A stretch of 64,000 bases of DNA from Mucilaginibacter sp. UR6-11. GTDB taxonomy: Bacteria; Bacteroidota; Bacteroidia; Sphingobacteriales; Sphingobacteriaceae. The translations under genes and the position numbers were made by a program. Below the pieces are notes generated by a model. It was not told the origin of the DNA. It saw only the letters and a program-made list of their open reading frames with translations, and ran no database searches. The stretch is taken from positions 124,001 to 188,000 of the forward strand of contig NZ_JAJIWO010000002.1 of NCBI RefSeq assembly GCF_020880695.1. Reading direction: 5' to 3'. Below, piece by piece: positions 1-64,000 of the stretch. The stretch's first letter is position 1, and each line of letters begins with the position of its first letter.

Positions 1-889
1 CGCCGTAGTTTGTTCTTAAATCAACAATAAGCCGCGGCGCTTTCAATGTGTCCTTAATAGTATTATAAAACGCCTTGGCAACTACCATGTTTTGATTAGA
101 AGCTTGAAAGGATCCCAGATACAGGTATTGTACCTCAGGCTTTATTTGTTTAAAGATATACGGCTTATCACTATGGTAATCTGCATAGGAATTCACACCT
201 TCCTTTTTCAGATCATAATACTGCATCCTGCCGGCGATGAACCGGCTACTTTCAGAAAAAACGAATCCCTTCACAAGGAAATTGCAGAAAACTGTTCGGT
301 AAAAATTGGGCTTAGTTTCAATCATTACAGAAAAGATTTGACTTCTATCCCAGGTCTTTAGATATGATGACATTACCACCCCTAATAAGCTATCTTTTCT
401 TGCAGTACGATAGATCCCAATCTTGCCAAGATCGCCAAGTAAATATATTCCTTCAACGTTCTCTTTGGGCTTATTAGATAGCTCCTTTTCTAAGGAATCA
501 AGATTAACATTAACGCGGGGATAATTCTTAAATTCTGATGACGCGGCATAAGTTTTCAAAAATTCAGGATTATTTAACGCCTTTAAATTATTAGTCAAAT
601 AGGTATCCTGATAAAAAGCCAGATGCCGGTCTTTTATTGGCCAAAATAGTTTGGATAATGAATAAAAAGTGTCGAGTGCTGTAGTCGGCACGGGTTCACG
701 CTCAAGTCTTTCAAAAAGTTGCCGGTAGCGCGTTTTTTTATCACCTGTAATTTGATCTTTATAGGATGGCGTTTGCTGTAATGTGTGGTACAAAAACTCC
801 AAATCTTCTTGATAGCTGCTTTGTTGCGCGTTTAAATGAGTACCAAGCACTATTAATAGAACAGTAAGGAATAAGGCAGGTCTTTTCAT
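1..889 (-). CDS. Secreted S41-type (tail-specific-like) peptidase, C-terminus beyond window
   Basis: The frame is open from an ATG at 887-889 to the left edge, giving 296 codons, so the C-terminal part is missing. The N-terminus is a clear signal peptide (MKRPALFLTVLLIVLGTHLNAQ, hydrophobic core, cut probably before or after the A-Q pair). After it comes a roughly 250-residue region I cannot assign. Just before the edge the protein reads LIVDLRTNYG, which resembles the strand-turn at the start of the S41 (C-terminal processing protease/tricorn-like) catalytic core, usually LIxDLRxNxGG. The catalytic Ser and Lys of S41 would lie outside the window, so activity cannot be judged. It would act in the periplasm or outside the cell. 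No -7 box with a full match was found upstream. The family call is a motif inference. Confidence 0.65.
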   Translation of the reverse strand, partial: MKRPALFLTVLLIVLGTHLNAQQSSYQEDLEFLYHTLQQTPSYKDQITGDKKTRYRQLFERLEREPVPTTALDTFYSLSKLFWPIKDRHLAFYQDTYLTNNLKALNNPEFLKTYAASSEFKNYPRVNVNLDSLEKELSNKPKENVEGIYLLGDLGKIGIYRTARKDSLLGVVMSSYLKTWDRSQIFSVMIETKPNFYRTVFCNFLVKGFVFSESSRFIAGRMQYYDLKKEGVNSYADYHSDKPYIFKQIKPEVQYLYLGSFQASNQNMVVAKAFYNTIKDTLKAPRLIVDLRTNYG

Positions 890-972
890 TGATAAGTGGT
901 TTATGGTAAAAGTAATGATATAAACACTGCAAAGAAAGTTGAGTTTAACATACGAACTAAATTTAATACCAC

Positions 973-995
973 TTTTGCTAATTTTTTTAGCAAAA
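973..995. terminator. AT-rich hairpin between divergent S41 gene and radA
   Basis: TTTTGCTAA at 973-981 is the exact reverse complement of TTAGCAAAA at 987-995, with a T-only loop. It lies in the upstream region shared by two divergent genes, so it may be an operator or a processed structure and not a terminator. The role is not established. Confidence 0.3.
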
Positions 996-1030
996 CCCTT
1001 TGCCAATCCCAATATAATCCGCACATTTGC

Positions 1031-1067
1031 TTAATCGTAAATCGTAATTCTAAAATCGTAAATCAAA
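1031..1067. repeat. Period-like AAATCGTA repeat abutting the radA start codon
   Basis: The segment is built of the words AATCGTAAATCGTAA and AAATCGTAAATCAAA. It ends exactly where the TTG start of radA begins. A related word set, AAATCCGAAATC, occurs inside radA. Such short simple repeats recur in other flavours between genes in this window. Confidence 0.6.
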
Positions 1068-2513
1068 TTGGCTAAATCTAAGATCGCGTATTTCTGTCAA
1101 AGCTGTGGCTTCGAGTCGGCAAAGTGGCTGGGCAAATGCCCGTCGTGCCAGCAATGGAACACTTTTGTGGAAGAGGTTATTGAAAAGGATAACAAAGCTG
1201 TACCCACCTGGAAGGTAAGCAACAGCACTACGCAGCAACGCGCCAATAAACCGGTGGAGGTTAGCGAGATCACTTTCCGTGAAGAGGACCGCCTGTTAAC
1301 CCCCGATAAAGAATTTAACCGCGTACTGGGCGGCGGGATCGTAGCCGGATCGTTGGTACTTATAGGCGGCGAGCCCGGCATCGGCAAATCAACCCTGATG
1401 CTGCAACTGGCGCTGAACATGCCAAATCTGAAAGTGCTTTACATATCAGGCGAGGAAAGCGAAAAACAGATTAAAATGCGTGCCGAACGTTTAAGTGAGG
1501 TGCAAACGCTTAATAAATCCGAAATCGAACGTCCGAAATCCGAAATCAACAAGGGCTGTTACATCCTCACCGAGACATCAACCCAAAATATATTTAAGCA
1601 GATAGAGGAGCTGGAGCCTGACCTGGTGGTGGTCGACTCGATCCAGACCCTGCATTCATCCCACATAGAATCAACGCCCGGCAGTGTATCGCAGGTACGT
1701 GAATGTACAGCCGAACTTTTACGTTTTGCCAAAGAAAGCGCTACGCCGGTATTTTTGATTGGCCATATCACTAAGGACGGCATGATAGCCGGGCCCAAAA
1801 TACTGGAGCATATGGTTGATACCGTTTTACAGTTTGAGGGCGACAGGCACCATGTTTACCGCATCTTACGTACGGTGAAGAACCGGTTTGGCTCGGCATC
1901 CGAGCTGGGTATTTATGAAATGCTGGGCGAGGGTTTGCGCGAAGTGTCTAATCCGTCAGAGATCTTACTATCGCAACGCGATGAACCTTTGAGCGGCATC
2001 ACCATTTCGGCCACTTTAGAGGGCATGAGACCGATGTTGATAGAAACCCAGGCATTGGTGAGCACATCTGTCTACGGAACGCCCCAGCGTAACGCAAATG
2101 GCTTTGACGCCAAGCGCATGAGTATGTTGCTTGCCGTGTTAGAGAAACGCTGCGGCTTTAAGCTGGGCGCGCAGGATGTTTTCCTGAACATAACCGGCGG
2201 CATAAAGGTGGAGGACCCGGCTATCGACCTGGGGCTGGCCGCTGCCATTATCTCATCGTACCAAAACATTCCTATCCCGTTTAAAACCTGCTTTGCAGGC
2301 GAGATCGGCCTGTCAGGCGAGATCCGCGCGGTTAACCGGGTAGAGCAGCGTATAGCCGAGGCACAGAAATTAGGCTTCGAGCAGATCTATATTTCCAAAT
2401 ACAATATGCCATCGGCCGCCCAGGATAAAAAACGCATGGACCTGTCGCGCTATACCATCGATATCAAAATGGTGGCCAATATTGAAGAAGTGTTTGAGTT
2501 GTTATTTGGCTAA
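1068..2513 (+). CDS. radA: DNA repair protein RadA, TTG start, with repeat-derived insertion
   Basis: RadA is a RecA-related branch-migration helicase that processes recombination intermediates in the cytoplasm. All expected parts are visible: an N-terminal zinc finger (C10, C13, C24, C27), Walker A GEPGIGKST at 101-109, the RadA signature KNRFG, and a C-terminal Lon-protease-like domain (about 340-481) of the RadA/Sms type. The length, 481 aa, is about 20 more than usual. The start is TTG, because MAKSKIAYFC fits the family N-terminus and the repeat at 1031-1067 ends there. Between RAERL and CYILTET there are about 20 extra residues (roughly 143-163) encoded by 1515-1547, where AAATCCGAAATC occurs twice. 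The reading frame stays open through the insertion. It is followed by a strong bidirectional terminator. Confidence 0.95.
   Translation: MAKSKIAYFCQSCGFESAKWLGKCPSCQQWNTFVEEVIEKDNKAVPTWKVSNSTTQQRANKPVEVSEITFREEDRLLTPDKEFNRVLGGGIVAGSLVLIGGEPGIGKSTLMLQLALNMPNLKVLYISGEESEKQIKMRAERLSEVQTLNKSEIERPKSEINKGCYILTETSTQNIFKQIEELEPDLVVVDSIQTLHSSHIESTPGSVSQVRECTAELLRFAKESATPVFLIGHITKDGMIAGPKILEHMVDTVLQFEGDRHHVYRILRTVKNRFGSASELGIYEMLGEGLREVSNPSEILLSQRDEPLSGITISATLEGMRPMLIETQALVSTSVYGTPQRNANGFDAKRMSMLLAVLEKRCGFKLGAQDVFLNITGGIKVEDPAIDLGLAAAIISSYQNIPIPFKTCFAGEIGLSGEIRAVNRVEQRIAEAQKLGFEQIYISKYNMPSAAQDKKRMDLSRYTIDIKMVANIEEVFELLFG
1515..1547. repeat. Intergenic-type short repeat inside radA
   Basis: AAATCCGAAATC occurs at 1515-1526 and again at 1536-1547, separated by GAACGTCCG. 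The word style matches the repeat just upstream of radA and other simple repeats placed between genes in this window, yet here it is translated in frame (reads KSEIERPKSEIN). It falls after the Walker A region, in a segment that is short in RadA proteins I know. Confidence 0.65.
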
Positions 2514-2558
2514 AGATATCCGGGTTAACGCTTATCCCTTAAAAAAAAATGCGCTTAT

Positions 2559-2594
2559 AAAAAAGCCCCGCTGCGAATCGCAGCGGGGCTTTTT
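2559..2594. terminator. Bidirectional Rho-independent terminator between radA and NHL gene
   Basis: AAAAGCCCCGCTGCGA (2561-2576) pairs perfectly with TCGCAGCGGGGCTTTT (2578-2593), flanked by A-rich and T-rich tracts on both sides. It serves the convergent ends of radA and the NHL-repeat lipoprotein gene. Confidence 0.92.
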
Positions 2595-2613
2595 GTAGTG
2601 ATATCGTTGATGT

Positions 2614-4005
2614 TTATTGTACTGCCACCGTAATTTTGCGGATAGCGTTGTTATTGGAGTCTGCTACGTACAAATTGCCCTGCGAATCAATAGCTATAGA
2701 TTGCGGACTGCTAAAGCGGGCCGCAGCGCCAACACCGTCTTTGTACCCTACGCTTTTTGCGGCGCCGGCCAGTACGTATAATATTTTATTACTGGTAATT
2801 TCAAGAACACGGCCATCAGCGTCAGTTATAAACATATTGTTATTGGCATCAAACACAAGCCCGGTAGGGTGTCCTACCAAAGTCGTGAAGTTTAGCCCAC
2901 CTGCAAATGTTGAAACCACCCCGGCTGGTGTGATCTTCCTGATGGCGCTGTTTTTATAATCGGCAACATAAAGGTTCCCTGATTTGTCAAAGGTTAAAGC
3001 TACCGGGTAATTAAACAGCGATGCCCCCGGTTCGCCATCAAGGTACCCCGGAACAGTTGATTGTGCATATCCGTTAAGCGCCTGGAAACCTGCAAAGGTG
3101 CTTACCACACCGGCCGGCGTAATTTTCCGGATAAGGTTGTTGGTGCGGTCGGCAACAAAAACGTTTCCGGCTGCATCAACAGCGGTAGCTGTCGGGTTAT
3201 AAAACTCGGCCTTGGTTGCCGTGCCGTCTATAAAACCGGCTATGGTATTGCCTGCTATCGTGCTGACAACGCCGGCGGTAATTTTTCGGATAACACTATT
3301 ACCCAGATCAGCAATATAAGTATTGCCCTGCGCGTCGAACGAAAAGCCCCTTGGCCCGTAAAAACGGGCATCGGCCAATGCACCGTTGGTATAACCCAAT
3401 TCGGCATGCGAGCCGGTAGTGGTTGTGCCTGCGGTTGTAACATACCGGATAGAGTTGTTAAAGGCTTCGCCAACATAAAGCAGGTTATTGGCGGCATTAT
3501 AAGTTATATATTGCGGGCCATCAAATAAAGCACCGTTACCTGTCCCTTCAGCGTAGCCGCCCTCACCCAGCTGGCTGCCGGCTAATGTAGTTACCGTACC
3601 GGTTGGTACAGCATTGTTGGCTGGCGTGGTAAAGGTAAATACATCGCTGTAGCCCGTACCTACGTCATTTATGGCATAGGCCCTCATGTAATAGGTAGTA
3701 TTAGGCGTTAAACCGGCAATTTTGTGTTTCCAGCTAAAAGCTATCGTATCCGAAACAAAAATATCGCCGGTAGTTGGCGTTTTATTGGTTGAGCTATAGC
3801 AAAAACCATTTTCTGTAACAATGTTTGCGTTTCCCTCTTGTGCGCCAACGGTTATGGTGGTTGACGTAAATCCGCTGATTACAGCGTTCATTACCGGCGC
3901 CGGTAACGGCAATATGGCGCCGCTTTTTTTACTACACCCGGCAATGGATGTAACAACAGCTATAAAAAGTATAATTAAAAAAGAGCCTTGTAGCGATTTC
4001 TTCAT
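2614..4005 (-). CDS. NHL-repeat lipoprotein with N-terminal fibronectin-III-like domain
   Basis: The 463-aa product begins with a lipoprotein signal (hydrophobic stretch ending in a lipobox-like SIAGC, Cys at about 24), so it is probably anchored in the outer membrane or periplasmic face. Residues about 35-130 look like a fibronectin type III-like module ending in NDVGTGYSDVFTFTTP. Residues about 150-463 contain at least five NHL-type propeller repeats, recognisable by VAVDAAGNVFVAD, NLYVADYKNSAIRKI and VSTFAG words. NHL propellers usually bind protein or sugar partners or act as scaffolds; the substrate here is unknown. It is transcribed alone, from a promoter with its -7 box at 4087-4094, and ends at a shared terminator. 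Confidence 0.85.
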   Translation of the reverse strand: MKKSLQGSFLIILFIAVVTSIAGCSKKSGAILPLPAPVMNAVISGFTSTTITVGAQEGNANIVTENGFCYSSTNKTPTTGDIFVSDTIAFSWKHKIAGLTPNTTYYMRAYAINDVGTGYSDVFTFTTPANNAVPTGTVTTLAGSQLGEGGYAEGTGNGALFDGPQYITYNAANNLLYVGEAFNNSIRYVTTAGTTTTGSHAELGYTNGALADARFYGPRGFSFDAQGNTYIADLGNSVIRKITAGVVSTIAGNTIAGFIDGTATKAEFYNPTATAVDAAGNVFVADRTNNLIRKITPAGVVSTFAGFQALNGYAQSTVPGYLDGEPGASLFNYPVALTFDKSGNLYVADYKNSAIRKITPAGVVSTFAGGLNFTTLVGHPTGLVFDANNNMFITDADGRVLEITSNKILYVLAGAAKSVGYKDGVGAAARFSSPQSIAIDSQGNLYVADSNNNAIRKITVAVQ

Positions 4006-4086
4006 GTTGTGTAATGGTCTATTTCAAGTTCATTTGTTCGTCCCCGGCCTTTTGCCCACAGTTTGCATTTTGTTTTAATGCGGATG

Positions 4087-4094
4087 CAAAGATA
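4087..4094 (-). promoter_or_regulatory. -7 promoter box of the NHL lipoprotein gene
   Basis: On the minus strand this reads TATCTTTG, a full match to the Bacteroidota -7 consensus TAnnTTTG. The predicted start is about 4083, giving a leader of nearly 80 nt. The remaining gene-free stretch 4095-4326 is AT-rich and shows no other feature I can name. Confidence 0.6.
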
Positions 4095-4326
4095 GTTGTT
4101 TATTACGGCTTTAAAACTAAACTGTTTTTAATACCCGGTATGGTTTACCAAATAATTTTTAAATATAATTTATTAGCGGGTAATTAGATACAGGCCCGTG
4201 TTATCTGCCACATTTTTAACAAATATTAACATAATTAACGCCCTTAAAACGGCGCAGCGGCCTGATTAGTGTACGTCATTAAAACTATGCGCTCTAATTA
4301 ATGTTCTGTAAGCATATCGTTGTGCC

Positions 4327-4785
4327 ATGAAATACTTGCTCCTGTTATTTTTTATTTACGCCGCCGGGCCCGCGTTTGCGCAGCATACGCCATTGCCGCA
4401 TGGCATGGTTTTCGGCATAAAGCCCGGTACGGCAGAGATGATACCGGCCTGGCGGGTTGAAGCTTTCATGGATAAAAAAACACGCATCAGCACCACCATC
4501 CGCGGGCGTATTATCAAAGTAACCAAACCCAAAGGCGGCTGGTTTGAAATCGATGCCGGCAAGGGCAAGATCATTGCCGCCCATTTTAAAAATTATGGCA
4601 TCAATATCCCAACGGGCCTGAAAGGCAAAATCGTGATCGCAGAAGGCGTGGCCGAAAAACAATTTATAGCAGATGACCTGCAACATTTCGCCGGCGATAC
4701 GGCGCGGGGAAAGAAGCAACACTCGGTAAAAACCAACCCGCTGAGAAGATTAACTTTTGAGGTGAAGGGGTTGATGGTGGATTGA
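4327..4785 (+). CDS. Secreted DUF4920-like protein
   Basis: A 152-aa protein with a signal peptide (MKYLLLLFFIYAAGPAFAQ). The mature part resembles the Bacteroidota DUF4920 family: a small OB-like beta domain with words such as TTIRGRIIKVTKPKGGWFEID, FKNYGINIPTGLKGKIVIAEG and DLQHFAGD, ending in LTFEVKGLMVD. In the homologues I remember, the segment KGGWFEI normally reads KGCW, so a conserved Cys appears replaced by Gly here. Its function is unknown. A repeat arm begins immediately after its stop codon. It converges on carB. Confidence 0.7.
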   Translation: MKYLLLLFFIYAAGPAFAQHTPLPHGMVFGIKPGTAEMIPAWRVEAFMDKKTRISTTIRGRIIKVTKPKGGWFEIDAGKGKIIAAHFKNYGINIPTGLKGKIVIAEGVAEKQFIADDLQHFAGDTARGKKQHSVKTNPLRRLTFEVKGLMVD

Positions 4786-4904
4786 CCCCCCAGCCCCCTG
4801 AAGGGGGAGCCGATTGCATTCAGTATAAATAAAAAGAGCGATAGGTAAACCTTATCGCTCTTTTATAATTGCCTTTTTACTCTCCCTTCAGGGGGCTGGG
4901 GGGT
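4785..4904. repeat. Inverted GC-rich repeat pair enclosing a terminator
   Basis: Arm 1 (4785-4809) contains CCCCCCAGCCCCCTGAAGG and arm 2 (4882-4904) is its inverted copy with two C removed (CCTTCAGGGGGCTGGGGGGT). Arm 1 starts at the stop codon of the DUF4920 gene and arm 2 ends at the stop codon of carB. Between them lies an independent terminator hairpin. A third copy lies at 29711-29733. Confidence 0.85.
4831..4864. terminator. Bidirectional terminator between DUF4920 gene and carB
   Basis: AAAGAGCGATA (4833-4843) pairs with the TATCGCTCTTT segment ending at 4863, over a GTAAACCT-type loop, with A and T tracts on the flanks. It serves the two convergent genes. Confidence 0.88.
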
Positions 4905-7723
4905 TATTTACTCAAATACATTGATTTCTCTTTGTACAAATGCCTGAAGTAAGGGTCATCCAGATCAGGGATGAAACGGATGGCCTCGCCGGTTGATTTC
5001 ATTTCGGGGCCCAGTTGTTTTTCAACTTCAGGGAACTTATCAAAAGAAAATACCGGTTCTTTTATAGCGTAGCCTTTAAGTTTACGCACAATATCAAAGT
5101 CTTTTAATTTGTTTACACCGAGCATAACTTTAGCGGCGATGTTGATATAAGGCACATCATAAGCTTTGGCGATGAAAGGTACCGTACGTGAAGCGCGCGG
5201 GTTTGCTTCTATTACATACACCTCTTCGTTTTTGATGGCAAACTGGATGTTCAACAAACCGCACACGTTCAAGGCCCGCGCTATTTTAGCGGTATACTCT
5301 TCCATTTTGGCAATCACGTTGTCCGACAGATCAAACGGCGGCAGTACCGCGAATGAATCGCCCGAGTGGATCCCCGCAGGTTCAATATGCTCCATTAAAC
5401 CAACGATATGCACATCGTCGCCATCGCTGATCGAATCAGATTCGGCTTCAGATGCGCGATCAAGGAAGTGATCGATCAATACCCGGTTGCCCGGTAAGTT
5501 TTTTAACAGGCTTACAACCGCTTTCTCCAGGTCCTCATCATTAATAACAATGCTCATGCCCTGGCCGCCCAATACATAACTTGGGCGAACCAATACCGGG
5601 TAACCTACGTGGTGGGCAACCTCAATTGCCTCCTCGGCGCTTTCGGCAACGCCGTATTTCGGGTAAGGGATATCCAGTTCTTTCAACAGGTCAGAGAAAC
5701 GGCCGCGGTCTTCGGCGATGTCCATGTTATCAAACGAGGTACCGATGATCTTGATGCCGTGCTCATGCATTTTCTCGGCCATCTTCAGGGCCGTCTGGCC
5801 ACCCAGCTGAACGATTACCCCTACAGGTTTTTCCAGCTCAATGATCTCGCGCACATGCTCCCAGAACACCGGCTCGAAATATAGCTTATCGGCCATATTA
5901 AAGTCGGTTGATACCGTCTCAGGGTTACAGTTAACCATAATAGCTTCAAAACCGGCCTCTTTGGCGGCTAGTAAACCGTGTACACAGCTATAATCAAACT
6001 CAATACCCTGGCCAATACGGTTAGGGCCCGAGCCTAATACAATTATCTTTTTCTTATTAGATGAGATGGATTCGTTCTCGCCCTCGTAAGTTGAGTAGTA
6101 GTAAGGTGTTTTTGCAGGGAACTCGGCAGCGCAGGTATCAACCATTTTGTAAACGCGCTTAATGCCCAGTTCTTTGCGGCGCTGGTAAACATCCTCTTCG
6201 GTAGTATTGTTATGAAGGATGTAAGCGATCTGCGCGTCTGAGAATCCTTTTTGCTTCAGGGTATACAGGAAATCTTCGGGAATGTTACCGATAGAATAAC
6301 GGCGCAGCTCGGTTTCCATGTTTACGATATCCTGGATCTGGTTCAGGAACCAGCGGTCTATCTTGGTAGCCTTACGGATCGATTCCATTGGTACGCCCAA
6401 ACTCATGGCATCATAAATATGGAACAACCTGTCCCAGCTTGGATGCTCCAGGCTATGCATGATCTCGTCAAGGTTGCGGCTTTGTTTGCCATCGGCACCC
6501 AATCCGGCGCGGCCTATCTCTAAACTCTGACAGGCTTTTTGCAGGGCCTCAATAAAGCTGCGGCCAATGCCCATCACTTCGCCTACTGATTTCATGGTAA
6601 GGCCCAGCTCGCGGTTGGCGCCTTTAAATTTATCAAAGTTCCAGCGGGGGATCTTTACGATCACATAATCCAGCGTCGGCTCAAAATAAGCTGATGTGGT
6701 TTTGGTGATCTGGTTTTCTATTTCATCCAGGTTATAACCGATGGCCAGTTTGGCAGCGATCTTGGCAATAGGGTACCCTGTTGCTTTTGATGCCAGTGCT
6801 GATGAACGTGATACCCGCGGGTTAATCTCGATAGCGATAATCGCTTCATCAGCCGGGTTAACAGAGAACTGTACGTTACAGCCCCCTGCGAAATTGCCAA
6901 TGGCGCGCATCATTTTGATGGCCTGGTTACGCATTTCCTGGTAGCAGCGGTCGCTCAGCGTCATGGCCGGGGCCACGGTTATCGAGTCGCCGGTATGGAT
7001 GCCCATCGGGTCAAAGTTCTCGATAGAGCAGATGATGATCACATTATCGTTACTGTCGCGTAACAACTCCAGCTCATATTCTTTCCAGCCTAATACCGCT
7101 TGCTCAACCAATACCTCGTGGGTTGGCGATGCCTGCAGGCCGCGGCTCAGGGCAGCGTCAAAATCTTCTTTTTTATGTACAAAGCCTGCGCCTTTACCGC
7201 CAAGGGTATAGCTTGGGCGGATAACCAGCGGGAAACCAATTTCCTGCGCGGCTTCTTTACCTTCTAAAAACGAGTTGGCAATTTTTGAAGTTGCCACACC
7301 CACGCCGATATCAACCATTAACTGGCGGAAGGCCTCGCGGTTCTCGGTCTTTTCTATCGCGGCAATATCAACCCCGATAATTTTTACCCCGTATTTTTTC
7401 CATAAGCCCTGCTCATCAGCCTCGATACAAAGGTTTAACGCAGTTTGGCCGCCCATGGTAGGCAGCACAGCGTCAATTTTTTGTTCGAGTAAGATCTTTT
7501 CAAGGCTTTCAACGGTTAGCGGCAGCAGGTATACGTGGTCGCCAATAACCTTATCCGTCATGATGGTGGCGGGGTTACTGTTGATGATTGATACGATGAT
7601 GCCTTCGTCTTTAAGGGATAGTGCAGCTTGCGATCCGGCGTAATCAAACTCGCAGGCCTGGCCAATAATAATAGGGCCTGAGCCGATGATCAGTACAGAT
7701 TTAATGGAGGTGTCTTTGGGCAT
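4904..7723 (-). CDS. carB: Carbamoyl-phosphate synthase large subunit, short form
   Basis: CarB makes carbamoyl phosphate for pyrimidine and arginine synthesis, together with the glutaminase CarA, which is not in this window. The two homologous ATP-grasp halves are evident: GSGPIIIGQACEFDYAG near residue 13 opens the first and GSGPNRIGQGIEFDYSC near 560 the second, with PRVSRSSALASKATGYPIA and NPRASRTVPFIAKAYDVPY as metal/ATP-site segments. The protein ends at 939 aa after RFIPDLDDPYFRHLYKEK, where the E. coli enzyme (about 1073 aa) continues with the C-terminal MGS-like allosteric domain. The allosteric domain is therefore absent, which I believe is common in this phylum. The start ATG is directly preceded by a simple repeat. 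Confidence 0.97.
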   Translation of the reverse strand: MPKDTSIKSVLIIGSGPIIIGQACEFDYAGSQAALSLKDEGIIVSIINSNPATIMTDKVIGDHVYLLPLTVESLEKILLEQKIDAVLPTMGGQTALNLCIEADEQGLWKKYGVKIIGVDIAAIEKTENREAFRQLMVDIGVGVATSKIANSFLEGKEAAQEIGFPLVIRPSYTLGGKGAGFVHKKEDFDAALSRGLQASPTHEVLVEQAVLGWKEYELELLRDSNDNVIIICSIENFDPMGIHTGDSITVAPAMTLSDRCYQEMRNQAIKMMRAIGNFAGGCNVQFSVNPADEAIIAIEINPRVSRSSALASKATGYPIAKIAAKLAIGYNLDEIENQITKTTSAYFEPTLDYVIVKIPRWNFDKFKGANRELGLTMKSVGEVMGIGRSFIEALQKACQSLEIGRAGLGADGKQSRNLDEIMHSLEHPSWDRLFHIYDAMSLGVPMESIRKATKIDRWFLNQIQDIVNMETELRRYSIGNIPEDFLYTLKQKGFSDAQIAYILHNNTTEEDVYQRRKELGIKRVYKMVDTCAAEFPAKTPYYYSTYEGENESISSNKKKIIVLGSGPNRIGQGIEFDYSCVHGLLAAKEAGFEAIMVNCNPETVSTDFNMADKLYFEPVFWEHVREIIELEKPVGVIVQLGGQTALKMAEKMHEHGIKIIGTSFDNMDIAEDRGRFSDLLKELDIPYPKYGVAESAEEAIEVAHHVGYPVLVRPSYVLGGQGMSIVINDEDLEKAVVSLLKNLPGNRVLIDHFLDRASEAESDSISDGDDVHIVGLMEHIEPAGIHSGDSFAVLPPFDLSDNVIAKMEEYTAKIARALNVCGLLNIQFAIKNEEVYVIEANPRASRTVPFIAKAYDVPYINIAAKVMLGVNKLKDFDIVRKLKGYAIKEPVFSFDKFPEVEKQLGPEMKSTGEAIRFIPDLDDPYFRHLYKEKSMYLSK

Positions 7724-7820
7724 AGTCTTTTTAAGTCTAGAGTCTCAAGTCCTGAGTCTTAAGTCTTGCCCAAGTCTGAAACAACTGTGAACTATTGACT
7801 GCGGACTAGGGACTAAATAC
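7724..7820. repeat. AGTCT/GACT simple repeat in the carB leader
   Basis: Words such as AAGTCTAGAGTCTCAAGTC, CCTGAGTCTTAAGTC and GGACTAGGGACTAAA follow each other with a 7-10 base period. The block starts at the base next to the carB start codon and would be transcribed as most of the carB 5' leader. Related blocks flank the glmS terminator at 16009 and 16103. Confidence 0.75.
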
Positions 7821-7861
7821 TATGCGCTGATAGCAGGTTTTCCGACCTCAGCGTCGGGGTG

Positions 7862-7869
7862 CAAAGATA
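7862..7869 (-). promoter_or_regulatory. -7 promoter box of carB
   Basis: It reads TATCTTTG on the minus strand. The predicted start near 7858 gives a leader of about 135 nt that opens with a small hairpin (CCGAC 7842-7846 with GTCGG 7853-7857) and then the AGTCT repeat. Confidence 0.55.
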
Positions 7870-7984
7870 GAATTTTTGCGGCTAGGTTGTGCGCTTTTTT
7901 TAAAAAATTACGTTTGGCTTTTCCAACCCGGTTTTAGGCGCGGCGGGTGCGGGGTAAAACCCCGGTTTGATATGGGCTTTAAAC

Positions 7985-8010
7985 AACAAAGCCCCTAACG
8001 GGGCTTTGTT
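7985..8010 (-). terminator. Terminator of the DUF4397 lipoprotein gene
   Basis: AACAAAGCCCC (7985-7995) pairs with GGGGCTTTGTT (8000-8010), loop TAAC. Read on the minus strand it follows the DUF4397 stop codon directly and is followed by a T-rich stretch. Confidence 0.88.
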
Positions 8011-8015
8011 TATTT

Positions 8016-8672
8016 TTAGAAATAATTTTGAATAAATGGATAAGCATTGAGCTCGGTTGATGATGCACCGTTTATCCAGATCGTATAAATTTTACCGGCC
8101 TGCGGGTTAAAGCTAATTACCGTTGGGTTAGTTACGGTTGCTGCTGTAGCCGTAAAAGAAGTACCCGGGTCGACATCAAAATAGGGCGATGCGTTAGAAA
8201 ACACCAGGTCGTTAAACAAAGTTGCCCCGCCGGTGATCGTCATTTTAAAAGAATCGTTTAAATAGTTATGCAGGTTTACAAACCTTACGCGCGCTTTACC
8301 TGCAGGCGGCGCGGTCATGTTATCAACTATCCCGCCCGAAATTAATTCGCCGGTAAAACTCCTGAAAAAAAACACGGTAGCATAGTCGCCGATGTTTGAA
8401 CCGTAGTTATAAGTCAGATTTGATATAGTGGTACCTACATTTGTTATTGACAGGGCATTGATCCCTGCAGTATAAGTTATATATGAGCTTTGCACGCCGA
8501 ACGCCAGGTTGGTTACCACTTTGGTTGTATTAATATAGGCGTCCTGGTTAATAGAGCCGGGTATAGCATTTACAAAACGGATGTGCGCATCGCCGGTAGG
8601 CGGTACATTTTTCTTTACGCATGACGAGAGCAATGCAACAGCGCCTAAACACAAAAACAATATTTTTTTCAT
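8016..8672 (-). CDS. DUF4397 lipoprotein
   Basis: A 218-aa lipoprotein: the signal ends in LLSSC, with Cys at about 18. The mature region holds two DUF4397-type halves, each opening with an IRFVN or VRFVN strand (AHIRFVNAIPGSINQDAYIN near 30, KARVRFVNLHNYLNDSF near 127). This is a beta-sandwich family found mostly on bacterial surfaces, often in Bacteroidota. Its ligand and role are unknown. It is a single gene with its own terminator just downstream and a roughly 210-base AT-rich region shared with the divergent lipoprotein gene at 8884. Confidence 0.8.
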   Translation of the reverse strand: MKKILFLCLGAVALLSSCVKKNVPPTGDAHIRFVNAIPGSINQDAYINTTKVVTNLAFGVQSSYITYTAGINALSITNVGTTISNLTYNYGSNIGDYATVFFFRSFTGELISGGIVDNMTAPPAGKARVRFVNLHNYLNDSFKMTITGGATLFNDLVFSNASPYFDVDPGTSFTATAATVTNPTVISFNPQAGKIYTIWINGASSTELNAYPFIQNYF

Positions 8673-8883
8673 GGTTGTTTAATTAACAGTTCTTTTTTAG
8701 TGAATAATTGGTCAGCAGCCAAAACGCTAAATTATTGATTAAATTATTCAATTGAAATTATTTAACATTAGCGGTTATTTAAATCAGGCTGCCGATACCT
8801 GCCCGGTCAACATTTAAATGTAATTTTTCGTTTAATATCCCGATATTTATAAATGAAATAATTACTTATTTTACAATAACTCC

Positions 8884-9411
8884 ATGATAAAGAAAGCGTT
8901 ATTTATTTCATTGCTGTTGCCGTTAGTACTCAGTTCATGCGGTATGTTGCAATCAATAGTTAAATCGTCGTTTCCGTATACGGCTACCCTGGTTATACCC
9001 GCATCAGCAGAAACCGGCAAGAGCTATGCTGCCGTGAGCCTTGCTACCAGTTTTGATCAAAACTTCTCAAAAAGCGGTAATAACGGGGATAATGTAAGTG
9101 AAGTAAGCATTATTTCGGCCCGGCTGGAGTCGATGGACCCGGCTACTTTTAACCTGGGTAATATTAAAAAGCTAAAGGTCTATATGTCGCGCGAGGATGG
9201 TAAGGACGAGATTTTAGTGGCTTCGCGCACCGAGATCACCCCGGACGTTGGTAATACCCTGGTGCTGGATATAGATAATTCAACCTTTTTAGACAAGCTG
9301 GTGCGCCAGCCGGATATCAAGATAAAAATGGTTTATGAGCTGCGCCGTAAAATTGATACCGACGCCAGCCTGCGTTTAATACTGGGGCTGAATGCTTACC
9401 CGGCTAAATAA
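8884..9411 (+). CDS. Conserved-looking small lipoprotein, function unknown
   Basis: A 175-aa protein with a lipoprotein signal (MIKKALFISLLLPLVLSSC; lipobox LSSC). The mature part is rich in beta-forming segments (YTATLVIPASAETGKSY, NTLVLDIDNSTFLDKLV, IKIKMVYELRRKI) and has no motif I can assign. Its stop codon TAA (9409-9411) is directly followed, without a gap, by the stop of the convergent gene (9412-9414). Confidence 0.6.
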   Translation: MIKKALFISLLLPLVLSSCGMLQSIVKSSFPYTATLVIPASAETGKSYAAVSLATSFDQNFSKSGNNGDNVSEVSIISARLESMDPATFNLGNIKKLKVYMSREDGKDEILVASRTEITPDVGNTLVLDIDNSTFLDKLVRQPDIKIKMVYELRRKIDTDASLRLILGLNAYPAK

Positions 9412-10371
9412 TTAATCGTCGATAGTAAAGTTTATGGGCACGCTAAAACCAACCTTTACCGGTATCCCGTAGGCGGTACCTGCCCGCCAGTTAACCGCCG
9501 ATGCTTTTAAAACCCTTATGGCTTCCTTATCCATTATAAGGTCCACACCATGCAACACTTTTATGTCATTGAGCACGCCATCTTTTTCTATTGTAAAGGA
9601 CAGCAGCACCATGCCCTCATAAGATCTGTTTTGGGCATCAATTGGATAAACTATTCTTTTACTTAAAAAATTTCTAAATGCTTTGTAGCCGCCTTTATAT
9701 TGGGGCCACGCCCTTCTTTGCTGATAGCTATGCTTAACGCCTGCTGAGTCAACAGACAAACCCGTCATGAGCTTACCATTGTCATAACGCTCGGTAAAAC
9801 TTAGTTTCAGTTGCTCATCTTTACCTGTCCACAGGCTGTCGCGTTTTCCGTCTTTTATTTTCCCGTACTCCTGCAGGTATTCAAAATCATCATCAAACCC
9901 TGCAAAATATCCGTTACCGTCGGTAACCAGTGCTTTACCGGCCGAGTCAAGGCATGCTATAATATTATACCGGGTTGCCGAATCATCTGCCGTAACTAAA
10001 TAATCCTTTACGGTATAGGGCTTACCATTGGGATAAAAGTCATAAACCAGGCCTACCGGCTTATTGTCTTTATACGTACAAAAGCGCATCTTTTTACCAT
10101 TATGAAAATAACTCATGGCCGGCCCCTCCAGGTTAAGCGGAACAATTTTGGTAGATTGGCCTATAAACTTTTTTGCACTATCGGGATAATATTCAAAAAC
10201 GTTATAAATGTTGGTTTGGTAACCGGTTTCCTGTATCAGCTGCATGTAGTCGCAACCTTCCCTGGTTGGTAGATACCGGCCGTCATTTTTTCTGAAATAT
10301 ATTTTTTGTTGTTTTTGAGCGGCGCAGTTAGCAGCCATAACAACCAATATCAAAATCCAGGAAAGTTTCAT
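9412..10371 (-). CDS. TonB C-terminal-domain protein with MORN-like repeats
   Basis: A 319-aa exported protein (MKLSWILILVVMAANCAAQ signal). The middle has toxin-antidote/MORN-like sheets such as GPAMSYFHNGKKMRFCTY and KPVGLVYDFYPNGKPYTV. Residues about 240-319 look like a TonB C-terminal domain: YPIDAQNRSYEGMVLLSFTI followed by KVLHGVDLIMDKEAIRVLKAS. Unlike real TonB it has no visible proline-rich spacer and its only hydrophobic segment is the signal, so it is more likely a periplasmic TonB-domain protein than an energy transducer. It starts 9 bases after panD and is probably co-transcribed with it. Confidence 0.75.
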   Translation of the reverse strand: MKLSWILILVVMAANCAAQKQQKIYFRKNDGRYLPTREGCDYMQLIQETGYQTNIYNVFEYYPDSAKKFIGQSTKIVPLNLEGPAMSYFHNGKKMRFCTYKDNKPVGLVYDFYPNGKPYTVKDYLVTADDSATRYNIIACLDSAGKALVTDGNGYFAGFDDDFEYLQEYGKIKDGKRDSLWTGKDEQLKLSFTERYDNGKLMTGLSVDSAGVKHSYQQRRAWPQYKGGYKAFRNFLSKRIVYPIDAQNRSYEGMVLLSFTIEKDGVLNDIKVLHGVDLIMDKEAIRVLKASAVNWRAGTAYGIPVKVGFSVPINFTIDD

Positions 10372-10380
10372 GCGGGCTAA

Positions 10381-10731
10381 TTATTTTAACAGCTTATTAT
10401 CGGTATCCGGGAAAACTAGGATAGGCTCATAAGCGCGCGCCTCGTCCATCTCCATGTACGCGTATGACATGATGATCACGATATCGCCCACCTGCGCCAG
10501 CCTGGCGGTAGCGCCGTTAAGGCATATGGTACCGCTGCCGCGTTCGCCTTTTATCACATAAGTTTCAAAACGGGCACCGTTATTATTGTTTACAATCTGC
10601 ACCTTCTCATTGGCAATGATATTTGCCGCGTCCATCAAATCTTCATCAATAGTAATACTACCAACGTAGTTTAACTCGGCCTGGGTTACCCGGGCCCGGT
10701 GAAGCTTTGATTTTAATACCTCAATAATCAT
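10381..10731 (-). CDS. panD: Aspartate 1-decarboxylase
   Basis: PanD converts L-aspartate to beta-alanine for pantothenate and coenzyme A synthesis. The 116-aa pyruvoyl enzyme is made as a proenzyme that cuts itself at Gly24-Ser25; the sequence [10 protein letters not shown] places G24-S25 exactly there. The family segments [14 protein letters not shown] and [13 protein letters not shown]-like ([20 protein letters not shown]) are intact and length is normal. It lies downstream of panC in the same direction, but a -7 box sits only four bases upstream of the ATG, so it probably also has its own near-leaderless transcript. Confidence 0.96.
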
Positions 10732-10735
10732 GGTG

Positions 10736-10743
10736 CAAAGTTA
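10736..10743 (-). promoter_or_regulatory. -7 promoter box of panD, predicts a leaderless transcript
   Basis: Minus-strand TAACTTTG, a full TAnnTTTG match. Only four bases separate it from the panD ATG (10729-10731), so transcription would begin at or within a few bases of the start codon. Confidence 0.55.
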
Positions 10744-10756
10744 GTGTTTTAGTTAT

Positions 10757-10851
10757 TAAAGAATAAAGATTGAAGATTAGTTGACTTTATTATGGAAATC
10801 AATGATGCTAATTTGACAGGCGCAATCTTCAACCACCGATCTCTAATCTTT
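10757..10851. repeat. GATTAAAG/GATTGAAG simple repeat between panC and panD
   Basis: AAAGATTGAAGATTAG at 10765-10780 is opposed by CAATCTTC (10822-10829) and CTAATCTTTC (10843-10852) in inverted sense. The right end overlaps the last codons and stop of panC. Confidence 0.6.
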
Positions 10852-11682
10852 CAAAACCACATTATCAATCAGCCTTGTTTTACCTACGGTGGCGGCTACC
10901 AGGGCGATAAACTTTTTAGTGCTTTTACTGGCCGGATGCAGGGTTTCGGCGTCGGCTATTTCAAAATAACCCAATGTTACGCCCGGCTCCTTATTAATAG
11001 CGGTAACGGCCTGCTGCTGCAGCTGATCAATATGATCGGGGCTAAACTGTTGTTTTATGCTGTTTAATGTTTTTGATAAAATAAGCGCGTGCTGCCTGTC
11101 GGCAGGGGTTAAGTGTATGTTTCTGGAGCTTAGGGCCAGGCCGTCGGCGTCGCGCGCAATAGGGCACATTACCAGCTTAACGGGCAGGTTCAACAGGCTT
11201 ACCATGCGGCTGATTACCAAAAACTGCTGGTAATCTTTTTGACCGAATAAAGCAATGTCGGGCTTAACAATGGTAAACAGCTTATATACCACCTGGGTAA
11301 CCCCCTGGTAATGCCCGGGCCTGAACTTTCCTTCAAGCAGGCCCTCCAGTTCGCCTATATCCAAATGCCAGCTTTCATTGCCGGCATACATTTCATCAAC
11401 ATCCGGATTAAAAAGGATGTCGCAGTTAACCTGCTCCAGCTTTTTGATATCCTCCAGGATGGGGCGCGGATAGATCTCCAGGTCCTTTGTGTCGTTAAAC
11501 TGCGTTGGGTTAACAAAAATGCTGCAAACCACCACATTGCCCAGTTGCTGCGCCTGCTTTATTAGTGACAGGTGCCCCGGGTGCAGGGCGCCCATGGTGG
11601 GTACAAACGTAACAATGGCCCCCCCGGCCCTTAATGTGGCCAGATATTGTTGCAATTCGGCCTTTTTAGTGAAGTTTTTCAA
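10843..11682 (-). CDS. panC: Pantothenate synthetase, TTG start
   Basis: PanC ligates pantoate and beta-alanine using ATP. The nucleotidyltransferase HIGH-like motif is PTMGALHPGH at 28-37; IFVNPTQFN and GEKDYQQ-like FGQKDYQQ are present, as is the ALSSRN segment corresponding to the KMSKS-type loop. The length of 279 aa is normal. The codon at the start is TTG (11680-11682); an in-frame stop lies four codons upstream and no ATG fits the family N-terminus, so TTG is the likely start. The final codons (LKD and stop) are formed by the GATTAG-type repeat AAAGATTAG. It is divergent from the GT5 gene. Confidence 0.95.
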   Translation of the reverse strand: MKNFTKKAELQQYLATLRAGGAIVTFVPTMGALHPGHLSLIKQAQQLGNVVVCSIFVNPTQFNDTKDLEIYPRPILEDIKKLEQVNCDILFNPDVDEMYAGNESWHLDIGELEGLLEGKFRPGHYQGVTQVVYKLFTIVKPDIALFGQKDYQQFLVISRMVSLLNLPVKLVMCPIARDADGLALSSRNIHLTPADRQHALILSKTLNSIKQQFSPDHIDQLQQQAVTAINKEPGVTLGYFEIADAETLHPASKSTKKFIALVAATVGKTRLIDNVVLKD

Positions 11683-11776
11683 TGTTATATATTACAAAAG
11701 AGGGCGAAGTTGCATAAATGATACAAAATAACCAAAAACTACTTGCATAATTGATTGATACTTCATATATAATGCT

Positions 11777-11784
11777 TATATTTG
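11777..11784 (+). promoter_or_regulatory. -7 promoter box of the GT5 / DUF4270 operon
   Basis: TATATTTG, a TAnnTTTG match, with an ATTG-containing stretch around 11751-11757 in the -33 position. The predicted start near 11788 leaves a leader of about 46 nt to the ATG at 11834. Confidence 0.55.
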
Positions 11785-11833
11785 CACACTCAAATTTTTT
11801 GAGTTGTTACATAATTTAAATTCTGATTTGGAG

Positions 11834-12658
11834 ATGGGTAAATCTAAGCTTTTGTTTATAACTCATGAAATGTCACCTTTCCTTGAACTCTCTAAAATTT
11901 CTGAAATTACACGCCAGCTTCCGCAGGCCATGCAGGAAAAAGGTTACGAAATTCGTATCCTGATGCCTCGTTTCGGAAATATCAATGAGAGAAGGAACAG
12001 ACTTCATGAAGTGATCAGGTTATCGGGTATGAATATCATAATTAACGATAACGATAATCCGTTGATCATAAAAGTGGCATCTATCCCGGCGGCGCGTATG
12101 CAGGTATATTTTTTAGACAATGAAGAATATTTCCAGCGTAAGCATGTGTTTGAGGATAAGGATGGCAAATTTTACGCTGATAACGATGAGCGTATGATCT
12201 TCTTTTGCAAAGGAGCATTAGAAACTGTTAAAAAACTGGGCTGGGCGCCTGATGTTATTCACTGCCATGGCTGGATGAGTGCATTGGTTCCTGCTTATTT
12301 AAAAACTACTTATAAAGACGATCCTACTTTTAAACATTCAAAAGTGGTTTATTCAATTTATGAGAATGATTTTACGGGCCGCTTAAGTGATGATTTTGCA
12401 CGTAAAGCCGTTATGGGCGACATGACCGATAAACATACGGACGTTTACAAGGCCGGCACTAACACTGCCTTATACGAAGGCGCTATCCAGTATAGCGACG
12501 CTATTGTATTGGCGGGCGAGAATATTAACGAGGATGTGTTAAATAATGTTAAAAACAGCCAAAAATCAGTTTTAGAATTCAATTCTACCGCAGATTTCGA
12601 AAATTATTACAATTTTTACGACGAAATTACCAATGAGGAATTGGTGAATGTTGTATAA
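11834..12658 (+). CDS. Glycogen/starch synthase N-terminal (GT5) domain protein
   Basis: This 274-aa protein matches only the N-terminal half of glycogen/starch synthases (family GT5): KLLFITHEMSPFLELSKI is the equivalent of the ADP-glucose-binding KVGGL region, and WAPDVIHCHGWMSALVPAYL is the typical DVIHxHDW strand. The C-terminal glycosyl-transferring GT1-like half is absent, so it may be a glycogen-binding or regulatory paralogue rather than a full synthase. I chose the ATG at 11834 (after a GGAG stretch) over an upstream TTG at 11804, because MGKSKLLFITHE fits the family. The arrangement next to panC/panD and before DUF4270 and glmS recurs in related bacteria as I remember them. Confidence 0.85.
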   Translation: MGKSKLLFITHEMSPFLELSKISEITRQLPQAMQEKGYEIRILMPRFGNINERRNRLHEVIRLSGMNIIINDNDNPLIIKVASIPAARMQVYFLDNEEYFQRKHVFEDKDGKFYADNDERMIFFCKGALETVKKLGWAPDVIHCHGWMSALVPAYLKTTYKDDPTFKHSKVVYSIYENDFTGRLSDDFARKAVMGDMTDKHTDVYKAGTNTALYEGAIQYSDAIVLAGENINEDVLNNVKNSQKSVLEFNSTADFENYYNFYDEITNEELVNVV

Positions 12659-12676
12659 GCTTTGAGAGATCGATAT

Positions 12677-14062
12677 ATGAAATTTATAAGACTAGACTTA
12701 TTAACCCTGTTGATAAGTCTTTTTATTTTGGGCGGTTGTAAGAACCAGGATACTATTGGTTTGGGTGTAATATCATCAAACCAGATAAGTGGCAATTTAA
12801 TAGATTCGTCAACCATTGTAGTTAATACAGTGCGTGAAGATAGTTTGATAACCAACGGCTTGTCGCGCACACCGCTGTCTTTTTTTAAAGACCCGGTGTT
12901 TGGTACTACAGAAGCAAATTTGGCTATTGATCTTAATTTACCGGGCAGCTCTGCGTTTACATTACCTGTCGGAACAGTTGTTATTGATTCGGCCATGCTG
13001 GTTTTAAGATATGCGCCCAATAGTTTCTATGGCGACTCTATCGCATCAAGATATAAAGCAAATGTATACCAGCTAAAAGAGCGGATACTTAGCGGCCATA
13101 CCTATTACAGCAATAAAACCTGGAGCGCTGATAAAGGCACGTTACTGGGTTCAAAATCCTTTATATCAAGAACCGGCGACAGCATCAAAATTATTACGCC
13201 TATTGCCGGCGCGCCTGATACCCTTATAAAGGTACCGCCGCAATTAAGGATACCGATAAGCACCAGCTTTGTAAACAGCATACTATACGCTGCACCCGCT
13301 GCACAACTTAGCTCAAACCTTATTTTTAAAAATAACGTTAACGGGCTATATGTAACGCTTGATCAAAATCAATCGGGGCCGGGTGGTACGTTTATGTTCG
13401 CTTTGGATTCGGCTGCCGCCGTTCAGATTTATTACCGCAACACCAATGGCAGCGTTATTGATACCGGTGTATTGGTATTACCGAGCAGATTACATGCCGC
13501 AGAAATAAAACACACGCATTCAAATACCATCAAGGCTGAGTTGGCTAACAGTACCACCAATCGCAAAACTTTTTATTTGCAAAGTATGGGTGGCTTAAAA
13601 AGCCGGATAAGTTTCCCTTATCTTAAAAACATCCTTAAAACTATTGGCGGCGATGTTATTGTAAACCATGCCGAGCTGGTAGTTACCGCCGCGCCGGGAT
13701 CTACGATACCGTTTGCACCGCTGCCGAAGCTGGCCATGTACCGTTATGACCTGGCTAACCAGGTACAATTGATACAGGACGCTGCCAGCAGCGACCCAAG
13801 GTACTTCGCTGAAGCAACAACGGCCGGCTTTTATGATCTGCAGCATCAAAATTATCATTTTTTGATAACAGCTTATATACAGGACCTGATGCGTGGTAAA
13901 ACCACCGATTACGGAACCTTTATAGGCCCGGTAATCCCTACCAGTTCGGTTTCTGTGGCGCCAACCGCCCAGGTTGACGGCCGTACCATTGCTGTCGGTT
14001 TTGATACCGCATCGCCCTACCGTATAAAACTTAATCTTTTTTATACCAAAGTAGTTAAATAA
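12677..14062 (+). CDS. DUF4270 lipoprotein
   Basis: A 461-aa lipoprotein (signal ending in ILGGC, Cys about 21) of the Bacteroidota DUF4270 family. The signature N-terminal part is present: DTIGLGVI, then DSSTIVVNTVREDSLITNG and DPVFGTTEANLAIDLNLPG, followed by a long beta-rich domain. The function is unknown; a role in polysaccharide or surface biology is only suggested by its constant place next to the GT5 gene. The ATG at 12677, after GAGAGAT, is preferred to the upstream TTG at 12662. It begins 18 bases after the GT5 stop, so the two form an operon ending in the large inverted repeat at 14075. Confidence 0.85.
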   Translation: MKFIRLDLLTLLISLFILGGCKNQDTIGLGVISSNQISGNLIDSSTIVVNTVREDSLITNGLSRTPLSFFKDPVFGTTEANLAIDLNLPGSSAFTLPVGTVVIDSAMLVLRYAPNSFYGDSIASRYKANVYQLKERILSGHTYYSNKTWSADKGTLLGSKSFISRTGDSIKIITPIAGAPDTLIKVPPQLRIPISTSFVNSILYAAPAAQLSSNLIFKNNVNGLYVTLDQNQSGPGGTFMFALDSAAAVQIYYRNTNGSVIDTGVLVLPSRLHAAEIKHTHSNTIKAELANSTTNRKTFYLQSMGGLKSRISFPYLKNILKTIGGDVIVNHAELVVTAAPGSTIPFAPLPKLAMYRYDLANQVQLIQDAASSDPRYFAEATTAGFYDLQHQNYHFLITAYIQDLMRGKTTDYGTFIGPVIPTSSVSVAPTAQVDGRTIAVGFDTASPYRIKLNLFYTKVVK

Positions 14063-14074
14063 CAACAGCTGCCG

Positions 14075-14116
14075 CAATAGCAATTTATTAATTTTAATAT
14101 TAGTAAATTGCTATTG
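14075..14116. terminator. 13-bp perfect inverted repeat between DUF4270 gene and glmS
   Basis: CAATAGCAATTTA (14075-14087) and TAAATTGCTATTG (14104-14116) are perfect reverse complements around a 16-base AT loop. It lacks a clean T tail, but lies directly after the DUF4270 stop and before the glmS promoter, so it probably ends the upstream operon. Confidence 0.6.
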
Positions 14117-14141
14117 TTGTTGTTATTGTCATATCGCTGCT

Positions 14142-14149
14142 TATTTTTG
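14142..14149 (+). promoter_or_regulatory. -7 promoter box of glmS
   Basis: TATTTTTG, a full TAnnTTTG match, 23 bases before the glmS ATG at 14173. I see no glmS ribozyme-like structure in the short leader. Confidence 0.55.
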
Positions 14150-14172
14150 CTAAATCACTAACTATTTATTTT

Positions 14173-16008
14173 ATGTGTGGAATTGTAGGCTACATAGGCT
14201 ATAGAGAAGCTTATCCAATAATTATTAAAGGGCTGCACCGGCTGGAATACAGGGGCTATGACAGCGCCGGAATTGCGCTGTATGATAAAGAGCTGAAAGT
14301 CTATAAAAAAGCCGGAAAGGTAAGTGATCTGGAGAACTTTGTAAAAGGAGTAAACCTTGGCGGCACTGTTGGCATGGGCCATACCCGCTGGGCAACGCAT
14401 GGCGCCCCAAGCGACCGCAACTCGCACCCGCACTCATCAGGCGACCGTAGACTAACCATCATACATAACGGCATTATTGAAAACTATGGCGTTATCAAAG
14501 AGACGTTATTAGCCAAGGGCCATGTTTTTAAAAGCGATACCGATACCGAGGTTTTAATACACCTGGTTGAAGATATCCAAAAAGAAACCGGCCTTGACCT
14601 GGCTGAAGCCGTCAGGATAACCTTAAACAAAGTTATCGGCGCCTATGCTATTGTGATTATGAGCGCCGATGAGCCCGACATCCTGATAGCCGCCCGCAAA
14701 GGCAGCCCGATGGTGATCGGCGTGGGCAAAGGCGAATATTTTGTAGCCTCAGATGCAACACCTATTGTAGAGTATACTAAAAACGTTATCTACTTAAACG
14801 ATAATGAAATTGCTTACATCCACCGCGATGAGCTGCTGATCAAGAATATTGATAATACCATACAAACCCCCTACATACACGAGCTGGACATGAAGCTGGA
14901 AGCCCTTGAAAAAGGCGGCTATGACCACTTTATGTTAAAAGAGATTTATGAGCAGGCGCGTTCTATCCGTGATTGCTTACGCGGGCGTATCTACCCGGCA
15001 CAGGGCAAAGTACAACTGGGCGGCATTAAAGAGTATGCCGAAAAACTTAAAAACGTAGACCGGATAATTATAGTGGCCTGTGGTACCTCATGGCACGCCG
15101 GCCTGGTGGGCGAGTACCTGATTGAAGAATATGCGCGCGTACCGGTTGAGGTTGAATATGCATCTGAATTTAGGTACCGTAACCCCATCATCACCCAAAA
15201 AGATTTGGTGATAGCCATATCACAATCCGGCGAAACTGCCGATACCATGGCTGCTTTAGAGATTGCCAAAGAACGCGGTGCCACCATCTTCGGTATTTGC
15301 AACGTGGTTGGCGCGTCTATCCCGCGGATCACTGACGCCGGGGTTTATACCCATGCCGGCCCCGAGATCGGTGTGGCATCAACCAAGGCATTTACCGCGC
15401 AGGTTACTGTTTTAACGCTCATCGCGTTTTACATCGCGCAGCAAAGGGGTACCATTACCCAAAGCAAGCTGGTGGAGTATTTAACCGAACTGGACGAGAT
15501 ACCCGCACTGGTTGAACGCACCCTGTTATGCAATGACCGCGTTGAAGAAATTGCCGCCCGGTTTAAAGATGCCAACAACTGTTTGTTCCTGGGCAGGGGC
15601 AGCTCGTTCCCGGTGGCGCTTGAGGGCGCTTTAAAGCTTAAGGAGATCTCTTACGTGCATGCCGAGGGCTATCCGGCTGCCGAAATGAAACACGGCCCTA
15701 TCGCCTTAATTGATGCCGATTTGCCGGTGATCTTTATCGCCACCAAAAACTCATCGTATGAGAAAGTGGTGAGCAACATACAGGAAGTAAAGGCCCGCGG
15801 CGGCCACGTTATTGCCATTGTAACCGAAGGCGATACCCAGGTACGCGACATGGCCGAATACGTAATAGAAATACCACAAACCGACGACGCCTTTGTGCCG
15901 TTGTTAGCCACCATCCCGTTACAGCTACTGGCTTACCACATAGCGGTAATGCGCGGTTGCAACGTAGACCAGCCACGTAACCTGGCAAAATCGGTGACGG
16001 TGGAGTAG
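14173..16008 (+). CDS. glmS: Glutamine--fructose-6-phosphate aminotransferase (isomerizing)
   Basis: GlmS makes glucosamine-6-phosphate, the first step towards UDP-GlcNAc for peptidoglycan and lipopolysaccharide. The 611-aa protein starts MCGIVGYIGYREAY; Cys2 becomes the N-terminal nucleophile of the glutaminase domain. The glutaminase pocket (GMGHTRWATHG, NGIIENY) and two SIS isomerase domains (CGTSWHAGLVGEYLIE, SQSGETADT, then LGRGSSFPVALEGALKLKEI and HGPIALID) are intact, and it ends with the catalytic LAKSVTVE tail. It is transcribed from its own promoter and followed by a terminator embedded in simple repeats. Confidence 0.98.
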   Translation: MCGIVGYIGYREAYPIIIKGLHRLEYRGYDSAGIALYDKELKVYKKAGKVSDLENFVKGVNLGGTVGMGHTRWATHGAPSDRNSHPHSSGDRRLTIIHNGIIENYGVIKETLLAKGHVFKSDTDTEVLIHLVEDIQKETGLDLAEAVRITLNKVIGAYAIVIMSADEPDILIAARKGSPMVIGVGKGEYFVASDATPIVEYTKNVIYLNDNEIAYIHRDELLIKNIDNTIQTPYIHELDMKLEALEKGGYDHFMLKEIYEQARSIRDCLRGRIYPAQGKVQLGGIKEYAEKLKNVDRIIIVACGTSWHAGLVGEYLIEEYARVPVEVEYASEFRYRNPIITQKDLVIAISQSGETADTMAALEIAKERGATIFGICNVVGASIPRITDAGVYTHAGPEIGVASTKAFTAQVTVLTLIAFYIAQQRGTITQSKLVEYLTELDEIPALVERTLLCNDRVEEIAARFKDANNCLFLGRGSSFPVALEGALKLKEISYVHAEGYPAAEMKHGPIALIDADLPVIFIATKNSSYEKVVSNIQEVKARGGHVIAIVTEGDTQVRDMAEYVIEIPQTDDAFVPLLATIPLQLLAYHIAVMRGCNVDQPRNLAKSVTVE

Positions 16009-16132
16009 TTAGTCTGAAGTCTTTAGTCTAAAGTCATAAACAGAAGGGCCTTTGCAAATAGTAAAGGCCTTTTCCGTTTATAAGCATAGCTTTTTTTTTG
16101 ACCAAAGACTTTAGACTCCCGACTAAAGACTA
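16009..16132. repeat. AGTCTTTAGTC inverted repeat blocks around a terminator
   Basis: The left block (16009-16037, AGTCTGAAGTCTTTAGTC) starts next to the glmS stop codon. The right block (16103-16132, AAAGACTTTAGACTCCCGAC) is its inverted counterpart. A terminator hairpin sits between them, the same layout as at 4785-4904 but with an unrelated repeat family. Confidence 0.75.
16044..16072 (+). terminator. Terminator of glmS
   Basis: AAGGGCCTTT (16044-16053) pairs with AAAGGCCTTT (16063-16072, one G-U), and runs into further T residues. Confidence 0.8.
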
Positions 16133-16144
16133 TCTATAAGATTA

Positions 16145-16152
16145 CTATCTTT
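16145..16152 (+). promoter_or_regulatory. Possible -7 promoter box of oxyR
   Basis: TATCTTTA differs from TAnnTTTG in the last base. It sits 20 bases upstream of the oxyR ATG, directly after the repeat block. Confidence 0.35.
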
Positions 16153-16172
16153 ACATAGATTATATCTATATC

Positions 16173-17108
16173 ATGACTATCACACAGTTAGAATACATCG
16201 TCGCCGTTGATACTTATCGCAGCTTTGTGGCAGCCGCCGACAAATGTTTTGTTACCCAGCCCACCCTGAGCATGCAGATCCAGAAGCTGGAAGATACCCT
16301 GGGGGTAAAACTGTTCGACCGCTCCAAACAACCCGTAACGCCTACCGAAATTGGTATTGATATTGTTGCCCAGGCCCGCGTGCTGCTGGCCGAGAGCGAG
16401 AAGATCAAAGAGATCATATCCGACCGCCAGAAAGAGCTGTCGGGCGAGCTGAAGGTGGGCATCATCCCCACCGTATCGCCTTATATCCTGCCTAAAATAT
16501 TGCATGGCTTCATCCAGAAATATCCGCAGGTAAAACTCATCGTGTGGGAACAAACTACCGAGCAGATCATCCAGCAATTAAAACTGGGCACACTGGATTG
16601 CGGCATCCTGAGCACCCCGCTGCACGAAAGCAGCCTCATCGAGATCCCCGTATTTTACGAAAACTTTGTGGCCTACGCCAGCAAGCACAGCAAGCTGTAT
16701 AAAAAGAAAAGCATTAACCCCGACGATATCGACATGGAAGAGATCTGGGTGCTTAATGAGGGCCATTGCATGCGCGAGCAGGTGCTCAACATCTGCCAGC
16801 GGCGCAAATCAACCCAGGGCTTCCAGCATTTCGAGTACAACACGGGCAGCGTCGAAACCCTGAAACGCATGGTCGACCAAAACAATGGCGCCACCATACT
16901 GCCCGAACTGGCCCTGGCCGACCTCACCGAAAAACAGCTGGACCGCGTACGCTACTTCAAATCGCCCGAGCCGGCGCGCGAAGTAAGCATCGTCATCCAG
17001 CGCAACTTCCTGAAACGCCGCATGATAGAGGCTCTGAAAAACGAGATACTCGAGTTCGTCCCCAAACGCATGAAGAATAAGAAGAAGAAAGAGGTGATGG
17101 AGTTTTGA
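16173..17108 (+). CDS. oxyR: LysR-type peroxide sensor OxyR
   Basis: A 311-aa LysR-family regulator. Residues 1-60 form the winged helix-turn-helix (QLEYIVAVDTYRSFVAAADK, then VTQPTLSMQIQKLEDTLGVKLF). The sensor domain contains HCMREQVLNICQRR, which places cysteines at positions 199 and 208, exactly the redox pair of E. coli OxyR that forms a disulfide on contact with hydrogen peroxide. The protein therefore very probably activates antioxidant genes under peroxide stress; its targets are not visible nearby. It is flanked by simple-repeat blocks on both sides and converges on the CvpA-CAP gene. Confidence 0.95.
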   Translation: MTITQLEYIVAVDTYRSFVAAADKCFVTQPTLSMQIQKLEDTLGVKLFDRSKQPVTPTEIGIDIVAQARVLLAESEKIKEIISDRQKELSGELKVGIIPTVSPYILPKILHGFIQKYPQVKLIVWEQTTEQIIQQLKLGTLDCGILSTPLHESSLIEIPVFYENFVAYASKHSKLYKKKSINPDDIDMEEIWVLNEGHCMREQVLNICQRRKSTQGFQHFEYNTGSVETLKRMVDQNNGATILPELALADLTEKQLDRVRYFKSPEPAREVSIVIQRNFLKRRMIEALKNEILEFVPKRMKNKKKKEVMEF

Positions 17109-17127
17109 TGTGAGTGATGAGCTTTGA

Positions 17128-17192
17128 GTGGTGAGTTATGAGTGCTTATCGCTTTATTAAACAGTTTAAACTTACAACTCAAAACTCACAAC
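17128..17192. terminator. Repeat-built inverted repeat between convergent oxyR and CvpA-CAP genes
   Basis: GTGGTGAGTTATGAGT (17128-17143) is complementary to ACTCAAAACTCACAAC (17177-17192) except at two positions. The arms are made of TGAGT-type simple repeat that begins at the oxyR stop and ends two bases from the CvpA-CAP stop. A bidirectional terminator role is inferred from position. Confidence 0.55.
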
Positions 17193-17193
17193 T

Positions 17194-18150
17194 TTAGTTA
17201 CGGAAAACCTGCGTAATCATCAACCCATAAACCCCTGCATCAAGGATACCGATACCCAGCCGACCGAAAGCCGGGTTAAGGATATTGGCCCTGTGGCCCG
17301 GCGAGTTCATCAGCCCGGTATGCGCCATGGGCAGGGTTTGGGTTATGGCAATATTTTCGCCGCCGGTTAAAAAGCGTACGCCGCCGTTCTTCATCCGGTC
17401 GAACGGGTCGAGGCCCTCGGGGGTATAGTGCGAAAAGTAGCCCCGCTGCAGCATATCTTCCGAATGATCGCGCGCCACCCGGGTTAATTGCGGGTCGGGT
17501 TTTAGTATTTGCAGGCCGCGTTGTTGGCGCTCCATGTTCACCAGTTGCAGCATTCTGGCTTCCAGGTCGGGCCGCTCATGGGCGGCGCTTACCTTAAAGG
17601 GCAGCGTTATCATCCGGTCATGGCTCACGGTAGCCTCGCCGGCACCTTTTAGTTGCAACAGCGCATCGGTAAATATGGGCGAGAGGCGCTCATTAATCAG
17701 CCCTACATCGTCGGCCAGTTGTTTGGCCAGCGGGCTTTTACGGGCCTGGCGCATAAACACGTTATCAAGCGGGTACACCACCAGGAAGGTAGCAATCAGT
17801 ATCGCCCAGATATAGCCGTTTATCAGCCCCGGCAAGGTGCCCGCAAGGCGGTTAAGGGGGCTATCGGTAACGCGGTCGGGCAGCCGATCCAACAGCCAGG
17901 CTATTAACCCGTCAATAACCGCCTGTGCCACTATAATGGTAATAATAAAAGCCAGCGCCGGCGACCATACCCCCGTTTGCGGCAGCACCTTTAACAGCAT
18001 CCCGCTAATAGGCTTGTACAACAGCAAGGCCAGCACCAGCGTAGTAACCCACGACAACAGGATCAGCCCCGACACAATAAACCCGCGCCGGTAGCCCGTC
18101 CAGATGCTAACCAGCACCACCATAATTATCAGGATGTCTACAATGTTCAT
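17194..18150 (-). CDS. CvpA membrane domain fused to extracytoplasmic CAP domain
   Basis: A 318-aa fusion. Residues 1-160 carry four hydrophobic helices and the CvpA/colicin-V-production signature (VDILIIMVVLVSIWTGYRRG, LAGTLPGLINGYIWAILIA). Residues about 190-318 are a CAP/SCP-like domain: MLQLVNMERQQRGLQIL, RVARDHSEDMLQRGYFSH, GENIAIT and the conserved SPGHRANIL. The CAP domain would face the periplasm, tethered by the CvpA part. In other bacteria CvpA affects membrane transport and stress tolerance, and CAP domains bind lipids or peptides; the purpose of the fusion is unknown to me. Monocistronic and convergent with oxyR. Confidence 0.88.
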   Translation of the reverse strand: MNIVDILIIMVVLVSIWTGYRRGFIVSGLILLSWVTTLVLALLLYKPISGMLLKVLPQTGVWSPALAFIITIIVAQAVIDGLIAWLLDRLPDRVTDSPLNRLAGTLPGLINGYIWAILIATFLVVYPLDNVFMRQARKSPLAKQLADDVGLINERLSPIFTDALLQLKGAGEATVSHDRMITLPFKVSAAHERPDLEARMLQLVNMERQQRGLQILKPDPQLTRVARDHSEDMLQRGYFSHYTPEGLDPFDRMKNGGVRFLTGGENIAITQTLPMAHTGLMNSPGHRANILNPAFGRLGIGILDAGVYGLMITQVFRN

Positions 18151-18211
18151 CAGGCTGCTACCTCCAAAAGAGTCCCAGGGATAAATATAAAAGATTTTTG
18201 TTTTGGTATTT

Positions 18212-18350
18212 AAAGAGATAGTAACTAATCTCTAATCAACCAATCACCAATTAACTAATAATGGCGTTCCCGCTGGTAGAAGCGGGGCCGGGCTGTCCAT
18301 TCATACGCCTGCAGGCCTTAAGCGCGAAGGCCGGTATCCATTGCCATCCC
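18212..18350 (-). repeat. Dispersed repeat element, copy A, left border of the R-M island
   Basis: Reading the minus strand: GGATACCGGCC (18329-18339), a variable GC-rich centre, AACGCCATTATTAGT (18254-18268) and a tail of GTGATT/GATTAG words to 18212. The same order of words occurs in copy B at 22339-22446 on the plus strand. Nothing in it looks coding. Confidence 0.75.
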
Positions 18351-18379
18351 TTACGCGGGAGCGCGCGCTGGGCCTGTGC

Positions 18380-18399
18380 GATCCGATAGCTATCGGATC
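18380..18399. other. 20-bp perfect palindrome plus GGGAGGG block upstream of vsr
   Basis: GATCCGATAGCTATCGGATC is a perfect 20-base palindrome, followed by CTCCCTTGGGAGGG. It lies between repeat copy A and vsr. It may be part of the mobile repeat or a border; its role is unknown. Confidence 0.5.
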
Positions 18400-18452
18400 C
18401 CTCCCTTGGGAGGGTGTAGGGAGGGGTTTACGCGCTATGCAAATCAAATCTG

Positions 18453-18460
18453 TAACTTTA
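18453..18460 (+). promoter_or_regulatory. Possible -7 box of vsr
   Basis: TAACTTTA, one base off the TAnnTTTG consensus, 14 bases before the vsr ATG at 18475. Confidence 0.35.
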
Positions 18461-18474
18461 CCGTTATTACATTT

Positions 18475-18894
18475 ATGGCAGATGTGCACAGCAAAGAAAC
18501 CCGCAGTTATAACATGTCGCGGATTAAGAGTAAGAACACCAAACCCGAAATGCTGGTGCGGCAGTTCCTGCATAAAAATGGTTTACGATACCGACTGCAC
18601 GTAAAAGACCTGCCCGGCAAACCCGACATAGTATTACCCAAATACAAAACCGCAATTTTTATACACGGCTGCTTTTGGCATGGGCATGAGGGATGTAAAT
18701 ACTACGTTGTGCCTAAGACCAGAACAGAGTGGTGGTTAAATAAAATACAGGGAAACGCTACTAATGATGCAAAAGCCGAAGCACTGTTAAAAGAGGGTGG
18801 CTGGAAAATTATTACGATTTGGGAATGTGAATTAAAGAGGCTTTTATCTGAAAAAACTTTAGCCCAACTCTTGCTAAATTTAGCTCCGGAATAA
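18475..18894 (+). CDS. vsr: Very short patch repair endonuclease Vsr
   Basis: Vsr nicks next to T:G mismatches that arise when 5-methylcytosine deaminates, protecting methylated sites from mutation. The 139-aa protein starts MADVHSKETR, as E. coli Vsr does. Asp51 (PGKPDIVL), His64 and His69 (IHGCFWHGH) correspond to the E. coli catalytic residues. The zinc ligands appear as C66, H71, C74 and C118 (WECEL), with one extra residue before the third ligand. I chose the ATG at 18475 because the upstream in-frame extension is repeat sequence and does not match the family. Its position just before a C5-methyltransferase explains its job. Base composition is AT-richer than the genes to the left. Confidence 0.95.
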   Translation: MADVHSKETRSYNMSRIKSKNTKPEMLVRQFLHKNGLRYRLHVKDLPGKPDIVLPKYKTAIFIHGCFWHGHEGCKYYVVPKTRTEWWLNKIQGNATNDAKAEALLKEGGWKIITIWECELKRLLSEKTLAQLLLNLAPE

Positions 18895-18915
18895 TTCTCC
18901 ACAATCGCAAAAGTT

Positions 18916-18941
18916 CACTTATATCCGATTGACTTATAGTC
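18916..18941 (+). promoter_or_regulatory. Tandem C-box operator of the restriction-modification controller
   Basis: GACTTATAGTC at 18931-18941 is the consensus C-box that I know from controller proteins such as C.Esp1396I and C.PvuII. A weaker copy, CACTTATATCC, lies at 18916-18926. The two starts are 15 bases apart, the same pitch as in the Esp1396I operator. The pair ends 22 bases before the controller ATG at 18964, so the controller probably binds here to switch its own operon on and off. Confidence 0.75.
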
Positions 18942-18963
18942 GAATAGGCGATAGCTTGCAGCT

Positions 18964-19194
18964 ATGGATATTCGCAAGAAAATCGGCCTTCGTATAAAGG
19001 AATACCGGATAAATTTAAAACTCACTCAGGAAGCTTTAGCCTTTAAAGCTGAGATAGATAAGACTTATGTAAACGAGGTTGAAAACGGAAAAAGAAACAT
19101 TTCTGTAATCAATCTTGAAAAATTGATTGGTGCACTTGATGTAACTGTTAAAGATTTTTTTGACAGCAAGTCTTTTGAAGGAGGCGTTGAATAA
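18964..19194 (+). CDS. XRE-type controller (C) protein of the R-M system
   Basis: A 76-aa single-domain helix-turn-helix protein. IGLRIKEYRINLKLTQEALA and KTYVNEVENGKRNISVINLE are the typical Xre/Cro core, the second one containing the recognition helix; the size is that of C proteins. It lies downstream of a tandem C-box and its stop codon overlaps the methyltransferase start (TAATG at 19192-19196). C proteins delay nuclease expression until the host DNA is methylated, using dimer and tetramer binding at two C-boxes. This role is inferred from size, operator and neighbours. Confidence 0.85.
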   Translation: MDIRKKIGLRIKEYRINLKLTQEALAFKAEIDKTYVNEVENGKRNISVINLEKLIGALDVTVKDFFDSKSFEGGVE

Positions 19195-20402
19195 TGGCTC
19201 TTAAATCTTCAAAGGCTAATTCGCCTCTTGTACCAAATGAATTAGATTCGGCAGTACTTACACATTATGTTGTAACAAAAAACAAAGTTTATAAAGACAA
19301 AGCTTATGAAATCGCTGAAAATAACCCAAGCGAAATCCATGAGCCGGAAGCATTATATCAAGCTGTACAAAAAAGTTTATTTGATGTTACTGACATTCCT
19401 TTTCCCGGACCACCAAAAGGAAAAGAAAAATTTACCTTTATTGATCTATTTGCCGGCATAGGCGGCTTTCGTTTGGCATTGCAAAATCTTGGCGGACTTT
19501 GTGTGTATAGCTCGGAGTATGACAAGTATGCACAAAAAACGTATTTCGCAAATTTTGGAGAAACACCATTCGGAGATATCACTAAAGAAGAAACCAAGTC
19601 TTTTATCCCGCCTAAGTTCGATATCCTTTGTGGAGGATTTCCCTGCCAGCCATTTTCAATCGCCGGCGTTTCAAAAAAGAATAGCCTTGGAAGGAAACAT
19701 GGATTTGAGGATGAGAAACAGGGCAATTTGTTTTTTCATGTTGCAGAAATCATTGAGAAACACAGGCCTAAAGCATTCTTCCTGGAAAACGTAAAAAATC
19801 TGGTATCCCATGATAAGGGTAATACTTTCAGAGTGATTAAAGCAACACTTGAAGAGTTGGGATACTCATTTAACCATCGTGTATTAAATGGAAAACATTT
19901 TGTTCCGCAGCATCGAGACAGAACAATCATGGTAGGTTTTGATAAGCAGGTATTTGGGGAGGATATAACGTTTGACTTCGATTTAGTCAAGCTACCTGAA
20001 GCGGATAAGCAAATAAAATCTATACTTAAATCAGATGTAGATCCAAAATACACCTTGTCGGAACATTTGTGGAATTACCTGCAAGGATATGCTAAAAAAC
20101 ATAAAGAGAAAGGAAACGGCTTTGGCTTTGGTTTGGTGAATTTAGATGGCATTAGCAGGACTATGAGTGCTCGTTATTACAAGGATGGCGCTGAAATTCT
20201 AATACCACAAAATGGTTCAGTCCCCCGAAGATTGACCCCAGATGAATGCGCAGCATTACAAGGGTATCCTGTGAACGCGGGACATAAAAGCTTTAGAATA
20301 CCAGTATCAGATAACCAAGCTTATAAGCAGTTTGGAAATTCTGTTGTAACACCACTTATTGAGGCAGTAGGGAAAGAAATAGTTAAACACATTAAATCCT
20401 AA
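19194..20402 (+). CDS. C5-cytosine DNA methyltransferase, probably CCWGG-type
   Basis: A 402-aa methyltransferase with all m5C motifs in order: I (FIDLFAGIGGFRLAL, 82-96), IV with the catalytic Cys (GGFPCQPFSIAG, Cys151), VI (ENV, 198-200), VIII (QHRDR, 239-243), IX (RRLTPDECAALQGYP, 345-359) and X (QAYKQFGNSV, 375-384). The 80-residue N-terminal extension before motif I is also seen in Dcm/EcoRII-type enzymes. With an EcoRII-like nuclease and vsr beside it, the recognition sequence is probably CC(A/T)GG with the inner C methylated; that is inference. It overlaps the controller gene by one base and is four bases from the nuclease gene. Confidence 0.94.
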   Translation: MALKSSKANSPLVPNELDSAVLTHYVVTKNKVYKDKAYEIAENNPSEIHEPEALYQAVQKSLFDVTDIPFPGPPKGKEKFTFIDLFAGIGGFRLALQNLGGLCVYSSEYDKYAQKTYFANFGETPFGDITKEETKSFIPPKFDILCGGFPCQPFSIAGVSKKNSLGRKHGFEDEKQGNLFFHVAEIIEKHRPKAFFLENVKNLVSHDKGNTFRVIKATLEELGYSFNHRVLNGKHFVPQHRDRTIMVGFDKQVFGEDITFDFDLVKLPEADKQIKSILKSDVDPKYTLSEHLWNYLQGYAKKHKEKGNGFGFGLVNLDGISRTMSARYYKDGAEILIPQNGSVPRRLTPDECAALQGYPVNAGHKSFRIPVSDNQAYKQFGNSVVTPLIEAVGKEIVKHIKS

Positions 20403-20406
20403 ACAA

Positions 20407-21615
20407 ATGGCTAACTCCTTATCCAGTTATTTTAAAAGCATTGGTGCTAAAAGATTAAGTCGGGTAGAAATTGACCCTAAGACATCTCATCAACATGAGC
20501 TTAATGGAATCGCTGGGTTCAAGGAGATATTTGGTTTAGATCCAATTGAATTTAAGACGAAGTTCATCTACTTAGCTGACGACGAAGATGGAATCTTTGA
20601 AAACGACGGTTTTTTAAAATGGTACGATGCCCGGGAAAAGCACGCGACCAGAACTGAACACAGGCTGTATTATTCAGACAATCAAGTTATTCCGATTTCT
20701 GCCGAAGGCGATCTAATTATTGTTGGCGTAACACAAAAGAATGACGCCGTTGTCCTTGTTGCACCTAGTGGCTCCACTTCAGAGAAGCAATTACTATGGT
20801 TGTTTAATCTGTCCGAAGTTCAAAATAAATTTATCGTCAAGGATTTATCCGCGGATAAAACTGACATAGGATTTGCAGGGAAATATATAATCGCCTCGCT
20901 TGGAATTGAAATCGAAGAATCAGAAACAGACGATCTTGAAAAACTAATCACCTTATTCGGTAAGAAGTTTCCTCCCACCTATATTTTCTCGGAATATGCA
21001 CGCTCAACCGTTAAAGACATTTCAATAATAGAAGCTCCAGATGAGACACTTATAAAATGGCTTGAAAGAGAAGAGCTATTATTTCGAACATTAGAAAACA
21101 TTATCGTTAAGGAGAAATTAACTACCGGTTTTGGCAAAGACAATAACGATGTTGATGAGTTTATCAGTTTTTCGTTAAGCGTTCAAAACAGAAGAAAATC
21201 GAGAGCCGGACATTCATTCGAAAATCATTTAGCCGTAATATTTGAGGGCAATAAACTATCTTTTGATAAAGGAAAAACAACCGAAAGAAATAACAAACCG
21301 GATTTTCTATTTCCGAAAAATGGTTATACTGATCCTTCTTTCGATATTGAGCTTTTAACAATGTTGGGCGTAAAAACTACTGCGAAAGACAGATGGCGGC
21401 AGGTTTTATCGGAAGCTGATAAAATACCCTACAAACATTTAATAACTCTTGAACCTGCAATTAGCAGAAATCAGACGGATGAAATGTTGGCCAAAAACCT
21501 ACAGCTTGTGATACCTAAATCAATTATACCGACATATCAAAAGGACCAACAATTACAATTGATTTGCCTTTCGGACTTTATCACATATGTGGCAAAAAAA
21601 CAAGCCTTTATTTAA
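20407..21615 (+). CDS. EcoRII-like type II restriction endonuclease
   Basis: A 402-aa protein, nearly the length of EcoRII (404 aa). The C-terminal half carries the EcoRII catalytic segments: NRRKSRAGHSFENHL (261-275), NKPDFLFP (296-303) and GVKTTAKDRWRQVL (321-334), a PD-(D/E)XK-type nuclease core. The N-terminal half would be the effector-DNA-binding domain that makes EcoRII a type IIE enzyme needing two sites. The target is inferred to be CCWGG. It is the last gene of the controller-methylase-nuclease operon. No frameshift or early stop is visible, so it should be active. Confidence 0.88.
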   Translation: MANSLSSYFKSIGAKRLSRVEIDPKTSHQHELNGIAGFKEIFGLDPIEFKTKFIYLADDEDGIFENDGFLKWYDAREKHATRTEHRLYYSDNQVIPISAEGDLIIVGVTQKNDAVVLVAPSGSTSEKQLLWLFNLSEVQNKFIVKDLSADKTDIGFAGKYIIASLGIEIEESETDDLEKLITLFGKKFPPTYIFSEYARSTVKDISIIEAPDETLIKWLEREELLFRTLENIIVKEKLTTGFGKDNNDVDEFISFSLSVQNRRKSRAGHSFENHLAVIFEGNKLSFDKGKTTERNNKPDFLFPKNGYTDPSFDIELLTMLGVKTTAKDRWRQVLSEADKIPYKHLITLEPAISRNQTDEMLAKNLQLVIPKSIIPTYQKDQQLQLICLSDFITYVAKKQAFI

Positions 21616-21786
21616 CATTTTTGTGCTAACAGGCTTACCATATAAGCCTCACTGACGCAACTATCCACCCGTTATCTTGTTTCATCCCTGTTCGGACGGA
21701 CACCTGCCGAATAGCTTATGCTGATACACCAACAAAGGCAAGGCATTAATGAAATATATCTGACGAAATATAACTATGTTTATATT

Positions 21787-22248
21787 ATGAAGAAGAACTT
21801 ATTAATAGTTGTACTGGCGTTGCTAGTTTGCATCAGCAGTTCGTTTATTACCGTTAGTCCTGCTGTAAAAGCTAATTGTGCCGCTTTGCCGCAAAGCAAG
21901 GTGCAGCCATTTTGTAAAGTTACCTATGTTGATCATCGTGGCCATAGTATAAAGCTGACCACAAATATTCTTCATGCTTCATCAAGGAGCCTGACGTTTA
22001 TTTTTGACGGTGGTGAAAAATTGATCATCAGCTTTACAATGATCAGGCCGGGCCACTTTATAGCCGAGTCTGCACGGTCCAGAGATCCTCAAATTATATT
22101 TTACCCCTCACATTCAAGTATGCCAATACCTATGGTTGGGGCAGTTATGATAACAGCCGCCAAACCGGTATCCGGCAATTTTAGCCATTTGATAAGCGAT
22201 GATGATGACGAACATCTTACTTTAGTGGCCGGGACATTTAGTTTTTAG
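21787..22248 (+). CDS. Small secreted protein of unknown function
   Basis: A 153-aa product from the ATG at 21787 (MKKNLLIVVLALLVCISSSF signal peptide); an upstream ATG at 21718 would add 23 residues with no signal character. The mature part is beta-rich, with CKVTYVDHRGHSIKLTTNIL and SRSLTFIFDGGEKLIISF, and ends in an acidic patch (SDDDDEH). I recognise no family. It lies inside the repeat-bracketed island, after the nuclease gene, with 171 bases between them that contain a CGGACGGACA word at 21692-21701. Confidence 0.6.
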   Translation: MKKNLLIVVLALLVCISSSFITVSPAVKANCAALPQSKVQPFCKVTYVDHRGHSIKLTTNILHASSRSLTFIFDGGEKLIISFTMIRPGHFIAESARSRDPQIIFYPSHSSMPIPMVGAVMITAAKPVSGNFSHLISDDDDEHLTLVAGTFSF

Positions 22249-22338
22249 CGGCCAGCTCTTAAGCCGGCGCAGGTATAGCAGAGCCAAAAGCGCGTGTCCA
22301 TTCTGTCTTACTCCCTGTGCGGACGGACAAACCCCGCG

Positions 22339-22446
22339 TTAGTGATTGAAACGGATACCGGCCTGTGGCTAATGCCTTGTGCAGTATGAGTGGAAAGCAC
22401 GGGCCGCAGGCAACGCCATTATTAGTGATTAGAAATTAGTTCCTGT
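22339..22446 (+). repeat. Dispersed repeat element, copy B, right border of the R-M island
   Basis: GTGATTGAAAC, GGATACCGGCC (22353-22363), a GC-rich centre, AACGCCATTATTAGT (22412-22426) and GATTAG words. It is an inverted, diverged counterpart of copy A at 18212-18350; the 15-base word is identical in both. The gene-free stretch 22249-22574 holds this element, a CGGACGGACA word at 22320-22329 and the direct repeat described next. Confidence 0.75.
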
Positions 22447-22468
22447 CGCTTAATTAACCCCATCCTGC
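22435..22468 (+). repeat. Direct repeat left of a membrane-protein gene
   Basis: ATTAGTTCCTGTCGCTTAA followed by CCCCATCCTGC. The same phrase recurs at 23240-23270 (ATTAGTTCATGTCGCTTAA then CCCCATCCTGC), and its first half at 23203-23218, on the other side of the gene at 22575-23186. Confidence 0.75.
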
Positions 22469-22574
22469 CTAAATAATTATTTCTTACTTTAATGGTTTTA
22501 AACTTTACCTTTAGTTATAGTCTTTGATAAAAAAAACAACTTTATCGGGGACCCCTAACCTTAAACCTATAAAC

Positions 22575-23186
22575 ATGAATTTATTTTTACGGGCAAAGCA
22601 TTGGCAGTTATTCATCCTGGTTTTCGGGGTGCCGTTTTTATTACAAATTGTAATGATGCTTAACATGGTTGCTGCCATTAACCATAACCGCGACCAGGCG
22701 GTATTTATTACCTGTTTAAAACTATTCCCGTTATTGATGGCGCTTTTTATGGTGACCTTGTTTGGCTGGCAATGGTCTGTTGCCACCCGGTTACAGAAAG
22801 CCCTGCCTGCCCGGCTAAAAATGAAGTTATCCAGGTTTAAAACTTTTTTCATCATTCCGATGGTTTATTTGGTGTTGATGATGGTTGGCATAACCTGGTT
22901 ATTTTGGCACGGCTGGGGGTTTGTTGGCTCTCCGCATCTATTTCTTTTGTTTTTTACAGTGATTTTTCCGCTGCATTTATTTTGCGTGTTCAGCCTTTTT
23001 TATTGCCTGTATTTTATTGCCAAAACATTAAAAACAGCGGAGCTGCAACGCGCAGTAACCTTTAATGATTTTGCCGGCGAGTTTTTTCTGATCTGGTTTT
23101 TCCCTATCGGCGTTTGGTTCGTTCAACCACGGATCAATAAAATCGCAGCCGATTTAGCTAATGGCGACCCGGTGATTAAAGATTGA
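22575..23186 (+). CDS. Integral membrane protein of unknown function
   Basis: A 203-aa protein with four to five hydrophobic segments: about 10-35, 50-66, 92-115, 122-148 and 168-185. A conserved-looking C-terminal part reads FAGEFFLIWFFPIGVWFVQP followed by RINKI. I have seen similar proteins in Bacteroidota but know no function. The ATG at 22575 is preferred to a TTG at 22524 because the extra residues are not hydrophobic and not family-like. Its last codons (VIKD and stop) come from the simple repeat GTGATTAAAGATTGA at 23172-23186, so the repeat supplies the C-terminus. Confidence 0.7.
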   Translation: MNLFLRAKHWQLFILVFGVPFLLQIVMMLNMVAAINHNRDQAVFITCLKLFPLLMALFMVTLFGWQWSVATRLQKALPARLKMKLSRFKTFFIIPMVYLVLMMVGITWLFWHGWGFVGSPHLFLLFFTVIFPLHLFCVFSLFYCLYFIAKTLKTAELQRAVTFNDFAGEFFLIWFFPIGVWFVQPRINKIAADLANGDPVIKD

Positions 23187-23270
23187 AGATTAGTGATTAA
23201 AGATTAGTTCATGTCGCTCTGTTAAACCAGCATATAGAGATTAGTTCATGTCGCTTAAACCCCATCCTGC
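23172..23270 (+). repeat. GATTAAAG simple repeat with two direct-repeat copies
   Basis: It starts inside the membrane-protein gene with GTGATTAAAGATTGAAG and continues through ATTAGTTCATGTCGCT (23203-23218) to the full phrase at 23240-23270. Confidence 0.75.
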
Positions 23271-23284
23271 AAGGTACCACGGGC

Positions 23285-23437
23285 AAACGTACAACGCCCT
23301 TACAACATACAACGCCCTTACAACATACAACCTGCAACATACAACGCCCTTACAACAAACAACCGGCAACGTACAACACCCTTACAACACCCTTACAACA
23401 CACAACCTGCAACATACAACGCCCTTACAACAAACGT
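23285..23437. repeat. G-poor tandem repeat upstream of mrp
   Basis: Units of the type TACAACGCCCTTACAACA alternate with CAACCTGCAACA. One 34-base stretch occurs twice without a mismatch, at 23327-23360 and 23402-23435, 75 bases apart. The plus strand is almost free of G. It fills most of the gap between the membrane-protein gene and the mrp promoter. Spacing is irregular, unlike a CRISPR array. Confidence 0.9.
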
Positions 23438-23475
23438 TCTCACATTAGCATGACACTACTTCGGGCGGTTTTTGG

Positions 23476-23483
23476 TAGTTTTG
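23476..23483 (+). promoter_or_regulatory. -7 promoter box of mrp
   Basis: TAGTTTTG, a full TAnnTTTG match, 17 bases before the mrp ATG and 38 bases after the tandem repeat. Confidence 0.5.
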
Positions 23484-23500
23484 TTACCAGATAATTACCC

Positions 23501-24586
23501 ATGACTATTACTAAAGAACAAGTACTGCAGGCCCTGAGCAATGTTGAGGAACCCGATCTTAAAAAGGACCTGGTTACCCTGAACATGATCCAGGACGTTG
23601 AGATTGACGGCAACCGCCTTAGCTTCTCGGTTATCCTGACCACGCCGGCCTGCCCGCTAAAGGCACTGATAGAGAATGCCTGCCGCAACGCGATAGGCCA
23701 CTTCATCAGCAAGGATATTGAGGTTACGGTTAACATGACGTCGCGCGTTACCACGCAGAAGAACACGGGTGTGCCGGGGGTTAAAAACATCATTGCGGTT
23801 GCCAGTGGCAAGGGCGGGGTGGGTAAAAGCACCGTCGCGGTAAACCTGGCGCTGGGGCTGGCCAAAAGCGGCGCCAAAGTGGGGCTGATTGATGCGGATA
23901 TTTACGGACCAAGCATCCCGATCATGTTCGGCCTGGAAGGCGCCAAACCAAGGGCGAGTAACGAGAACGGCAAAACGCGCATCGAGCCGATAGAGAAATA
24001 CGGCATCAAGCTGCTGTCGATAGGCTTTTTTACCGACCCTAACCAACCCGTGCCCTGGCGCGGACCAATGGTGTCAACCGCCGTTAAACAGTTGTTTAAT
24101 GATGCTGATTGGGGCGAGCTTGACTACCTGGTAGTCGACCTGCCACCCGGTACGGGCGATATCCATATCACCATTACGCAGACGTTCCCGGTTACGGGTG
24201 CGGTTATTGTAACTACGCCGCAGGCCGTTGCGCTGGCGGATGCTAAAAAGGGCATAGGCATGTTTTTAATGGAGAGCATCAACGTGCCGCTACTGGGTAT
24301 TGTGGAGAACATGGCCTACTTTACCCCTGCCGAGCTGCCGGAGAACAAGTATTACATTTTTGGCCAGGGTGGCGGCAAAAAGCTGGCCGAACAGCTGGAG
24401 GTTCCGTTTTTGGGCGAGATCCCGCTGATTAAAGGCATAAGCGATAGCGGCGACGCCGGTAAACCCATTGTGTTAAGCGACGAGCACCCGCTGATGGTTA
24501 ACGCCTTTACCGAAATGGCAAACCGCGTAGCGCAGCAGGTATCCATCAACAATGCGATGGCTGCAGGCAGGACCATCGCGGGCTAA
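23501..24586 (+). CDS. mrp: Mrp/ApbC-type iron-sulfur cluster carrier ATPase
   Basis: A 361-aa P-loop ATPase of the Mrp/NBP35 family that carries and inserts Fe-S clusters. Residues 1-90 are a MIP18/DUF59-like domain (VLQALSNVEEPDLKKDLVTL; TTPACPLKALIENAC). The deviant Walker A is SGKGGVGKST (102-111), followed by IDADIYGPSIPIMFG and the switch VDLPPGTGD. The usual ENMAYF segment is present; the CxxC seen in some members after it is replaced by PAELPENKYY, as in other Bacteroidota I remember. A NifU-like gene follows about 100 bases downstream, consistent with a joint role in Fe-S assembly. Confidence 0.94.
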   Translation: MTITKEQVLQALSNVEEPDLKKDLVTLNMIQDVEIDGNRLSFSVILTTPACPLKALIENACRNAIGHFISKDIEVTVNMTSRVTTQKNTGVPGVKNIIAVASGKGGVGKSTVAVNLALGLAKSGAKVGLIDADIYGPSIPIMFGLEGAKPRASNENGKTRIEPIEKYGIKLLSIGFFTDPNQPVPWRGPMVSTAVKQLFNDADWGELDYLVVDLPPGTGDIHITITQTFPVTGAVIVTTPQAVALADAKKGIGMFLMESINVPLLGIVENMAYFTPAELPENKYYIFGQGGGKKLAEQLEVPFLGEIPLIKGISDSGDAGKPIVLSDEHPLMVNAFTEMANRVAQQVSINNAMAAGRTIAG

Positions 24587-24690
24587 AACAAAACAAATAC
24601 CGCTTGCGATAGCTTTATTGCCAATGAAAAGCAATCAAAAGCAATGAAAATATTGTAATTAATTATAACTTTACTTATAAATTAGTAAAA

Positions 24691-24969
24691 ATGAGTTTAT
24701 TAGAGAGGGTTGAAGCAGCGTTGGATTCGATAAGGCCATATCTGGAAACAGATGGTGGCAATGTATCGGTTGAGGAGATTACGCCCGATAATGTGGTTAG
24801 ACTGAAGTTACTGGGATCATGCGGGTCATGTCCCATGAGCATCATGACGCTTAAAGCCGGCATTGAAGGTGCCATACAAAAAGCGGTACCAGAAATTACC
24901 GGTGTTGAAGCCATTAACCTAACCGATATTGACGACCCGGACGCTGTGCTTCCTGAAAATTTAAGGTAG
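24691..24969 (+). CDS. NifU C-terminal-domain (Nfu-like) Fe-S scaffold protein
   Basis: A 92-aa protein that is a single NifU C-terminal domain: IRPYLETDGGNVSVEEIT near the N-terminus and the cluster-binding GSCGSCPMS with two Cys in a CxxC. Such proteins hold or pass on [4Fe-4S] clusters. It lies just after mrp in the same direction, with a possible weak -7 box of its own (TAACTTTA near 24666) in the AT-rich gap. Confidence 0.93.
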   Translation: MSLLERVEAALDSIRPYLETDGGNVSVEEITPDNVVRLKLLGSCGSCPMSIMTLKAGIEGAIQKAVPEITGVEAINLTDIDDPDAVLPENLR

Positions 24970-25083
24970 TTAATGTTAACTAATGTTAAAAAACTACCCG
25001 CCCACAGGCAATACCAATTAGTTTTGAAACTAAAACCTATTTTTACCCGTTGATAGTAACTACACAACGGCACAATAGCAACA

Positions 25084-25707
25084 ATGAAATACCTTTTTGC
25101 TCTATTATTTTTATCTTTCGCAATAGCGGCCTCGGCACAGGTTACCGAGAAACCGCTGGTGCAGTTTAGCGGCGTTACCCATAATGCCGATAGCGCCCGG
25201 GTAATTGTGCCTTACGTAAACGTTACCAATCTTACCACACACCGGCAGGTTTATATTACTAATTATGAGGGCTATTTCTCATTTGTAGTGCATGAACAGG
25301 ATACCCTGCGTTTTAGCAGCGTGGGCTATAATCCCATTACGGTGGTTATCCCCGCCAACGTAACCAGCCACAGCGTGGTGATGAATTTATTGCTAAAGCC
25401 CCAGATCATCAACCTGCCCGCCTTCAGGGTTTTTCCGTGGGCCACTACGGATGAGTTCAGGAAAGATTTTCTGGCGCTTAAAGTTGCTGATGACGACCTT
25501 GAAATTGCGCGTAAAAACCTGAGCGGGGCTTCTATCCGTGCTATGGAGGCTTCAATGCCGCGCAGCGGTTATGAAAGCTTTAGCGTGCAGGATATGCATA
25601 ACAGCATTGTTAATTCGCACTCAATCACCAATCCGCTGCTTAACCCGTTTGCCTGGGGCAGCCTGATCAAAGATATTGCGGCAGGCGATAAATCGTCGTC
25701 CAAATAA
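25084..25707 (+). CDS. Secreted carboxypeptidase-regulatory-like domain protein
   Basis: A 207-aa exported protein (MKYLFALLFLSFAIAASAQ). Residues about 25-120 form a CarboxypepD_reg-like/peptidase-associated beta domain of the kind that precedes TonB-dependent receptors: VPYVNVTNLTTHRQVYITNYEGYFSF, LRFSSVGYNPITVVI. The remaining C-terminal part is helical, with no barrel, so this is a free-standing periplasmic or outer-membrane-linked protein. Similar short proteins are common in Bacteroidota and lack a known role. It converges on def with only two bases between the stops. Confidence 0.75.
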   Translation: MKYLFALLFLSFAIAASAQVTEKPLVQFSGVTHNADSARVIVPYVNVTNLTTHRQVYITNYEGYFSFVVHEQDTLRFSSVGYNPITVVIPANVTSHSVVMNLLLKPQIINLPAFRVFPWATTDEFRKDFLALKVADDDLEIARKNLSGASIRAMEASMPRSGYESFSVQDMHNSIVNSHSITNPLLNPFAWGSLIKDIAAGDKSSSK

Positions 25708-25709
25708 TA

Positions 25710-26282
25710 CTAGCGGCCTTTTTTAGCAGCCGGGAATTTCATTTTATATTCCACGTCCACAATTCCTTTTGAGATATCGGTCAGCCTTTTCTCCAGCATA
25801 CGCTTGCGTAGCGGGCTTAATCTGTCGGTAAATAATTTACCTTCAATATGGTCGTACTCGTGCTGGATAATGCGGGCCGCCATGCCAGAGAAGGTTTCGT
25901 CATGGTGTTTCCAGTTCTCGTCATAGTAGGACATCCTGATGGTCGACTTGCGGGTGACGTCTTCCCTGATATCAGGAATACTCAAACAGCCTTCATTAAA
26001 CGACCATTCTTCGCCGCTTTCTTCTTCTATACAGGCGTTAATGAAAACCTTTTTAAAGTCTTTTAACCCGGGCTCTTCATCATCAAAAACAGAAGCATCT
26101 ATTACAAACAGGCGCATAGACAGGCCAATCTGCGGGGCAGCCAAACCAACGCCGCGGGCGGCATACATCGTCTCAAACATATCCCCACATAATTGTTTGA
26201 TATGCGGATACTCTGCAGGCTCAATAGCGGTTGCTTTTCTCTTTAAAACCGGATCGCCGTAGGCTATAATAGGAAGTTTCAT
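25710..26282 (-). CDS. def: Peptide deformylase
   Basis: Def removes the formyl group from the N-terminal methionine of new proteins, using a metal ion. The three family motifs are intact: GVGLAAPQIG (44-53), EGCLS with metal ligand Cys99 (97-101), and HEYDH with ligands His141 and His145 (141-145). Length is 190 aa, typical. The usual partner fmt is not next to it. The promoter box lies only five bases upstream of the ATG, so the transcript should be leaderless or nearly so. Confidence 0.97.
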   Translation of the reverse strand: MKLPIIAYGDPVLKRKATAIEPAEYPHIKQLCGDMFETMYAARGVGLAAPQIGLSMRLFVIDASVFDDEEPGLKDFKKVFINACIEEESGEEWSFNEGCLSIPDIREDVTRKSTIRMSYYDENWKHHDETFSGMAARIIQHEYDHIEGKLFTDRLSPLRKRMLEKRLTDISKGIVDVEYKMKFPAAKKGR

Positions 26283-26287
26283 AGTTA

Positions 26288-26295
26288 CAAAATTA
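26288..26295 (-). promoter_or_regulatory. -7 promoter box of def, predicts a leaderless transcript
   Basis: Minus-strand TAATTTTG, a full TAnnTTTG match. Five bases separate it from the def ATG (26280-26282). Confidence 0.5.
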
Positions 26296-26300
26296 CGGGT

Positions 26301-27533
26301 TTATTGCTTAGGCTCAAATAGCAAGGTCATCATTTTACTTTCATCAAATATTTCGTTGCTTATTTCAAGCAGCTGGCTGGCTGTTACGTTGTTTATTTTC
26401 TCAAATAATTGCGGCAGGGTATCCACATAATTAAAATCAACCAGGCTTTTAGCCATCGATATGATCAGGCTCATGCGGTTCTCTTCGGCCAGCGCTATCT
26501 GCCCTATAAACTTTTGCTTGTTTTGATGCAGCTGCAGGGTACCCAGCTTTTGCCCGCGCAGCTTCTTTAATTCTTTATGTACCAGCCTGGCGGCTTTTTC
26601 GGCCTTTTCGGTATCGGTACCAAAATAAATGGAGAAGATGCCGGTATCGGTTAGCGCGGTATAGTTTGATTCGATGGTGTAGGCGATGCCGTACTTCTCA
26701 CGGATCTCCAAATTAAGGCGGTTGCTCATGCCCATACCGCCCAGCAGGTTGTTTAGCAGCAGCAGCCCCGTTTTATTTTTGTGGGACGATGAGTAAGCCT
26801 GGTTACCAATAATGCAGTGCGTTTGCGAGATAGGCTTATGGATGATGTGCTTGCCGCCAATGTTAAAGCCGGGGGTTAGCCTGTTCTTGGTATTATAGTT
26901 TGGCGCAATACCACCAAAATATTTATCGCCCAGGCGGCTTACCTTCTTAAAGTCGTAATCGCCTATAACGGCGAAGATAATTTCATTGGTATTATAGTTA
27001 GCAGCTATAAACTGCTTCATATCCCCGCGGTTTAGGCGGCCCACGGTTTCTGTGGTGCCCAGTATGTTTTTTCCTATCGGATGGTCTTTAAACAACAGCT
27101 CCTCAAAATCATCCTGGATGGCTTCTTCGGGCTGATCAAGGTAAGATGCGATCTCATCCTGGATCACGCCGCGTTCTTTTTCAACCTCTTCTTCAGGAAA
27201 AGTTGAATGGAACAGAATATCCTCAAACAAATCAAGCGTACGCTCTAAATAAGGGTTTAAAAACGAGGCATGGATACAAGTATACTCTTTAGTAGTATAG
27301 GCATTCAGATCGGCCCCAACCAGTTCTAAACGGTTAAGGATTTGGTTGGTACTGCGGCGTTCGGTTTCTTTAAATAACAGGTGCTCTATAAAATGCGCCA
27401 GGCCTTCCTGCCCCGGCAATTCATCGCGCGAACCGGCATTAACCAGCACGCAGCAATGCGTAACCGACGAAGGCGCATATTTATACATTATCCGGATGCC
27501 GTTTGACAAGGTGTAGAGCTGGTATTCCATCAT
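26301..27533 (-). CDS. M16 family zinc metallopeptidase
   Basis: A 410-aa M16 (pitrilysin/processing-peptidase-like) protein. The inverted zinc motif is HFIEH at 47-51, and the third ligand Glu lies in the EEVEKERGVIQDEI helix near 125. The second M16 half (about 180-400) lacks the zinc site, as normal. There is no signal peptide, so it should act in the cytoplasm. Two ATG codons stand in tandem at the start (27528-27533). A -7 box eight bases upstream predicts a very short leader. Substrate unknown. Confidence 0.93.
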   Translation of the reverse strand: MMEYQLYTLSNGIRIMYKYAPSSVTHCCVLVNAGSRDELPGQEGLAHFIEHLLFKETERRSTNQILNRLELVGADLNAYTTKEYTCIHASFLNPYLERTLDLFEDILFHSTFPEEEVEKERGVIQDEIASYLDQPEEAIQDDFEELLFKDHPIGKNILGTTETVGRLNRGDMKQFIAANYNTNEIIFAVIGDYDFKKVSRLGDKYFGGIAPNYNTKNRLTPGFNIGGKHIIHKPISQTHCIIGNQAYSSSHKNKTGLLLLNNLLGGMGMSNRLNLEIREKYGIAYTIESNYTALTDTGIFSIYFGTDTEKAEKAARLVHKELKKLRGQKLGTLQLHQNKQKFIGQIALAEENRMSLIISMAKSLVDFNYVDTLPQLFEKINNVTASQLLEISNEIFDESKMMTLLFEPKQ

Positions 27534-27541
27534 GTGGATGG

Positions 27542-27549
27542 CAAAGATA
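27542..27549 (-). promoter_or_regulatory. -7 promoter box of the M16 peptidase gene
   Basis: Minus-strand TATCTTTG, eight bases from the first ATG; the leader would be about five bases or fewer. Confidence 0.55.
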
Positions 27550-27696
27550 GGGAATTAAGCACATACTCGTTTAGCAAAGCCGTCCTGCTATTCCGAAGCT
27601 GCCCGGGTTACCGGCGGACGGACACTTTGAGTTAACGACGGCCAAAATATTTCACAATAAATTACGGGTTAGCACAAATCGTTTTATATTCGTTCT

Positions 27697-28236
27697 ATGA
27701 ACATCAAAATAGCCGATCTTGAATTTGAGCCGCTAATATCGGCAGAGACCATACTAGCCCGTACCAAAGAAATTGCCGCGCAGTTAAATATTGACTATGC
27801 CGATAAGGCGCCCATATTTGTCGGTGTATTAAACGGCTGCTTTATGTTTATGGCCGACCTGCTACGCCAGATTAACATCCCCTGCGAGGTTGCTTTTACC
27901 AAGCTTTCATCCTACCACGGCGGCATAACCACTACGCGCCGCATCCGTGACGATTTTGATTTGCTGGTTGATATTACCAACCGGCATGTAGTACTGGTTG
28001 AGGATATTGTGGATACCGGCAACACGCTCGACTATTTAGTCGCCAAGCTAAGCCACCGCAAACCGGCATCCATAACCGTATGCGCCCTGCTGCTCAAACC
28101 CGATGCTATTGAATATCCCGTTGAAGAATTAAAGCATGTGGCTTTTAACATTCCCAATGAATTTGTAATAGGCTATGGGCTGGATTACCTGGAGATGGGC
28201 AGAAATTTGGATGGGATTTATAAAAGGGTAGTATAG
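27697..28236 (+). CDS. hpt: Hypoxanthine phosphoribosyltransferase
   Basis: The 179-aa enzyme salvages hypoxanthine (and guanine) to IMP/GMP using PRPP. The PRPP-binding loop is VLVEDIVDTGNT at 99-110, preceded by the substrate segment SSYHGGITTT; FVGVLNGCFMFMADL near 41 is the typical first strand and loop. Length and order are those of bacterial Hpt. It is transcribed divergently from the M16 gene; a CGGACGGACA word lies in the gap at 27613-27622. Confidence 0.95.
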   Translation: MNIKIADLEFEPLISAETILARTKEIAAQLNIDYADKAPIFVGVLNGCFMFMADLLRQINIPCEVAFTKLSSYHGGITTTRRIRDDFDLLVDITNRHVVLVEDIVDTGNTLDYLVAKLSHRKPASITVCALLLKPDAIEYPVEELKHVAFNIPNEFVIGYGLDYLEMGRNLDGIYKRVV

Positions 28237-28342
28237 ACCACGCGTCCTTACAAACATGCGCCGGTGTCAAACCTAACCGGTGCCGCAACGCTTTTCATCT
28301 TAAATTCATTATCTTATTTTAATATTAGCATATTGTAATAAG

Positions 28343-29686
28343 ATGCCTGCGGTAAAATTTCCTTTTAGAAAACAGCTGGCTTATACCGCAGGGATGATAG
28401 GCTGGAGCATGATGACCAATACCATCATTGTGATGCTGCCGTACTTTTATTTACCGCCCAAAGGGTCGGGCCTTACGCCGTTTGTGCCGCAGCTGCTGTT
28501 GTTTGGGGTGCTTAACCTGTTATCTGTTATTGCCGCCTCGGGGCGCTTTGTTGATGCGGTTTATGACCCGCTGATAGCTTCGCTGAGTGATAAAAGCAGG
28601 AATGCCAAAGGCCGGCGCATCCCGTTTATGAAATGGGCCATAATACCTGCTGTGCTGTTTTTTTGCCTCACGTTTGCCCCGCTGGTTAAAGGCGAAAGCA
28701 TGTACAACGCGGTTTGGCTGACGGTTAACATGATCTGTTTTTTTATGGGGGCAACCACCTATATCATCCCTTACAACGCATTATTGCCCGAGCTTACCAA
28801 TACCGCTGCCGAAAAGGTTAAGCTATCCTCGTTTCAGCAGGTGGGATTTATTATCGGTATCGTATTTTCGGCCTGTATCAACAACTTTGCCGACTTGGTG
28901 CAGCATTATTTTGTGGTTGCCAACCGCGACGCAGCCGTACAGTACACCATCTGGGGCATGAGCATCCTTGCCGGCCTTTTTATGCTGGTACCGGTGTCAT
29001 TTATTAACGAGAAAAAATACTCAAGCGGCAAGCCATCGCATCTGCCGCTGCTGCCCGCCATCCGCAAAACATTCAGCAACCGTAATTTTAAGTATTACCT
29101 GGTATCTGATTTTTCGTACTATATGGCGCTCAGCATTATATCAAGCGGGCTGTTGTATTTTGTTACCGTACTGCTGCACCTGCCCCAGTCGAAAAGCGGC
29201 GTACTGATGGGCACCATGGTGCTGTTCTCCCTGGTGTTTTATCCGCTGATCAATTACCTCTCAAAAAAGATCGGCAAGAAACCCATTGTGCTTTTTTCGT
29301 TCGCGCTGCTAAGCCTCATTTTTGTGGCTATATTTTTCCTGGGGAAGTTCCCGCTATCGGCCAATGTGCAGATCTATACGCTGGTGCTTTGCGCGGCTTT
29401 CCCGCTGGCATCCCTGGGGATATTACCCAACGCCATCCTGGCCGAAATAGCCCAGCGCGACGCCAACCAAACCGGCGAAAACCGCGAAGGGATGTTTTTT
29501 GCTGTTAAATACCTGTTTGTAAAACTGGGGCAAACCCTGGGGATAGCGCTGTTTGCTTTCCTGACGGTTTATGGCAAGGACCCCGGTAATGATTACGGGC
29601 TGCGCCTTAACGGCATTTGCGGCTGCGTGCTATGCCTGATGGCCTTTGCGGTATTTAGCCGTTTTAAGGAGGTTAGGACGCGATAA
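28343..29686 (+). CDS. GPH-type sugar:cation symporter (MFS)
   Basis: A 447-aa membrane protein with about 12 hydrophobic helices. The glycoside-pentoside-hexuronide family signature is clear: RFVDAVYDPLIASLSDKS, then KGRRIPFMKW, which corresponds to the cation-site region and first cytoplasmic loop of MelB. It probably imports a glycoside or sugar acid with Na+ or H+. No metabolic gene beside it shows the substrate. Its 3' end overlaps by about 94 bases the extended tail of the convergent hydrolase gene. Confidence 0.88.
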   Translation: MPAVKFPFRKQLAYTAGMIGWSMMTNTIIVMLPYFYLPPKGSGLTPFVPQLLLFGVLNLLSVIAASGRFVDAVYDPLIASLSDKSRNAKGRRIPFMKWAIIPAVLFFCLTFAPLVKGESMYNAVWLTVNMICFFMGATTYIIPYNALLPELTNTAAEKVKLSSFQQVGFIIGIVFSACINNFADLVQHYFVVANRDAAVQYTIWGMSILAGLFMLVPVSFINEKKYSSGKPSHLPLLPAIRKTFSNRNFKYYLVSDFSYYMALSIISSGLLYFVTVLLHLPQSKSGVLMGTMVLFSLVFYPLINYLSKKIGKKPIVLFSFALLSLIFVAIFFLGKFPLSANVQIYTLVLCAAFPLASLGILPNAILAEIAQRDANQTGENREGMFFAVKYLFVKLGQTLGIALFAFLTVYGKDPGNDYGLRLNGICGCVLCLMAFAVFSRFKEVRTR

Positions 29687-30852
29687 TGCGTCAAATTTGC
29701 TGTTCCTTCGCCTTCAGGGGGCTGGGGGCTAACCGCTTGTAAAAAGCGTTCAACCGCACAGGTCGATAACTGACCGCCCGGGCCATTTAGGTTAAAATCA
29801 AATCCGTGGGTTGCCCAGGGCAGTTTAAGCCAGTAATGTTTAACACCATTCTGCTCCAGCTTTTGGCTTAACCGGCGGCTATGTTCGTAAGCAACCAATA
29901 CATCATTATGCCCATGGATAATGAGCGTTGGCGGCGAATCTTTGTCCACAAATTCAATAGGCGAACTTGCCGCATAATTCTGCGGAACTTTAGCATACGA
30001 CCCGCCCAGGTAAGCCTCCATCACCCCGCGCGAGTCCATGATCCAGGGGTTAGCCGGGAGGGAGTATCCCCAAACCATATCGGCAGGGCCGTAAAAATCT
30101 ATTACGCCTTTTATGCTTTTGTCGTGCAGGGTATAGGCTGCCAGCAGGGCTATTTGCGCACCGGCCGACCGGCCCAGCAAAACAAAGTTATTGGTGTCAA
30201 TATTCAGCTTGTCGCTTTCCTTCCGCAGGTATTTTAAGGCTTCCTTAAGATCCATAACCGGCGCCGGGTTTTTATATTTTGGCGCCATCCGGTAATCTAT
30301 CGAAACTACATTATATCCCTTACGGGCAAGGTAGCTGTTTAACTCAGGCAGCTGCGCTTTATCGCCCTTGGCCCATGAGCCGCCATGCACCACAATAACA
30401 CAGGGCCTTTTACCGGCAACCTGGCTTGGGTAATAATTTAAGGTTAAAGCGGTATCAGCGTAATTAATATAAGTTAAGGTTTTGCAGGCGATGTCTTTAG
30501 TGGGGATGAACAGTTTACTAAAGCTAAACGGCTGCCCGGCATCACCCCCGGTTAGGCTAAATGCCGTGTTAAGCTCATCTTTTAAAGTGCCGCCAACTGC
30601 GTAGGCCCGTACAATAGGCGACAGGTAGAGGATGACAGACACAACGCCGATAACAGTCCCCGCCAGTTGATGCTTTTGTAACCAAAACCCGGAGGCAACC
30701 AGCACGGCGCTTATCGTCACAAAAACTAAGGGGAACTCGGCTACTACAATTGCCAGTAGCCAGAGATAATAAGCGGGCGCTTCAAATACAGCCAGTAACG
30801 AGATAAGGAAAAAAAGGATGATCAATAATAAACGCGTCATCCTATTAATCAT
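29593..30852 (-). CDS. Membrane-anchored alpha/beta hydrolase with repeat-encoded tail
   Basis: A 419-aa protein. Residues 1-90 hold three to four hydrophobic helices; the rest is a hormone-sensitive-lipase/BD-FAE-like hydrolase with oxyanion HGG (156-158), nucleophile GRSAG (Ser229), acid Asp317 in GHNDVLV and His349 in ATHGFDF. It probably cleaves an ester near the membrane. After FLQAV (about 374) the frame enters a CCTTCAGGGGGCTGGGGG repeat (29711-29733), reads SPQPPEGEGT, and then continues antisense through the end of the MFS gene. The last 45 residues are therefore probably not ancestral. The gene overlaps the SprT-like gene upstream by eight bases, so the two are one operon. Confidence 0.85.
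   Translation of the reverse strand: MINRMTRLLLIILFFLISLLAVFEAPAYYLWLLAIVVAEFPLVFVTISAVLVASGFWLQKHQLAGTVIGVVSVILYLSPIVRAYAVGGTLKDELNTAFSLTGGDAGQPFSFSKLFIPTKDIACKTLTYINYADTALTLNYYPSQVAGKRPCVIVVHGGSWAKGDKAQLPELNSYLARKGYNVVSIDYRMAPKYKNPAPVMDLKEALKYLRKESDKLNIDTNNFVLLGRSAGAQIALLAAYTLHDKSIKGVIDFYGPADMVWGYSLPANPWIMDSRGVMEAYLGGSYAKVPQNYAASSPIEFVDKDSPPTLIIHGHNDVLVAYEHSRRLSQKLEQNGVKHYWLKLPWATHGFDFNLNGPGGQLSTCAVERFLQAVSPQPPEGEGTANLTHYRVLTSLKRLNTAKAIRHSTQPQMPLRRSP
29711..29733. repeat. Third copy of the CCTTCAGGGGGCTGGGGG repeat, inside a gene end
   Basis: It matches arm 2 at 4882-4904 except near the ends. It lies 25 bases after the MFS stop and inside the coding frame of the convergent hydrolase, where it has replaced or removed the normal stop. 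Confidence 0.75.
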
Positions 30853-31456
30853 CTATAAGCTCAACCTCGGCAACCGGGCTGAATAAATATACCCGTTTGG
30901 TTTTGATCTCGGTGCATTTATAGCGCTTACGCAGTTTTTCTTCCTTGCGGAAAATACGGCCATCCTTCAGCTTGAAAACAGCGTGCAAGGGTAGTTTTTC
31001 AACCGTGTGGATATCTTCCTTAGGCGGGTCGTATTTACGTAACGAGCGGTACAGGATCAGGTCAGAGCAGCTGGATGCTGCCGGGTTATTCAGATAACTA
31101 ACAATGGCGTGCTTAACGTCAGGGGGGAAAACATCTTTTTCAAAAAAAGGCTGCATCATTTTTTTGAAGTTGTTTTTCCACTCGGTGCCATGCGGCTTGG
31201 CTTTTTGCTTATGCTCGTTCCAGGTATGCAGGTGTGCAAACTCATGTACGGTGGTTACCAAAAAAGCGTAGGGGTTAAGGTCGTAATTGACAGAGATGCG
31301 GTGCCCCTTGCCATCAAATGGCGCGCGGTAATCGCCAAACTTGCTGCCGCGATTGCGTGAAATTTTAAACTCGCATTTAAAGTAATCTATCCAGCGGCCA
31401 ATTAATGGTGCCGCGTCAGGCGGAAGATATTTTTCTAAAACTTTTACTTTATCCAA
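30845..31456 (-). CDS. SprT-like zinc metalloprotease-domain protein, TTG start
   Basis: A 203-aa SprT-like protein with the zinc motif HEFAH (71-75) followed by HTWNEHKQKAKPHGTEWK, where the third His lies. The C-terminal part has basic strands (FRKEEKLRKRYKC). Eukaryotic SprT relatives cut DNA-protein crosslinks; bacterial members are uncharacterised. The start is TTG at 31454-31456: an in-frame stop lies two codons upstream, no ATG is near, and a -7 box at 31472-31479 places the transcript start about 12 bases before it. It is the first gene of an operon with the hydrolase. Confidence 0.85.
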   Translation of the reverse strand: MDKVKVLEKYLPPDAAPLIGRWIDYFKCEFKISRNRGSKFGDYRAPFDGKGHRISVNYDLNPYAFLVTTVHEFAHLHTWNEHKQKAKPHGTEWKNNFKKMMQPFFEKDVFPPDVKHAIVSYLNNPAASSCSDLILYRSLRKYDPPKEDIHTVEKLPLHAVFKLKDGRIFRKEEKLRKRYKCTEIKTKRVYLFSPVAEVELIDD

Positions 31457-31471
31457 TTCTTACCTCTGAAT

Positions 31472-31479
31472 CAAAGATA
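31472..31479 (-). promoter_or_regulatory. -7 promoter box of the sprT-like operon
   Basis: Minus-strand TATCTTTG, 15 bases from the TTG start, which it supports. Confidence 0.55.
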
Positions 31480-31509
31480 GTTGTTTTTGAGGTGAAAGGC
31501 AAAAGCTTC

Positions 31510-32403
31510 TTAACAGCTAATTTCAAGCTTATATCCTTTGCTGCGGATAACAACAAGTTTGATATTCGGGTCAACTTCCAGTTTTTTTCTAAGTTTTGAT
31601 ATGAACATATCCAGGCTACGCCCCACAATAACACCTTCATCTTCCCATATCTCTTTTTGCAGCCGGCTGCGCGCTATAACCTGGTTAGGAGTCACCGCGA
31701 AAATACGCAGCAGGCGGGTTTCAGTTCCCGTCAGCTCTATTGTATTTCCATTTATTATAAGTTTCCTGTTTTTCGCATCAAACAACACTGAGCCCAAACT
31801 GATCATGCCCGTATCCCGACCATCATCAGTTAAAGCCTTTCGTGGCTTAACAGACCTGAAAAAAATAAAACCAACGAAAGCTAAAAAGGGCAAACCGCCC
31901 AGCAGAAGTCCATTCTTTGCAACATTTATGCCCTTCGGTTTAAATTTAATGTTGATCAGGTAAGGTCCGATGGGTTGCTTTCTTCCCCTGCATGAAACAA
32001 TATCATCTTTTTTATTTTTGGAGATAGCGTATCCATAGGTTACACCGGCGTTACCATTCATTAAAACGTTAACAACATAGTCACTTCCCAGCGGGTCGCC
32101 CGCCAACAAACGGGTGGTCGTATTCACCAGGGAGTCCGGTTGAAAAGTAAGATTCTTTTCAAAACTGATCTGGTATTCATTTTTTGCGATCTTTTTAACG
32201 GGGAGAACTCTTGATGTGCTGTCGCCCGATTGCAATAGTACCTCATGTCCGATCCTGCGGAGCAAAACTTCCCTTCTGGCGATAGCGAAATCGTCATTAT
32301 CCCCCATACTGTAAGCCACGCAGACTACAGCGGTAAATAAGAGTAGTAACAATCCGAACAGGTATTTGCCTTTTCCGGAGAGCAGGTTTTGGCTAGCTAA
32401 CAT
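31510..32403 (-). CDS. Membrane-spanning winged-helix regulator (ToxR-like topology reversed)
   Basis: A 297-aa protein with a C-terminal OmpR/PhoB-type winged helix (about 200-297: RKLIINGNTIELTGTETRLL, SRLQKEIWEDEGVIVGRSLD, then KLRKKLEVDPNIKLVVIRSK with GYKL). Instead of a receiver domain it has two hydrophobic helices (about 13-31 and 164-183) with a 130-residue segment between them that should be periplasmic. It is thus a one-component membrane sensor-regulator whose DNA-binding domain is at the C-terminus, unlike ToxR/CadC where it is at the N-terminus. It is divergent from the Asp-box propeller gene and probably controls it and itself through the TTTACA repeats between them. Confidence 0.85.
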   Translation of the reverse strand: MLASQNLLSGKGKYLFGLLLLLFTAVVCVAYSMGDNDDFAIARREVLLRRIGHEVLLQSGDSTSRVLPVKKIAKNEYQISFEKNLTFQPDSLVNTTTRLLAGDPLGSDYVVNVLMNGNAGVTYGYAISKNKKDDIVSCRGRKQPIGPYLINIKFKPKGINVAKNGLLLGGLPFLAFVGFIFFRSVKPRKALTDDGRDTGMISLGSVLFDAKNRKLIINGNTIELTGTETRLLRIFAVTPNQVIARSRLQKEIWEDEGVIVGRSLDMFISKLRKKLEVDPNIKLVVIRSKGYKLEISC

Positions 32404-32418
32404 AGTGTCAAGATTTTA

Positions 32419-32445
32419 TTTACAAAGTTTACATTTTTATTTACA
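32419..32445. promoter_or_regulatory. Three direct TTTACA repeats, candidate operator
   Basis: TTTACA at 32419-32424, 32428-32433 and 32440-32445, i.e. spacings of 9 and 12 bases, in the 102-base gap between the divergent regulator and propeller genes. PhoB-type winged helices bind direct repeats of similar pitch. The link is inference. Confidence 0.4.
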
Positions 32446-32477
32446 ATCCTGATTCCCAGGACAGAAAAATATCAAAG

Positions 32478-32485
32478 TAATTTTG
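32478..32485 (+). promoter_or_regulatory. -7 promoter box of the Asp-box propeller gene
   Basis: TAATTTTG, a full TAnnTTTG match, 20 bases before the ATG at 32506, with an AAAGGA ribosome-binding-like stretch between. Confidence 0.5.
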
Positions 32486-32505
32486 ATGGATCAAATTTAA
32501 AGGAC

Positions 32506-33621
32506 ATGAAAAATCAAAAAATGAAAAGGTTACTTGTATTTATTCCGGCCATCGCGCTGGTATTATTTCTACTCAATTCTTTTGTAATGAAAGAAAAGGA
32601 AGCAAAAAATAAACCAATAAAAGAAGGCAAATCACCGGCGGTTGTCAACATCATTTTTAAATCTGCTGATGGCGGACAAACATGGCAGGACATTAGCGAA
32701 GGACTGCCTGCGAATTTGCAGAAATCAGGTGTGGGGGGTGGTGGTTTATTGGTAAATGATCGCGGAATCTATTTACGTGCCGGCAATGGGATTTATCACA
32801 GTGAACCAAACTCCACAACGTCTTTCTGGACAAAAGAGCTTTTTCCTGGTAGACAACGTAACATCGCCCCCGGCAAGAATGGGATATTTGCCTATGATTT
32901 CAGGGGACAGTTTTTACAAAAAATAAACGGAAGGAGTGATTGGTCGCCCATGTACACCGATTTTCAGAAGCAAGCGGTACGCATAGACAAAACGATAGAT
33001 TGGATGTACAAGACTTATAAAGAAAGAGAAGTACGCCGCGTTTTTGAAACTGCCGGAGGCACCGTTTTCATTAGTTCAAACAACATGCTTTTTAGATCCA
33101 CTAACAGTGGAAAAACCTGGAAACAAGTGCATGTTGGCGACGGTAGCATGAAATTGGCAGAGTCAAACGGTGTACTCCTGTCTACCAGCAAAGATGGAAT
33201 ACTAAGATCAACCGATGATGGTCAAACCTGGGATCGTGTGATTAGTGAAGGGGGTGCCGGCGTCGCTGTGGAACGTATAGATGGAGGATTTGCTGCTATA
33301 GTCTACAACACAATAGCCCAAACAAACACCCTGCACCTATCACTGGATAGTGGGAAAACCTGGAAAGCCATAGGCGAAGACCTCCAACCTTCCTGGATTA
33401 GTTTATTGATGACAAAAACAGGCTTACTTAAATCGTCGGATATTTTATCAATTAAACAAATGGGTAAATATTTAATCTGTTGCCGCGCTGATGGTATTTT
33501 CAAGTCAGCTGATATGGGTAAAACATGGAAAAAACTGTTACTTCCTGCTATAGAAAATTATGGCTTCAATCTATCTGTTTCGGGCAACCTGATCTATGTC
33601 ATACCAAATAAAGGCTGTTGA
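32506..33621 (+). CDS. Membrane-anchored Asp-box (BNR/Ycf48-like) propeller protein
   Basis: A 371-aa protein with one N-terminal hydrophobic helix (about 9-27, possibly an uncleaved anchor). The rest has at least five Asp-box repeats of the SxDxGxTW type: SADGGQTWQ, STNSGKTWK, STDDGQTWD, SLDSGKTWK, SADMGKTWKK. These mark the turns of a beta-propeller as in sialidases, sortilin/VPS10 and Ycf48. No sialidase catalytic residues are evident, so a binding or sensing role is more likely. Divergence from the membrane regulator suggests that the two work as a pair. Confidence 0.8.
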   Translation: MKNQKMKRLLVFIPAIALVLFLLNSFVMKEKEAKNKPIKEGKSPAVVNIIFKSADGGQTWQDISEGLPANLQKSGVGGGGLLVNDRGIYLRAGNGIYHSEPNSTTSFWTKELFPGRQRNIAPGKNGIFAYDFRGQFLQKINGRSDWSPMYTDFQKQAVRIDKTIDWMYKTYKEREVRRVFETAGGTVFISSNNMLFRSTNSGKTWKQVHVGDGSMKLAESNGVLLSTSKDGILRSTDDGQTWDRVISEGGAGVAVERIDGGFAAIVYNTIAQTNTLHLSLDSGKTWKAIGEDLQPSWISLLMTKTGLLKSSDILSIKQMGKYLICCRADGIFKSADMGKTWKKLLLPAIENYGFNLSVSGNLIYVIPNKGC

Positions 33622-33648
33622 AAATTGCAAAGGCGCCCCGCAATTTTC
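33620..33648. terminator. Hairpin between convergent propeller gene and feoB
   Basis: GAAAATTGC (33620-33628) and GCAATTTTC (33640-33648) are perfect reverse complements. The first arm overlaps the stop codon of the propeller gene. It probably stops transcription from both sides. Confidence 0.6.
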
Positions 33649-33692
33649 GCGGCTGAATGGTTAATTAATTCTAATCATTCAAAATACACCTT

Positions 33693-35807
33693 TTACCTCA
33701 ATAGGTGGTATGCTACAAAGCTGGCAACATAAGCCAGCACGGTCATGTAAGCAAATTGTATGGCCGGCCAGCGCCAGCTTTTGGTTTCGCGGTAAACAAC
33801 GGCTACGGTGCTGGCGCACTGCATAGCAAAGGCATAAAACATCATTAACGAAAACGCTACCGCGAAGGTAAACACCGGCTGACCGGTTTGCGTATTCTTA
33901 GCCTGGTGCATTTTTTGCTGCACCGACTGGATATCATCGGCGCTGCCGTTTACACTGTAAATGGTGGCCATGGTACCCACAAATACTTCGCGAGCGGCAA
34001 AGGAGGTGATTAGGGCGATGCCTATTTTCCAGTCAAACCCAAGCGGGCGGATAGCCGGCTCAATAACATGCCCCAACACACCCGCGTATGAATTTTCAAG
34101 TTTTTCTGACGCGATATTTTTATTTAGCTGATCGGCGCTGATGTTTTGCGTGTATTGCGGCTGTTTGTATTTAGCATCTATCTTTTCAAAGCGGTCGCCG
34201 GGCCCGTAGGATGCCATCACCCATAAAATTATAGACACGGCTATAATAACCTTACCCGCCTGCAAAACAAAGGATTTGGAGCGCTCATACATGGAGTAAG
34301 CCACGTTGTTCCACCTCGGCATGCGGTAAACCGGCAACTCCATAATAAAATAACCGCGCTCACGGCTTTTTAAAATAAACTTAAACACCCAGGCCACTAC
34401 CACTGCCGATACCAGGCTAAATACATACATGCCCGTTAACGCCAATCCCTGCAGGTTAAACAACCACCAAACATTTTTATTAGGTACAACCAAGGCTATT
34501 AATAACGTGTAAACCGGTAGCCGGGCAGAGCAGGTTACCAATGGCGTAACCATAATGGTGATCATGCGGTCCTTCCAGTTCTCAATGGTACGGGTGCTCA
34601 TAATAGAGGGTACCGCGCAGGCAAAACCGCCGATTAGCGGCACTACTGATTTGCCGTTAAGCCCCACCTTGCGCATCAGCTTATCCATCATAAACGTAAC
34701 CCGAGACATATAGCCGGTATCTTCAAGGATAGATATAAAGGCAAACAGTATAGCTATCTGTGGTATAAATACCATAACACCGCTAAGCCCTGCAATTACG
34801 CCATCAACCAACAGGCTAACCAGCGGGCCGGCAGGCAAAACATGGTGTAAGGTATTTTGCACCCATACAAAAGCGTCGGCAATCAGTTCCATTGGATAGG
34901 CGGCCCATGAAAATATCGCCTGGAACATAAACATCAGGATGGCAAAAAACAGGATAAAGCCAAATACCTTATGGGTAAGCACCTTATCAATTTTATTGCT
35001 CAGCGTTTCGTCCTGGGCTGTATCAGGCACTTTAACCGAGTCATACAACAAATCATTGATGAAACTATAACGGGCGATGGTTTCGCGGCCCTGTGCTTTC
35101 TGCGAGTGGAAGCCGTACTCTTTTTCCAGTTCTTCAATACGGTCTGATTGTTCAGCCGACAGAAACTTAAGGGTTTCATGCTGATGTGCCAGTTGTAAAG
35201 CAAAATATGGATTATCGATATTCAGTTCCCTGCTGATACTATCTATCAGTTCCGGAGCGATGGACCTTACATCGATACTATCCTCCTGCAGGGCAAACTT
35301 GTTAGCATAAGAAATAGCAGTTTTAAGCTGATCTATCCCTTCCAGCTTGCGTGCCGATATGGGTACAACCTGCACGCCAAGGCTTTTTGCAAACTGGTCA
35401 ACATCTATGATAATGCCTGATTTTTTGGCAAGATCCATCATGTTAAGCGCCACAATTACCGGGATCTTCAGATCGGCAACCTGGCTGTACAGTAATAAAT
35501 TTCTTTTAAGGTTTGATGCGTCAAGAATAACAACCACCAGATCGGGCGTTAAGGGATTATGCCTGTCGGCCAGTACTGAAAATACGATGGATTCGTCCTG
35601 GCTCTTGGGATAAAGGCTGTAAGTGCCCGGCAAGTCAATAATTTCGGCTACGCGGCCATCGCGCAGTTTTGAATAACCTACTTTTTTATCAACCGTAACC
35701 CCCGGAAAATTTCCTATTTTTTGATTTAACCCGGTTAATACATTAAAGAGTGTTGATTTACCGGTGTTTGGATTTCCAACAAGTGCAACTCTTATATCAG
35801 CTTTCAA
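33693..35807 (-). CDS. feoB: Ferrous iron transporter FeoB, TTG start
   Basis: FeoB imports Fe2+ across the inner membrane. The 704-aa protein has an N-terminal G domain (G1 GNPNTGKST at 11-19, G3 DLPGTYSL, G4 NMMD) and a helical guanine-dissociation-inhibitor-like segment. It is followed by two Gate domains with about eight helices (CSARLPVYTLLIAL and the second half ALITSFAAREVFVGTMATIY). The start is TTG at 35805-35807, because an in-frame TAA stands directly upstream and KADIRVALVGNP matches the family start. It follows feoA by 11 bases. No FeoC is seen. Confidence 0.95.
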   Translation of the reverse strand: MKADIRVALVGNPNTGKSTLFNVLTGLNQKIGNFPGVTVDKKVGYSKLRDGRVAEIIDLPGTYSLYPKSQDESIVFSVLADRHNPLTPDLVVVILDASNLKRNLLLYSQVADLKIPVIVALNMMDLAKKSGIIIDVDQFAKSLGVQVVPISARKLEGIDQLKTAISYANKFALQEDSIDVRSIAPELIDSISRELNIDNPYFALQLAHQHETLKFLSAEQSDRIEELEKEYGFHSQKAQGRETIARYSFINDLLYDSVKVPDTAQDETLSNKIDKVLTHKVFGFILFFAILMFMFQAIFSWAAYPMELIADAFVWVQNTLHHVLPAGPLVSLLVDGVIAGLSGVMVFIPQIAILFAFISILEDTGYMSRVTFMMDKLMRKVGLNGKSVVPLIGGFACAVPSIMSTRTIENWKDRMITIMVTPLVTCSARLPVYTLLIALVVPNKNVWWLFNLQGLALTGMYVFSLVSAVVVAWVFKFILKSRERGYFIMELPVYRMPRWNNVAYSMYERSKSFVLQAGKVIIAVSIILWVMASYGPGDRFEKIDAKYKQPQYTQNISADQLNKNIASEKLENSYAGVLGHVIEPAIRPLGFDWKIGIALITSFAAREVFVGTMATIYSVNGSADDIQSVQQKMHQAKNTQTGQPVFTFAVAFSLMMFYAFAMQCASTVAVVYRETKSWRWPAIQFAYMTVLAYVASFVAYHLLR

Positions 35808-35818
35808 TTACGTAATAA

Positions 35819-36034
35819 CTACTGCAAAATTATGGTTGAGGCTTCGCGTTTACGCAAGCTCAACTGGTATCCGGATACGTTAATGGCTATCGGATCGCCA
35901 AGCGGGGCAATCCGATCAACTCTGATCTCTTCGCCTGGCAAACAACCCATTTCCATCAATTTAACTGACATTTCAAGATCAGTAAACTCCTTTACGATAC
36001 CCTTTTCTCCTACTTCAAGTTGTGAAAGCCTCAT
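35819..36034 (-). CDS. feoA: Ferrous iron transport accessory protein FeoA
   Basis: A 71-aa SH3-like protein: LSQLEVGEKGIVKEFTDLEM, then LMEMGCLPGEEIRVDRIAPL, GDPIAINVSGYQLSLRKREA. FeoA supports FeoB-mediated iron uptake. It is the first gene of feoAB; the promoter with a palindrome lies directly upstream. Confidence 0.93.
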   Translation of the reverse strand: MRLSQLEVGEKGIVKEFTDLEMSVKLMEMGCLPGEEIRVDRIAPLGDPIAINVSGYQLSLRKREASTIILQ

Positions 36035-36054
36035 ATAAAAACGTTAACTGAAAC

Positions 36055-36091
36055 AAATGTAGAGCTTATTTAAATTAAATCCAAATAAGCA
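36055..36091 (-). promoter_or_regulatory. feoAB promoter with overlapping palindrome
   Basis: On the minus strand a -33 TTTG (36083-36086) and a -7 TACATTTG (36055-36062) are separated by 20 bases, the expected Bacteroidota layout. GCTTATTT (36065-36072) and AAATAAGC (36084-36091) form a perfect 8-bp inverted repeat with an 11-base AT spacer that covers the space between the boxes and the -33 box. A repressor such as Fur or a DtxR-like protein bound here would block feoAB when iron is high; the identity of the regulator is inference. Confidence 0.55.
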
Positions 36092-36202
36092 TAACTATTT
36101 TGTAAAAAGTATTAACATATTGTAACAATAACACTGTCTGAAAAAAAAATTTCATGTATATACATCTGTTTTATAAAAAATGACGTTCTTTGTAATATTA
36201 TC

Positions 36203-36277
36203 TGTAAGCTCACGCTTACAATGTGATAAGGTTTAGGTTGAAAGCCCCCAAACAGCGAGTGTACGGGGGCTTTTATT
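36203..36277 (+). ncRNA. Candidate short structured RNA or leader with terminator
   Basis: TGTAAGC (36203-36209) and GCTTACA (36214-36220) form a perfect hairpin with loop TCAC. After a 20-base linker comes a classical terminator: AAAGCCCCC (36241-36249) with GGGGGCTTT (36265-36273) and a T run. No gene upstream on this strand needs the terminator, since feoA points the other way. A TTTG at 36189-36192 could be a -33 element, but no good -7 box follows. Expression is unproven; it could instead be an attenuator for the downstream gene. A 12-base palindrome ATGTATATACAT lies at 36154-36165. Confidence 0.45.
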
Positions 36278-36303
36278 TTGCCTTATATTTTTACATTTAC
36301 AAA

Positions 36304-36756
36304 GTGAGTAACTTAAAAGAACTTTTATACCAACAATGCCTTGACTATGTGCAGAAGCGCATGGATGCCGCCCAACAGGGTATTGATGAGGCACAACAGG
36401 CATCAAAAGACGACACCAAAAGCAGCGCCGGCGATAAATATGAAACTGGCCGGGCCATGATGCAGCAGGAAACCGACAGGAACATGGCCCAGTTAAACGA
36501 GGCCAACAAACTAAAGGTTGCACTAAACTCAATAGCAACATCAGCTATCAATAAAAACGCCGATACCGGCAGCGTGGTTATTACCAATAACGGCAGTTTT
36601 TATATTGCCATAAGCGCCGGCACCTTACTGGTTAACGGCCAAACGTATATCGCTATTTCGCCGGCATCACCCATTGCTTTAAAAATGAAAGGCCTTAAAG
36701 CTGATGATGAATTTAATTTGAATGGCAAGGCTTATAAAGTAGAAAGTATTTTATAA
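36304..36756 (+). CDS. GreA/GreB C-terminal-like protein with coiled-coil N-terminus
   Basis: A 150-aa protein. Residues 1-85 are helical and charged (QKRMDAAQQGIDEAQQASKD, DKYETGRAMMQQETDRNMAQ), like the coiled coil of Gre factors; residues about 85-150 are a small beta domain (GSVVITNNGSFYIAISAG, GQTYIAISPASPIALKMKGL) comparable to the GreA/GreB C-terminal domain. It may bind RNA polymerase, but the tip acidic residues of Gre factors are not identifiable, and Bacteroidota homologues are often misnamed. The GTG at 36304 is preferred over an in-frame GTG at 36223, because the latter would translate the terminator hairpin. It is followed 34 bases later by the YceH gene. Confidence 0.65.
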   Translation: MSNLKELLYQQCLDYVQKRMDAAQQGIDEAQQASKDDTKSSAGDKYETGRAMMQQETDRNMAQLNEANKLKVALNSIATSAINKNADTGSVVITNNGSFYIAISAGTLLVNGQTYIAISPASPIALKMKGLKADDEFNLNGKAYKVESIL

Positions 36757-36790
36757 GTTCACCTTACCAAATAACCAATAAACTTAATCC

Positions 36791-37441
36791 ATGGATACTC
36801 CCCAAACCCTGCCGATACTTGATGCTGCCGAACTGCGCGTTTTAGGCGCATTAATAGAGAAAAGTAAAGCTACGCCCGACTACTACCCAATGACGCTTAA
36901 CGGACTAGCCGCCGCATGCAATCAAAAAACGTCGCGTAAGCCTGTAGTTCAATATGATGATGAAACCATTGTACAGGCCTTAAATACGCTAAAAAGGCGC
37001 GGATTAATCTCGACTGCCACTGGCGGCTCCATCCGGTCGGTAAAATACAAGCATAACTTTGCTATTGTATTCCCGCTTATTCCGTCCGAACTTGCAATTA
37101 TGTGCCTGCTGATGCTGCGTGGCCCGCAAACGCCTGGCGAGTTAAACACCAACTCGGGCAGGTTATATGAGTTTGAATCTATTGAAGAGGTACAGGAAAT
37201 GCTGGATAAGCTAGCCGGCGGCGATATGCCTTACCTGGTACAGTTGCCCAAACGCCCGGGCCAAAAAGAAGCCCGCTACGCGCACTTACTGGCCGGCGTG
37301 CCCGAAGTTAATGACGATGATTTCGACGATCAGCCTGCGGGCCGTGCTGACAGCGGTTTGGAAACCCGCCTAGCAAAGGTTGAACAGGATCTTGCCGAGC
37401 TTAAAGAAGCTTTTGATAAGCTGATGAAAGAATTAACCTAA
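36791..37441 (+). CDS. YceH-family (DUF480) protein
   Basis: A 216-aa member of the YceH/DUF480 family: ELRVLGALIEKSKATPDYYP, then MTLNGLAAACNQKTSRKPVV (a winged helix) and a second winged helix opening with ELAIMCLLMLRGPQTPGELN. An acidic linker (NDDDFDD) leads to a short C-terminal coiled coil (LETRLAKVEQDLAELKEAFD). Function unknown; two winged helices suggest nucleic-acid or protein binding. It is probably co-transcribed with the GreA-like gene. Confidence 0.9.
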   Translation: MDTPQTLPILDAAELRVLGALIEKSKATPDYYPMTLNGLAAACNQKTSRKPVVQYDDETIVQALNTLKRRGLISTATGGSIRSVKYKHNFAIVFPLIPSELAIMCLLMLRGPQTPGELNTNSGRLYEFESIEEVQEMLDKLAGGDMPYLVQLPKRPGQKEARYAHLLAGVPEVNDDDFDDQPAGRADSGLETRLAKVEQDLAELKEAFDKLMKELT

Positions 37442-37492
37442 CCCGCAAATCGCATATTCATTCAGAACGTTTTCTTCTTATCCGGCGGCAGT

Positions 37493-40432
37493 TTAATTAT
37501 AAATAAAACTACCGTCGCCGCGGCGCTGCATTCTTTGGCCGTTACGCATTGGCGTACCACTCCATTTTTGCAGGTTAAGGCGCAGGCCCACCATAAAGTA
37601 ACGGCTTAGCGTGTTTGACAGGGTATTGGTTACGCCGGTTGCCGTTACCGATTGTTGTATATAATTGTTTTGATGCAACAAGTCATAAACATTAAACGTA
37701 AATACCAGGTTTCTTTTCTCCAAAAATTCTTTTTCAAACCCGGCATTTATAATAAACGGGGTTGTATTACCACCGCTTATCCCCGTGATATATTTTTTTG
37801 TGGCATCGTAATTAATTTGCCAGGTTTTAAAGAAATAAAGGCGGCCGCTAAGCCCCAGTGATGTTGTATTTAATGATGTTGCTTTTGCGTTAAGCAATGT
37901 TGTAAAATACCTTGATATGTCATAACCTACAAAAGGGTTGATCTCGATATTTTCGTTTGGACTTATCCGCGGGCCAAAACGTTCATCAAACCGCCAGTTG
38001 GTTTGGTGATATAGTTGATTATTACTCATTCCGGGTGTATAGCTATAGGTTACATTTCCGTTTAACGAAAGATTTATGGTTCGCTCGTTTGATTGTTTAG
38101 AAATGGAATAACGGCCTACAATTGTTTTTGCGCCATCAAGATTGAGGTAATAGGTTTGCGAAATATTTTTATAGGTGGTTAAAGACGGGTCCGTTGTATT
38201 GATTGTCAGCGGTACGCGCAATAGCACTGTATTTTGCGCTATGGAGTTCTCAATACTACTTGCGTTTACACCTAGTGAAACATTAAATTTAGCGTTTGCC
38301 AGGTAATTGTTGTACTGGGCCGTAAGGGTATGTGTAAACGAGGGTCGCAAATCCGGGTTGCCGATAATAATGTTGTTGGGGTTTGACCTGTCTGTAAAAG
38401 GTTGAATTTGAGTAAAGCTTGGCTCCTGATTTCGGCCATTATAATTTAGCGTAAACCGCTCTGTTCTTGACCACGAGTAGGCAAACCTGAAAGCCGGTAT
38501 CACCCTGAAATCAGAACGCGACGTTGATGCGTTGGCACCTACCGCGGTATTTAGTTTTTCGCCCGTTAAAAGAAATGGCACCGCTGACGCCCCGACGGAC
38601 AAATTAACCCTGGTACCGCTGTACCGGTAATCAAGCGTTGCGCGGGTATCGGTTATGTTGTAGTCGTAGATACTGTTATAACGCGCAACAGGAATTATCT
38701 CGCCGGTTGACAACACCGTATCCTGTATGGAAACGGAGCTGTTGTTTCTCTGGCTCAGATTTCCGCTAAACTCAAGTAAAGAAAGGGCGCTTAAAGGCTC
38801 AACATAGGTTATTGATGCCTGGTACGTTGTTGTCGCATTTGTCCGGTTACTTAACAGGTGTACTACCGAGTCTCTTAAAAAAGCGTTTTGCGTAGTATCG
38901 GCAAAATAACGGTAGGTGGTGTTTTGTTCGCCATTGGCTTTGGCGCTTGAGTGTGTTATGCCTAATTGTAATGAAAAGTTTCTTTTGGGTTTTTTAAATA
39001 CATGCAAATAAAAAGCCGTTATGCCAAAATTGTTGCTGGTATTTAAGGTTGAGTTTACGCCATTATTGGTAACGTGTTCAAACCCGGTTGTATAATGGTT
39101 GATGTTATCGGCATAAGAATCATTTAAATTAGATGAGTTGGTAGCGCTAAAGGTGGGGTTTATTTGCAGGTAATTGGCGCTGTCCAGGTTAATATCCATT
39201 TCGTAATTCAGATTATGCGATTTGCTCTTATTTTCTGTATTACTGTTGCTCACAAAATCACTTGGCCCAAAACTCGTATAGCGTTGGCCATAGGTATCAT
39301 TTAAGGAGTTGTTATTGTTAAACGAGTAGGTATAGCTGCCTACTACCTGCACATTTTTGCTCCACTGATCGCGATAGTTAAATGACGGAGACCCCGACCG
39401 GGTTGTACCGCCGCTGGCGCCGTTTCCTCCGCCGCCGCTGCTGCCTCCACTGCTTCTGGCATTATTGCCAACTCCTATACCTCCTCCGCCATCATTGGTT
39501 GCGCCACCCTGTAAGCCGGTAGATGCAACTCCTAATACCGTATTGCGAAGGTTGCCTATAATACCGAGCTGCTGGTTAGCATTTATCCGCTGGATAAAAA
39601 GCTGTGCGTTATACCTGTCCTGGCTACCATATTGCCCGGTAATACGGCCGGTAGTACCAACGGACCGGTCGGCCTTTGTAGTAACGTTCAACACTTTTTG
39701 AGGGTCGCCGCTTTTAACGCCGGTACGGGCAGCCATGTCGCCATAATCATCAACAATCTGCACTTTTTCAATAATATCTGCCGGTAAATTTTGGATGGCC
39801 TGGGCAATGCTACCGCCTGCATATTCTTTACCATTTAATTTGGCTCGGGTTACCTGCTGCCCCTGGTGGGTTAATGATCCGTCTGTGCCAACTTCCATTC
39901 CTTCCATCTTCTTTAGCAATTCATCCAGCGTTGCATTTTGGCGCACTTTATAATCGCTTGCGCGATATTCAACCGTATCCTCTTTATAGGTTACGCTTGG
40001 CGTGCCGTTAATATTTACTGTAGCTAACTGGTTTGATTCGGTTTTTAGGGTAATGGGGTCAAGAACCAGATTTTTTTTTGTATCGCTGAAAGCGTATTTC
40101 TGCACAAAAGTTTTGGAGCCGATGCTGGTAACGGTGATATTAAAGGTGTTTTGTTTAACGCTTTTAAATATAAATATCCCGTCTTCGTTGGTTGATCCGC
40201 GCAACGTGTCTGATTTTGATTTAAGCGTTACCAGGGCCCCTATTACTGTTTGTCCGCTTTCATCTTTAACAATTCCGCTAACCTGTCGCGATGCCAAAGG
40301 CGGCGCGACAGGTGTTGCCGGTTGCTGGCCGCGGCTAAACTGCCCTTGTCCCTGCCCGCCGCGGTCAGCCCTTTGTGCAAATAGCTGCCCCGCCAGCAGG
40401 ACCAAAACAACTATAGTAAATACTTTTTTCAT
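37493..40432 (-). CDS. Outer-membrane beta-barrel protein with carboxypeptidase-regulatory and plug-like domains
   Basis: A 979-aa exported protein from the ATG at 40432 (MKKVFTIVVLVLLAGQLFAQ); the 18 extra residues of an upstream start have no signal character. After a Gly/Gln-rich patch there is a CarboxypepD_reg domain (SGIVKDESGQTVIGALVTLK), then a plug-like segment (LDELLKKMEGMEVGTDGSLT, LPADIIEKVQIVDDYGD) and a large barrel ending in RYFMVGLRLNLQKW. It resembles the OMP_b-brl_3/TonB-dependent-like proteins that lack a SusD partner. A Ser/Gly-rich insert (GGSSGGGGNGASGG, about 350-365) lies at the plug-barrel border. It follows the CBM9-like gene by 20 bases in one operon. Confidence 0.85.
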   Translation of the reverse strand: MKKVFTIVVLVLLAGQLFAQRADRGGQGQGQFSRGQQPATPVAPPLASRQVSGIVKDESGQTVIGALVTLKSKSDTLRGSTNEDGIFIFKSVKQNTFNITVTSIGSKTFVQKYAFSDTKKNLVLDPITLKTESNQLATVNINGTPSVTYKEDTVEYRASDYKVRQNATLDELLKKMEGMEVGTDGSLTHQGQQVTRAKLNGKEYAGGSIAQAIQNLPADIIEKVQIVDDYGDMAARTGVKSGDPQKVLNVTTKADRSVGTTGRITGQYGSQDRYNAQLFIQRINANQQLGIIGNLRNTVLGVASTGLQGGATNDGGGGIGVGNNARSSGGSSGGGGNGASGGTTRSGSPSFNYRDQWSKNVQVVGSYTYSFNNNNSLNDTYGQRYTSFGPSDFVSNSNTENKSKSHNLNYEMDINLDSANYLQINPTFSATNSSNLNDSYADNINHYTTGFEHVTNNGVNSTLNTSNNFGITAFYLHVFKKPKRNFSLQLGITHSSAKANGEQNTTYRYFADTTQNAFLRDSVVHLLSNRTNATTTYQASITYVEPLSALSLLEFSGNLSQRNNSSVSIQDTVLSTGEIIPVARYNSIYDYNITDTRATLDYRYSGTRVNLSVGASAVPFLLTGEKLNTAVGANASTSRSDFRVIPAFRFAYSWSRTERFTLNYNGRNQEPSFTQIQPFTDRSNPNNIIIGNPDLRPSFTHTLTAQYNNYLANAKFNVSLGVNASSIENSIAQNTVLLRVPLTINTTDPSLTTYKNISQTYYLNLDGAKTIVGRYSISKQSNERTINLSLNGNVTYSYTPGMSNNQLYHQTNWRFDERFGPRISPNENIEINPFVGYDISRYFTTLLNAKATSLNTTSLGLSGRLYFFKTWQINYDATKKYITGISGGNTTPFIINAGFEKEFLEKRNLVFTFNVYDLLHQNNYIQQSVTATGVTNTLSNTLSRYFMVGLRLNLQKWSGTPMRNGQRMQRRGDGSFIYN

Positions 40433-40452
40433 CTTGTGAATTATAGGTAGTT

Positions 40453-41253
40453 TTATTGTTTTTTCGCGATCGTATATTTTCCCCAAAAATAGCTTGGGCT
40501 TACCAGGTCCATAAAATCAAGCGCATTCCTGCCTCCGCCGCCCCCCGGCGGGCCGCCACCGCCCTGAGGCCCCCGGCCGTCATTGATCTGCAAACCGTTT
40601 AACATGATCTGGTAGGCAACTTCTTTGGGGGTGTCGGCAAACAGATCAAGTGATTTAAGTGGTATGGCCAGTTCAAATGTCAGGCTGCCATCGGCATCAA
40701 AATTTATAGCCGCCTTTATGCTGTACTCGTTATAAATAGAAATAAGTGTGTCCGTAATATTTTTAAAGCCTAAAACTTTGATCTGCTTGGCCGCTATGAT
40801 GGTGCGTTCATGTACCGCCTTCATCAGTTCGGTATCTGCTCCCGCGTTTCGGTTACCAAAGCGGTTACCCAAACCACCCGCCAGCCTCTCGGGATGTTCA
40901 ATTATCGGGAACGTTACGTTATAGGCGTCCTTCTCTTTCTTTTTGCCTTCGGTATTTATGGTTAAGGAAATCCCGCCGGCAATGATCTTTGCGGTAGTGG
41001 TAAAGTCTGTTGATTTGGCAACCAGGTAAATGTTCCTGTCATCATTTGCCAGCAGATAAAGTAAGCGCGTGTTTTTATTATAAGCCTGGAAATTGTTGTT
41101 CCAGTCGCCCAGTTTACCGTCAATTTTTATTGGCGAAGGAGCCCGCAGGTTGGTAGCCTGCACCGTTCCTAATTTTTTTGTTGTCGTTTCCTGGGCAAAT
41201 AAAACAATATTGGTTGCCAGGCATAAAACAATTAAAAGGATAAGGTTTTTCAT
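40453..41253 (-). CDS. Exported CBM9-like protein, partner of the barrel protein
   Basis: A 266-aa protein with a signal peptide (MKNLILLIVLCLATNIVLFAQ). Residues about 40-200 look like a CBM9-type/DOMON-like beta sandwich: IKIDGKLGDWNNNFQAYNKN, LLYLLANDDRNIYLVAKSTD, FELAIPLKSL. The C-terminal region has a glycine/proline loop (GRGPQGGGGPPGGGGG) before a final strand. The ligand is unknown. It is the first gene of an operon with the outer-membrane barrel. The ATG at 41251-41253 is preferred to a TTG two codons upstream because the -7 box ends only three bases before it. Confidence 0.72.
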   Translation of the reverse strand: MKNLILLIVLCLATNIVLFAQETTTKKLGTVQATNLRAPSPIKIDGKLGDWNNNFQAYNKNTRLLYLLANDDRNIYLVAKSTDFTTTAKIIAGGISLTINTEGKKKEKDAYNVTFPIIEHPERLAGGLGNRFGNRNAGADTELMKAVHERTIIAAKQIKVLGFKNITDTLISIYNEYSIKAAINFDADGSLTFELAIPLKSLDLFADTPKEVAYQIMLNGLQINDGRGPQGGGGPPGGGGGRNALDFMDLVSPSYFWGKYTIAKKQ

Positions 41254-41256
41254 TTT

Positions 41257-41264
41257 CAAATCTA
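41257..41264 (-). promoter_or_regulatory. -7 promoter box of the CBM9-like/barrel operon
   Basis: Minus-strand TAGATTTG, a full TAnnTTTG match. Three bases separate it from the ATG at 41251-41253, which predicts a leaderless transcript. Confidence 0.5.
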
Positions 41265-41669
41265 ATTACTTGCCCGCGTTTTAGTTCAGCCTAGACAAGA
41301 TTGGTAATTGACCGTTAATGTAAGAAATAAAGTACACCACCCGCGTTATTGTAGCGACAAATTTACGCATCGCGAAAACTACACATTTTGCTTTTAACAG
41401 CCCGTTGGACAGCTAAATACGTAAATAGATTAATGACGCTATTGATATATTGAGAGACCGCGCAACTTGTGGGGTTGCAGGTATAATTACTGCAGTACCG
41501 GGCGGCTATTCAACACTATGCTTGTATAGCAATTACTTAATAAGCAGGATAACTAAATGGCAGCGCATGAAAAAGCTACCTGCAAGGGGCAGAGAAAATT
41601 GACCAAACCAGAAATTTCCTTTAGCGTTCAGCAAGGATTAACTATCTGACAAACAGCTTATCTGGTTAC
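41265..41669. other. Gene-free stretch, no recognised feature
   Basis: About 400 bases upstream of the CBM9-like operon and downstream of the response-regulator gene. I see no promoter, hairpin of note, RNA gene or credible coding frame; a 30-codon frame at 41557 has no supporting signal. Confidence 0.6.
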
Positions 41670-42035
41670 TCAGGCGGCTAACTGATAGGCCACCATATCA
41701 ACTAAAGAGTCTACATTAAATGGTTTGTAAAGAATATCGTCCGGCGATCCGGGTTGGTTCATACTTAGCTTCACGTCATTACTACCAGTACAGATAATCA
41801 CAGGCAAATCCCTGGTATCTGTATTATGTTTTATTTCATGGCATATTTCGCGGCCGTCAGCATCAGGTAACATCATGTCTAAAATAACCAGGTCAGGACT
41901 GGCTGTTTTAATACGATCTAATACCTGGTCGCCATTGTTTAAAGCGATAACGTCATAGCCCTTATTGTTTAATATATAGGTCATCACCTCTATCATAAAC
42001 TCGTTATCATCGACAATTAATATCTTTTTAGACAT
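41670..42035 (-). CDS. Stand-alone CheY-like response regulator
   Basis: A 121-aa single receiver domain: acidic pair Asp9/Asp10 (ILIVDDNE), phosphoacceptor Asp53 (LVILDMMLPD), switch Thr83 (ICTGSND) and Lys104 (YKPF). There is no output domain, so it acts through protein-protein contact or in a phosphorelay. No histidine kinase gene is adjacent; the partner must be elsewhere. About 240 bases of gene-free sequence follow to the GT51 gene. Confidence 0.93.
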   Translation of the reverse strand: MSKKILIVDDNEFMIEVMTYILNNKGYDVIALNNGDQVLDRIKTASPDLVILDMMLPDADGREICHEIKHNTDTRDLPVIICTGSNDVKLSMNQPGSPDDILYKPFNVDSLVDMVAYQLAA

Positions 42036-42301
42036 GACCTTTTATTTATTGACTCTCTGCAATAGCCATGCCGAATTAACAATAGGTTAACTTTTTTACA
42101 AAAATGGCGCCTAATCTTTCACCCGGCTGTCTATGAAAGTTAACCAATATTAAACAGGTATAAATTATATTATTTAGTTTTCGCTTTTTACAGACGGACC
42201 AAAGGCGTCATCAGCAGCATCGGAACGTATGGCCACCATTGATTTGTTAACCTCAATTGTTTAGTTATCAGAGCGCCCGTGTCTGACCAACGCTTGTATA
42301 G

Positions 42302-44506
42302 TTATAGCTTTCCCTGGTCTTTTAACGCCTGCCGTTTTTCTTTTTCCTGCTGCTTGATAGCTCTTTTTTCCTGGCGGATCTGTTTTTTTGTTTTACCGGT
42401 TGGGTCTATCGCATTTATGCGCTGCTGCTCTTCATCCTTAAGCATTTGTTCGGTTTTTTGGACAACCGTATCCTTTTTGCCAAACAAGCGCTGAAAGAAA
42501 TTGGGTTTCTTAGCGGGTTGTGGCTCTTCGATGATTGGAATGTCAATATCGTCATCGCCGGGAGCGTTCAATATTTTGCTGGCAGCCGCCGAATCAACCG
42601 GTGTTATCTTGCGGCGCAAACTTGCTTTTAACTGTACCGTATAAAAGCCGTACGAACTGCTGTCTGCCTGCGTAAAACCCTTACCCATCATCATGCGGCC
42701 CAATGAATTAAAGTAGTTCTCTAACCCGGGTCTTAAACTTCCGTCAGGTAAAAAGGCATAGAGTCCCGCTCTCGGACGCGGCACGATACTGGCCAGGAAA
42801 ATACTTTCGCCTAACGTTAACTCAGACGGAGCCTTGCCAAAATAATAATGCGAAGCTTCGCTGATGCCATAGATCCCGGGGCCCCATTCAATAATATTAA
42901 AATAAACCTCCAGCATCCTGTCCTTGGTCATGATATTGTTATTCTCAATCAGCCAGACAATAAGTATCTCTTCGATCTTACGGTTCAGGGTTTTCTTCTG
43001 GTTTAAAAATGAATTCTTAACCAGTTGCATCGATATGGTACTGCCGCCGCGTTTAAACTTATGATCCTTAATATCGGTTACGATAGATTGCCTTATGGCC
43101 TTCTCTACAAACCCGTGGTTCTTATAAAACGTCGGGTCCTCGGCTGTCATCACCGCGTTACGCAGGTATGGCGACATCTCTTCCAGCGGCGTATAATCCG
43201 GGTTTTGCGGGCCGATAAGGTGCGGCGGCATTGGTTTATCCTTAACGTAAGGTGTATAAACAAAGGGACGGTTCAGCTTGCCCAGATCGGTTTTCCCGTA
43301 TTTCAATATGCGGAATGCCGGATCTTTATCCATTCGCGAATCAAATTTTAAGCTGTCCGGCTGTTTGGTATTAAGGTAAAAGTTTAGCGAATAATTAAGT
43401 TTACCCGCAACCTTAATACCATCTAACGACTCAAACATCCCGGTAGGGAACGAGTCAAAAATATCCTGCGCATTTTGCCAGCCGGTACTTAGCTTAAGCT
43501 CATAAATTTTTACCGGCTTTAGCGTGTATTTAATAAACGGATGCGCGCTCATTTTCTTTAAATGAATAACTGACGAACTATCCAGTGATATATAATTTGA
43601 TCCTACAAAAACATTGGCCGCAATTGACCCGTCCTGCACTATGATATCATTGGCTGCCAATCCGGGCTGGTTTACCAGCAGGTTATGGGCGCTGCAATAG
43701 GTTTCTATCCGGGTTTCACCGTCGCTGTGCTTAACATTGGTCAGCTTAACAGTTATATTATCAAAATTAACCCGCGCATGAAAACGCTTTTCAATAAAAG
43801 GGATCTCGACCTTGCCATTATCAGCATAAAGCCTGATGTCAATCAGTTTATCGCTGGGGTGCATTGTGCCGGCAAAGTGCCAGGTTGCAACCGTATCATT
43901 AATTTTTAGGGTTGATGTCAGGTCGCCATCATCAATTTTGGCTGTTTGGGTAAGTAACTTCAGTTTTGTGCTGTCATTGGTGAATGATACCAGGAAATTA
44001 TTGACGATTAAATTGTCAGGTATTTTATATAGCACCTGTTTGATCAGGTTATTTGAAAGTTCGCTCAAATCAACCTTAGCGCGGGCCTGGGTGGAGTCTG
44101 CTTTCTTTTTAAATAAAAAATCAAAGTTTCTGATTCCCTTAAGATCCGTTAAGTTTAAATGCCCGTTAAGCAGATCAACATTAGCCAGTTTTATGTTGCC
44201 AAATAACAATGGCCATAGTTTTATACTTACATCAAAATGTTTAACGGTAAGCAGGCTGTCCCGGTTTTCGGGTACGATGGTGATGTCGGTGCAGGTAATG
44301 GTGGTTAGCCCCGTAAAATGTGCCGAACCGATCTGAAGGTTTAAATGATAAAGGCTTTTGGCTTTAGCCTTTGCCTTAGTTATTTCGTGTTGTAAGATGC
44401 CTTCGCGTTTGGTGTAGGCAATATATCCGCCAATAAGCAGGATAACCAGTAAGGAAGCAGCAACAATACCCGCCAGGCGGATGTATTTAGGATTAAGGCG
44501 ATGCAT
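42302..44506 (-). CDS. AsmA-like domain fused to GT51 peptidoglycan glycosyltransferase
   Basis: A 734-aa protein. One N-terminal helix (about 10-28) is followed by a long beta-rich AsmA/DUF748-like periplasmic region (about 30-400), then a GT51 domain (about 430-610): EDPTFYKNHGF with the catalytic Glu, RGGSTISMQLVKN, KIEEILIVWLIE and EVYFNIIEWGPGIYGISEAS. The transpeptidase domain of class A penicillin-binding proteins is absent. The tail is strongly basic and coiled (KQIRQEKRAIKQQEKEKRQA). It polymerises lipid II, probably with the AsmA part guiding its position. The ATG at 44506 is preferred to a TTG at 44524, as a -7 box overlaps the latter. Confidence 0.9.
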   Translation of the reverse strand: MHRLNPKYIRLAGIVAASLLVILLIGGYIAYTKREGILQHEITKAKAKAKSLYHLNLQIGSAHFTGLTTITCTDITIVPENRDSLLTVKHFDVSIKLWPLLFGNIKLANVDLLNGHLNLTDLKGIRNFDFLFKKKADSTQARAKVDLSELSNNLIKQVLYKIPDNLIVNNFLVSFTNDSTKLKLLTQTAKIDDGDLTSTLKINDTVATWHFAGTMHPSDKLIDIRLYADNGKVEIPFIEKRFHARVNFDNITVKLTNVKHSDGETRIETYCSAHNLLVNQPGLAANDIIVQDGSIAANVFVGSNYISLDSSSVIHLKKMSAHPFIKYTLKPVKIYELKLSTGWQNAQDIFDSFPTGMFESLDGIKVAGKLNYSLNFYLNTKQPDSLKFDSRMDKDPAFRILKYGKTDLGKLNRPFVYTPYVKDKPMPPHLIGPQNPDYTPLEEMSPYLRNAVMTAEDPTFYKNHGFVEKAIRQSIVTDIKDHKFKRGGSTISMQLVKNSFLNQKKTLNRKIEEILIVWLIENNNIMTKDRMLEVYFNIIEWGPGIYGISEASHYYFGKAPSELTLGESIFLASIVPRPRAGLYAFLPDGSLRPGLENYFNSLGRMMMGKGFTQADSSSYGFYTVQLKASLRRKITPVDSAAASKILNAPGDDDIDIPIIEEPQPAKKPNFFQRLFGKKDTVVQKTEQMLKDEEQQRINAIDPTGKTKKQIRQEKRAIKQQEKEKRQALKDQGKL

Positions 44507-44521
44507 CAAAGAATTTTTGTC

Positions 44522-44529
44522 CAAAACTA
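44522..44529 (-). promoter_or_regulatory. -7 promoter box of the AsmA-GT51 gene
   Basis: Minus-strand TAGTTTTG, a TAnnTTTG match. It overlaps the alternative TTG start (44522-44524) and leaves about 12 bases of leader before the ATG at 44506. Confidence 0.5.
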
Positions 44530-44615
44530 AACTAAATTGTATGGATACAAACGTTATGATTGCTAAAATGTTTCCTTATCAGCAATGCATCGCCTTAATT
44601 TTAACCTGTTTGGGC

Positions 44616-46007
44616 TTACATCTTCATTGCAGGTTTCATCTTTATTAAAGCCGGGCTTATACGCAGGTAGGCCTGGAAACCTACCGGCGCCGCGCCGTAA
44701 TAACTTTTCAATGCCGATGGCGACCTGTTTAGCGTGCCTTGTACACCTAACGTTAAGCTGGTGCTTTTTACGGTAGCTAAAATATAATTCGTCCCTAATG
44801 TTAACGCGTGTATGTTGAAGTTTGGATTGGCCGGAAACATGGCATGCATGTCCATTTCTTCTGCATCCTTTTGCACAAACTCATAGCGGCCATAAACTGC
44901 GGCGCGGGCAAACTGCAGGCTGTTTTCAAGCAGGATGGAGGGCTGTGTTTTACCATTGTCCGAATAATGATTTTGCCCGTATACCAAAGTGGTGGCCACG
45001 TAACTATCCTCGCTTAACATTTTGGTATGAATTGCAGAAGCCGTAAACCGGTTAACATTTTGCGCCGGCTCAGCTTCTTCCGGGCTATGGATCATCCCAT
45101 CTGACAACTGCAGCGCCCACTCTTTTGATGGATTATAGGAAACCCGAACCGAATAGGAATCAAATTTCATTTCATCAAAATTATACCTGAACTCGTCCGG
45201 CTCGCGGCCCGTAAATGCAGACCCTTCAATCTTTACATCCTTGTACCTGAAGCCAAGCGTCGCAACGCCAAATGTTATGTGCGTGGCATCCTGGTAGTGG
45301 TGGCCCAACGGCGCGTTGGGGTTATTAATGGCCGACAAGCGGTGCATGAATACCGGTGGCCCCAATGCAGGTTCGCCGGGATAGCCGAAAGACAACGAAA
45401 GATCGGCGTCTTTAGCTACACGCTGGGTATAGGCAACGCTCAGTTCGGCAAACAAATCATGCGGATGCTGGCGGTCAACCAGCTTTTTGCCCTGGTATGA
45501 TTCGCCTGTTTGAAACAATAACGGATATCCACCCGCGCCAATCAGAAACGGATCAAGCGAAAACATTGTATTGATGGCAAACAGGCCGTTGCTGCCAACC
45601 CTGGTTTGTGTCATAGCCATCACCATATTGGGCACGTCGAATTTTTGGCCCCCGCGGTTGCCTGATTTAAAAAGATCCTGGTTATTGTACCGGGCAAAAA
45701 AACTGCCGTGGATCATGGACATCCATTTTTTGCCCTGGATCATATAGGCGTACATCGGCGATTCGTCGGGCACCCATGATGAACCGGAACCATCGCGGTT
45801 CATCGGCAGGTCTAACGAGAACTGGCTGTTCATTTTCATAGACCCCATGTCCATATCCATCATATCCATATCGTCCATTTCAACACCATTCATATGGTGG
45901 GTATGACGCTTAGGGGCCTTCGTAGTGTCCTTAGCCTTATCCATTTGCGCTAAAGCGGATAATGATCCGGCCAGCATTATTGCAATAATTATATAATACG
46001 TTTTCAT
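44616..46007 (-). CDS. Met/His-rich outer-membrane protein, possibly copper-related
   Basis: A 463-aa exported protein (MKTYYIIIAIMLAGSLSALA). The mature N-terminus is rich in Met, His and Asp (RHTHHMNGVEMDDMDMMDMD), a typical soft-metal-binding composition. The rest is a beta-barrel-like protein with many aromatic strands and the segments HPHDLFAELSVAYT, GYPGEPALGPPVFMHR, GHHYQDATHITFGVATLG and FTGREPDEFRYNFD. I remember such proteins near copper/silver resistance genes, but cannot name a family. The neighbour upstream encodes a Cys-rich small protein. A metal role is inference. Confidence 0.7.
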   Translation of the reverse strand: MKTYYIIIAIMLAGSLSALAQMDKAKDTTKAPKRHTHHMNGVEMDDMDMMDMDMGSMKMNSQFSLDLPMNRDGSGSSWVPDESPMYAYMIQGKKWMSMIHGSFFARYNNQDLFKSGNRGGQKFDVPNMVMAMTQTRVGSNGLFAINTMFSLDPFLIGAGGYPLLFQTGESYQGKKLVDRQHPHDLFAELSVAYTQRVAKDADLSLSFGYPGEPALGPPVFMHRLSAINNPNAPLGHHYQDATHITFGVATLGFRYKDVKIEGSAFTGREPDEFRYNFDEMKFDSYSVRVSYNPSKEWALQLSDGMIHSPEEAEPAQNVNRFTASAIHTKMLSEDSYVATTLVYGQNHYSDNGKTQPSILLENSLQFARAAVYGRYEFVQKDAEEMDMHAMFPANPNFNIHALTLGTNYILATVKSTSLTLGVQGTLNRSPSALKSYYGAAPVGFQAYLRISPALIKMKPAMKM

Positions 46008-46088
46008 TGGTTAGTATTTTAAATAAAATTTAATCGTAAAAAATAAATACACGGTAAACCTTACGGGTTACCTAACGATAAATTAAAT

Positions 46089-46481
46089 TCAAATACGAAG
46101 GCTGCAGTTTTTGATATACTGCGCCGTTTTACCGGAGGGTGGTGGCGGAGGTGGTGGCGCCGGCTTTGAAAGCTTGTCTAAAAGTGCCTGTTGGGCCGAC
46201 AAAATAAAATCGCCGAACGGGATCTTCGATAGCTCAAAACCAAATAGTTTAGTCATTAAAGACGGCGACTCAGCCTGGTGAGCATCCCTGATCTTTACGT
46301 CAACCTGTTTTTCCTTGCAGCATTTCATTTTCATCACCGCAACAGGTTTGCAGGATTTTGCCGGTGAGTTAACGGTTACGGCAGCAAGGACACTGCCACA
46401 ATAATGAAGATTAAGCGCAAAACCAAATGCGGTAATGAGATATACCTTGGTTAAAAAAAGCGTTGTTAATCTTTTTATCAT
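46089..46481 (-). CDS. Small HYC-CC-PP type membrane/secreted protein
   Basis: A 130-aa protein starting with a basic-hydrophobic signal (MIKRLTTLFLTKVYLITAFG). It carries, in order, LHYCGS, a KMKCCKEK pair and a proline run (PAPPPPPPPSG), which is the motif order of the Bacteroidota proteins named for HYC, CC and PP. The Cys and His residues suggest metal binding. The second Met (46481) is chosen because the -7 box at 46486-46493 would start the transcript within the first Met codon. It lies 81 bases upstream of the Met-rich outer-membrane gene, same direction, so they may be one operon. Confidence 0.75.
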   Translation of the reverse strand: MIKRLTTLFLTKVYLITAFGFALNLHYCGSVLAAVTVNSPAKSCKPVAVMKMKCCKEKQVDVKIRDAHQAESPSLMTKLFGFELSKIPFGDFILSAQQALLDKLSKPAPPPPPPPSGKTAQYIKNCSLRI

Positions 46482-46485
46482 CATA

Positions 46486-46493
46486 CAAAGCTA
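46486..46493 (-). promoter_or_regulatory. -7 promoter box of the HYC-CC-PP gene
   Basis: Minus-strand TAGCTTTG, a full TAnnTTTG match, one base from the first of two tandem ATG codons. Confidence 0.5.
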
Positions 46494-46516
46494 ATCTTTA
46501 ACCGGTTAAAAAACAA

Positions 46517-46540
46517 GGCCCCGGCAAAACTGCCGGGGCC
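46517..46540 (-). terminator. Terminator of the OmpA-family lipoprotein gene
   Basis: GGCCCCGGCA (46517-46526) and TGCCGGGGCC (46531-46540) are perfect reverse complements with loop AAAC. On the minus strand the hairpin is followed by TTGTTTTTT. Confidence 0.9.
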
Positions 46541-46566
46541 CGTAAAACTATATAGGTATTTGTATC

Positions 46567-47235
46567 TTAATTGCCTTGCTGTGCCTGCTTTTTCATTTCA
46601 TCGTTAGCAACAATTGTTATTTCAACTCTGCGGTTCTGCGCGCGGCCTGAAACGGTAGTGTTATCAGCTATCGGCTCAGAAGCACCTTTACCTAAAGTGG
46701 TTAAGCGCGAATTGCTAACATTGTCGGCAACGATAAAAGATCTTACAGCTTCCGCTCTTCTGATAGACAGATCCATGTTATGATCAGCAGATCCCGTATT
46801 ATCCGTATGGCCAATTATGGTAATATTTGTCTGCGGGTTATTTTGTAATGATGCAGACAGGTTATGCAGGTTTGTTTTGGCTACCGGCTTTAAATCGGCC
46901 CGGTCAACATCAAATAATATCCCTGAGTCAAATTTTACAACAATACCCTCGCCCTGTCTTATTACAGTGGCTCCGGGCACGGTTTGTTTAATCTCAGCCG
47001 CCTGCTTATCCATCCTGTGCCCAATCAATGCGCCCGCAGTACCGCCAACCGCACCGCCGATTATAGCGCCCAGGGCTGTATTACCGGCACTGTGCCCAAT
47101 TAATGCACCTATTGTTCCGCCGGCGCCGGCGCCAATGGCTGCACCTTTTTGTGTTTTGTTAAATGAACTGCATCCTGCGCCTAAAACGCTCACGGCAAGG
47201 GCCACGGCTACTATACTATTTCTAACTGCTTTCAT
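46567..47235 (-). CDS. OmpA-family lipoprotein with glycine zipper
   Basis: A 222-aa lipoprotein from the ATG at 47235 (signal ending in VLGAGC, Cys about 22). Residues about 30-80 form a glycine-zipper segment (GAAIGAGAGGTIGALIGHSA, then GGAVGGTAGALIGHRMD), and residues about 100-215 are an OmpA peptidoglycan-binding domain (ILFDVDRADLKP, IIGHTDNTGSADHNMDLSIR, RRVEI). It should anchor the outer membrane to the cell wall. Single gene with its own terminator; a start ten codons upstream is less likely since it would lengthen the signal peptide. Confidence 0.93.
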   Translation of the reverse strand: MKAVRNSIVAVALAVSVLGAGCSSFNKTQKGAAIGAGAGGTIGALIGHSAGNTALGAIIGGAVGGTAGALIGHRMDKQAAEIKQTVPGATVIRQGEGIVVKFDSGILFDVDRADLKPVAKTNLHNLSASLQNNPQTNITIIGHTDNTGSADHNMDLSIRRAEAVRSFIVADNVSNSRLTTLGKGASEPIADNTTVSGRAQNRRVEITIVANDEMKKQAQQGN

Positions 47236-47408
47236 GTTGTTTCTGGAATTTATTATAATTAACAATAAAGTTGCAAACGCAATGCCAATAAGTTAATAAT
47301 GAGGCAGAGGGCGCCATTAACAACTTTAAAAACATTTTTTTACCATTTACGAAATTTTGAGGAAGTTGCTGCCAACTGCGTTGACTTGTTTTTAGTACAG
47401 ATTTAGTT

Positions 47409-48722
47409 TTAAAATGCCTTACGCCAAACCAATAGCCGCCAAAAAATCTCGGCGCTTAACAGCGCACAAATTGCAAACAGTGCCGGCTTGATAGTTTCTG
47501 CGGATGAAGAGAATGCTCCTCCCAGAGCGATAAAATAAACCAGTGCCGGAAGCACGAGCATTAAACAAAGCCCGGTAATGCCCAGCGGAATTTTAAACGG
47601 CCGGGCAGTACCGGGTTCTTTTATGCGGAGTTTTATCAATGCAATGTACTCCAGAGACAGGCCTGCGCCGTACACCGTAACATCAATAATCAGCAGATCG
47701 GCAAACGTCCACAATATCATCAGGCTGACGATGGCGGAGCAAATCAGGATAGAAACGTAAGGAGTCTGAAAACGCGTATGTAACTTATTAAGCCTCGCCG
47801 GTAACAAACTATCCTCAGACATCACCTGTGGCACACGCGATACCGACAATAAAACTGCGGCGTATATGCCCAACGTACTGGCCATGCCGCCTAACGCCAA
47901 TAACGCTCCCAACCACCGGCCCCCTATCAATGTACCCAAAGCAGGAAATCCTTCATTGGTTAAAACAGCCGGACTGATACCGGATAACTGCGCCACCCAT
48001 ATCACCAGGAAATAAATAACAATTACCAAGGCAAAGGCGATGAGCGTGGATACGAGATATGATCTTACAGGTTTTTCAACTTCTTCTGCATAGGTTGTGG
48101 TATTGTCCCAGCCCAAACAATTCCACATTACCGTATACAGCGCCATCCCTAATGAAGGAAATGAAATGCCGTTTAAGGACGGCGGCGGGACAGTTAAGTG
48201 CCCGGTATGATGATAAATTGCCAAACCAAAGAGTATGATAAAAGGGGTCAAAACCGCAGCGCCCAAAAACAGCGACACCCTACCAACCGGTACTATGCCC
48301 AGTATATTTAAACCGGCCGAAACCCATATAATAACCAGACATACCGGGACTTTGTAAGCTTCAAGGCCCGGGAAAAAGAACGAAGCATAAGCTACAAACA
48401 ATACCGGATAAATGGCCAGGTCGACAAAAGTATAAAGCCAGGTCCACCAGCCTTCATAAAAACCCCACCGGGTGCCCAGCGCATATTTTACCCACTTATA
48501 ATAACCCCCGGTAACCGGCATCATACTATTTAACTCGAGCACCGTAAAAATTGCGGGAACATCCCACAGCAAAGGAGTGACCAGCAAAACTAATAACGCA
48601 GCATGCTGTCCGGCATAATCAAGTAATGGCTCAAGGCCATACGGCCCTCCGGATACGGTAAAGAAAATGACAGCCACCAGCTGTACCGGTCTTATCTTTT
48701 TTAAATATTCTTTTACGGCCAT
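47409..48722 (-). CDS. APC-family amino-acid permease
   Basis: A 437-aa membrane protein with about 12 hydrophobic helices and the amino acid-polyamine-organocation signature: FFTVSGGPYGLEPLL at the first broken helix, then TVLELNSMMPVTGGYYKWVK and WNCLGWDNTTTYAEEVEKP in helix 6. The GGPYGLE element resembles the plant/bacterial PUT-like polyamine or amino-acid transporters. Substrate unknown. No operon partner. Confidence 0.9.
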   Translation of the reverse strand: MAVKEYLKKIRPVQLVAVIFFTVSGGPYGLEPLLDYAGQHAALLVLLVTPLLWDVPAIFTVLELNSMMPVTGGYYKWVKYALGTRWGFYEGWWTWLYTFVDLAIYPVLFVAYASFFFPGLEAYKVPVCLVIIWVSAGLNILGIVPVGRVSLFLGAAVLTPFIILFGLAIYHHTGHLTVPPPSLNGISFPSLGMALYTVMWNCLGWDNTTTYAEEVEKPVRSYLVSTLIAFALVIVIYFLVIWVAQLSGISPAVLTNEGFPALGTLIGGRWLGALLALGGMASTLGIYAAVLLSVSRVPQVMSEDSLLPARLNKLHTRFQTPYVSILICSAIVSLMILWTFADLLIIDVTVYGAGLSLEYIALIKLRIKEPGTARPFKIPLGITGLCLMLVLPALVYFIALGGAFSSSAETIKPALFAICALLSAEIFWRLLVWRKAF

Positions 48723-49090
48723 CGGCCATAAAAATATTGTTTTATACCGAATTTTTAATGCCCCCGTAATACGACAAATTTTAATGTTTTTCAGGCAGCA
48801 AATTAACTGTAGGTTAAATGTGCGGTTAAAATCGGGCTACAATAGCTTGTTTTATTAGGCAATGCCGAAGTAGTTATTAACAAATATTAACAATATATGT
48901 TAGTTTCTTGGTCGCTTATAACAAACTGATAATAAGGGTATTATATATAACGTAATCCGCCTGGATAGTTACCGGCGGCAGAGGGTATCGGTTTGATCCG
49001 TTAAAAGATGAAAACTTTATTGAGAAAAAAGAAATTTTTGGGAGCTATTTTTTAACTGTTTGTAACACTAACAGAGTTATTTACGTAAAA
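48723..49090. other. Gene-free stretch upstream of the type IX cargo operon
   Basis: About 370 AT-rich bases between the divergent permease and cargo genes. A TTTG near 49060 and TTATTTAC near 49079 could be weak -33/-7 elements of the cargo operon. A 15-codon frame at 49008-49055 has no supporting signal. Nothing else is recognised. Confidence 0.5.
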
Positions 49091-50218
49091 ATGCCTTGCC
49101 TGTTAATTAAAACATGGTTGATTATGTGCGCTTTAATGTTACCCCGAAAACTGACTTTTTTGTTTTGCTTTATCCTGGTTGGGATAATTGGGTTTTCTTT
49201 CACAGAGATAAAAGGAGCGTATACATCTATATTGGCCGTTATTACCGACAACGTAACTGTCTGCGGTACAAGCACAACGTTAACTACAAGCACGATACCT
49301 GGCTATTCAAACCCTATCTGGAACGACGGGACAACGGGCACATCCTTAACAGTAAATGCTTCAGGCGATTACTGGTGGCAGGTTACCGGCGCCAACGTTG
49401 TAACCAATGGCGACTTCACCAGCGGTAATACCGGATTTACAAGTTCTTATACCTATAAGGCCAAGAACGGTAATCAAAGCGCATTATTTTTGGAAGCGAC
49501 CTATGGTGTTTATACTGATCCCAACGCACTTCATAGTGGCTTTAGCTCTTATAGCGACCACACTGGTAACAGCCCCGCGAACCAAAGAAATATGCTGATA
49601 GTTAACGGGGCACAAACCGCTAATACTATCGTGTGGACACAAAATATTACCGTATCGGCTAATACAGATTATGTTTTTTCGGTATGGGTTTCTTCGGCCA
49701 ACGCGCAAAATCCGGCGCAGCTGCAGTTTTCTATAAATGGCAGCCCGCTGGGCACCATCATCACACCGCCAACTACCACGGGCGTCTGGCAATACTTTAC
49801 CACTACCTGGACCTCGGGCGCTGCGGGAACCTTTCCCATAGCGTTGGTTAATCAAAATACTGCTGCCAGCGGTAATGATTTCGCGGTTGATGATATTGTA
49901 TTTGCGCCTGTTTACCGCCGAAACGTGCATGTGGTGCTTAACCCGATCCCGGTATTGACGCTAACCGGACCACACACCGCCTGCGGTAGTTATAACTTAA
50001 CCCAGACAATTGTCGGGTACGACACCAATACCTACGATTATTTTTTTAAAGACAGTAACGGCAATACCATAACAACAGCAAATGCAACAGCAATAAGCCT
50101 GAGTGGCACCTATACCATCACCGAACAAAATAAAACTACCGGCTGCACGTCGCAACCGGTGCAAACAACAGTTACCATTAATCCAAACCCGCAAAAGCCG
50201 GGGATTTCACCACTATAA
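49091..50218 (+). CDS. Secreted adhesin-like protein, first of the type IX cargo operon
   Basis: A 375-aa protein with an N-terminal hydrophobic segment (KLTFLFCFILVGIIGFSF, about 20-38) that works as a signal with a start at 49091, 49124 or 49136; I list the longest ATG. The mature part starts with an Ig/PKD-like module (VCGTSTTLTTSTIPGYSNPI), followed by a jelly-roll-like segment (NVVTNGDFTSGNTGFTSSYT, TIVWTQNITVSANTDYVFSV, FAVDDIVF) as in carbohydrate-binding or agglutinin modules. A last repeat-like module begins PVLTLTGPHTACGSYNLT. No sorting domain is seen at its end. It precedes two further surface-protein genes and a PorP/SprF gene. Confidence 0.68.
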   Translation: MPCLLIKTWLIMCALMLPRKLTFLFCFILVGIIGFSFTEIKGAYTSILAVITDNVTVCGTSTTLTTSTIPGYSNPIWNDGTTGTSLTVNASGDYWWQVTGANVVTNGDFTSGNTGFTSSYTYKAKNGNQSALFLEATYGVYTDPNALHSGFSSYSDHTGNSPANQRNMLIVNGAQTANTIVWTQNITVSANTDYVFSVWVSSANAQNPAQLQFSINGSPLGTIITPPTTTGVWQYFTTTWTSGAAGTFPIALVNQNTAASGNDFAVDDIVFAPVYRRNVHVVLNPIPVLTLTGPHTACGSYNLTQTIVGYDTNTYDYFFKDSNGNTITTANATAISLSGTYTITEQNKTTGCTSQPVQTTVTINPNPQKPGISPL

Positions 50219-50244
50219 AACAACCCATTAATTAACAAACGCAA

Positions 50245-50946
50245 ATGATCATCATGAAAAAATGTCTCCTAACCATCACAACAGTCCTGTTATTGTTAAT
50301 GACAGCTGCTGTTAACCGGGCATCTGCACAGGTTGCTTCCGGGCCCAGCGATGCTACTACTGCGCCACCAACAGCGGCGACCGACGTGGCTAAAGTATTA
50401 TGTTCCGGATCTGTAATTTCTATGTCGGGTCCGAAAGATCCGGGCGGTGCCGATTACACCAAATATCACTGGTATAAAATTGACGTGAACGGCAACAAGC
50501 AGGAAGCTACCACCATAACCGGCAGAACTTATACAGAAACCTCTACTACTGCAGGTTATTATAACTATCAGGTTGTTACCGAAAACGCCAATGGTTGTAC
50601 ATCGCCACTGTCTGACGTATTTAAGGTGTTTGTGTTGCCGCCGTTAAGTGTAAACATAACCACGCCGACAACTTCTATGTGTGCCGAAGCAGCCAATTCA
50701 ACCCTGTTAACAGCTAATGTTACCCCGGCAACAGGATATACAATCAATTATCAATGGACCAGGAATGGCACCCCAATATCTGGCGCCACCTCAAGCACTT
50801 ATAATGTAACCGGCGAAACAACCGCGGCAACCGTAACTTTTGGAGTGAATGTAACTTATGCACTTAATTCAACCTGCTCTGCTACAAACACCAAAGATAT
50901 TACGCTAACACCGCTGCCAACCAAACCAACAATTACAGCTAATTAA
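50245..50946 (+). CDS. Secreted Ig/PKD-like repeat protein
   Basis: A 233-aa exported protein (MKKCLLTITTVLLLLMTAAV core; start at 50245 or the second ATG at 50254). Two Ig/PKD-like modules follow: GSVISMSGPKDPGGADYTKY with YNYQVVTENANGCTSPLSDV, and MCAEAANSTLLTANVTPATG with YQWTRNGTPISGATSSTYNV. These features are common in gliding or adhesion proteins of Bacteroidota. No C-terminal sorting domain is visible. It lies 26 bases after the previous gene, hence one operon. Confidence 0.7.
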   Translation: MIIMKKCLLTITTVLLLLMTAAVNRASAQVASGPSDATTAPPTAATDVAKVLCSGSVISMSGPKDPGGADYTKYHWYKIDVNGNKQEATTITGRTYTETSTTAGYYNYQVVTENANGCTSPLSDVFKVFVLPPLSVNITTPTTSMCAEAANSTLLTANVTPATGYTINYQWTRNGTPISGATSSTYNVTGETTAATVTFGVNVTYALNSTCSATNTKDITLTPLPTKPTITAN

Positions 50947-50995
50947 TAATAAAGACGATGGATCTTAACAAATAAAATAACGTGCAGTCACATCA

Positions 50996-51964
50996 ATGAA
51001 GCATCTGTGTAGAATAATAGTTATATGCGCATTGTTGATTATTAAAAGTACGGCTTACTCGCAAACTTCGGCAAGCCAGGGAGGGTATCTTACTTTTACG
51101 ATCGACGAAGGGGCATCTATTGTTCTACACGGAAATGCTGATCATGCGGCCGCATACCAATGGTATAAGAATGGGGTGAAGATAAGTGGTTCAATATCAA
51201 AAGATTACGTGGCAAACACGGAAGGTGTTTATTCTGTTGTGGCCTATAATGCCGAAGGCTGTCCGTCAGTAACGGCTGATGGGGTGCGGATTATAATTAA
51301 TCCAAAACAGGTGACCACTCCGGACACCGTTGTGGACCTTGCCATCACTATCTCATCATCAAACATACATGCTTCGCCCGGAGACAGCTTTACCTATGTG
51401 TTAACAGCGAATAACAACAGCCCCATATCCGGAACCAATGTACAGGTGAGTTATATCCTGCCACAAAACCTGGTTTACTTGCCTCAACCAAATAACGGGG
51501 AAATAACGTATGACATCGCAACCCGTAAATTAACCTGGAGCATCAGCAAACTGAATGAAAATGACCCTACCAGAACAGTGATAACCGTTAAGGTTTTAGC
51601 CCCCGGGATTGTGCAGAGCGTGGTTAATATAAAGGGAAAACAGATTGACCCGATAATGGCAAACAACGTTGCCCAAACAGTACAGCAGGTTTATCCGTTA
51701 GTAATTACAAACGTATTTACCCCAAATGGCGACGGCGTTAACGATACGTTTGTGATACCTGGCCTTGATACTTACCCTGATAACGAATTAACTATAATTA
51801 ACAGATGGGGTAACACAGTTTATAAAAAAACAAATTATAAAAATGACTGGGATGGAAATGGAATGGTAGAAGGAACCTATTTCTATGTACTAAGAGCGAA
51901 GAACAAAGCTGGTGTATGGGATACGTACAAAGGCTATTTAACCTTATTAAGAACTAGGATATAA
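50996..51964 (+). CDS. Type IX secretion cargo with CHU_C sorting domain
   Basis: A 322-aa secreted protein: signal (MKHLCRIIVICALLIIKSTA), an Ig-like module (AAAYQWYKNGVKISGSISKD), a DUF11-like module (DLAITISSSNIHASPGDSFT, then LPQNLVYLPQPNNGEI), and a C-terminal CHU_C/type B sorting domain (about 235-322: ITNVFTPNGDGVNDTFVIPG, INRWGNTVYKKTNYKNDWDG, EGTYFYVL). The CHU_C domain directs export through the type IX secretion system and attachment to the cell surface. Its stop overlaps the start of the PorP/SprF gene by one base (ATAATGA). Confidence 0.92.
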   Translation: MKHLCRIIVICALLIIKSTAYSQTSASQGGYLTFTIDEGASIVLHGNADHAAAYQWYKNGVKISGSISKDYVANTEGVYSVVAYNAEGCPSVTADGVRIIINPKQVTTPDTVVDLAITISSSNIHASPGDSFTYVLTANNNSPISGTNVQVSYILPQNLVYLPQPNNGEITYDIATRKLTWSISKLNENDPTRTVITVKVLAPGIVQSVVNIKGKQIDPIMANNVAQTVQQVYPLVITNVFTPNGDGVNDTFVIPGLDTYPDNELTIINRWGNTVYKKTNYKNDWDGNGMVEGTYFYVLRAKNKAGVWDTYKGYLTLLRTRI

Positions 51965-52959
51965 TGAAAAAAGGGCTGTTTATTTTTGTTTTATTAACCT
52001 CGTTTATCACAGCAAGCGCCCAGCAGGACGCGCAGTTTAGTCAATATATTTTTAACGGTTTATATATTAACCCGGCCTATGCCGGTTATAAAAGCGATTT
52101 TTATGTTAACAGCTTTTACCGTTCGCAATGGACGGGCTTAAACGGAGCACCGCAAACCACCTCGATAGCAGCGGATGGCTCGGTGGCCAATGATAAGGTT
52201 GGCCTGGGCCTTTTATTGCAACGGGACCAGATAGGCGCCCAGAATAACATAGCAGCCTATACCAGCTACGCATACCGGTTACAGATCGGAGAAAACGAAA
52301 ACTCCAGGCTGGCGTTTGGCCTTGGGGTTGGGCTTATCCAATCAGGGCTTGACGGTAACAAACTAAACCCGGTGCAATCCGGCGATAATTATATCCCGAC
52401 GGGTTATCATAGCTTTTTGTCTCCCGATGCGCGCCTGGGAGTTTTATATACCAATGATGATTATTTTATCGGGGCCTCGGTTGATAACCTGCTTCCCCAG
52501 TACATGCACAGCGCTCAAAACGTTAGTTCGCTGGGTGTCCCTGTTCCTAAACCGCATGAGTATTTTACAACAGGAGCGCTATTTAACCTGAGCGATCAAA
52601 ACAAATTTAAACCTTCTATATTGATAAAAGACAGCCCAACTGTGCCGACCAGCATGGATGTTAACGCATTTTTGCTGCTTAATGACCGGTTATGGCTGGG
52701 AGCAACTTATCGTACAGCCATAACGCTTTATAACAAACCTAATTTACAAAAGGATTTACCTACATCAAGTGCCCTGGTTGGTATAGTAGAGTTTTTTGTT
52801 ACTGAAAACGTGCGCATAGGTTATGCTTTTGATTACTCATTGAACAAAATCGGAGCCTTGGGTTATGGCTCACATGAAATATCTATAGGGTTTTTATTAA
52901 AGAACAGCAATAGCTCACGTTCAAGATTTAATGACCCGACCAGGAAATGTTATTTTTAA
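51964..52959 (+). CDS. PorP/SprF-family type IX secretion outer-membrane protein
   Basis: A 331-aa outer-membrane barrel protein with signal MKKGLFIFVLLTSFITASAQ. The family start QDAQFSQYIFNGLYINPAYA and the segment SFYRSQWTGLNGAPQTTSIA are diagnostic; the C-terminus EISIGFLLKNSNSS closes the barrel. SprF proteins are needed to export particular CHU_C-carrying adhesins, and the one-base overlap with such a gene makes this a matched cargo-exporter pair. Confidence 0.95.
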   Translation: MKKGLFIFVLLTSFITASAQQDAQFSQYIFNGLYINPAYAGYKSDFYVNSFYRSQWTGLNGAPQTTSIAADGSVANDKVGLGLLLQRDQIGAQNNIAAYTSYAYRLQIGENENSRLAFGLGVGLIQSGLDGNKLNPVQSGDNYIPTGYHSFLSPDARLGVLYTNDDYFIGASVDNLLPQYMHSAQNVSSLGVPVPKPHEYFTTGALFNLSDQNKFKPSILIKDSPTVPTSMDVNAFLLLNDRLWLGATYRTAITLYNKPNLQKDLPTSSALVGIVEFFVTENVRIGYAFDYSLNKIGALGYGSHEISIGFLLKNSNSSRSRFNDPTRKCYF

Positions 52960-53058
52960 GATCAAACTTTAAACAACGCGAATATCAGGGCCGCTTTTTG
53001 AGTCCTTGTGTAACTGATAAATTTTAATTCTGATTTGAAAGTAAAATCACCCTATGTC

Positions 53059-53868
53059 ATGAAACATTCGCTTAAATACACGTTGATACTTCTGATAGCT
53101 GTAGCCTGCTTTTATATCACTTGTAAAAAAGATGCAACCTTATCAGATAACACCATAAATGCAGGCGATTTAAGTAAGCAAATCGCGATTAGCCTTTATA
53201 AGTCGTTGTCGGGCCAATATGGCGGCGCCAATATTAATGACGGAATAAAGGCCCCGTTAAACATTGCGCCCGGACATAAAGGGCCGCGAATTAACAATGT
53301 AAACCCATATTGTGGCCTGGTGATAGATACCTCCTACCAGTTTCAAGATGTTATAGCCGATACGGTTAAAAGATACTTTGGTCATTATAAATTTACCTAC
53401 GTTTGTACTGGTGATGTCCTGGATAGCTACCGGCTTGACGATAGCATTGCCAATACGGTAACCTATCCTCTTTATACAGCAAACTACAAACTCACTCAAA
53501 AGTATTTTGTAAAAGCCATTGATCAAACCCATAAAATATCATCTGTTGAAGGAACCATCGGCTTTTCGTCGCATGCCTCTTTAGCCAGCGCAACGCATGG
53601 CACCACCCAATATCATAACAACGATAGCCATTACGTTTTACAGGGAGTTAAGGTAGACATCAGCAGCGGCACTGCCGATGTTGTGGAAGGGACAGCAGCC
53701 TTCACCGCCCAAATTGCCAACCTGGATGGTAATACAGCTGTTAATAATAATTTTAACGGCACCATTACATTTAGCGGCCATCTTATAGCGCGGGTATTAA
53801 TACACCTGGGTAATGAAACCAAATTATACGTCGTAAACATGATCACCGGGGAAGTAACCACGGGCTAA
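53059..53868 (+). CDS. Lipoprotein paralogue 1, function unknown
   Basis: A 269-aa lipoprotein from the ATG at 53059 (MKHSLKYTLILLIAVACFYI then Thr-Cys-Lys-Lys; the Cys about 22 is a probable lipobox Cys). It shares with the next gene the segments KQIAISLYKSLSGQYGGANI, GIKAP, GPRINNVNPYCGLVIDT, YKFTYVCTGDVLDSY and a C-terminal FNGTITFSGHL strand. No known family is recognised. It follows the PorP/SprF gene by 99 bases. Confidence 0.7.
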   Translation: MKHSLKYTLILLIAVACFYITCKKDATLSDNTINAGDLSKQIAISLYKSLSGQYGGANINDGIKAPLNIAPGHKGPRINNVNPYCGLVIDTSYQFQDVIADTVKRYFGHYKFTYVCTGDVLDSYRLDDSIANTVTYPLYTANYKLTQKYFVKAIDQTHKISSVEGTIGFSSHASLASATHGTTQYHNNDSHYVLQGVKVDISSGTADVVEGTAAFTAQIANLDGNTAVNNNFNGTITFSGHLIARVLIHLGNETKLYVVNMITGEVTTG

Positions 53869-54035
53869 GACCGGGCTGATCTATCTTCGTTATAGCTGAC
53901 AATCCCCATTCTGGGGATAAAAACACCCATCAAACCGCTTGTTTAACCGGTCAGGGTTGTTTTTTACCTGTATTATTTGTTGGTATTGCTTTTGTTAGGT
54001 TGTCGCGGATAATGCTCCGATCAATTAAAACGTAT

Positions 54036-54857
54036 ATGAAAGCATCCTTTAAAATTACTTTAACTACCCTTGCTGCTGTATTATTAGTTTATACCGGCTG
54101 TAAAAAAGTTACCGAGGCGCCGGGCGGCTCAAACAATTCGCCTGCTAATACAATGGCAGCAGGCAAACAAATTGCTGCTAATCTTTACAAATCAATCACC
54201 GGCCGTTACGGCGGCGTAAACATTGGCGATGGCATTAAAGCTCCTTCGGGCGTTGTGTCAACCCCAAGAGGCCCCCGGGTAAATGGCATCGAGCCATACT
54301 GCGGCTTTACAATCGATACCACCTTAAACCTTGAAAACCAGGTTGGTGATACCCTGAAAAATGTTGACAGCAAATACAAGTTTATTTATACCTGCAGCTC
54401 GTCGGCACTTGACGGATATTTTTTGTCAGACAGCATTACCTATACTGATAAAGGAGCATTGTTTTTAAACAAATGGATAACCGGTCAAAATTATATCGTA
54501 AACAAATCAGGTTCTGATTTTAGCACGATATCAATGCGCGGTTATATCGGCACCGATTTTTATTTATCAACGCTTAATAATTCCAAAGCAATAATCGCTT
54601 ATAACCGGTCAGTTACGCAATATGTTTTAAACGGTCTTACAATAAATGTTGCGGCCGGTTCTCCTGATATAATCGCCGGAACCGTTAATTTTAATGCTAA
54701 TATTTCTTATCTTGAGGATGGTAATACAGTAACCGGGGGTTTCACCGGTTCAATAGCTTTCCTGGGAAACCACCAGGCTCATATAACCGTAATTTACAAT
54801 GGCGAAACTACGGTATATGCTTATAATTTATTAACCAATGAAATTAACCCTATTTAA
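54036..54857 (+). CDS. Lipoprotein paralogue 2, function unknown
   Basis: A 273-aa lipoprotein from the ATG at 54036 (MKASFKITLTTLAAVLLVYT then Gly-Cys). It matches paralogue 1 along its whole length: KQIAANLYKSITGRYGGVNI, GIKAP, GPRVNGIEPYCGFTIDT, YKFIYTCSSSALDGY, VNFNANISYLEDGNTVTGGF. The two are a tandem duplication that has diverged. The pair of Cys in the middle (PYCG, TCS) is conserved and could form a disulfide. A small ATCCCC/GGGGAT hairpin lies between the genes at 53902-53918. Confidence 0.7.
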   Translation: MKASFKITLTTLAAVLLVYTGCKKVTEAPGGSNNSPANTMAAGKQIAANLYKSITGRYGGVNIGDGIKAPSGVVSTPRGPRVNGIEPYCGFTIDTTLNLENQVGDTLKNVDSKYKFIYTCSSSALDGYFLSDSITYTDKGALFLNKWITGQNYIVNKSGSDFSTISMRGYIGTDFYLSTLNNSKAIIAYNRSVTQYVLNGLTINVAAGSPDIIAGTVNFNANISYLEDGNTVTGGFTGSIAFLGNHQAHITVIYNGETTVYAYNLLTNEINPI

Positions 54858-54965
54858 GTTTATCTTAGAAATGACGGGGTTGCCAAAGGATTTACGGCCG
54901 GCTTTATACAATTAGCCCGACGGCTGCCCTTTTACTTTAGAAAAATATAGACAGCCGATTATTAG

Positions 54966-55091
54966 CAAACTAAAAGTTCGGCGACGCAGATCGCCAGTCT
55001 TACTAAAGATTTTATTCGTTTAAACCTGGCAGATGAAATAAGACAATCTATTCTGCCAGTTATTTTAGGCGACGGGGTGCCGTTTTTTTGA
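54966..55091 (+). pseudogene. Remnant of a dihydrofolate-reductase-like (RibD C-terminal) gene
   Basis: A 42-codon stretch ending in TGA reads QIASLTKDFIRLNLADEIRQ followed by SILPVILGDGVPFF. This is the C-terminal signature of small dihydrofolate-reductase/RibD-C family proteins, where ADEI..ILPVILGDGxPLF lies before the end. A stop codon stands directly in front of it, there is no start codon, and no other part of the family is recognisable in 54858-55226. It is best read as the last trace of a deleted gene. Confidence 0.7.
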
Positions 55092-55226
55092 TCAAATAGG
55101 ACAAGAACAAACATTACATCTAAAAATGTGACAGCCTACAAAAGCGGCATGGTCGAACTCTGTTACCAATTTAAAAAATAACCGCATTATAAAATTGATG
55201 GTCACGGCTTGTTATCAGGCTCACCT

Positions 55227-57419
55227 TTAATTTTCAAGCAGAATATAGTAGGCATCCGCAGGTAACTTTAGCGAAACGCTGCCTGCTAATAACTGCAGAT
55301 CCAGGCTTCTGACGGGATATCCTGCCGCATCCAGCTGTACTGCTTTTTTGATCGATTTACTTTTTAGTATGATGCTGCCAACCGCAGACATTCCCAGCCA
55401 GGGCATTTTGCCGGTATTGGTTATCCTGAAACCGGGTTGTTGTTTTTTGCCTTCGGTTAATACGGTTGGTTCTTCGCCCCAGCCGGTTGGCCTGAAAATG
55501 GTACCCACCTGAAGCAAAAGTTTTTTTGATCGGTCTATGCTCAACCCATCCATGCTTACCAGTTCAATGGTAGCATATTCATTGGTTGATTGTATGGTCA
55601 CACCGTTTAAGCTAAATAAACGCCTTGTATTTAAAAAGCCGGCTACTGCTTTTGCCCTGGGTGTATTTAATATAAAAATGCCTTTTTTGTAATCAAGCTG
55701 TTCCTCATTAGTAACCGATGTTACGGTTGATTCTTTTAGATTGATTAATTGCTTAAGGTTAGCGGCCAGCTTAACGGCGTCGGATTTACCCGCATAGCCG
55801 GCAGTTACACCACCGGTTAAAAAGGTCAATGGCGAGAGTTGCCCCCGATCTTTATTGTTAGTGGTTATAAAATCCCTGTTGGGATCAAAAGATTGCTCTT
55901 CAAAAATTGCCGGCACGTCACGGTTAAGCATACTTTTCATTGTCCGTTGTTCCTGTACGGCGTTGGCCTCTTTTACATAACCCAGTCTTTGTATCAGTGC
56001 ATTTGCCGGGAACATCCCTATCTCACCGGGCGTCGAGGTGCTCCATCTGTTTAAAGGATGCTGGCCCTGTATATTCAAAAATGTAAAATAAGGCTGTTGT
56101 GAAAAGTCGGTGGCCGTTGGTGTAAACCAAAAGAATGCATCAAGGCCTGTCAGCCCTCCGTAAGCCGCCACCAATAAAGCCCCTTCGGTTTGATACTTAT
56201 TAGGCAAATTCCACCCGCTTTCTGTCACCATCATCGGGTGGCCGGCAACGTGCTTTATATTTGTCGGCAAATCCGCCGGGTTTTTTAGTGCCGATGGCGC
56301 GCCGTAAAAATCGCCGGGATCAACCCGCCAACCCGCGTTTGGGCCTTTATGCTGCGGGTCAAAATATTTGTTTACCGCAATCACTTCGGCGCCACTGTTC
56401 GTCCACCGTTCCAGATCAAGCAAACGGCTTTGTGATGCGGTGTGCCAGTTGTTACCGTTTATTAACTGCCTGCACCCTAAAGTATCCCGATAGTAACGCA
56501 CCATCTCGTCATAAAAAGAGCGCTGCCTTACGGCGTAAAACTCCACCTGGTCATGCAGCCTGCTTTTATCATCCCCGCGTGGTGGCAGCGTCATATTATA
56601 TATTGGCTGCAAAGTCATGGTATCTTTAATATCGGGCTGCGGGCCATATTTATCTTTTAACCATTTTGAAAACTGCGCTCCTATGGTTTTGGCTAACGCT
56701 GGCTTAATATTATTCATGGTCCAGAAAAAAGGAGAGTCTTCGTTCTCAACCTGTATAACCGCCACCGCCGGTTCGTCTTTTAAGGCTACTTTGGTATATG
56801 GATTTGCTGTGGTGTAGAGGTATTTTACCCAGGCCTTATATCCTTCTTTTAACCTGTCGCTAAAAAACAGCACTGCCCACAAATCGTCCTTGCCCGAGTA
56901 ACCGTCAATACCCCACTCTTTTGGTATCCACCCGCCCATGTGGCCATTAGCCGGCCAAAACGGCGAGATGACGGTATAGATTCCCTGCTTTTTCATTGCC
57001 GCTACGCACCGCCAGATATTCCGCGCTTCGGTTATATCCACGTCTGTAACTTTGGTGTTTTTACCGTGTGGGTTAATAGCAGCGTGGTAACGGATAATAT
57101 TAACGCCCATTTTAGCCAGGAAACGTGCGAGGCTGTCCAACTTTTTATCGTCAAACCCGCCGGCCAGGCTACCGCCATTGCAGCCCCAAAACCGGATTGC
57201 TTTACCCGTGCCGTTCACAAATGAATTACCATCCCTGCTTAATTGTATAAATCCGTTTTGGCCGGCAAAATGCTCATTCAGGTATCTAAGGTCGATCAGG
57301 CTTTTACCGGCTGATTTGCTAGAGGGATAAGAGAATGTCCACCAGCTTTTATCCGGGACCTGCGCTTTCGCGCCCAAAAGTGTAAAAAATAACACAGCAA
57401 AACAGGCAGCTTTCTTCAT
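55227..57419 (-). CDS. Secreted clan GH-A-like glycoside hydrolase
   Basis: A 730-aa protein with signal peptide (MKKAACFAVLFFTLLGAKAQ). Residues about 40-480 look like a TIM-barrel glycosidase: KAIRFWGCNGGSLAGGFDDK, FLAKMGVNIIRYHAAINPHG, then a likely acid/base Glu in AVIQVENEDSPFF and a likely nucleophile Glu in MMVTESGWNLPNK, the spacing being that of clan GH-A. The C-terminal 200 residues are beta-rich. I cannot assign the exact family (GH5-, GH42- or GH39-like). The neighbourhood of rhamnosidases suggests a plant-pectin or other rhamnose-containing target. Confidence 0.75.
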   Translation of the reverse strand: MKKAACFAVLFFTLLGAKAQVPDKSWWTFSYPSSKSAGKSLIDLRYLNEHFAGQNGFIQLSRDGNSFVNGTGKAIRFWGCNGGSLAGGFDDKKLDSLARFLAKMGVNIIRYHAAINPHGKNTKVTDVDITEARNIWRCVAAMKKQGIYTVISPFWPANGHMGGWIPKEWGIDGYSGKDDLWAVLFFSDRLKEGYKAWVKYLYTTANPYTKVALKDEPAVAVIQVENEDSPFFWTMNNIKPALAKTIGAQFSKWLKDKYGPQPDIKDTMTLQPIYNMTLPPRGDDKSRLHDQVEFYAVRQRSFYDEMVRYYRDTLGCRQLINGNNWHTASQSRLLDLERWTNSGAEVIAVNKYFDPQHKGPNAGWRVDPGDFYGAPSALKNPADLPTNIKHVAGHPMMVTESGWNLPNKYQTEGALLVAAYGGLTGLDAFFWFTPTATDFSQQPYFTFLNIQGQHPLNRWSTSTPGEIGMFPANALIQRLGYVKEANAVQEQRTMKSMLNRDVPAIFEEQSFDPNRDFITTNNKDRGQLSPLTFLTGGVTAGYAGKSDAVKLAANLKQLINLKESTVTSVTNEEQLDYKKGIFILNTPRAKAVAGFLNTRRLFSLNGVTIQSTNEYATIELVSMDGLSIDRSKKLLLQVGTIFRPTGWGEEPTVLTEGKKQQPGFRITNTGKMPWLGMSAVGSIILKSKSIKKAVQLDAAGYPVRSLDLQLLAGSVSLKLPADAYYILLEN

Positions 57420-57549
57420 CGGTTTCTGAACTTCAACAGGCTCATTCTATTTTTGAAATTACTATTAATTTTTTTGAAGTACGGGCGATAGCGATATTGT
57501 TACTTAAGCCGCCGCCTGATTTTAAAAACAAAGCGTATACTTGTTAGTA

Positions 57550-58812
57550 ATGAGGCTATTATCATCATTCATGAAAGCGGTAATTATTGGTGGGCTCCCG
57601 CTTTTGGCGGCCCGGCCGGCAGCTGCCCAAACCGCTGTCTTTAAACGGGTGATAATTGACAGTACCGTTCAATTTAATTCACATAAACCAAAAGTAATTG
57701 GCAAGTTTTCCGGCGATCCTTATAATGACCTGGGAAGTTTGGATAACAACGGGTTTAAATTATACCGCTATTCTGAAGGATGGAAGCCCTACGTAATTTT
57801 TAAACCGGGAAATGCTCAGGGGTTTGAGGACGCACAGGTAGCTGACATAAACAACGATGGTTGGAATGATATTATAATAGGCGGCTGGAGCAACAAAACC
57901 ATCTGGGCAGAAAACCCGATGGCACAGGGAGCAAACCCCTATAGAACCCCGTGGATATTACATGTTATTGATGCCTCGCGTTTCTCGCACGAGGTTTGCG
58001 TTGCCGATCTTAACAACGACGGCATGCCTGACGTGATAACCACCAGCGGCGTTTATATACAAAATGGCCCGAAATGGACATTTGTTGACATCGGCCGGAG
58101 CGGGCAGGGGACGTATGCCGTCAATGTATTGAACCACAAAGACGGGTATACCGATGTGATAGCACTTTACAAATCCGGCGATAAAAATCAAATTGCCTGG
58201 TTTGAAAATCCGGGGCATAGTGGGGGTAACCCCCTTGCCGGTAAATGGCTGCCGCATATCATCGACGCAAACCCCGGCGGCGACCTGTGTAATTTTGAAA
58301 TGGCCACCATGGCGTTTACTGCCGGGGATATTAATGGCGATGGGCGTGTAGACCTGGTTTGCGCCAGCCAGGGTGAAGGCCCGGGCAATGGCGACGATAA
58401 CCGGCAAATAGGGGACGGATTGGTTTGGTATGAGGCGCCAAAAGATCCGCGCAGCGGCAAATGGATCAAACATGTTGTGGACGCCAAAGTGGGTTGGGTA
58501 CATGCCTCGTCCATTAAACTGGCTGATTTTAACGGCGATGGTTACCTTGATATTAGCTACGCGCAGCAGGATCAAAGTAAAGACCGGAAAGATGGCAGTA
58601 ACACCAAACAACACCTGGGTATTTTTTATAACGGAAACGGCAAAGGCACATCCTGGCGCAGACAACTATTAAGCCAATACCCTGATTATGGCGCCGGCGG
58701 CTTTAATTCAAAAGTCGGCACCATTGGTAACGACAAGCTCCCCGGTATTTTTACCTCATTACACGGCTATTTTCATGATGCCAATCCGCTGATCCTGTGG
58801 CGGCAAAAATAA
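57550..58812 (+). CDS. Secreted VCBS/FG-GAP propeller protein
   Basis: A 420-aa exported protein from the ATG at 57550 (signal helix with AVIIGGLPLLAARPAAA). It has repeated calcium-binding FG-GAP/VCBS blades: DINNDGWNDIIIGG, DLNNDGMPDVITTS, DINGDGRVDLVCAS, DFNGDGYLDISYA. A WYEAP/WFENP word follows several blades. Such seven-bladed propellers bind or cut glycans in some enzymes, but no catalytic motif is identified. It is the only plus-strand gene in the glycosidase cluster and ends two bases before the convergent GH106 stop. Confidence 0.8.
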   Translation: MRLLSSFMKAVIIGGLPLLAARPAAAQTAVFKRVIIDSTVQFNSHKPKVIGKFSGDPYNDLGSLDNNGFKLYRYSEGWKPYVIFKPGNAQGFEDAQVADINNDGWNDIIIGGWSNKTIWAENPMAQGANPYRTPWILHVIDASRFSHEVCVADLNNDGMPDVITTSGVYIQNGPKWTFVDIGRSGQGTYAVNVLNHKDGYTDVIALYKSGDKNQIAWFENPGHSGGNPLAGKWLPHIIDANPGGDLCNFEMATMAFTAGDINGDGRVDLVCASQGEGPGNGDDNRQIGDGLVWYEAPKDPRSGKWIKHVVDAKVGWVHASSIKLADFNGDGYLDISYAQQDQSKDRKDGSNTKQHLGIFYNGNGKGTSWRRQLLSQYPDYGAGGFNSKVGTIGNDKLPGIFTSLHGYFHDANPLILWRQK

Positions 58813-58814
58813 TT

Positions 58815-61706
58815 TTAGCGCGTGGTTTCTTTCAATTTTACCGGTCCAATTAATCCTGATGGATAAAGCGGTGTATCTTTATTAAACTTATGCATATTGG
58901 TTAAAGTAAAACGCTTATCCGCAGGTAAAGCCTCATCACCTATTAAACGGTTGGGCCATAGGTTTACTACGGTAATCTCCAGTTTGTTTTCGCCGGCACG
59001 GGCGGCGCGGGTAATATCTATTTGTGCAGGCTTGGTCCAAACCACCCCCAGATCAATGCCATTAACTTTAACCGATGCTTCCTCATGAACTTCGCCCAGA
59101 TCAAGCAACAGCTTTTTGCCGGCCGGATTTTTATTTATGGTAAATGTCTTGCGATAGATGGCTGTGCCCGAATAATGTTTAATATTATAATCTGCAAATT
59201 TGGTCCAATCCATAAGCGAATCGATCGTTATTTTAGCTGGGCCGCCCCATTTAGGGTCAAACTGCAATTGCCAGCTACCGGTTAGCGTTGCTTTGGTGCT
59301 GATGATTGGATAATTGGATTTTGCCCTGCCGTTAACTGCGAGACCTATCGGCTTACGAAAAACAATAAACACAGACTCCCGCGGTTCAAATTGAAGCGGA
59401 ATAATGGTGCGGCCACTTATTTGTGTAAAAGCAGCAACGGGGCGGGTTGCGCCGGTTACGGGGTCCCATATTTCAGGTTGTTTGCCGCTCACCCTGAATG
59501 TGCAGTTCAGCTTCTCTTTCGCATCCCAGCGGCTAGCTATAAAATAAATATCATCCCCGCCAGCCCGGCGGTGTATCCAGTCAATGGTGCCATTACTGCT
59601 TAAGCCACTATATTCAAAATCAGGGGCAACATTTAAGTCGCGCAGTACGTCGGCGGGCGTTTTACCTGATATTACATGCGCCGCCTGGCTTGCCGTTGGT
59701 GGCCAAAGTTTTGCCAGCAATATATCCGCCCGTGCTTTTTCAATGGTATTGCCGGTTAGCCCTGCAATACCTGCCGGCCGCCAGCCAACAACAATGGCCC
59801 CTGCATTAACCAGCGCAGCAAGCTTTTCAAGCGCCGGCAACGCAATTTGTGTCTGATCTGCCACGATCAGGATCCTGTAGCTCATGCCGTCCGGCAATAC
59901 AATACGGCCATTTTTTGTGCTTACGCGATTTAACAGCACATCTAAATTACAATTATCGTGGTCATAGCCCTGTGCCGGCAAGCCCGGGTCTGATTTCATT
60001 TGTTCATTATGGCCTATACCGTCGCCCCTAAAATAAAGCGCATCGGCCACAAATAAACCCTGTTGCAGCATGTAGGAGCAGCGGGCCATATAATTGTTAA
60101 ATGCAGGGGTTTGCTCCCACCAGGTAACATTGCGGCTATAATGTGTCCCCGCAAAGTAAACAAAGTTGGGCCTGGCGGTAACACTTAACGACTGGCTGAA
60201 ATTATGAAACACGTTGAGATTCATACCATCACAAAAGGCCTGATCGGCGACGTTTTTCATATCAAAAAAGCTCTCTTCCCAATGTGGCCCAACGGAGGTA
60301 AATCCTTCGCAGGCAGTTATTAATTTGCCGTTAACATGATTGGCCGTGGCCGTGTTGCGCAGTAAAAACCGGCGCTCGGGCGAAGGCCTGTGCACAGACG
60401 GCACCCAAAACTCGCCCATGGCCACATCAACACCTTTCGAATTTAGTATAGGGTCTAATTGCGCAGAATTTGGCCCCGCCGCTTCCGAATAAAGCAACAG
60501 GCCATTCTTATTGGCCAACTCCCGTAAATGGGCATAATGGTTGGTGGCTATAAGGTCGGCAATGGTGCGGTAATAATCGCGCCTTACGCCGTCCGCTTCT
60601 GTTGTATCGCCAATGTTTATCCCTGCTATGGCAGGCAGCCAGGGTATCAAATCATAGCCATGTTGTTGTTTAAACCTAGCGGCAAAAAGCCTGGTCCACG
60701 TTGTTTCGCCACCCTCCCAGCTATCATCTTCAACACCGGTTAAACCCTTTTTTTCGTCGGGGGTCATTTCTTTAAGCACCTTACCTATGGTTATGTTCCA
60801 GGTTGTGTCAAGCGCTTCGCTGCTCATGCCGTCTGTAAAAATGCCCCAAACATCATGTTTCCCCGTTGGCCGATACACAAATCTTAAGATCTTCCATTTC
60901 CCGGCAGGCGCAGTCCAATGCAACCGGCCTTCATTATCGATTTTATCTGAAAGATTAATTACCTGAGAAACATGGGCCGGTGCGCCGTCCGGAACTGCCA
61001 GCACAGCTATTTCGTGCCCGGCAAAAGCAGACTTCGCCTTTTGCGACATCCGCGATAGTTTATTTTTGTAATCGCGGTTAGCGGCTAAAGGTGTTAAATG
61101 GGTTGCCGGTACCGTTTGCGATGCATCAGGCAGTTGCTCATTAACCGTTAACGGGCCCTGCACATCCTTTTCGGACCAAATCAGCTCCTGCTGCCCGTAT
61201 TCGGCAGCTATTGGCCCCGAGGTGCCGGCCAGTCCCACGCTCAAAACAAATTTAATGCCCAGCCGCCCCGCTTCTTTTGACGCATATCTAAACAGCTCGC
61301 GGGTGCGTTTATCCCAAGGCTTTAAGGGCGCGCCCGGTAAGGTTGTCATGTAGGCTCCTTTAAAATCCTCCGTTGGCTTAACTATATATTGCTTTCCCTG
61401 CAAAACCATAGTTGCGGTAGTCGAGCTCAGTTCTGAGCCGGTGCCGCTTTCATATAAAATAGTGCCTTCAATGCCTTTTTTGTGCATCTCTTCCAAATCC
61501 GCGGTAATTGCAGCTTCATCAGCATTAACGTTCAGCCACATCCAGAACACCCAGGGGCGGGCACCGGCGGGCGGGGTTACAAAATGGTTTTGCATATTCA
61601 CGTCAGGTATAGCTGAGGTGGTGTTGAAGGCCCGGCGTGTTTGGGCAAAAACTGGGGCTGCAAATAAAAATGCAATTACGGTTATCAGTGCTTTTGGTGA
61701 TTTCAT
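58815..61706 (-). CDS. GH106-type alpha-L-rhamnosidase
   Basis: A 963-aa secreted protein (MKSPKALITVIAFLFAAPVFA). The N-terminal catalytic part has the GH106 hallmark ARPWVFWMWLNVNADEAAIT and DLEEMHKKGIEGTILYE, then IKFVLSVGLAGTSGPIA and GMNLNVFHNFSQS. The C-terminal end is a GH2-like jelly roll (LTGSWQLQFDPKWGGPAKIT, YRKTFTINKNPAGKKLLLDL). GH106 enzymes release L-rhamnose from pectin side chains or other plant or microbial rhamnosides in the periplasm. Its ATG overlaps the stop of the upstream enzyme gene (ATGA at 61703-61706), so the two are translationally coupled. Confidence 0.87.
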   Translation of the reverse strand: MKSPKALITVIAFLFAAPVFAQTRRAFNTTSAIPDVNMQNHFVTPPAGARPWVFWMWLNVNADEAAITADLEEMHKKGIEGTILYESGTGSELSSTTATMVLQGKQYIVKPTEDFKGAYMTTLPGAPLKPWDKRTRELFRYASKEAGRLGIKFVLSVGLAGTSGPIAAEYGQQELIWSEKDVQGPLTVNEQLPDASQTVPATHLTPLAANRDYKNKLSRMSQKAKSAFAGHEIAVLAVPDGAPAHVSQVINLSDKIDNEGRLHWTAPAGKWKILRFVYRPTGKHDVWGIFTDGMSSEALDTTWNITIGKVLKEMTPDEKKGLTGVEDDSWEGGETTWTRLFAARFKQQHGYDLIPWLPAIAGINIGDTTEADGVRRDYYRTIADLIATNHYAHLRELANKNGLLLYSEAAGPNSAQLDPILNSKGVDVAMGEFWVPSVHRPSPERRFLLRNTATANHVNGKLITACEGFTSVGPHWEESFFDMKNVADQAFCDGMNLNVFHNFSQSLSVTARPNFVYFAGTHYSRNVTWWEQTPAFNNYMARCSYMLQQGLFVADALYFRGDGIGHNEQMKSDPGLPAQGYDHDNCNLDVLLNRVSTKNGRIVLPDGMSYRILIVADQTQIALPALEKLAALVNAGAIVVGWRPAGIAGLTGNTIEKARADILLAKLWPPTASQAAHVISGKTPADVLRDLNVAPDFEYSGLSSNGTIDWIHRRAGGDDIYFIASRWDAKEKLNCTFRVSGKQPEIWDPVTGATRPVAAFTQISGRTIIPLQFEPRESVFIVFRKPIGLAVNGRAKSNYPIISTKATLTGSWQLQFDPKWGGPAKITIDSLMDWTKFADYNIKHYSGTAIYRKTFTINKNPAGKKLLLDLGEVHEEASVKVNGIDLGVVWTKPAQIDITRAARAGENKLEITVVNLWPNRLIGDEALPADKRFTLTNMHKFNKDTPLYPSGLIGPVKLKETTR

Positions 61707-64000
61707 TGGCCTGGTTTATGAAAAAAGGTTGAGCGTGTTTTTTTGTTACCGGCCTTAAAGCCGGTATCGTCTCCAATTATAAAAACAGATTTAACAGCGT
61801 CTAAATTCAGTTTTACGCGCGTATAAAAAACCCCGTTAGTTTTTAGGTACCCCACGTTCTTTATAGCCGCTTTTTCACCGGTATTGGGGTCCCATGTAGC
61901 AACGTTTTGTTTACCCCGCAGGCTGATGTAAGTATTTACAGGGTTGGCAGTAGAGTTAGCTATATAATAGATATCCCGGCCGCCTTTTATTTTATGCAGA
62001 CAGGATAATTTGCCCTCGCCGCTATTTGCTGCTGATGTGTTTTCAAAGATGACATCGGGCGTCGGCGCCACTTTGTTTAACGCGCGGGCCAGGCTGAGCG
62101 AATCGGCCAGCGGGATAAACAGCGCAACGCCGCCCCTTGCATTTTTATTTGTTGTTGCATTCCCCGGCATTTGCCCGCCGGCATTAAGATTAAAAATTTG
62201 CTTAACCGTTGTCTGCACCAGGGCATCCATTCCAAACTCAGCAGATTTTGAGGGTAATAACCGGGTGGCGATTATCTTACCGCCCTGTTGATAAAATGCC
62301 TGCAGCTTTTTTAAAGCGCGGTAAGATATAACCTTGCCGGCAGGCAGTATGATAACATTGTAGTTTTGCCTGTTAATTTTATTGTTTAACGTGATCTGGT
62401 TATTGCTAACGCGATACTTATCGCCGGCAAATAATTCGGGATGGATGAAAGTGAAATCCCGGTGGATATTATTGGTTAACAAGTCGCTTATCGCCAGGTA
62501 GTCTGTTCCCCGGGGTGTAAATTGCCCGTATACATGGCCCTTTGCTTCAAAATGGTAGTAACTCTCTAAAGCAGCTATCGGGTAGATAACGCCGATCTCG
62601 GCCACCTGGCTGCCACCGGTTAGCACCATTGCAGTGCGGGCGGCAAAGTCATTAAACTGCTTTAGGGATGGGGCGATCTTGGCGCTGTAGGCTGAAATTA
62701 ATGGCGGAATGCGCACCGATTGTGGCCTGGAATCATACCACATGCCATGCGGCACCAAAAAATTTATACCCCGCACAAAAACCTCCATGGCAGCCTGGTA
62801 CATGGTGTTGGGTGTAAATTTATCTTCTAAAAACGCACCAAATATCTCAGCGGCAACAATCGGCCGATCATAAAATGCCGCGGCCGAGCTTACCAGTTTA
62901 TAGCCCTCACGGCCATGCCCGTGATAGAAAATGGCGTCCATAGTGGGGATATCCTGGTGGCGGTTGAATTTAAAAATATCAAAATTCATATCTACCGGCT
63001 GTACTTCATAATTGCCAGGCGGATGGCCCGAGCTTTTTAATCCGTGGCGGTTGTCCCAATCTGTAACTACTTTGGGGAACCCTTCAGCAAGCAACTCGGC
63101 CCGAGTGTCAAAAAAAGCAACCCGCGCCGCTTCGGTTTCAGGGCCAATATCCTCCCATAAAGCGGGGTAATATACCGCCGGGTCTTTTCCGTAACGTTGT
63201 TTAAACTTTTCGTTGAATGCGGTTGTCCACCCGCGTTCGGCATCATAATAGCCAACATCGTCAAAAAAGGTTTGCCTGATGGTAGTGCCGAAATAAGCGC
63301 TAAATCTTTGGTAATACCCTTCATAAGTAAGGCTGATAAATTTCTTTACCGCGTCCGGGTCCATATAGTCAACCAGCGCCTCACCATTGGGCTGGCAGGT
63401 AAACGCGCTTACCTTCCACTTTCCTTCGGGAGCCAGCCAGCTAAACTTACCGTTGTTTGCAAATGCAGTTATGTTGGCCCGTTGCCGGTTTGAAAGATCG
63501 GTGGCAACAACAGCCATCGGGCTTCCGCCGGGCAGCGTTAGCTTTATTTGCTGATTGCCTGCCACTATGGTATCTGTCTTAACCAATACCTTCCGGATTG
63601 CTTCGGGATAAAGTTCTTTTAGCCTGCCGCCGGCTGTACCACTGGGGAAATCAATATCATCATATAAAATAACCTGGCCGCCGCCGGCTTTGGTGGCTTT
63701 TAAAATATCCGCGTAGCGCGCAAAATAGTCTTCGCTTAAATACGCCGGGCTCATTCCCGGCGATGGCAAACCTGTTGGGTGTTGCCTGCCGGCCGTTACC
63801 GGCAAAACCGTTACTCCGCCAAAGCCTATTTTTATCGCATCGGCAACCTGTTTGTTTAACTCGCCCGTACTCAGTTCTCCATTTAAATGCCAAAACGGGA
63901 CGGGCCTGAACTGCACCGGCGGATTTTTAAAATCATTGTTCGCGGCTAATACCTGCGCATCCGCCTTAAGGCCTGGCAATAGCAAAAGCAACGGCAATAA
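61703..64000 (-). CDS. GH106-like glycosidase, N-terminus beyond window
   Basis: The frame is open to the right edge and reads a signal-peptide-like LPLLLLLPGLKADAQ; the true start is probably just outside, so the gene is listed as partial. Over 765 residues are visible. VQFRPVPFWHLNGELSTGEL and VADAIKIGFGGVTVLPVTAG resemble the barrel start of GH106 and relatives, and QTFFDDVGYYDAERGWT, MDAIFYHGHGREG and AAEIFGAFLED lie in catalytic-site-like positions. Compared with the next gene it lacks the C-terminal jelly roll and ends with a beta domain (LRGKQNVATWDPNTGEKAAI). It is the upstream partner in a two-gene operon. Confidence 0.75.
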   Translation of the reverse strand, partial: LLPLLLLLPGLKADAQVLAANNDFKNPPVQFRPVPFWHLNGELSTGELNKQVADAIKIGFGGVTVLPVTAGRQHPTGLPSPGMSPAYLSEDYFARYADILKATKAGGGQVILYDDIDFPSGTAGGRLKELYPEAIRKVLVKTDTIVAGNQQIKLTLPGGSPMAVVATDLSNRQRANITAFANNGKFSWLAPEGKWKVSAFTCQPNGEALVDYMDPDAVKKFISLTYEGYYQRFSAYFGTTIRQTFFDDVGYYDAERGWTTAFNEKFKQRYGKDPAVYYPALWEDIGPETEAARVAFFDTRAELLAEGFPKVVTDWDNRHGLKSSGHPPGNYEVQPVDMNFDIFKFNRHQDIPTMDAIFYHGHGREGYKLVSSAAAFYDRPIVAAEIFGAFLEDKFTPNTMYQAAMEVFVRGINFLVPHGMWYDSRPQSVRIPPLISAYSAKIAPSLKQFNDFAARTAMVLTGGSQVAEIGVIYPIAALESYYHFEAKGHVYGQFTPRGTDYLAISDLLTNNIHRDFTFIHPELFAGDKYRVSNNQITLNNKINRQNYNVIILPAGKVISYRALKKLQAFYQQGGKIIATRLLPSKSAEFGMDALVQTTVKQIFNLNAGGQMPGNATTNKNARGGVALFIPLADSLSLARALNKVAPTPDVIFENTSAANSGEGKLSCLHKIKGGRDIYYIANSTANPVNTYISLRGKQNVATWDPNTGEKAAIKNVGYLKTNGVFYTRVKLNLDAVKSVFIIGDDTGFKAGNKKTRSTFFHKPGQ

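What the first reader, a model, noticed from the sequence alone, without database searches (positions are those of the whole stretch)
18916..18941. Two C-boxes with the 15-base pitch of the Esp1396I operator
GACTTATAGTC is the consensus C-box; the upstream partner CACTTATATCC is offset by exactly 15 bases. This predicts self-activation at the strong box followed by repression when the weak one fills, here in a phylum with a different promoter code (TAnnTTTG), so how the switch contacts this sigma factor would be new.
Basis: partly seen in the sequence, partly recalled or inferred. Interest (0 to 1): 0.6.

Follow-up and report, generated by a model that had tools for sequence, protein, structure and literature searches.

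The report
Two-site switch for a restriction-modification operon
A small regulator gene that starts a DNA-methylating and DNA-cutting defence operon has two conserved binding sites 15 bases apart in its promoter; the pair is real, but the strong-looking and weak-looking sites stand in the opposite order to the textbook switch, and the weak-looking one also stands alone in front of other defence genes.

Summary
The two boxes are real. CACTTATATCC (18916-18926) and GACTTATAGTC (18931-18941) lie 15 nt apart before a C-type regulator heading C, Dcm-like methyltransferase and EcoRII-C nuclease genes. In 17 Bacteroidota relatives found by protein alone plus the window, the distal box is nearly invariant (mean pairwise difference 0.010; fourfold sites 0.577). 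The 15-nt pitch stands out in 32 of 39 distinct C promoters. The distal box is conserved best, is kept where the proximal one is lost, and stands alone about 50 nt before other defence-cassette genes. I infer activation at the distal box (centre about -43) and repression at the consensus box (about -28). In this clade C is tied to the methyltransferase gene, in 17 of 17 relatives. Against me: of 20 genomes of the genus that have the lone-box gene family but no close C gene, 17 keep the distal-type box and 1 a perfect C-box, so C is not proven to be its reader. Binding, transcription start and regulation are untested.

The parts
18475..18894 (+). vsr, mismatch endonuclease gene just upstream (start chosen by likeness to L004; its family match begins a few codons further on)
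   Evidence: PF03852 and TIGR00632 on 18484-18891; upstream of C on the same strand in 13 of 17 relatives
18910..18931 (+). conserved block AAAGTTCACTTATATCCGATTG that contains the distal box
   Evidence: mean pairwise difference 0.010 in the box core over 18 sequences
18916..18926 (+). distal box CACTTATATCC, inferred activator site, centre about -43
   Evidence: CACTTATATCC in 23 of 24 DKTY-clade C promoters
18929..18931 (+). TTG, putative -33 element, sharing its G with the proximal box
   Evidence: present in 18 of 18 aligned promoters; assignment inferred
18931..18941 (+). proximal consensus box GACTTATAGTC, inferred repressor site, centre about -28
   Evidence: exact in 17 of 24 DKTY-clade promoters, lost or changed in the right half in 5
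18952..18959 (+). TAGCTTGC, putative -7 element; transcript start predicted at 18964 or 18965, i.e. leaderless or nearly so
   Evidence: sequence; spacing rule of 4 or 5 nt from PMC6847099 passages; inferred
18964..19194 (+). C gene, 76-aa HTH_3 controller protein
19194..20402 (+). M gene, Dcm-like cytosine-5 methyltransferase, overlapping the C stop
   Evidence: PF00145, TIGR00675; the only PF00145 match in the own genome
20407..21615 (+). R gene, nuclease with EcoRII-C domain
   Evidence: PF09019; EcoRII in the PDB

Best explanation
This is the autoregulatory operator of a C-type controller protein that heads a C, methyltransferase, nuclease operon. Shown by sequence: two boxes at fixed places before the C start, conserved while their surroundings have changed. 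Inferred: a C dimer on the distal box (centre about -43, beside the -33 element) contacts RNA polymerase and activates a weak promoter whose transcript starts at or next to the C start codon. As C rises, a second dimer, helped by the first through the 15-nt pitch, fills the proximal consensus box between the -33 and -7 elements and shuts the promoter. Because the methyltransferase gene follows C directly, the loop would give a burst of methyltransferase and then cap it; the nuclease shares the transcript here, while in some relatives it is convergent and has no box.
For: Footprint: box-1 core 0.010, box 2 0.118, against 0.697 upstream and 0.577 at fourfold sites. Fixed pitch and place over 39 distinct C promoters. 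Box 1 is kept where box 2 is lost (L017, L084) or changed in its right half (L018, L077, L078); none of the 24 DKTY-clade promoters shows the reverse. A change of the proximal right half-site, AGTC to GATC, makes a non-repressing PvuII promoter (PMC3695507 passage). Lone boxes sit about 50 nt before other genes, and at that place L143 and L144 have a perfect GACTTATAGTC with the same flanks, so the two box types exchange. The protein keeps the T, Y and R that match T36, Y37 and R46 of C.Esp1396I; S52 is N.
Against: By the gammaproteobacterial consensus box 1 is the poor site and box 2 the good one; if affinity follows that, C would mostly repress. The lone distal-type box is kept in 17 genomes of the genus without a close C gene, and C and the lone-box gene family are not associated in the genus (p 0.58). 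The -33 element is weakly defined in Flavobacterium, and 87% of predicted transcripts there have leaders over 10 nt (PMC6847099 passages), so the start-site geometry is a guess. No binding or expression data.
Confidence: 0.55

Rival explanations
1. C is only an autorepressor acting at the perfect proximal box. The distal block is a promoter element read by RNA polymerase or by another regulator, and it travels with mobile defence cassettes.
For: The lone block is kept in 17 genomes of the genus without a close C gene and is not associated with C there. It has little dyad symmetry (1 of 5 pairs in the 11-mer).
Against: At the same place other C clades have plain C-boxes (CACTTATAGTC in 6 of 8 DRTY-clade promoters), and two lone-box promoters have a perfect C-box there. 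The block is too rare for a general promoter element: 5 of 395 phylum genomes at up to 1 mismatch, all 5 among the 6 genomes of the own genus in that sample.
Confidence: 0.28
2. The two boxes always fill together as a tetramer and C is a plain homeostat with little or no activating phase.
For: Fixed 15-nt pitch; in C.Esp1396I a dimer on OL raises affinity for OR by two orders of magnitude (PMC3758141 passage); the proximal box is the better consensus.
Against: C promoters with only box 1 exist (L017, L084), and box 1 stands alone before other genes.
Confidence: 0.08
3. One reading: C activates from the perfect box and represses from the weak one.
For: If affinity follows the consensus, the perfect box fills first.
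Against: The perfect box is proximal, within the predicted promoter, where Esp1396I has its repressing site; natural promoters drop that box and keep the other.
Confidence: 0.07
4. The second box is a chance resemblance.
For: 3-mismatch boxes are at the chance level in the window.
Against: Conservation against fourfold sites at 0.577, and repeats specific to offset 15.
Confidence: 0.02

Closest known systems
Esp1396I C/R operator (pEsp1396, NC_004936)
   Same: Two boxes of GACTTATAGTC type, 15 nt apart, before a small HTH controller gene
   Different: There the perfect box is distal and the weak one proximal, and C is followed by R; here the order is reversed, C is followed by M, the centre between the boxes is GATT instead of one with GT, and the boxes end 22 nt, not 50 nt, before the ATG
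Kpn2I system
   Same: C gene precedes the methyltransferase gene (PMC4824078 passage)
   Different: Its C site is inside the C coding region and acts as an elongation roadblock (PMC6237814 passages); here the sites are in the promoter
PvuII system
   Same: Activator-repressor loop with paired C-boxes; a variant with a changed proximal half-site does not repress (PMC3695507 passage)
   Different: C is transcribed with R there; other promoter type; order of the boxes by strength not compared here
EcoRII restriction-modification
   Same: EcoRII-C nuclease domain and a Dcm-like methyltransferase
   Different: Has a C gene and vsr beside it; EcoRII-N domain not found in the window's R, though present in relative L004

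Membership tests
C.PvuII/C.Esp1396I-type controller proteins | small single-domain HTH protein related to known C proteins | tested here: met
   76 aa, HTH_3; C.BclI 1.1e-12, C.AhdI 1.4e-11, C.Esp1396I 2.8e-9; PADLOC control-protein model 2.2e-17
C.PvuII/C.Esp1396I-type controller proteins | gene next to restriction-modification genes | tested here: met
   C overlaps M, R follows at 5 nt
C.PvuII/C.Esp1396I-type controller proteins | two operators of the form GACTtatAGTC before C, 15 nt apart | tested here: met
   proximal box exact, distal box 3 mismatches, pitch 15
C.PvuII/C.Esp1396I-type controller proteins | conserved central GT between the two operators (PMC3115060 passage) | tested here: not met
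   GATT in the window and in its clade; the DRTY clade has CGTT
C.PvuII/C.Esp1396I-type controller proteins | stronger operator distal, weaker proximal | tested here: not met
   judged by match to the consensus only, 3 against 0 mismatches; affinity not testable
C.PvuII/C.Esp1396I-type controller proteins | base- and backbone-contacting residues T36, R46, Y37, S52 | tested here: inconclusive
   T, R and Y kept, S replaced by N, in the alignment; residues named in PMC4041747
C.PvuII/C.Esp1396I-type controller proteins | binds its boxes; activates, then represses | not testable with these tools
   needs bench work
EcoRII restriction-modification | EcoRII-C catalytic domain | tested here: met
   PF09019, 1.4e-62
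EcoRII restriction-modification | EcoRII-N domain | tested here: not met
   not among the Pfam matches of the window's R; found in L004
EcoRII restriction-modification | recognition of CCWGG | not testable with these tools
   specificity not predicted here

The most novel reading that the evidence does not exclude
The distal block is a shared address of a mobile defence regulon. Controller proteins of several clades, attached to restriction-modification and Schlafen-helicase cassettes, read one-box and two-box promoters. The lone-box genes, kept in genomes without any close controller, are listening posts that switch on when a cassette with a controller arrives, or are read by a regulator not yet known.
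Probability: 0.2. Interest if true: 0.75.

Novelty: new variant of a known kind. Interest (0 to 1): 0.52.

Why it matters
C-protein switches are model genetic switches, and the worked examples I met are mostly proteobacterial. Here is a natural set in Bacteroidota, with another promoter code, where the order of consensus and imperfect box is turned round, the controller is tied to the methyltransferase, and nature has made variants without the presumed repressing box. If one box type serves other defence genes too, controllers would link cassettes now thought to act alone; C-protein incompatibility between systems is already known (PMC3874152 passage).

Tried and rejected
Chance resemblance: rejected by the footprint and the offset control.

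A regulon inside this genome: not seen. Besides the two boxes themselves, the 26 other single-box matches all have 2 mismatches, and the reversed control gives more (88 against 28). The longer block occurs once.

A general Bacteroidota promoter element: rejected as too rare (5 of 6 genomes of the own genus in that sample, 0 of the other 389). It does occur outside the family, for instance in Chitinophagales, Taibaiella and Ferruginibacter records. No exact match of AGTTCACTTATATCCGATTG in viral contigs.

A C gene hidden in the lone-box genomes: not found. In 15 of these 17 genomes the best hits have E-values from 3.9e-12 to 1.4e-6, most of them in open frames of about 190 to 240 aa, longer than a C protein; exceptions are G062, G183 and G180 with 81 to 98 aa. 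In the 17 stretches L091-L107 (8 to 15 kb) no C-like frame reached 1e-6.

A box before nuclease genes of relatives: none found in the 17 relatives' loci beyond the C promoters, except two weak matches in L018 away from C. A box before vsr or HNH genes: none noticed by eye in the printed upstream stretches.

A statistical link between C and the lone-box gene family: none inside the genus (p 0.58). Over the family p is 0.004, probably because both are concentrated in this genus.

My second note said that three clades share the 15-nt pitch; that was wrong for the DRSY clade, which has 14.

Literature: Sorokin 2009, Mruk 2009 and Bogdanova 2009 are not held.

Full report
What is there. The window has vsr (to 18894), the two boxes, a 76-aa HTH_3 gene (18964-19194), a Dcm-like cytosine-5 methyltransferase (19194-20402) and a nuclease with an EcoRII-C domain (20407-21615), all on the + strand and nearly touching from C onward. 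The nearest solved relatives of the small protein are the controllers C.BclI, C.AhdI and C.Esp1396I.

The boxes. GACTTATAGTC at 18931 is exact, CACTTATATCC at 18916 has 3 mismatches to it, and the starts are 15 nt apart. In the window such 3-mismatch matches are at the chance level, so conservation has to decide. I scanned genome contigs with the protein only: 20 loci, 17 from Bacteroidota (L003-L019) and 3 distant ones (L020-L022) that lack the block and are left out of the counts below. In the 17 plus the window the block AAAGTTCACTTATATCCGATTG is almost unchanged. Mean pairwise differences: box-1 core 0.010, box 2 0.118, 40 nt upstream 0.697, the 5 nt after the GAAT that follows box 2 0.663 (not corrected for length differences), fourfold codon positions in C 0.577 (16 of the 18 sequences, 1,936 comparisons; on those 16 box 1 is 0.011 and box 2 0.057). 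This is a footprint.

The family. A search of 301 family genomes with the C alignment gave 50 with a hit at 1e-12, not all of them true C genes; 30 loci were fetched. Over all loci held I had 39 distinct C promoters. 32 repeat at offset 15 (at least 8/11); at no other offset from 8 to 25 do more than 6. I name clades by their recognition helix (names mine). The DKTY clade (24, with the window) has CACTTATATCC in 23 of 24, then GACTTATAGTC exactly in 17 of 24. The DRTYVTD clade (8) has CACTTATAGTC in 6 of 8, then GACTTATAGTC (4) or GACTTAAAGTC (4), with GT in the middle. The DRSY clade (3) has pitch 14. Exceptions: L017 and L084 keep only box 1; L018, L077 and L078 have a changed right half of box 2; L085 has no such pair; L086, L087 and L090 have imperfect second boxes.

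Polarity. In pEsp1396 the perfect box comes first and the imperfect one second, and the literature gives activation to the distal high-affinity site and repression to the proximal low-affinity one (PMC4041747, Introduction read). In the window and its clade the perfect box is second. With TAGCTTGC (18952-18959) as the -7 element and a start 4 or 5 nt after it (F. johnsoniae rule, PMC6847099 passages), the transcript starts at 18964 or 18965, at the ATG. Box 1 is then centred near -43 and box 2 near -28, between the -33 TTG (18929-18931) and the -7 element. The -7 element is a poor match (G at -10, GC for TG at -6 and -5), as expected of a promoter that needs help (inference). Caution: the same paper finds the -33 element weak and most transcripts leadered.

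Box 1 on its own. The pattern GTTCACTTATATCCGATTG with up to 2 mismatches is in 52 of 301 family genomes, against 7 for the reversed pattern. Four of the 30 fetched hits (L031, L032, L035, L040) look like chance. The others lie before C genes, or about 50 nt before an unknown ~100-aa protein starting MPNIKFNYLYRD ('MPN'; one member scanned, no Pfam match) or before half-length HpaII-like proteins (PF09561), in many cases just after an HNH_2-type endonuclease gene. To lessen bias I searched MPN by protein: 32 of 301 genomes, 30 loci fetched; the alignment itself came from box-bearing loci. 20 of 30 have the block, 19 with the start codon 50 or 51 nt from its first base and one at 64; 2 more (L143, L144) have a perfect GACTTATAGTC at the same place with the same flanks. 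Of the other 8, three are second genes behind HpaII-like genes that carry the block (L133, L139, L146), one shares the divergent C pair (L148), one had no start found (L155), and three have nothing (L147, L157, L158).

Against my reading. In the genus, 69 genomes were searched: 29 have MPN and 18 a C gene (1e-18); 9 have both, no more than expected (p 0.58), and 20 have MPN without C. Of these 20, 17 carry the block at MPN or at the head of its operon, G116 has the perfect C-box, and G131 and G171 (broken MPN matches) show no block. A laxer search of 15 of the 17 found only weak hits, 3.9e-12 at best.

What C controls. In 17 of 17 relatives a gene just after C matches the window's methyltransferase by tblastn (E 1e-6 or better; in L019 after one 167-aa gene); Pfam confirms the three of the most divergent ones that I tested (L010, L011, L016). 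The nucleases differ: EcoRII-C (window, L004), MvaI/BcnI and convergent (L005, L006, L009), HpaII and co-directional (L007, L013, L015); in the other relatives I did not identify the nuclease. The three convergent nucleases carry no box. A C gene before the methyltransferase has one tested precedent, Kpn2I (PMC4824078 passage). In the DRTYVTD clade C is followed by a Schlafen group 3 helicase (PF09848; L161 tested, L162-L166 have ORFs of like size and start, not tested) and in L167 by an HNH protein with a sub-threshold SRA match. Controllers of this type therefore also sit beside cassettes with no methyltransferase next to them.

Novelty. The protein and the two-box operator are of a known kind. 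I did not find in print the reversed order as a rule in Bacteroidota, the fixed geometry against the TAnnTTTG promoter, or the lone box before other defence genes. That rests on the full-text searches, seen as listings except for the papers cited here by passage. The survey of C-protein sites (Sorokin 2009) was not held and may describe part of this.

Noticed in passing
20407-21615: The nuclease has the EcoRII-C domain but no match to EcoRII-N in its first 220 residues, unlike the relative in L004: a different front half.
   Followed up: partly
L161:5604-7861: A C-type controller with its own 15-nt box pair heads an operon with a Schlafen group 3 helicase, not a methyltransferase, and divergently faces a lone-box operon.
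   Followed up: partly
L039:918-1475, L041:902-1468, L047:960-1454: Half-length proteins that match only the C-terminal part of the HpaII nuclease family, with the distal-type box before them.
   Followed up: no
L101:2890-2980 (also seen in L054): The first 25 codons of a vsr gene run straight into a distal-type box and a small zinc-ribbon-like gene: a cassette junction.
   Followed up: no
L004, L007, L093, L163, L165: A gene with a secretion-signal-like start and ...KHPEKAM...EQAKAILKEM... or a near form lies beside different cassettes in several genomes: a likely chromosomal hot spot for defence cassettes.
   Followed up: no
L096, L104, L170: Large helicase genes of about 1046 aa (in L170 with PLD, ResIII and DUF3427 domains) take the place of HNH before the lone-box gene; in L170 that box is the perfect GACTTATAGTC.
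   Followed up: partly
L088, L089, L108: C genes of the DRSY clade have their two boxes 14 nt apart instead of 15.
   Followed up: no
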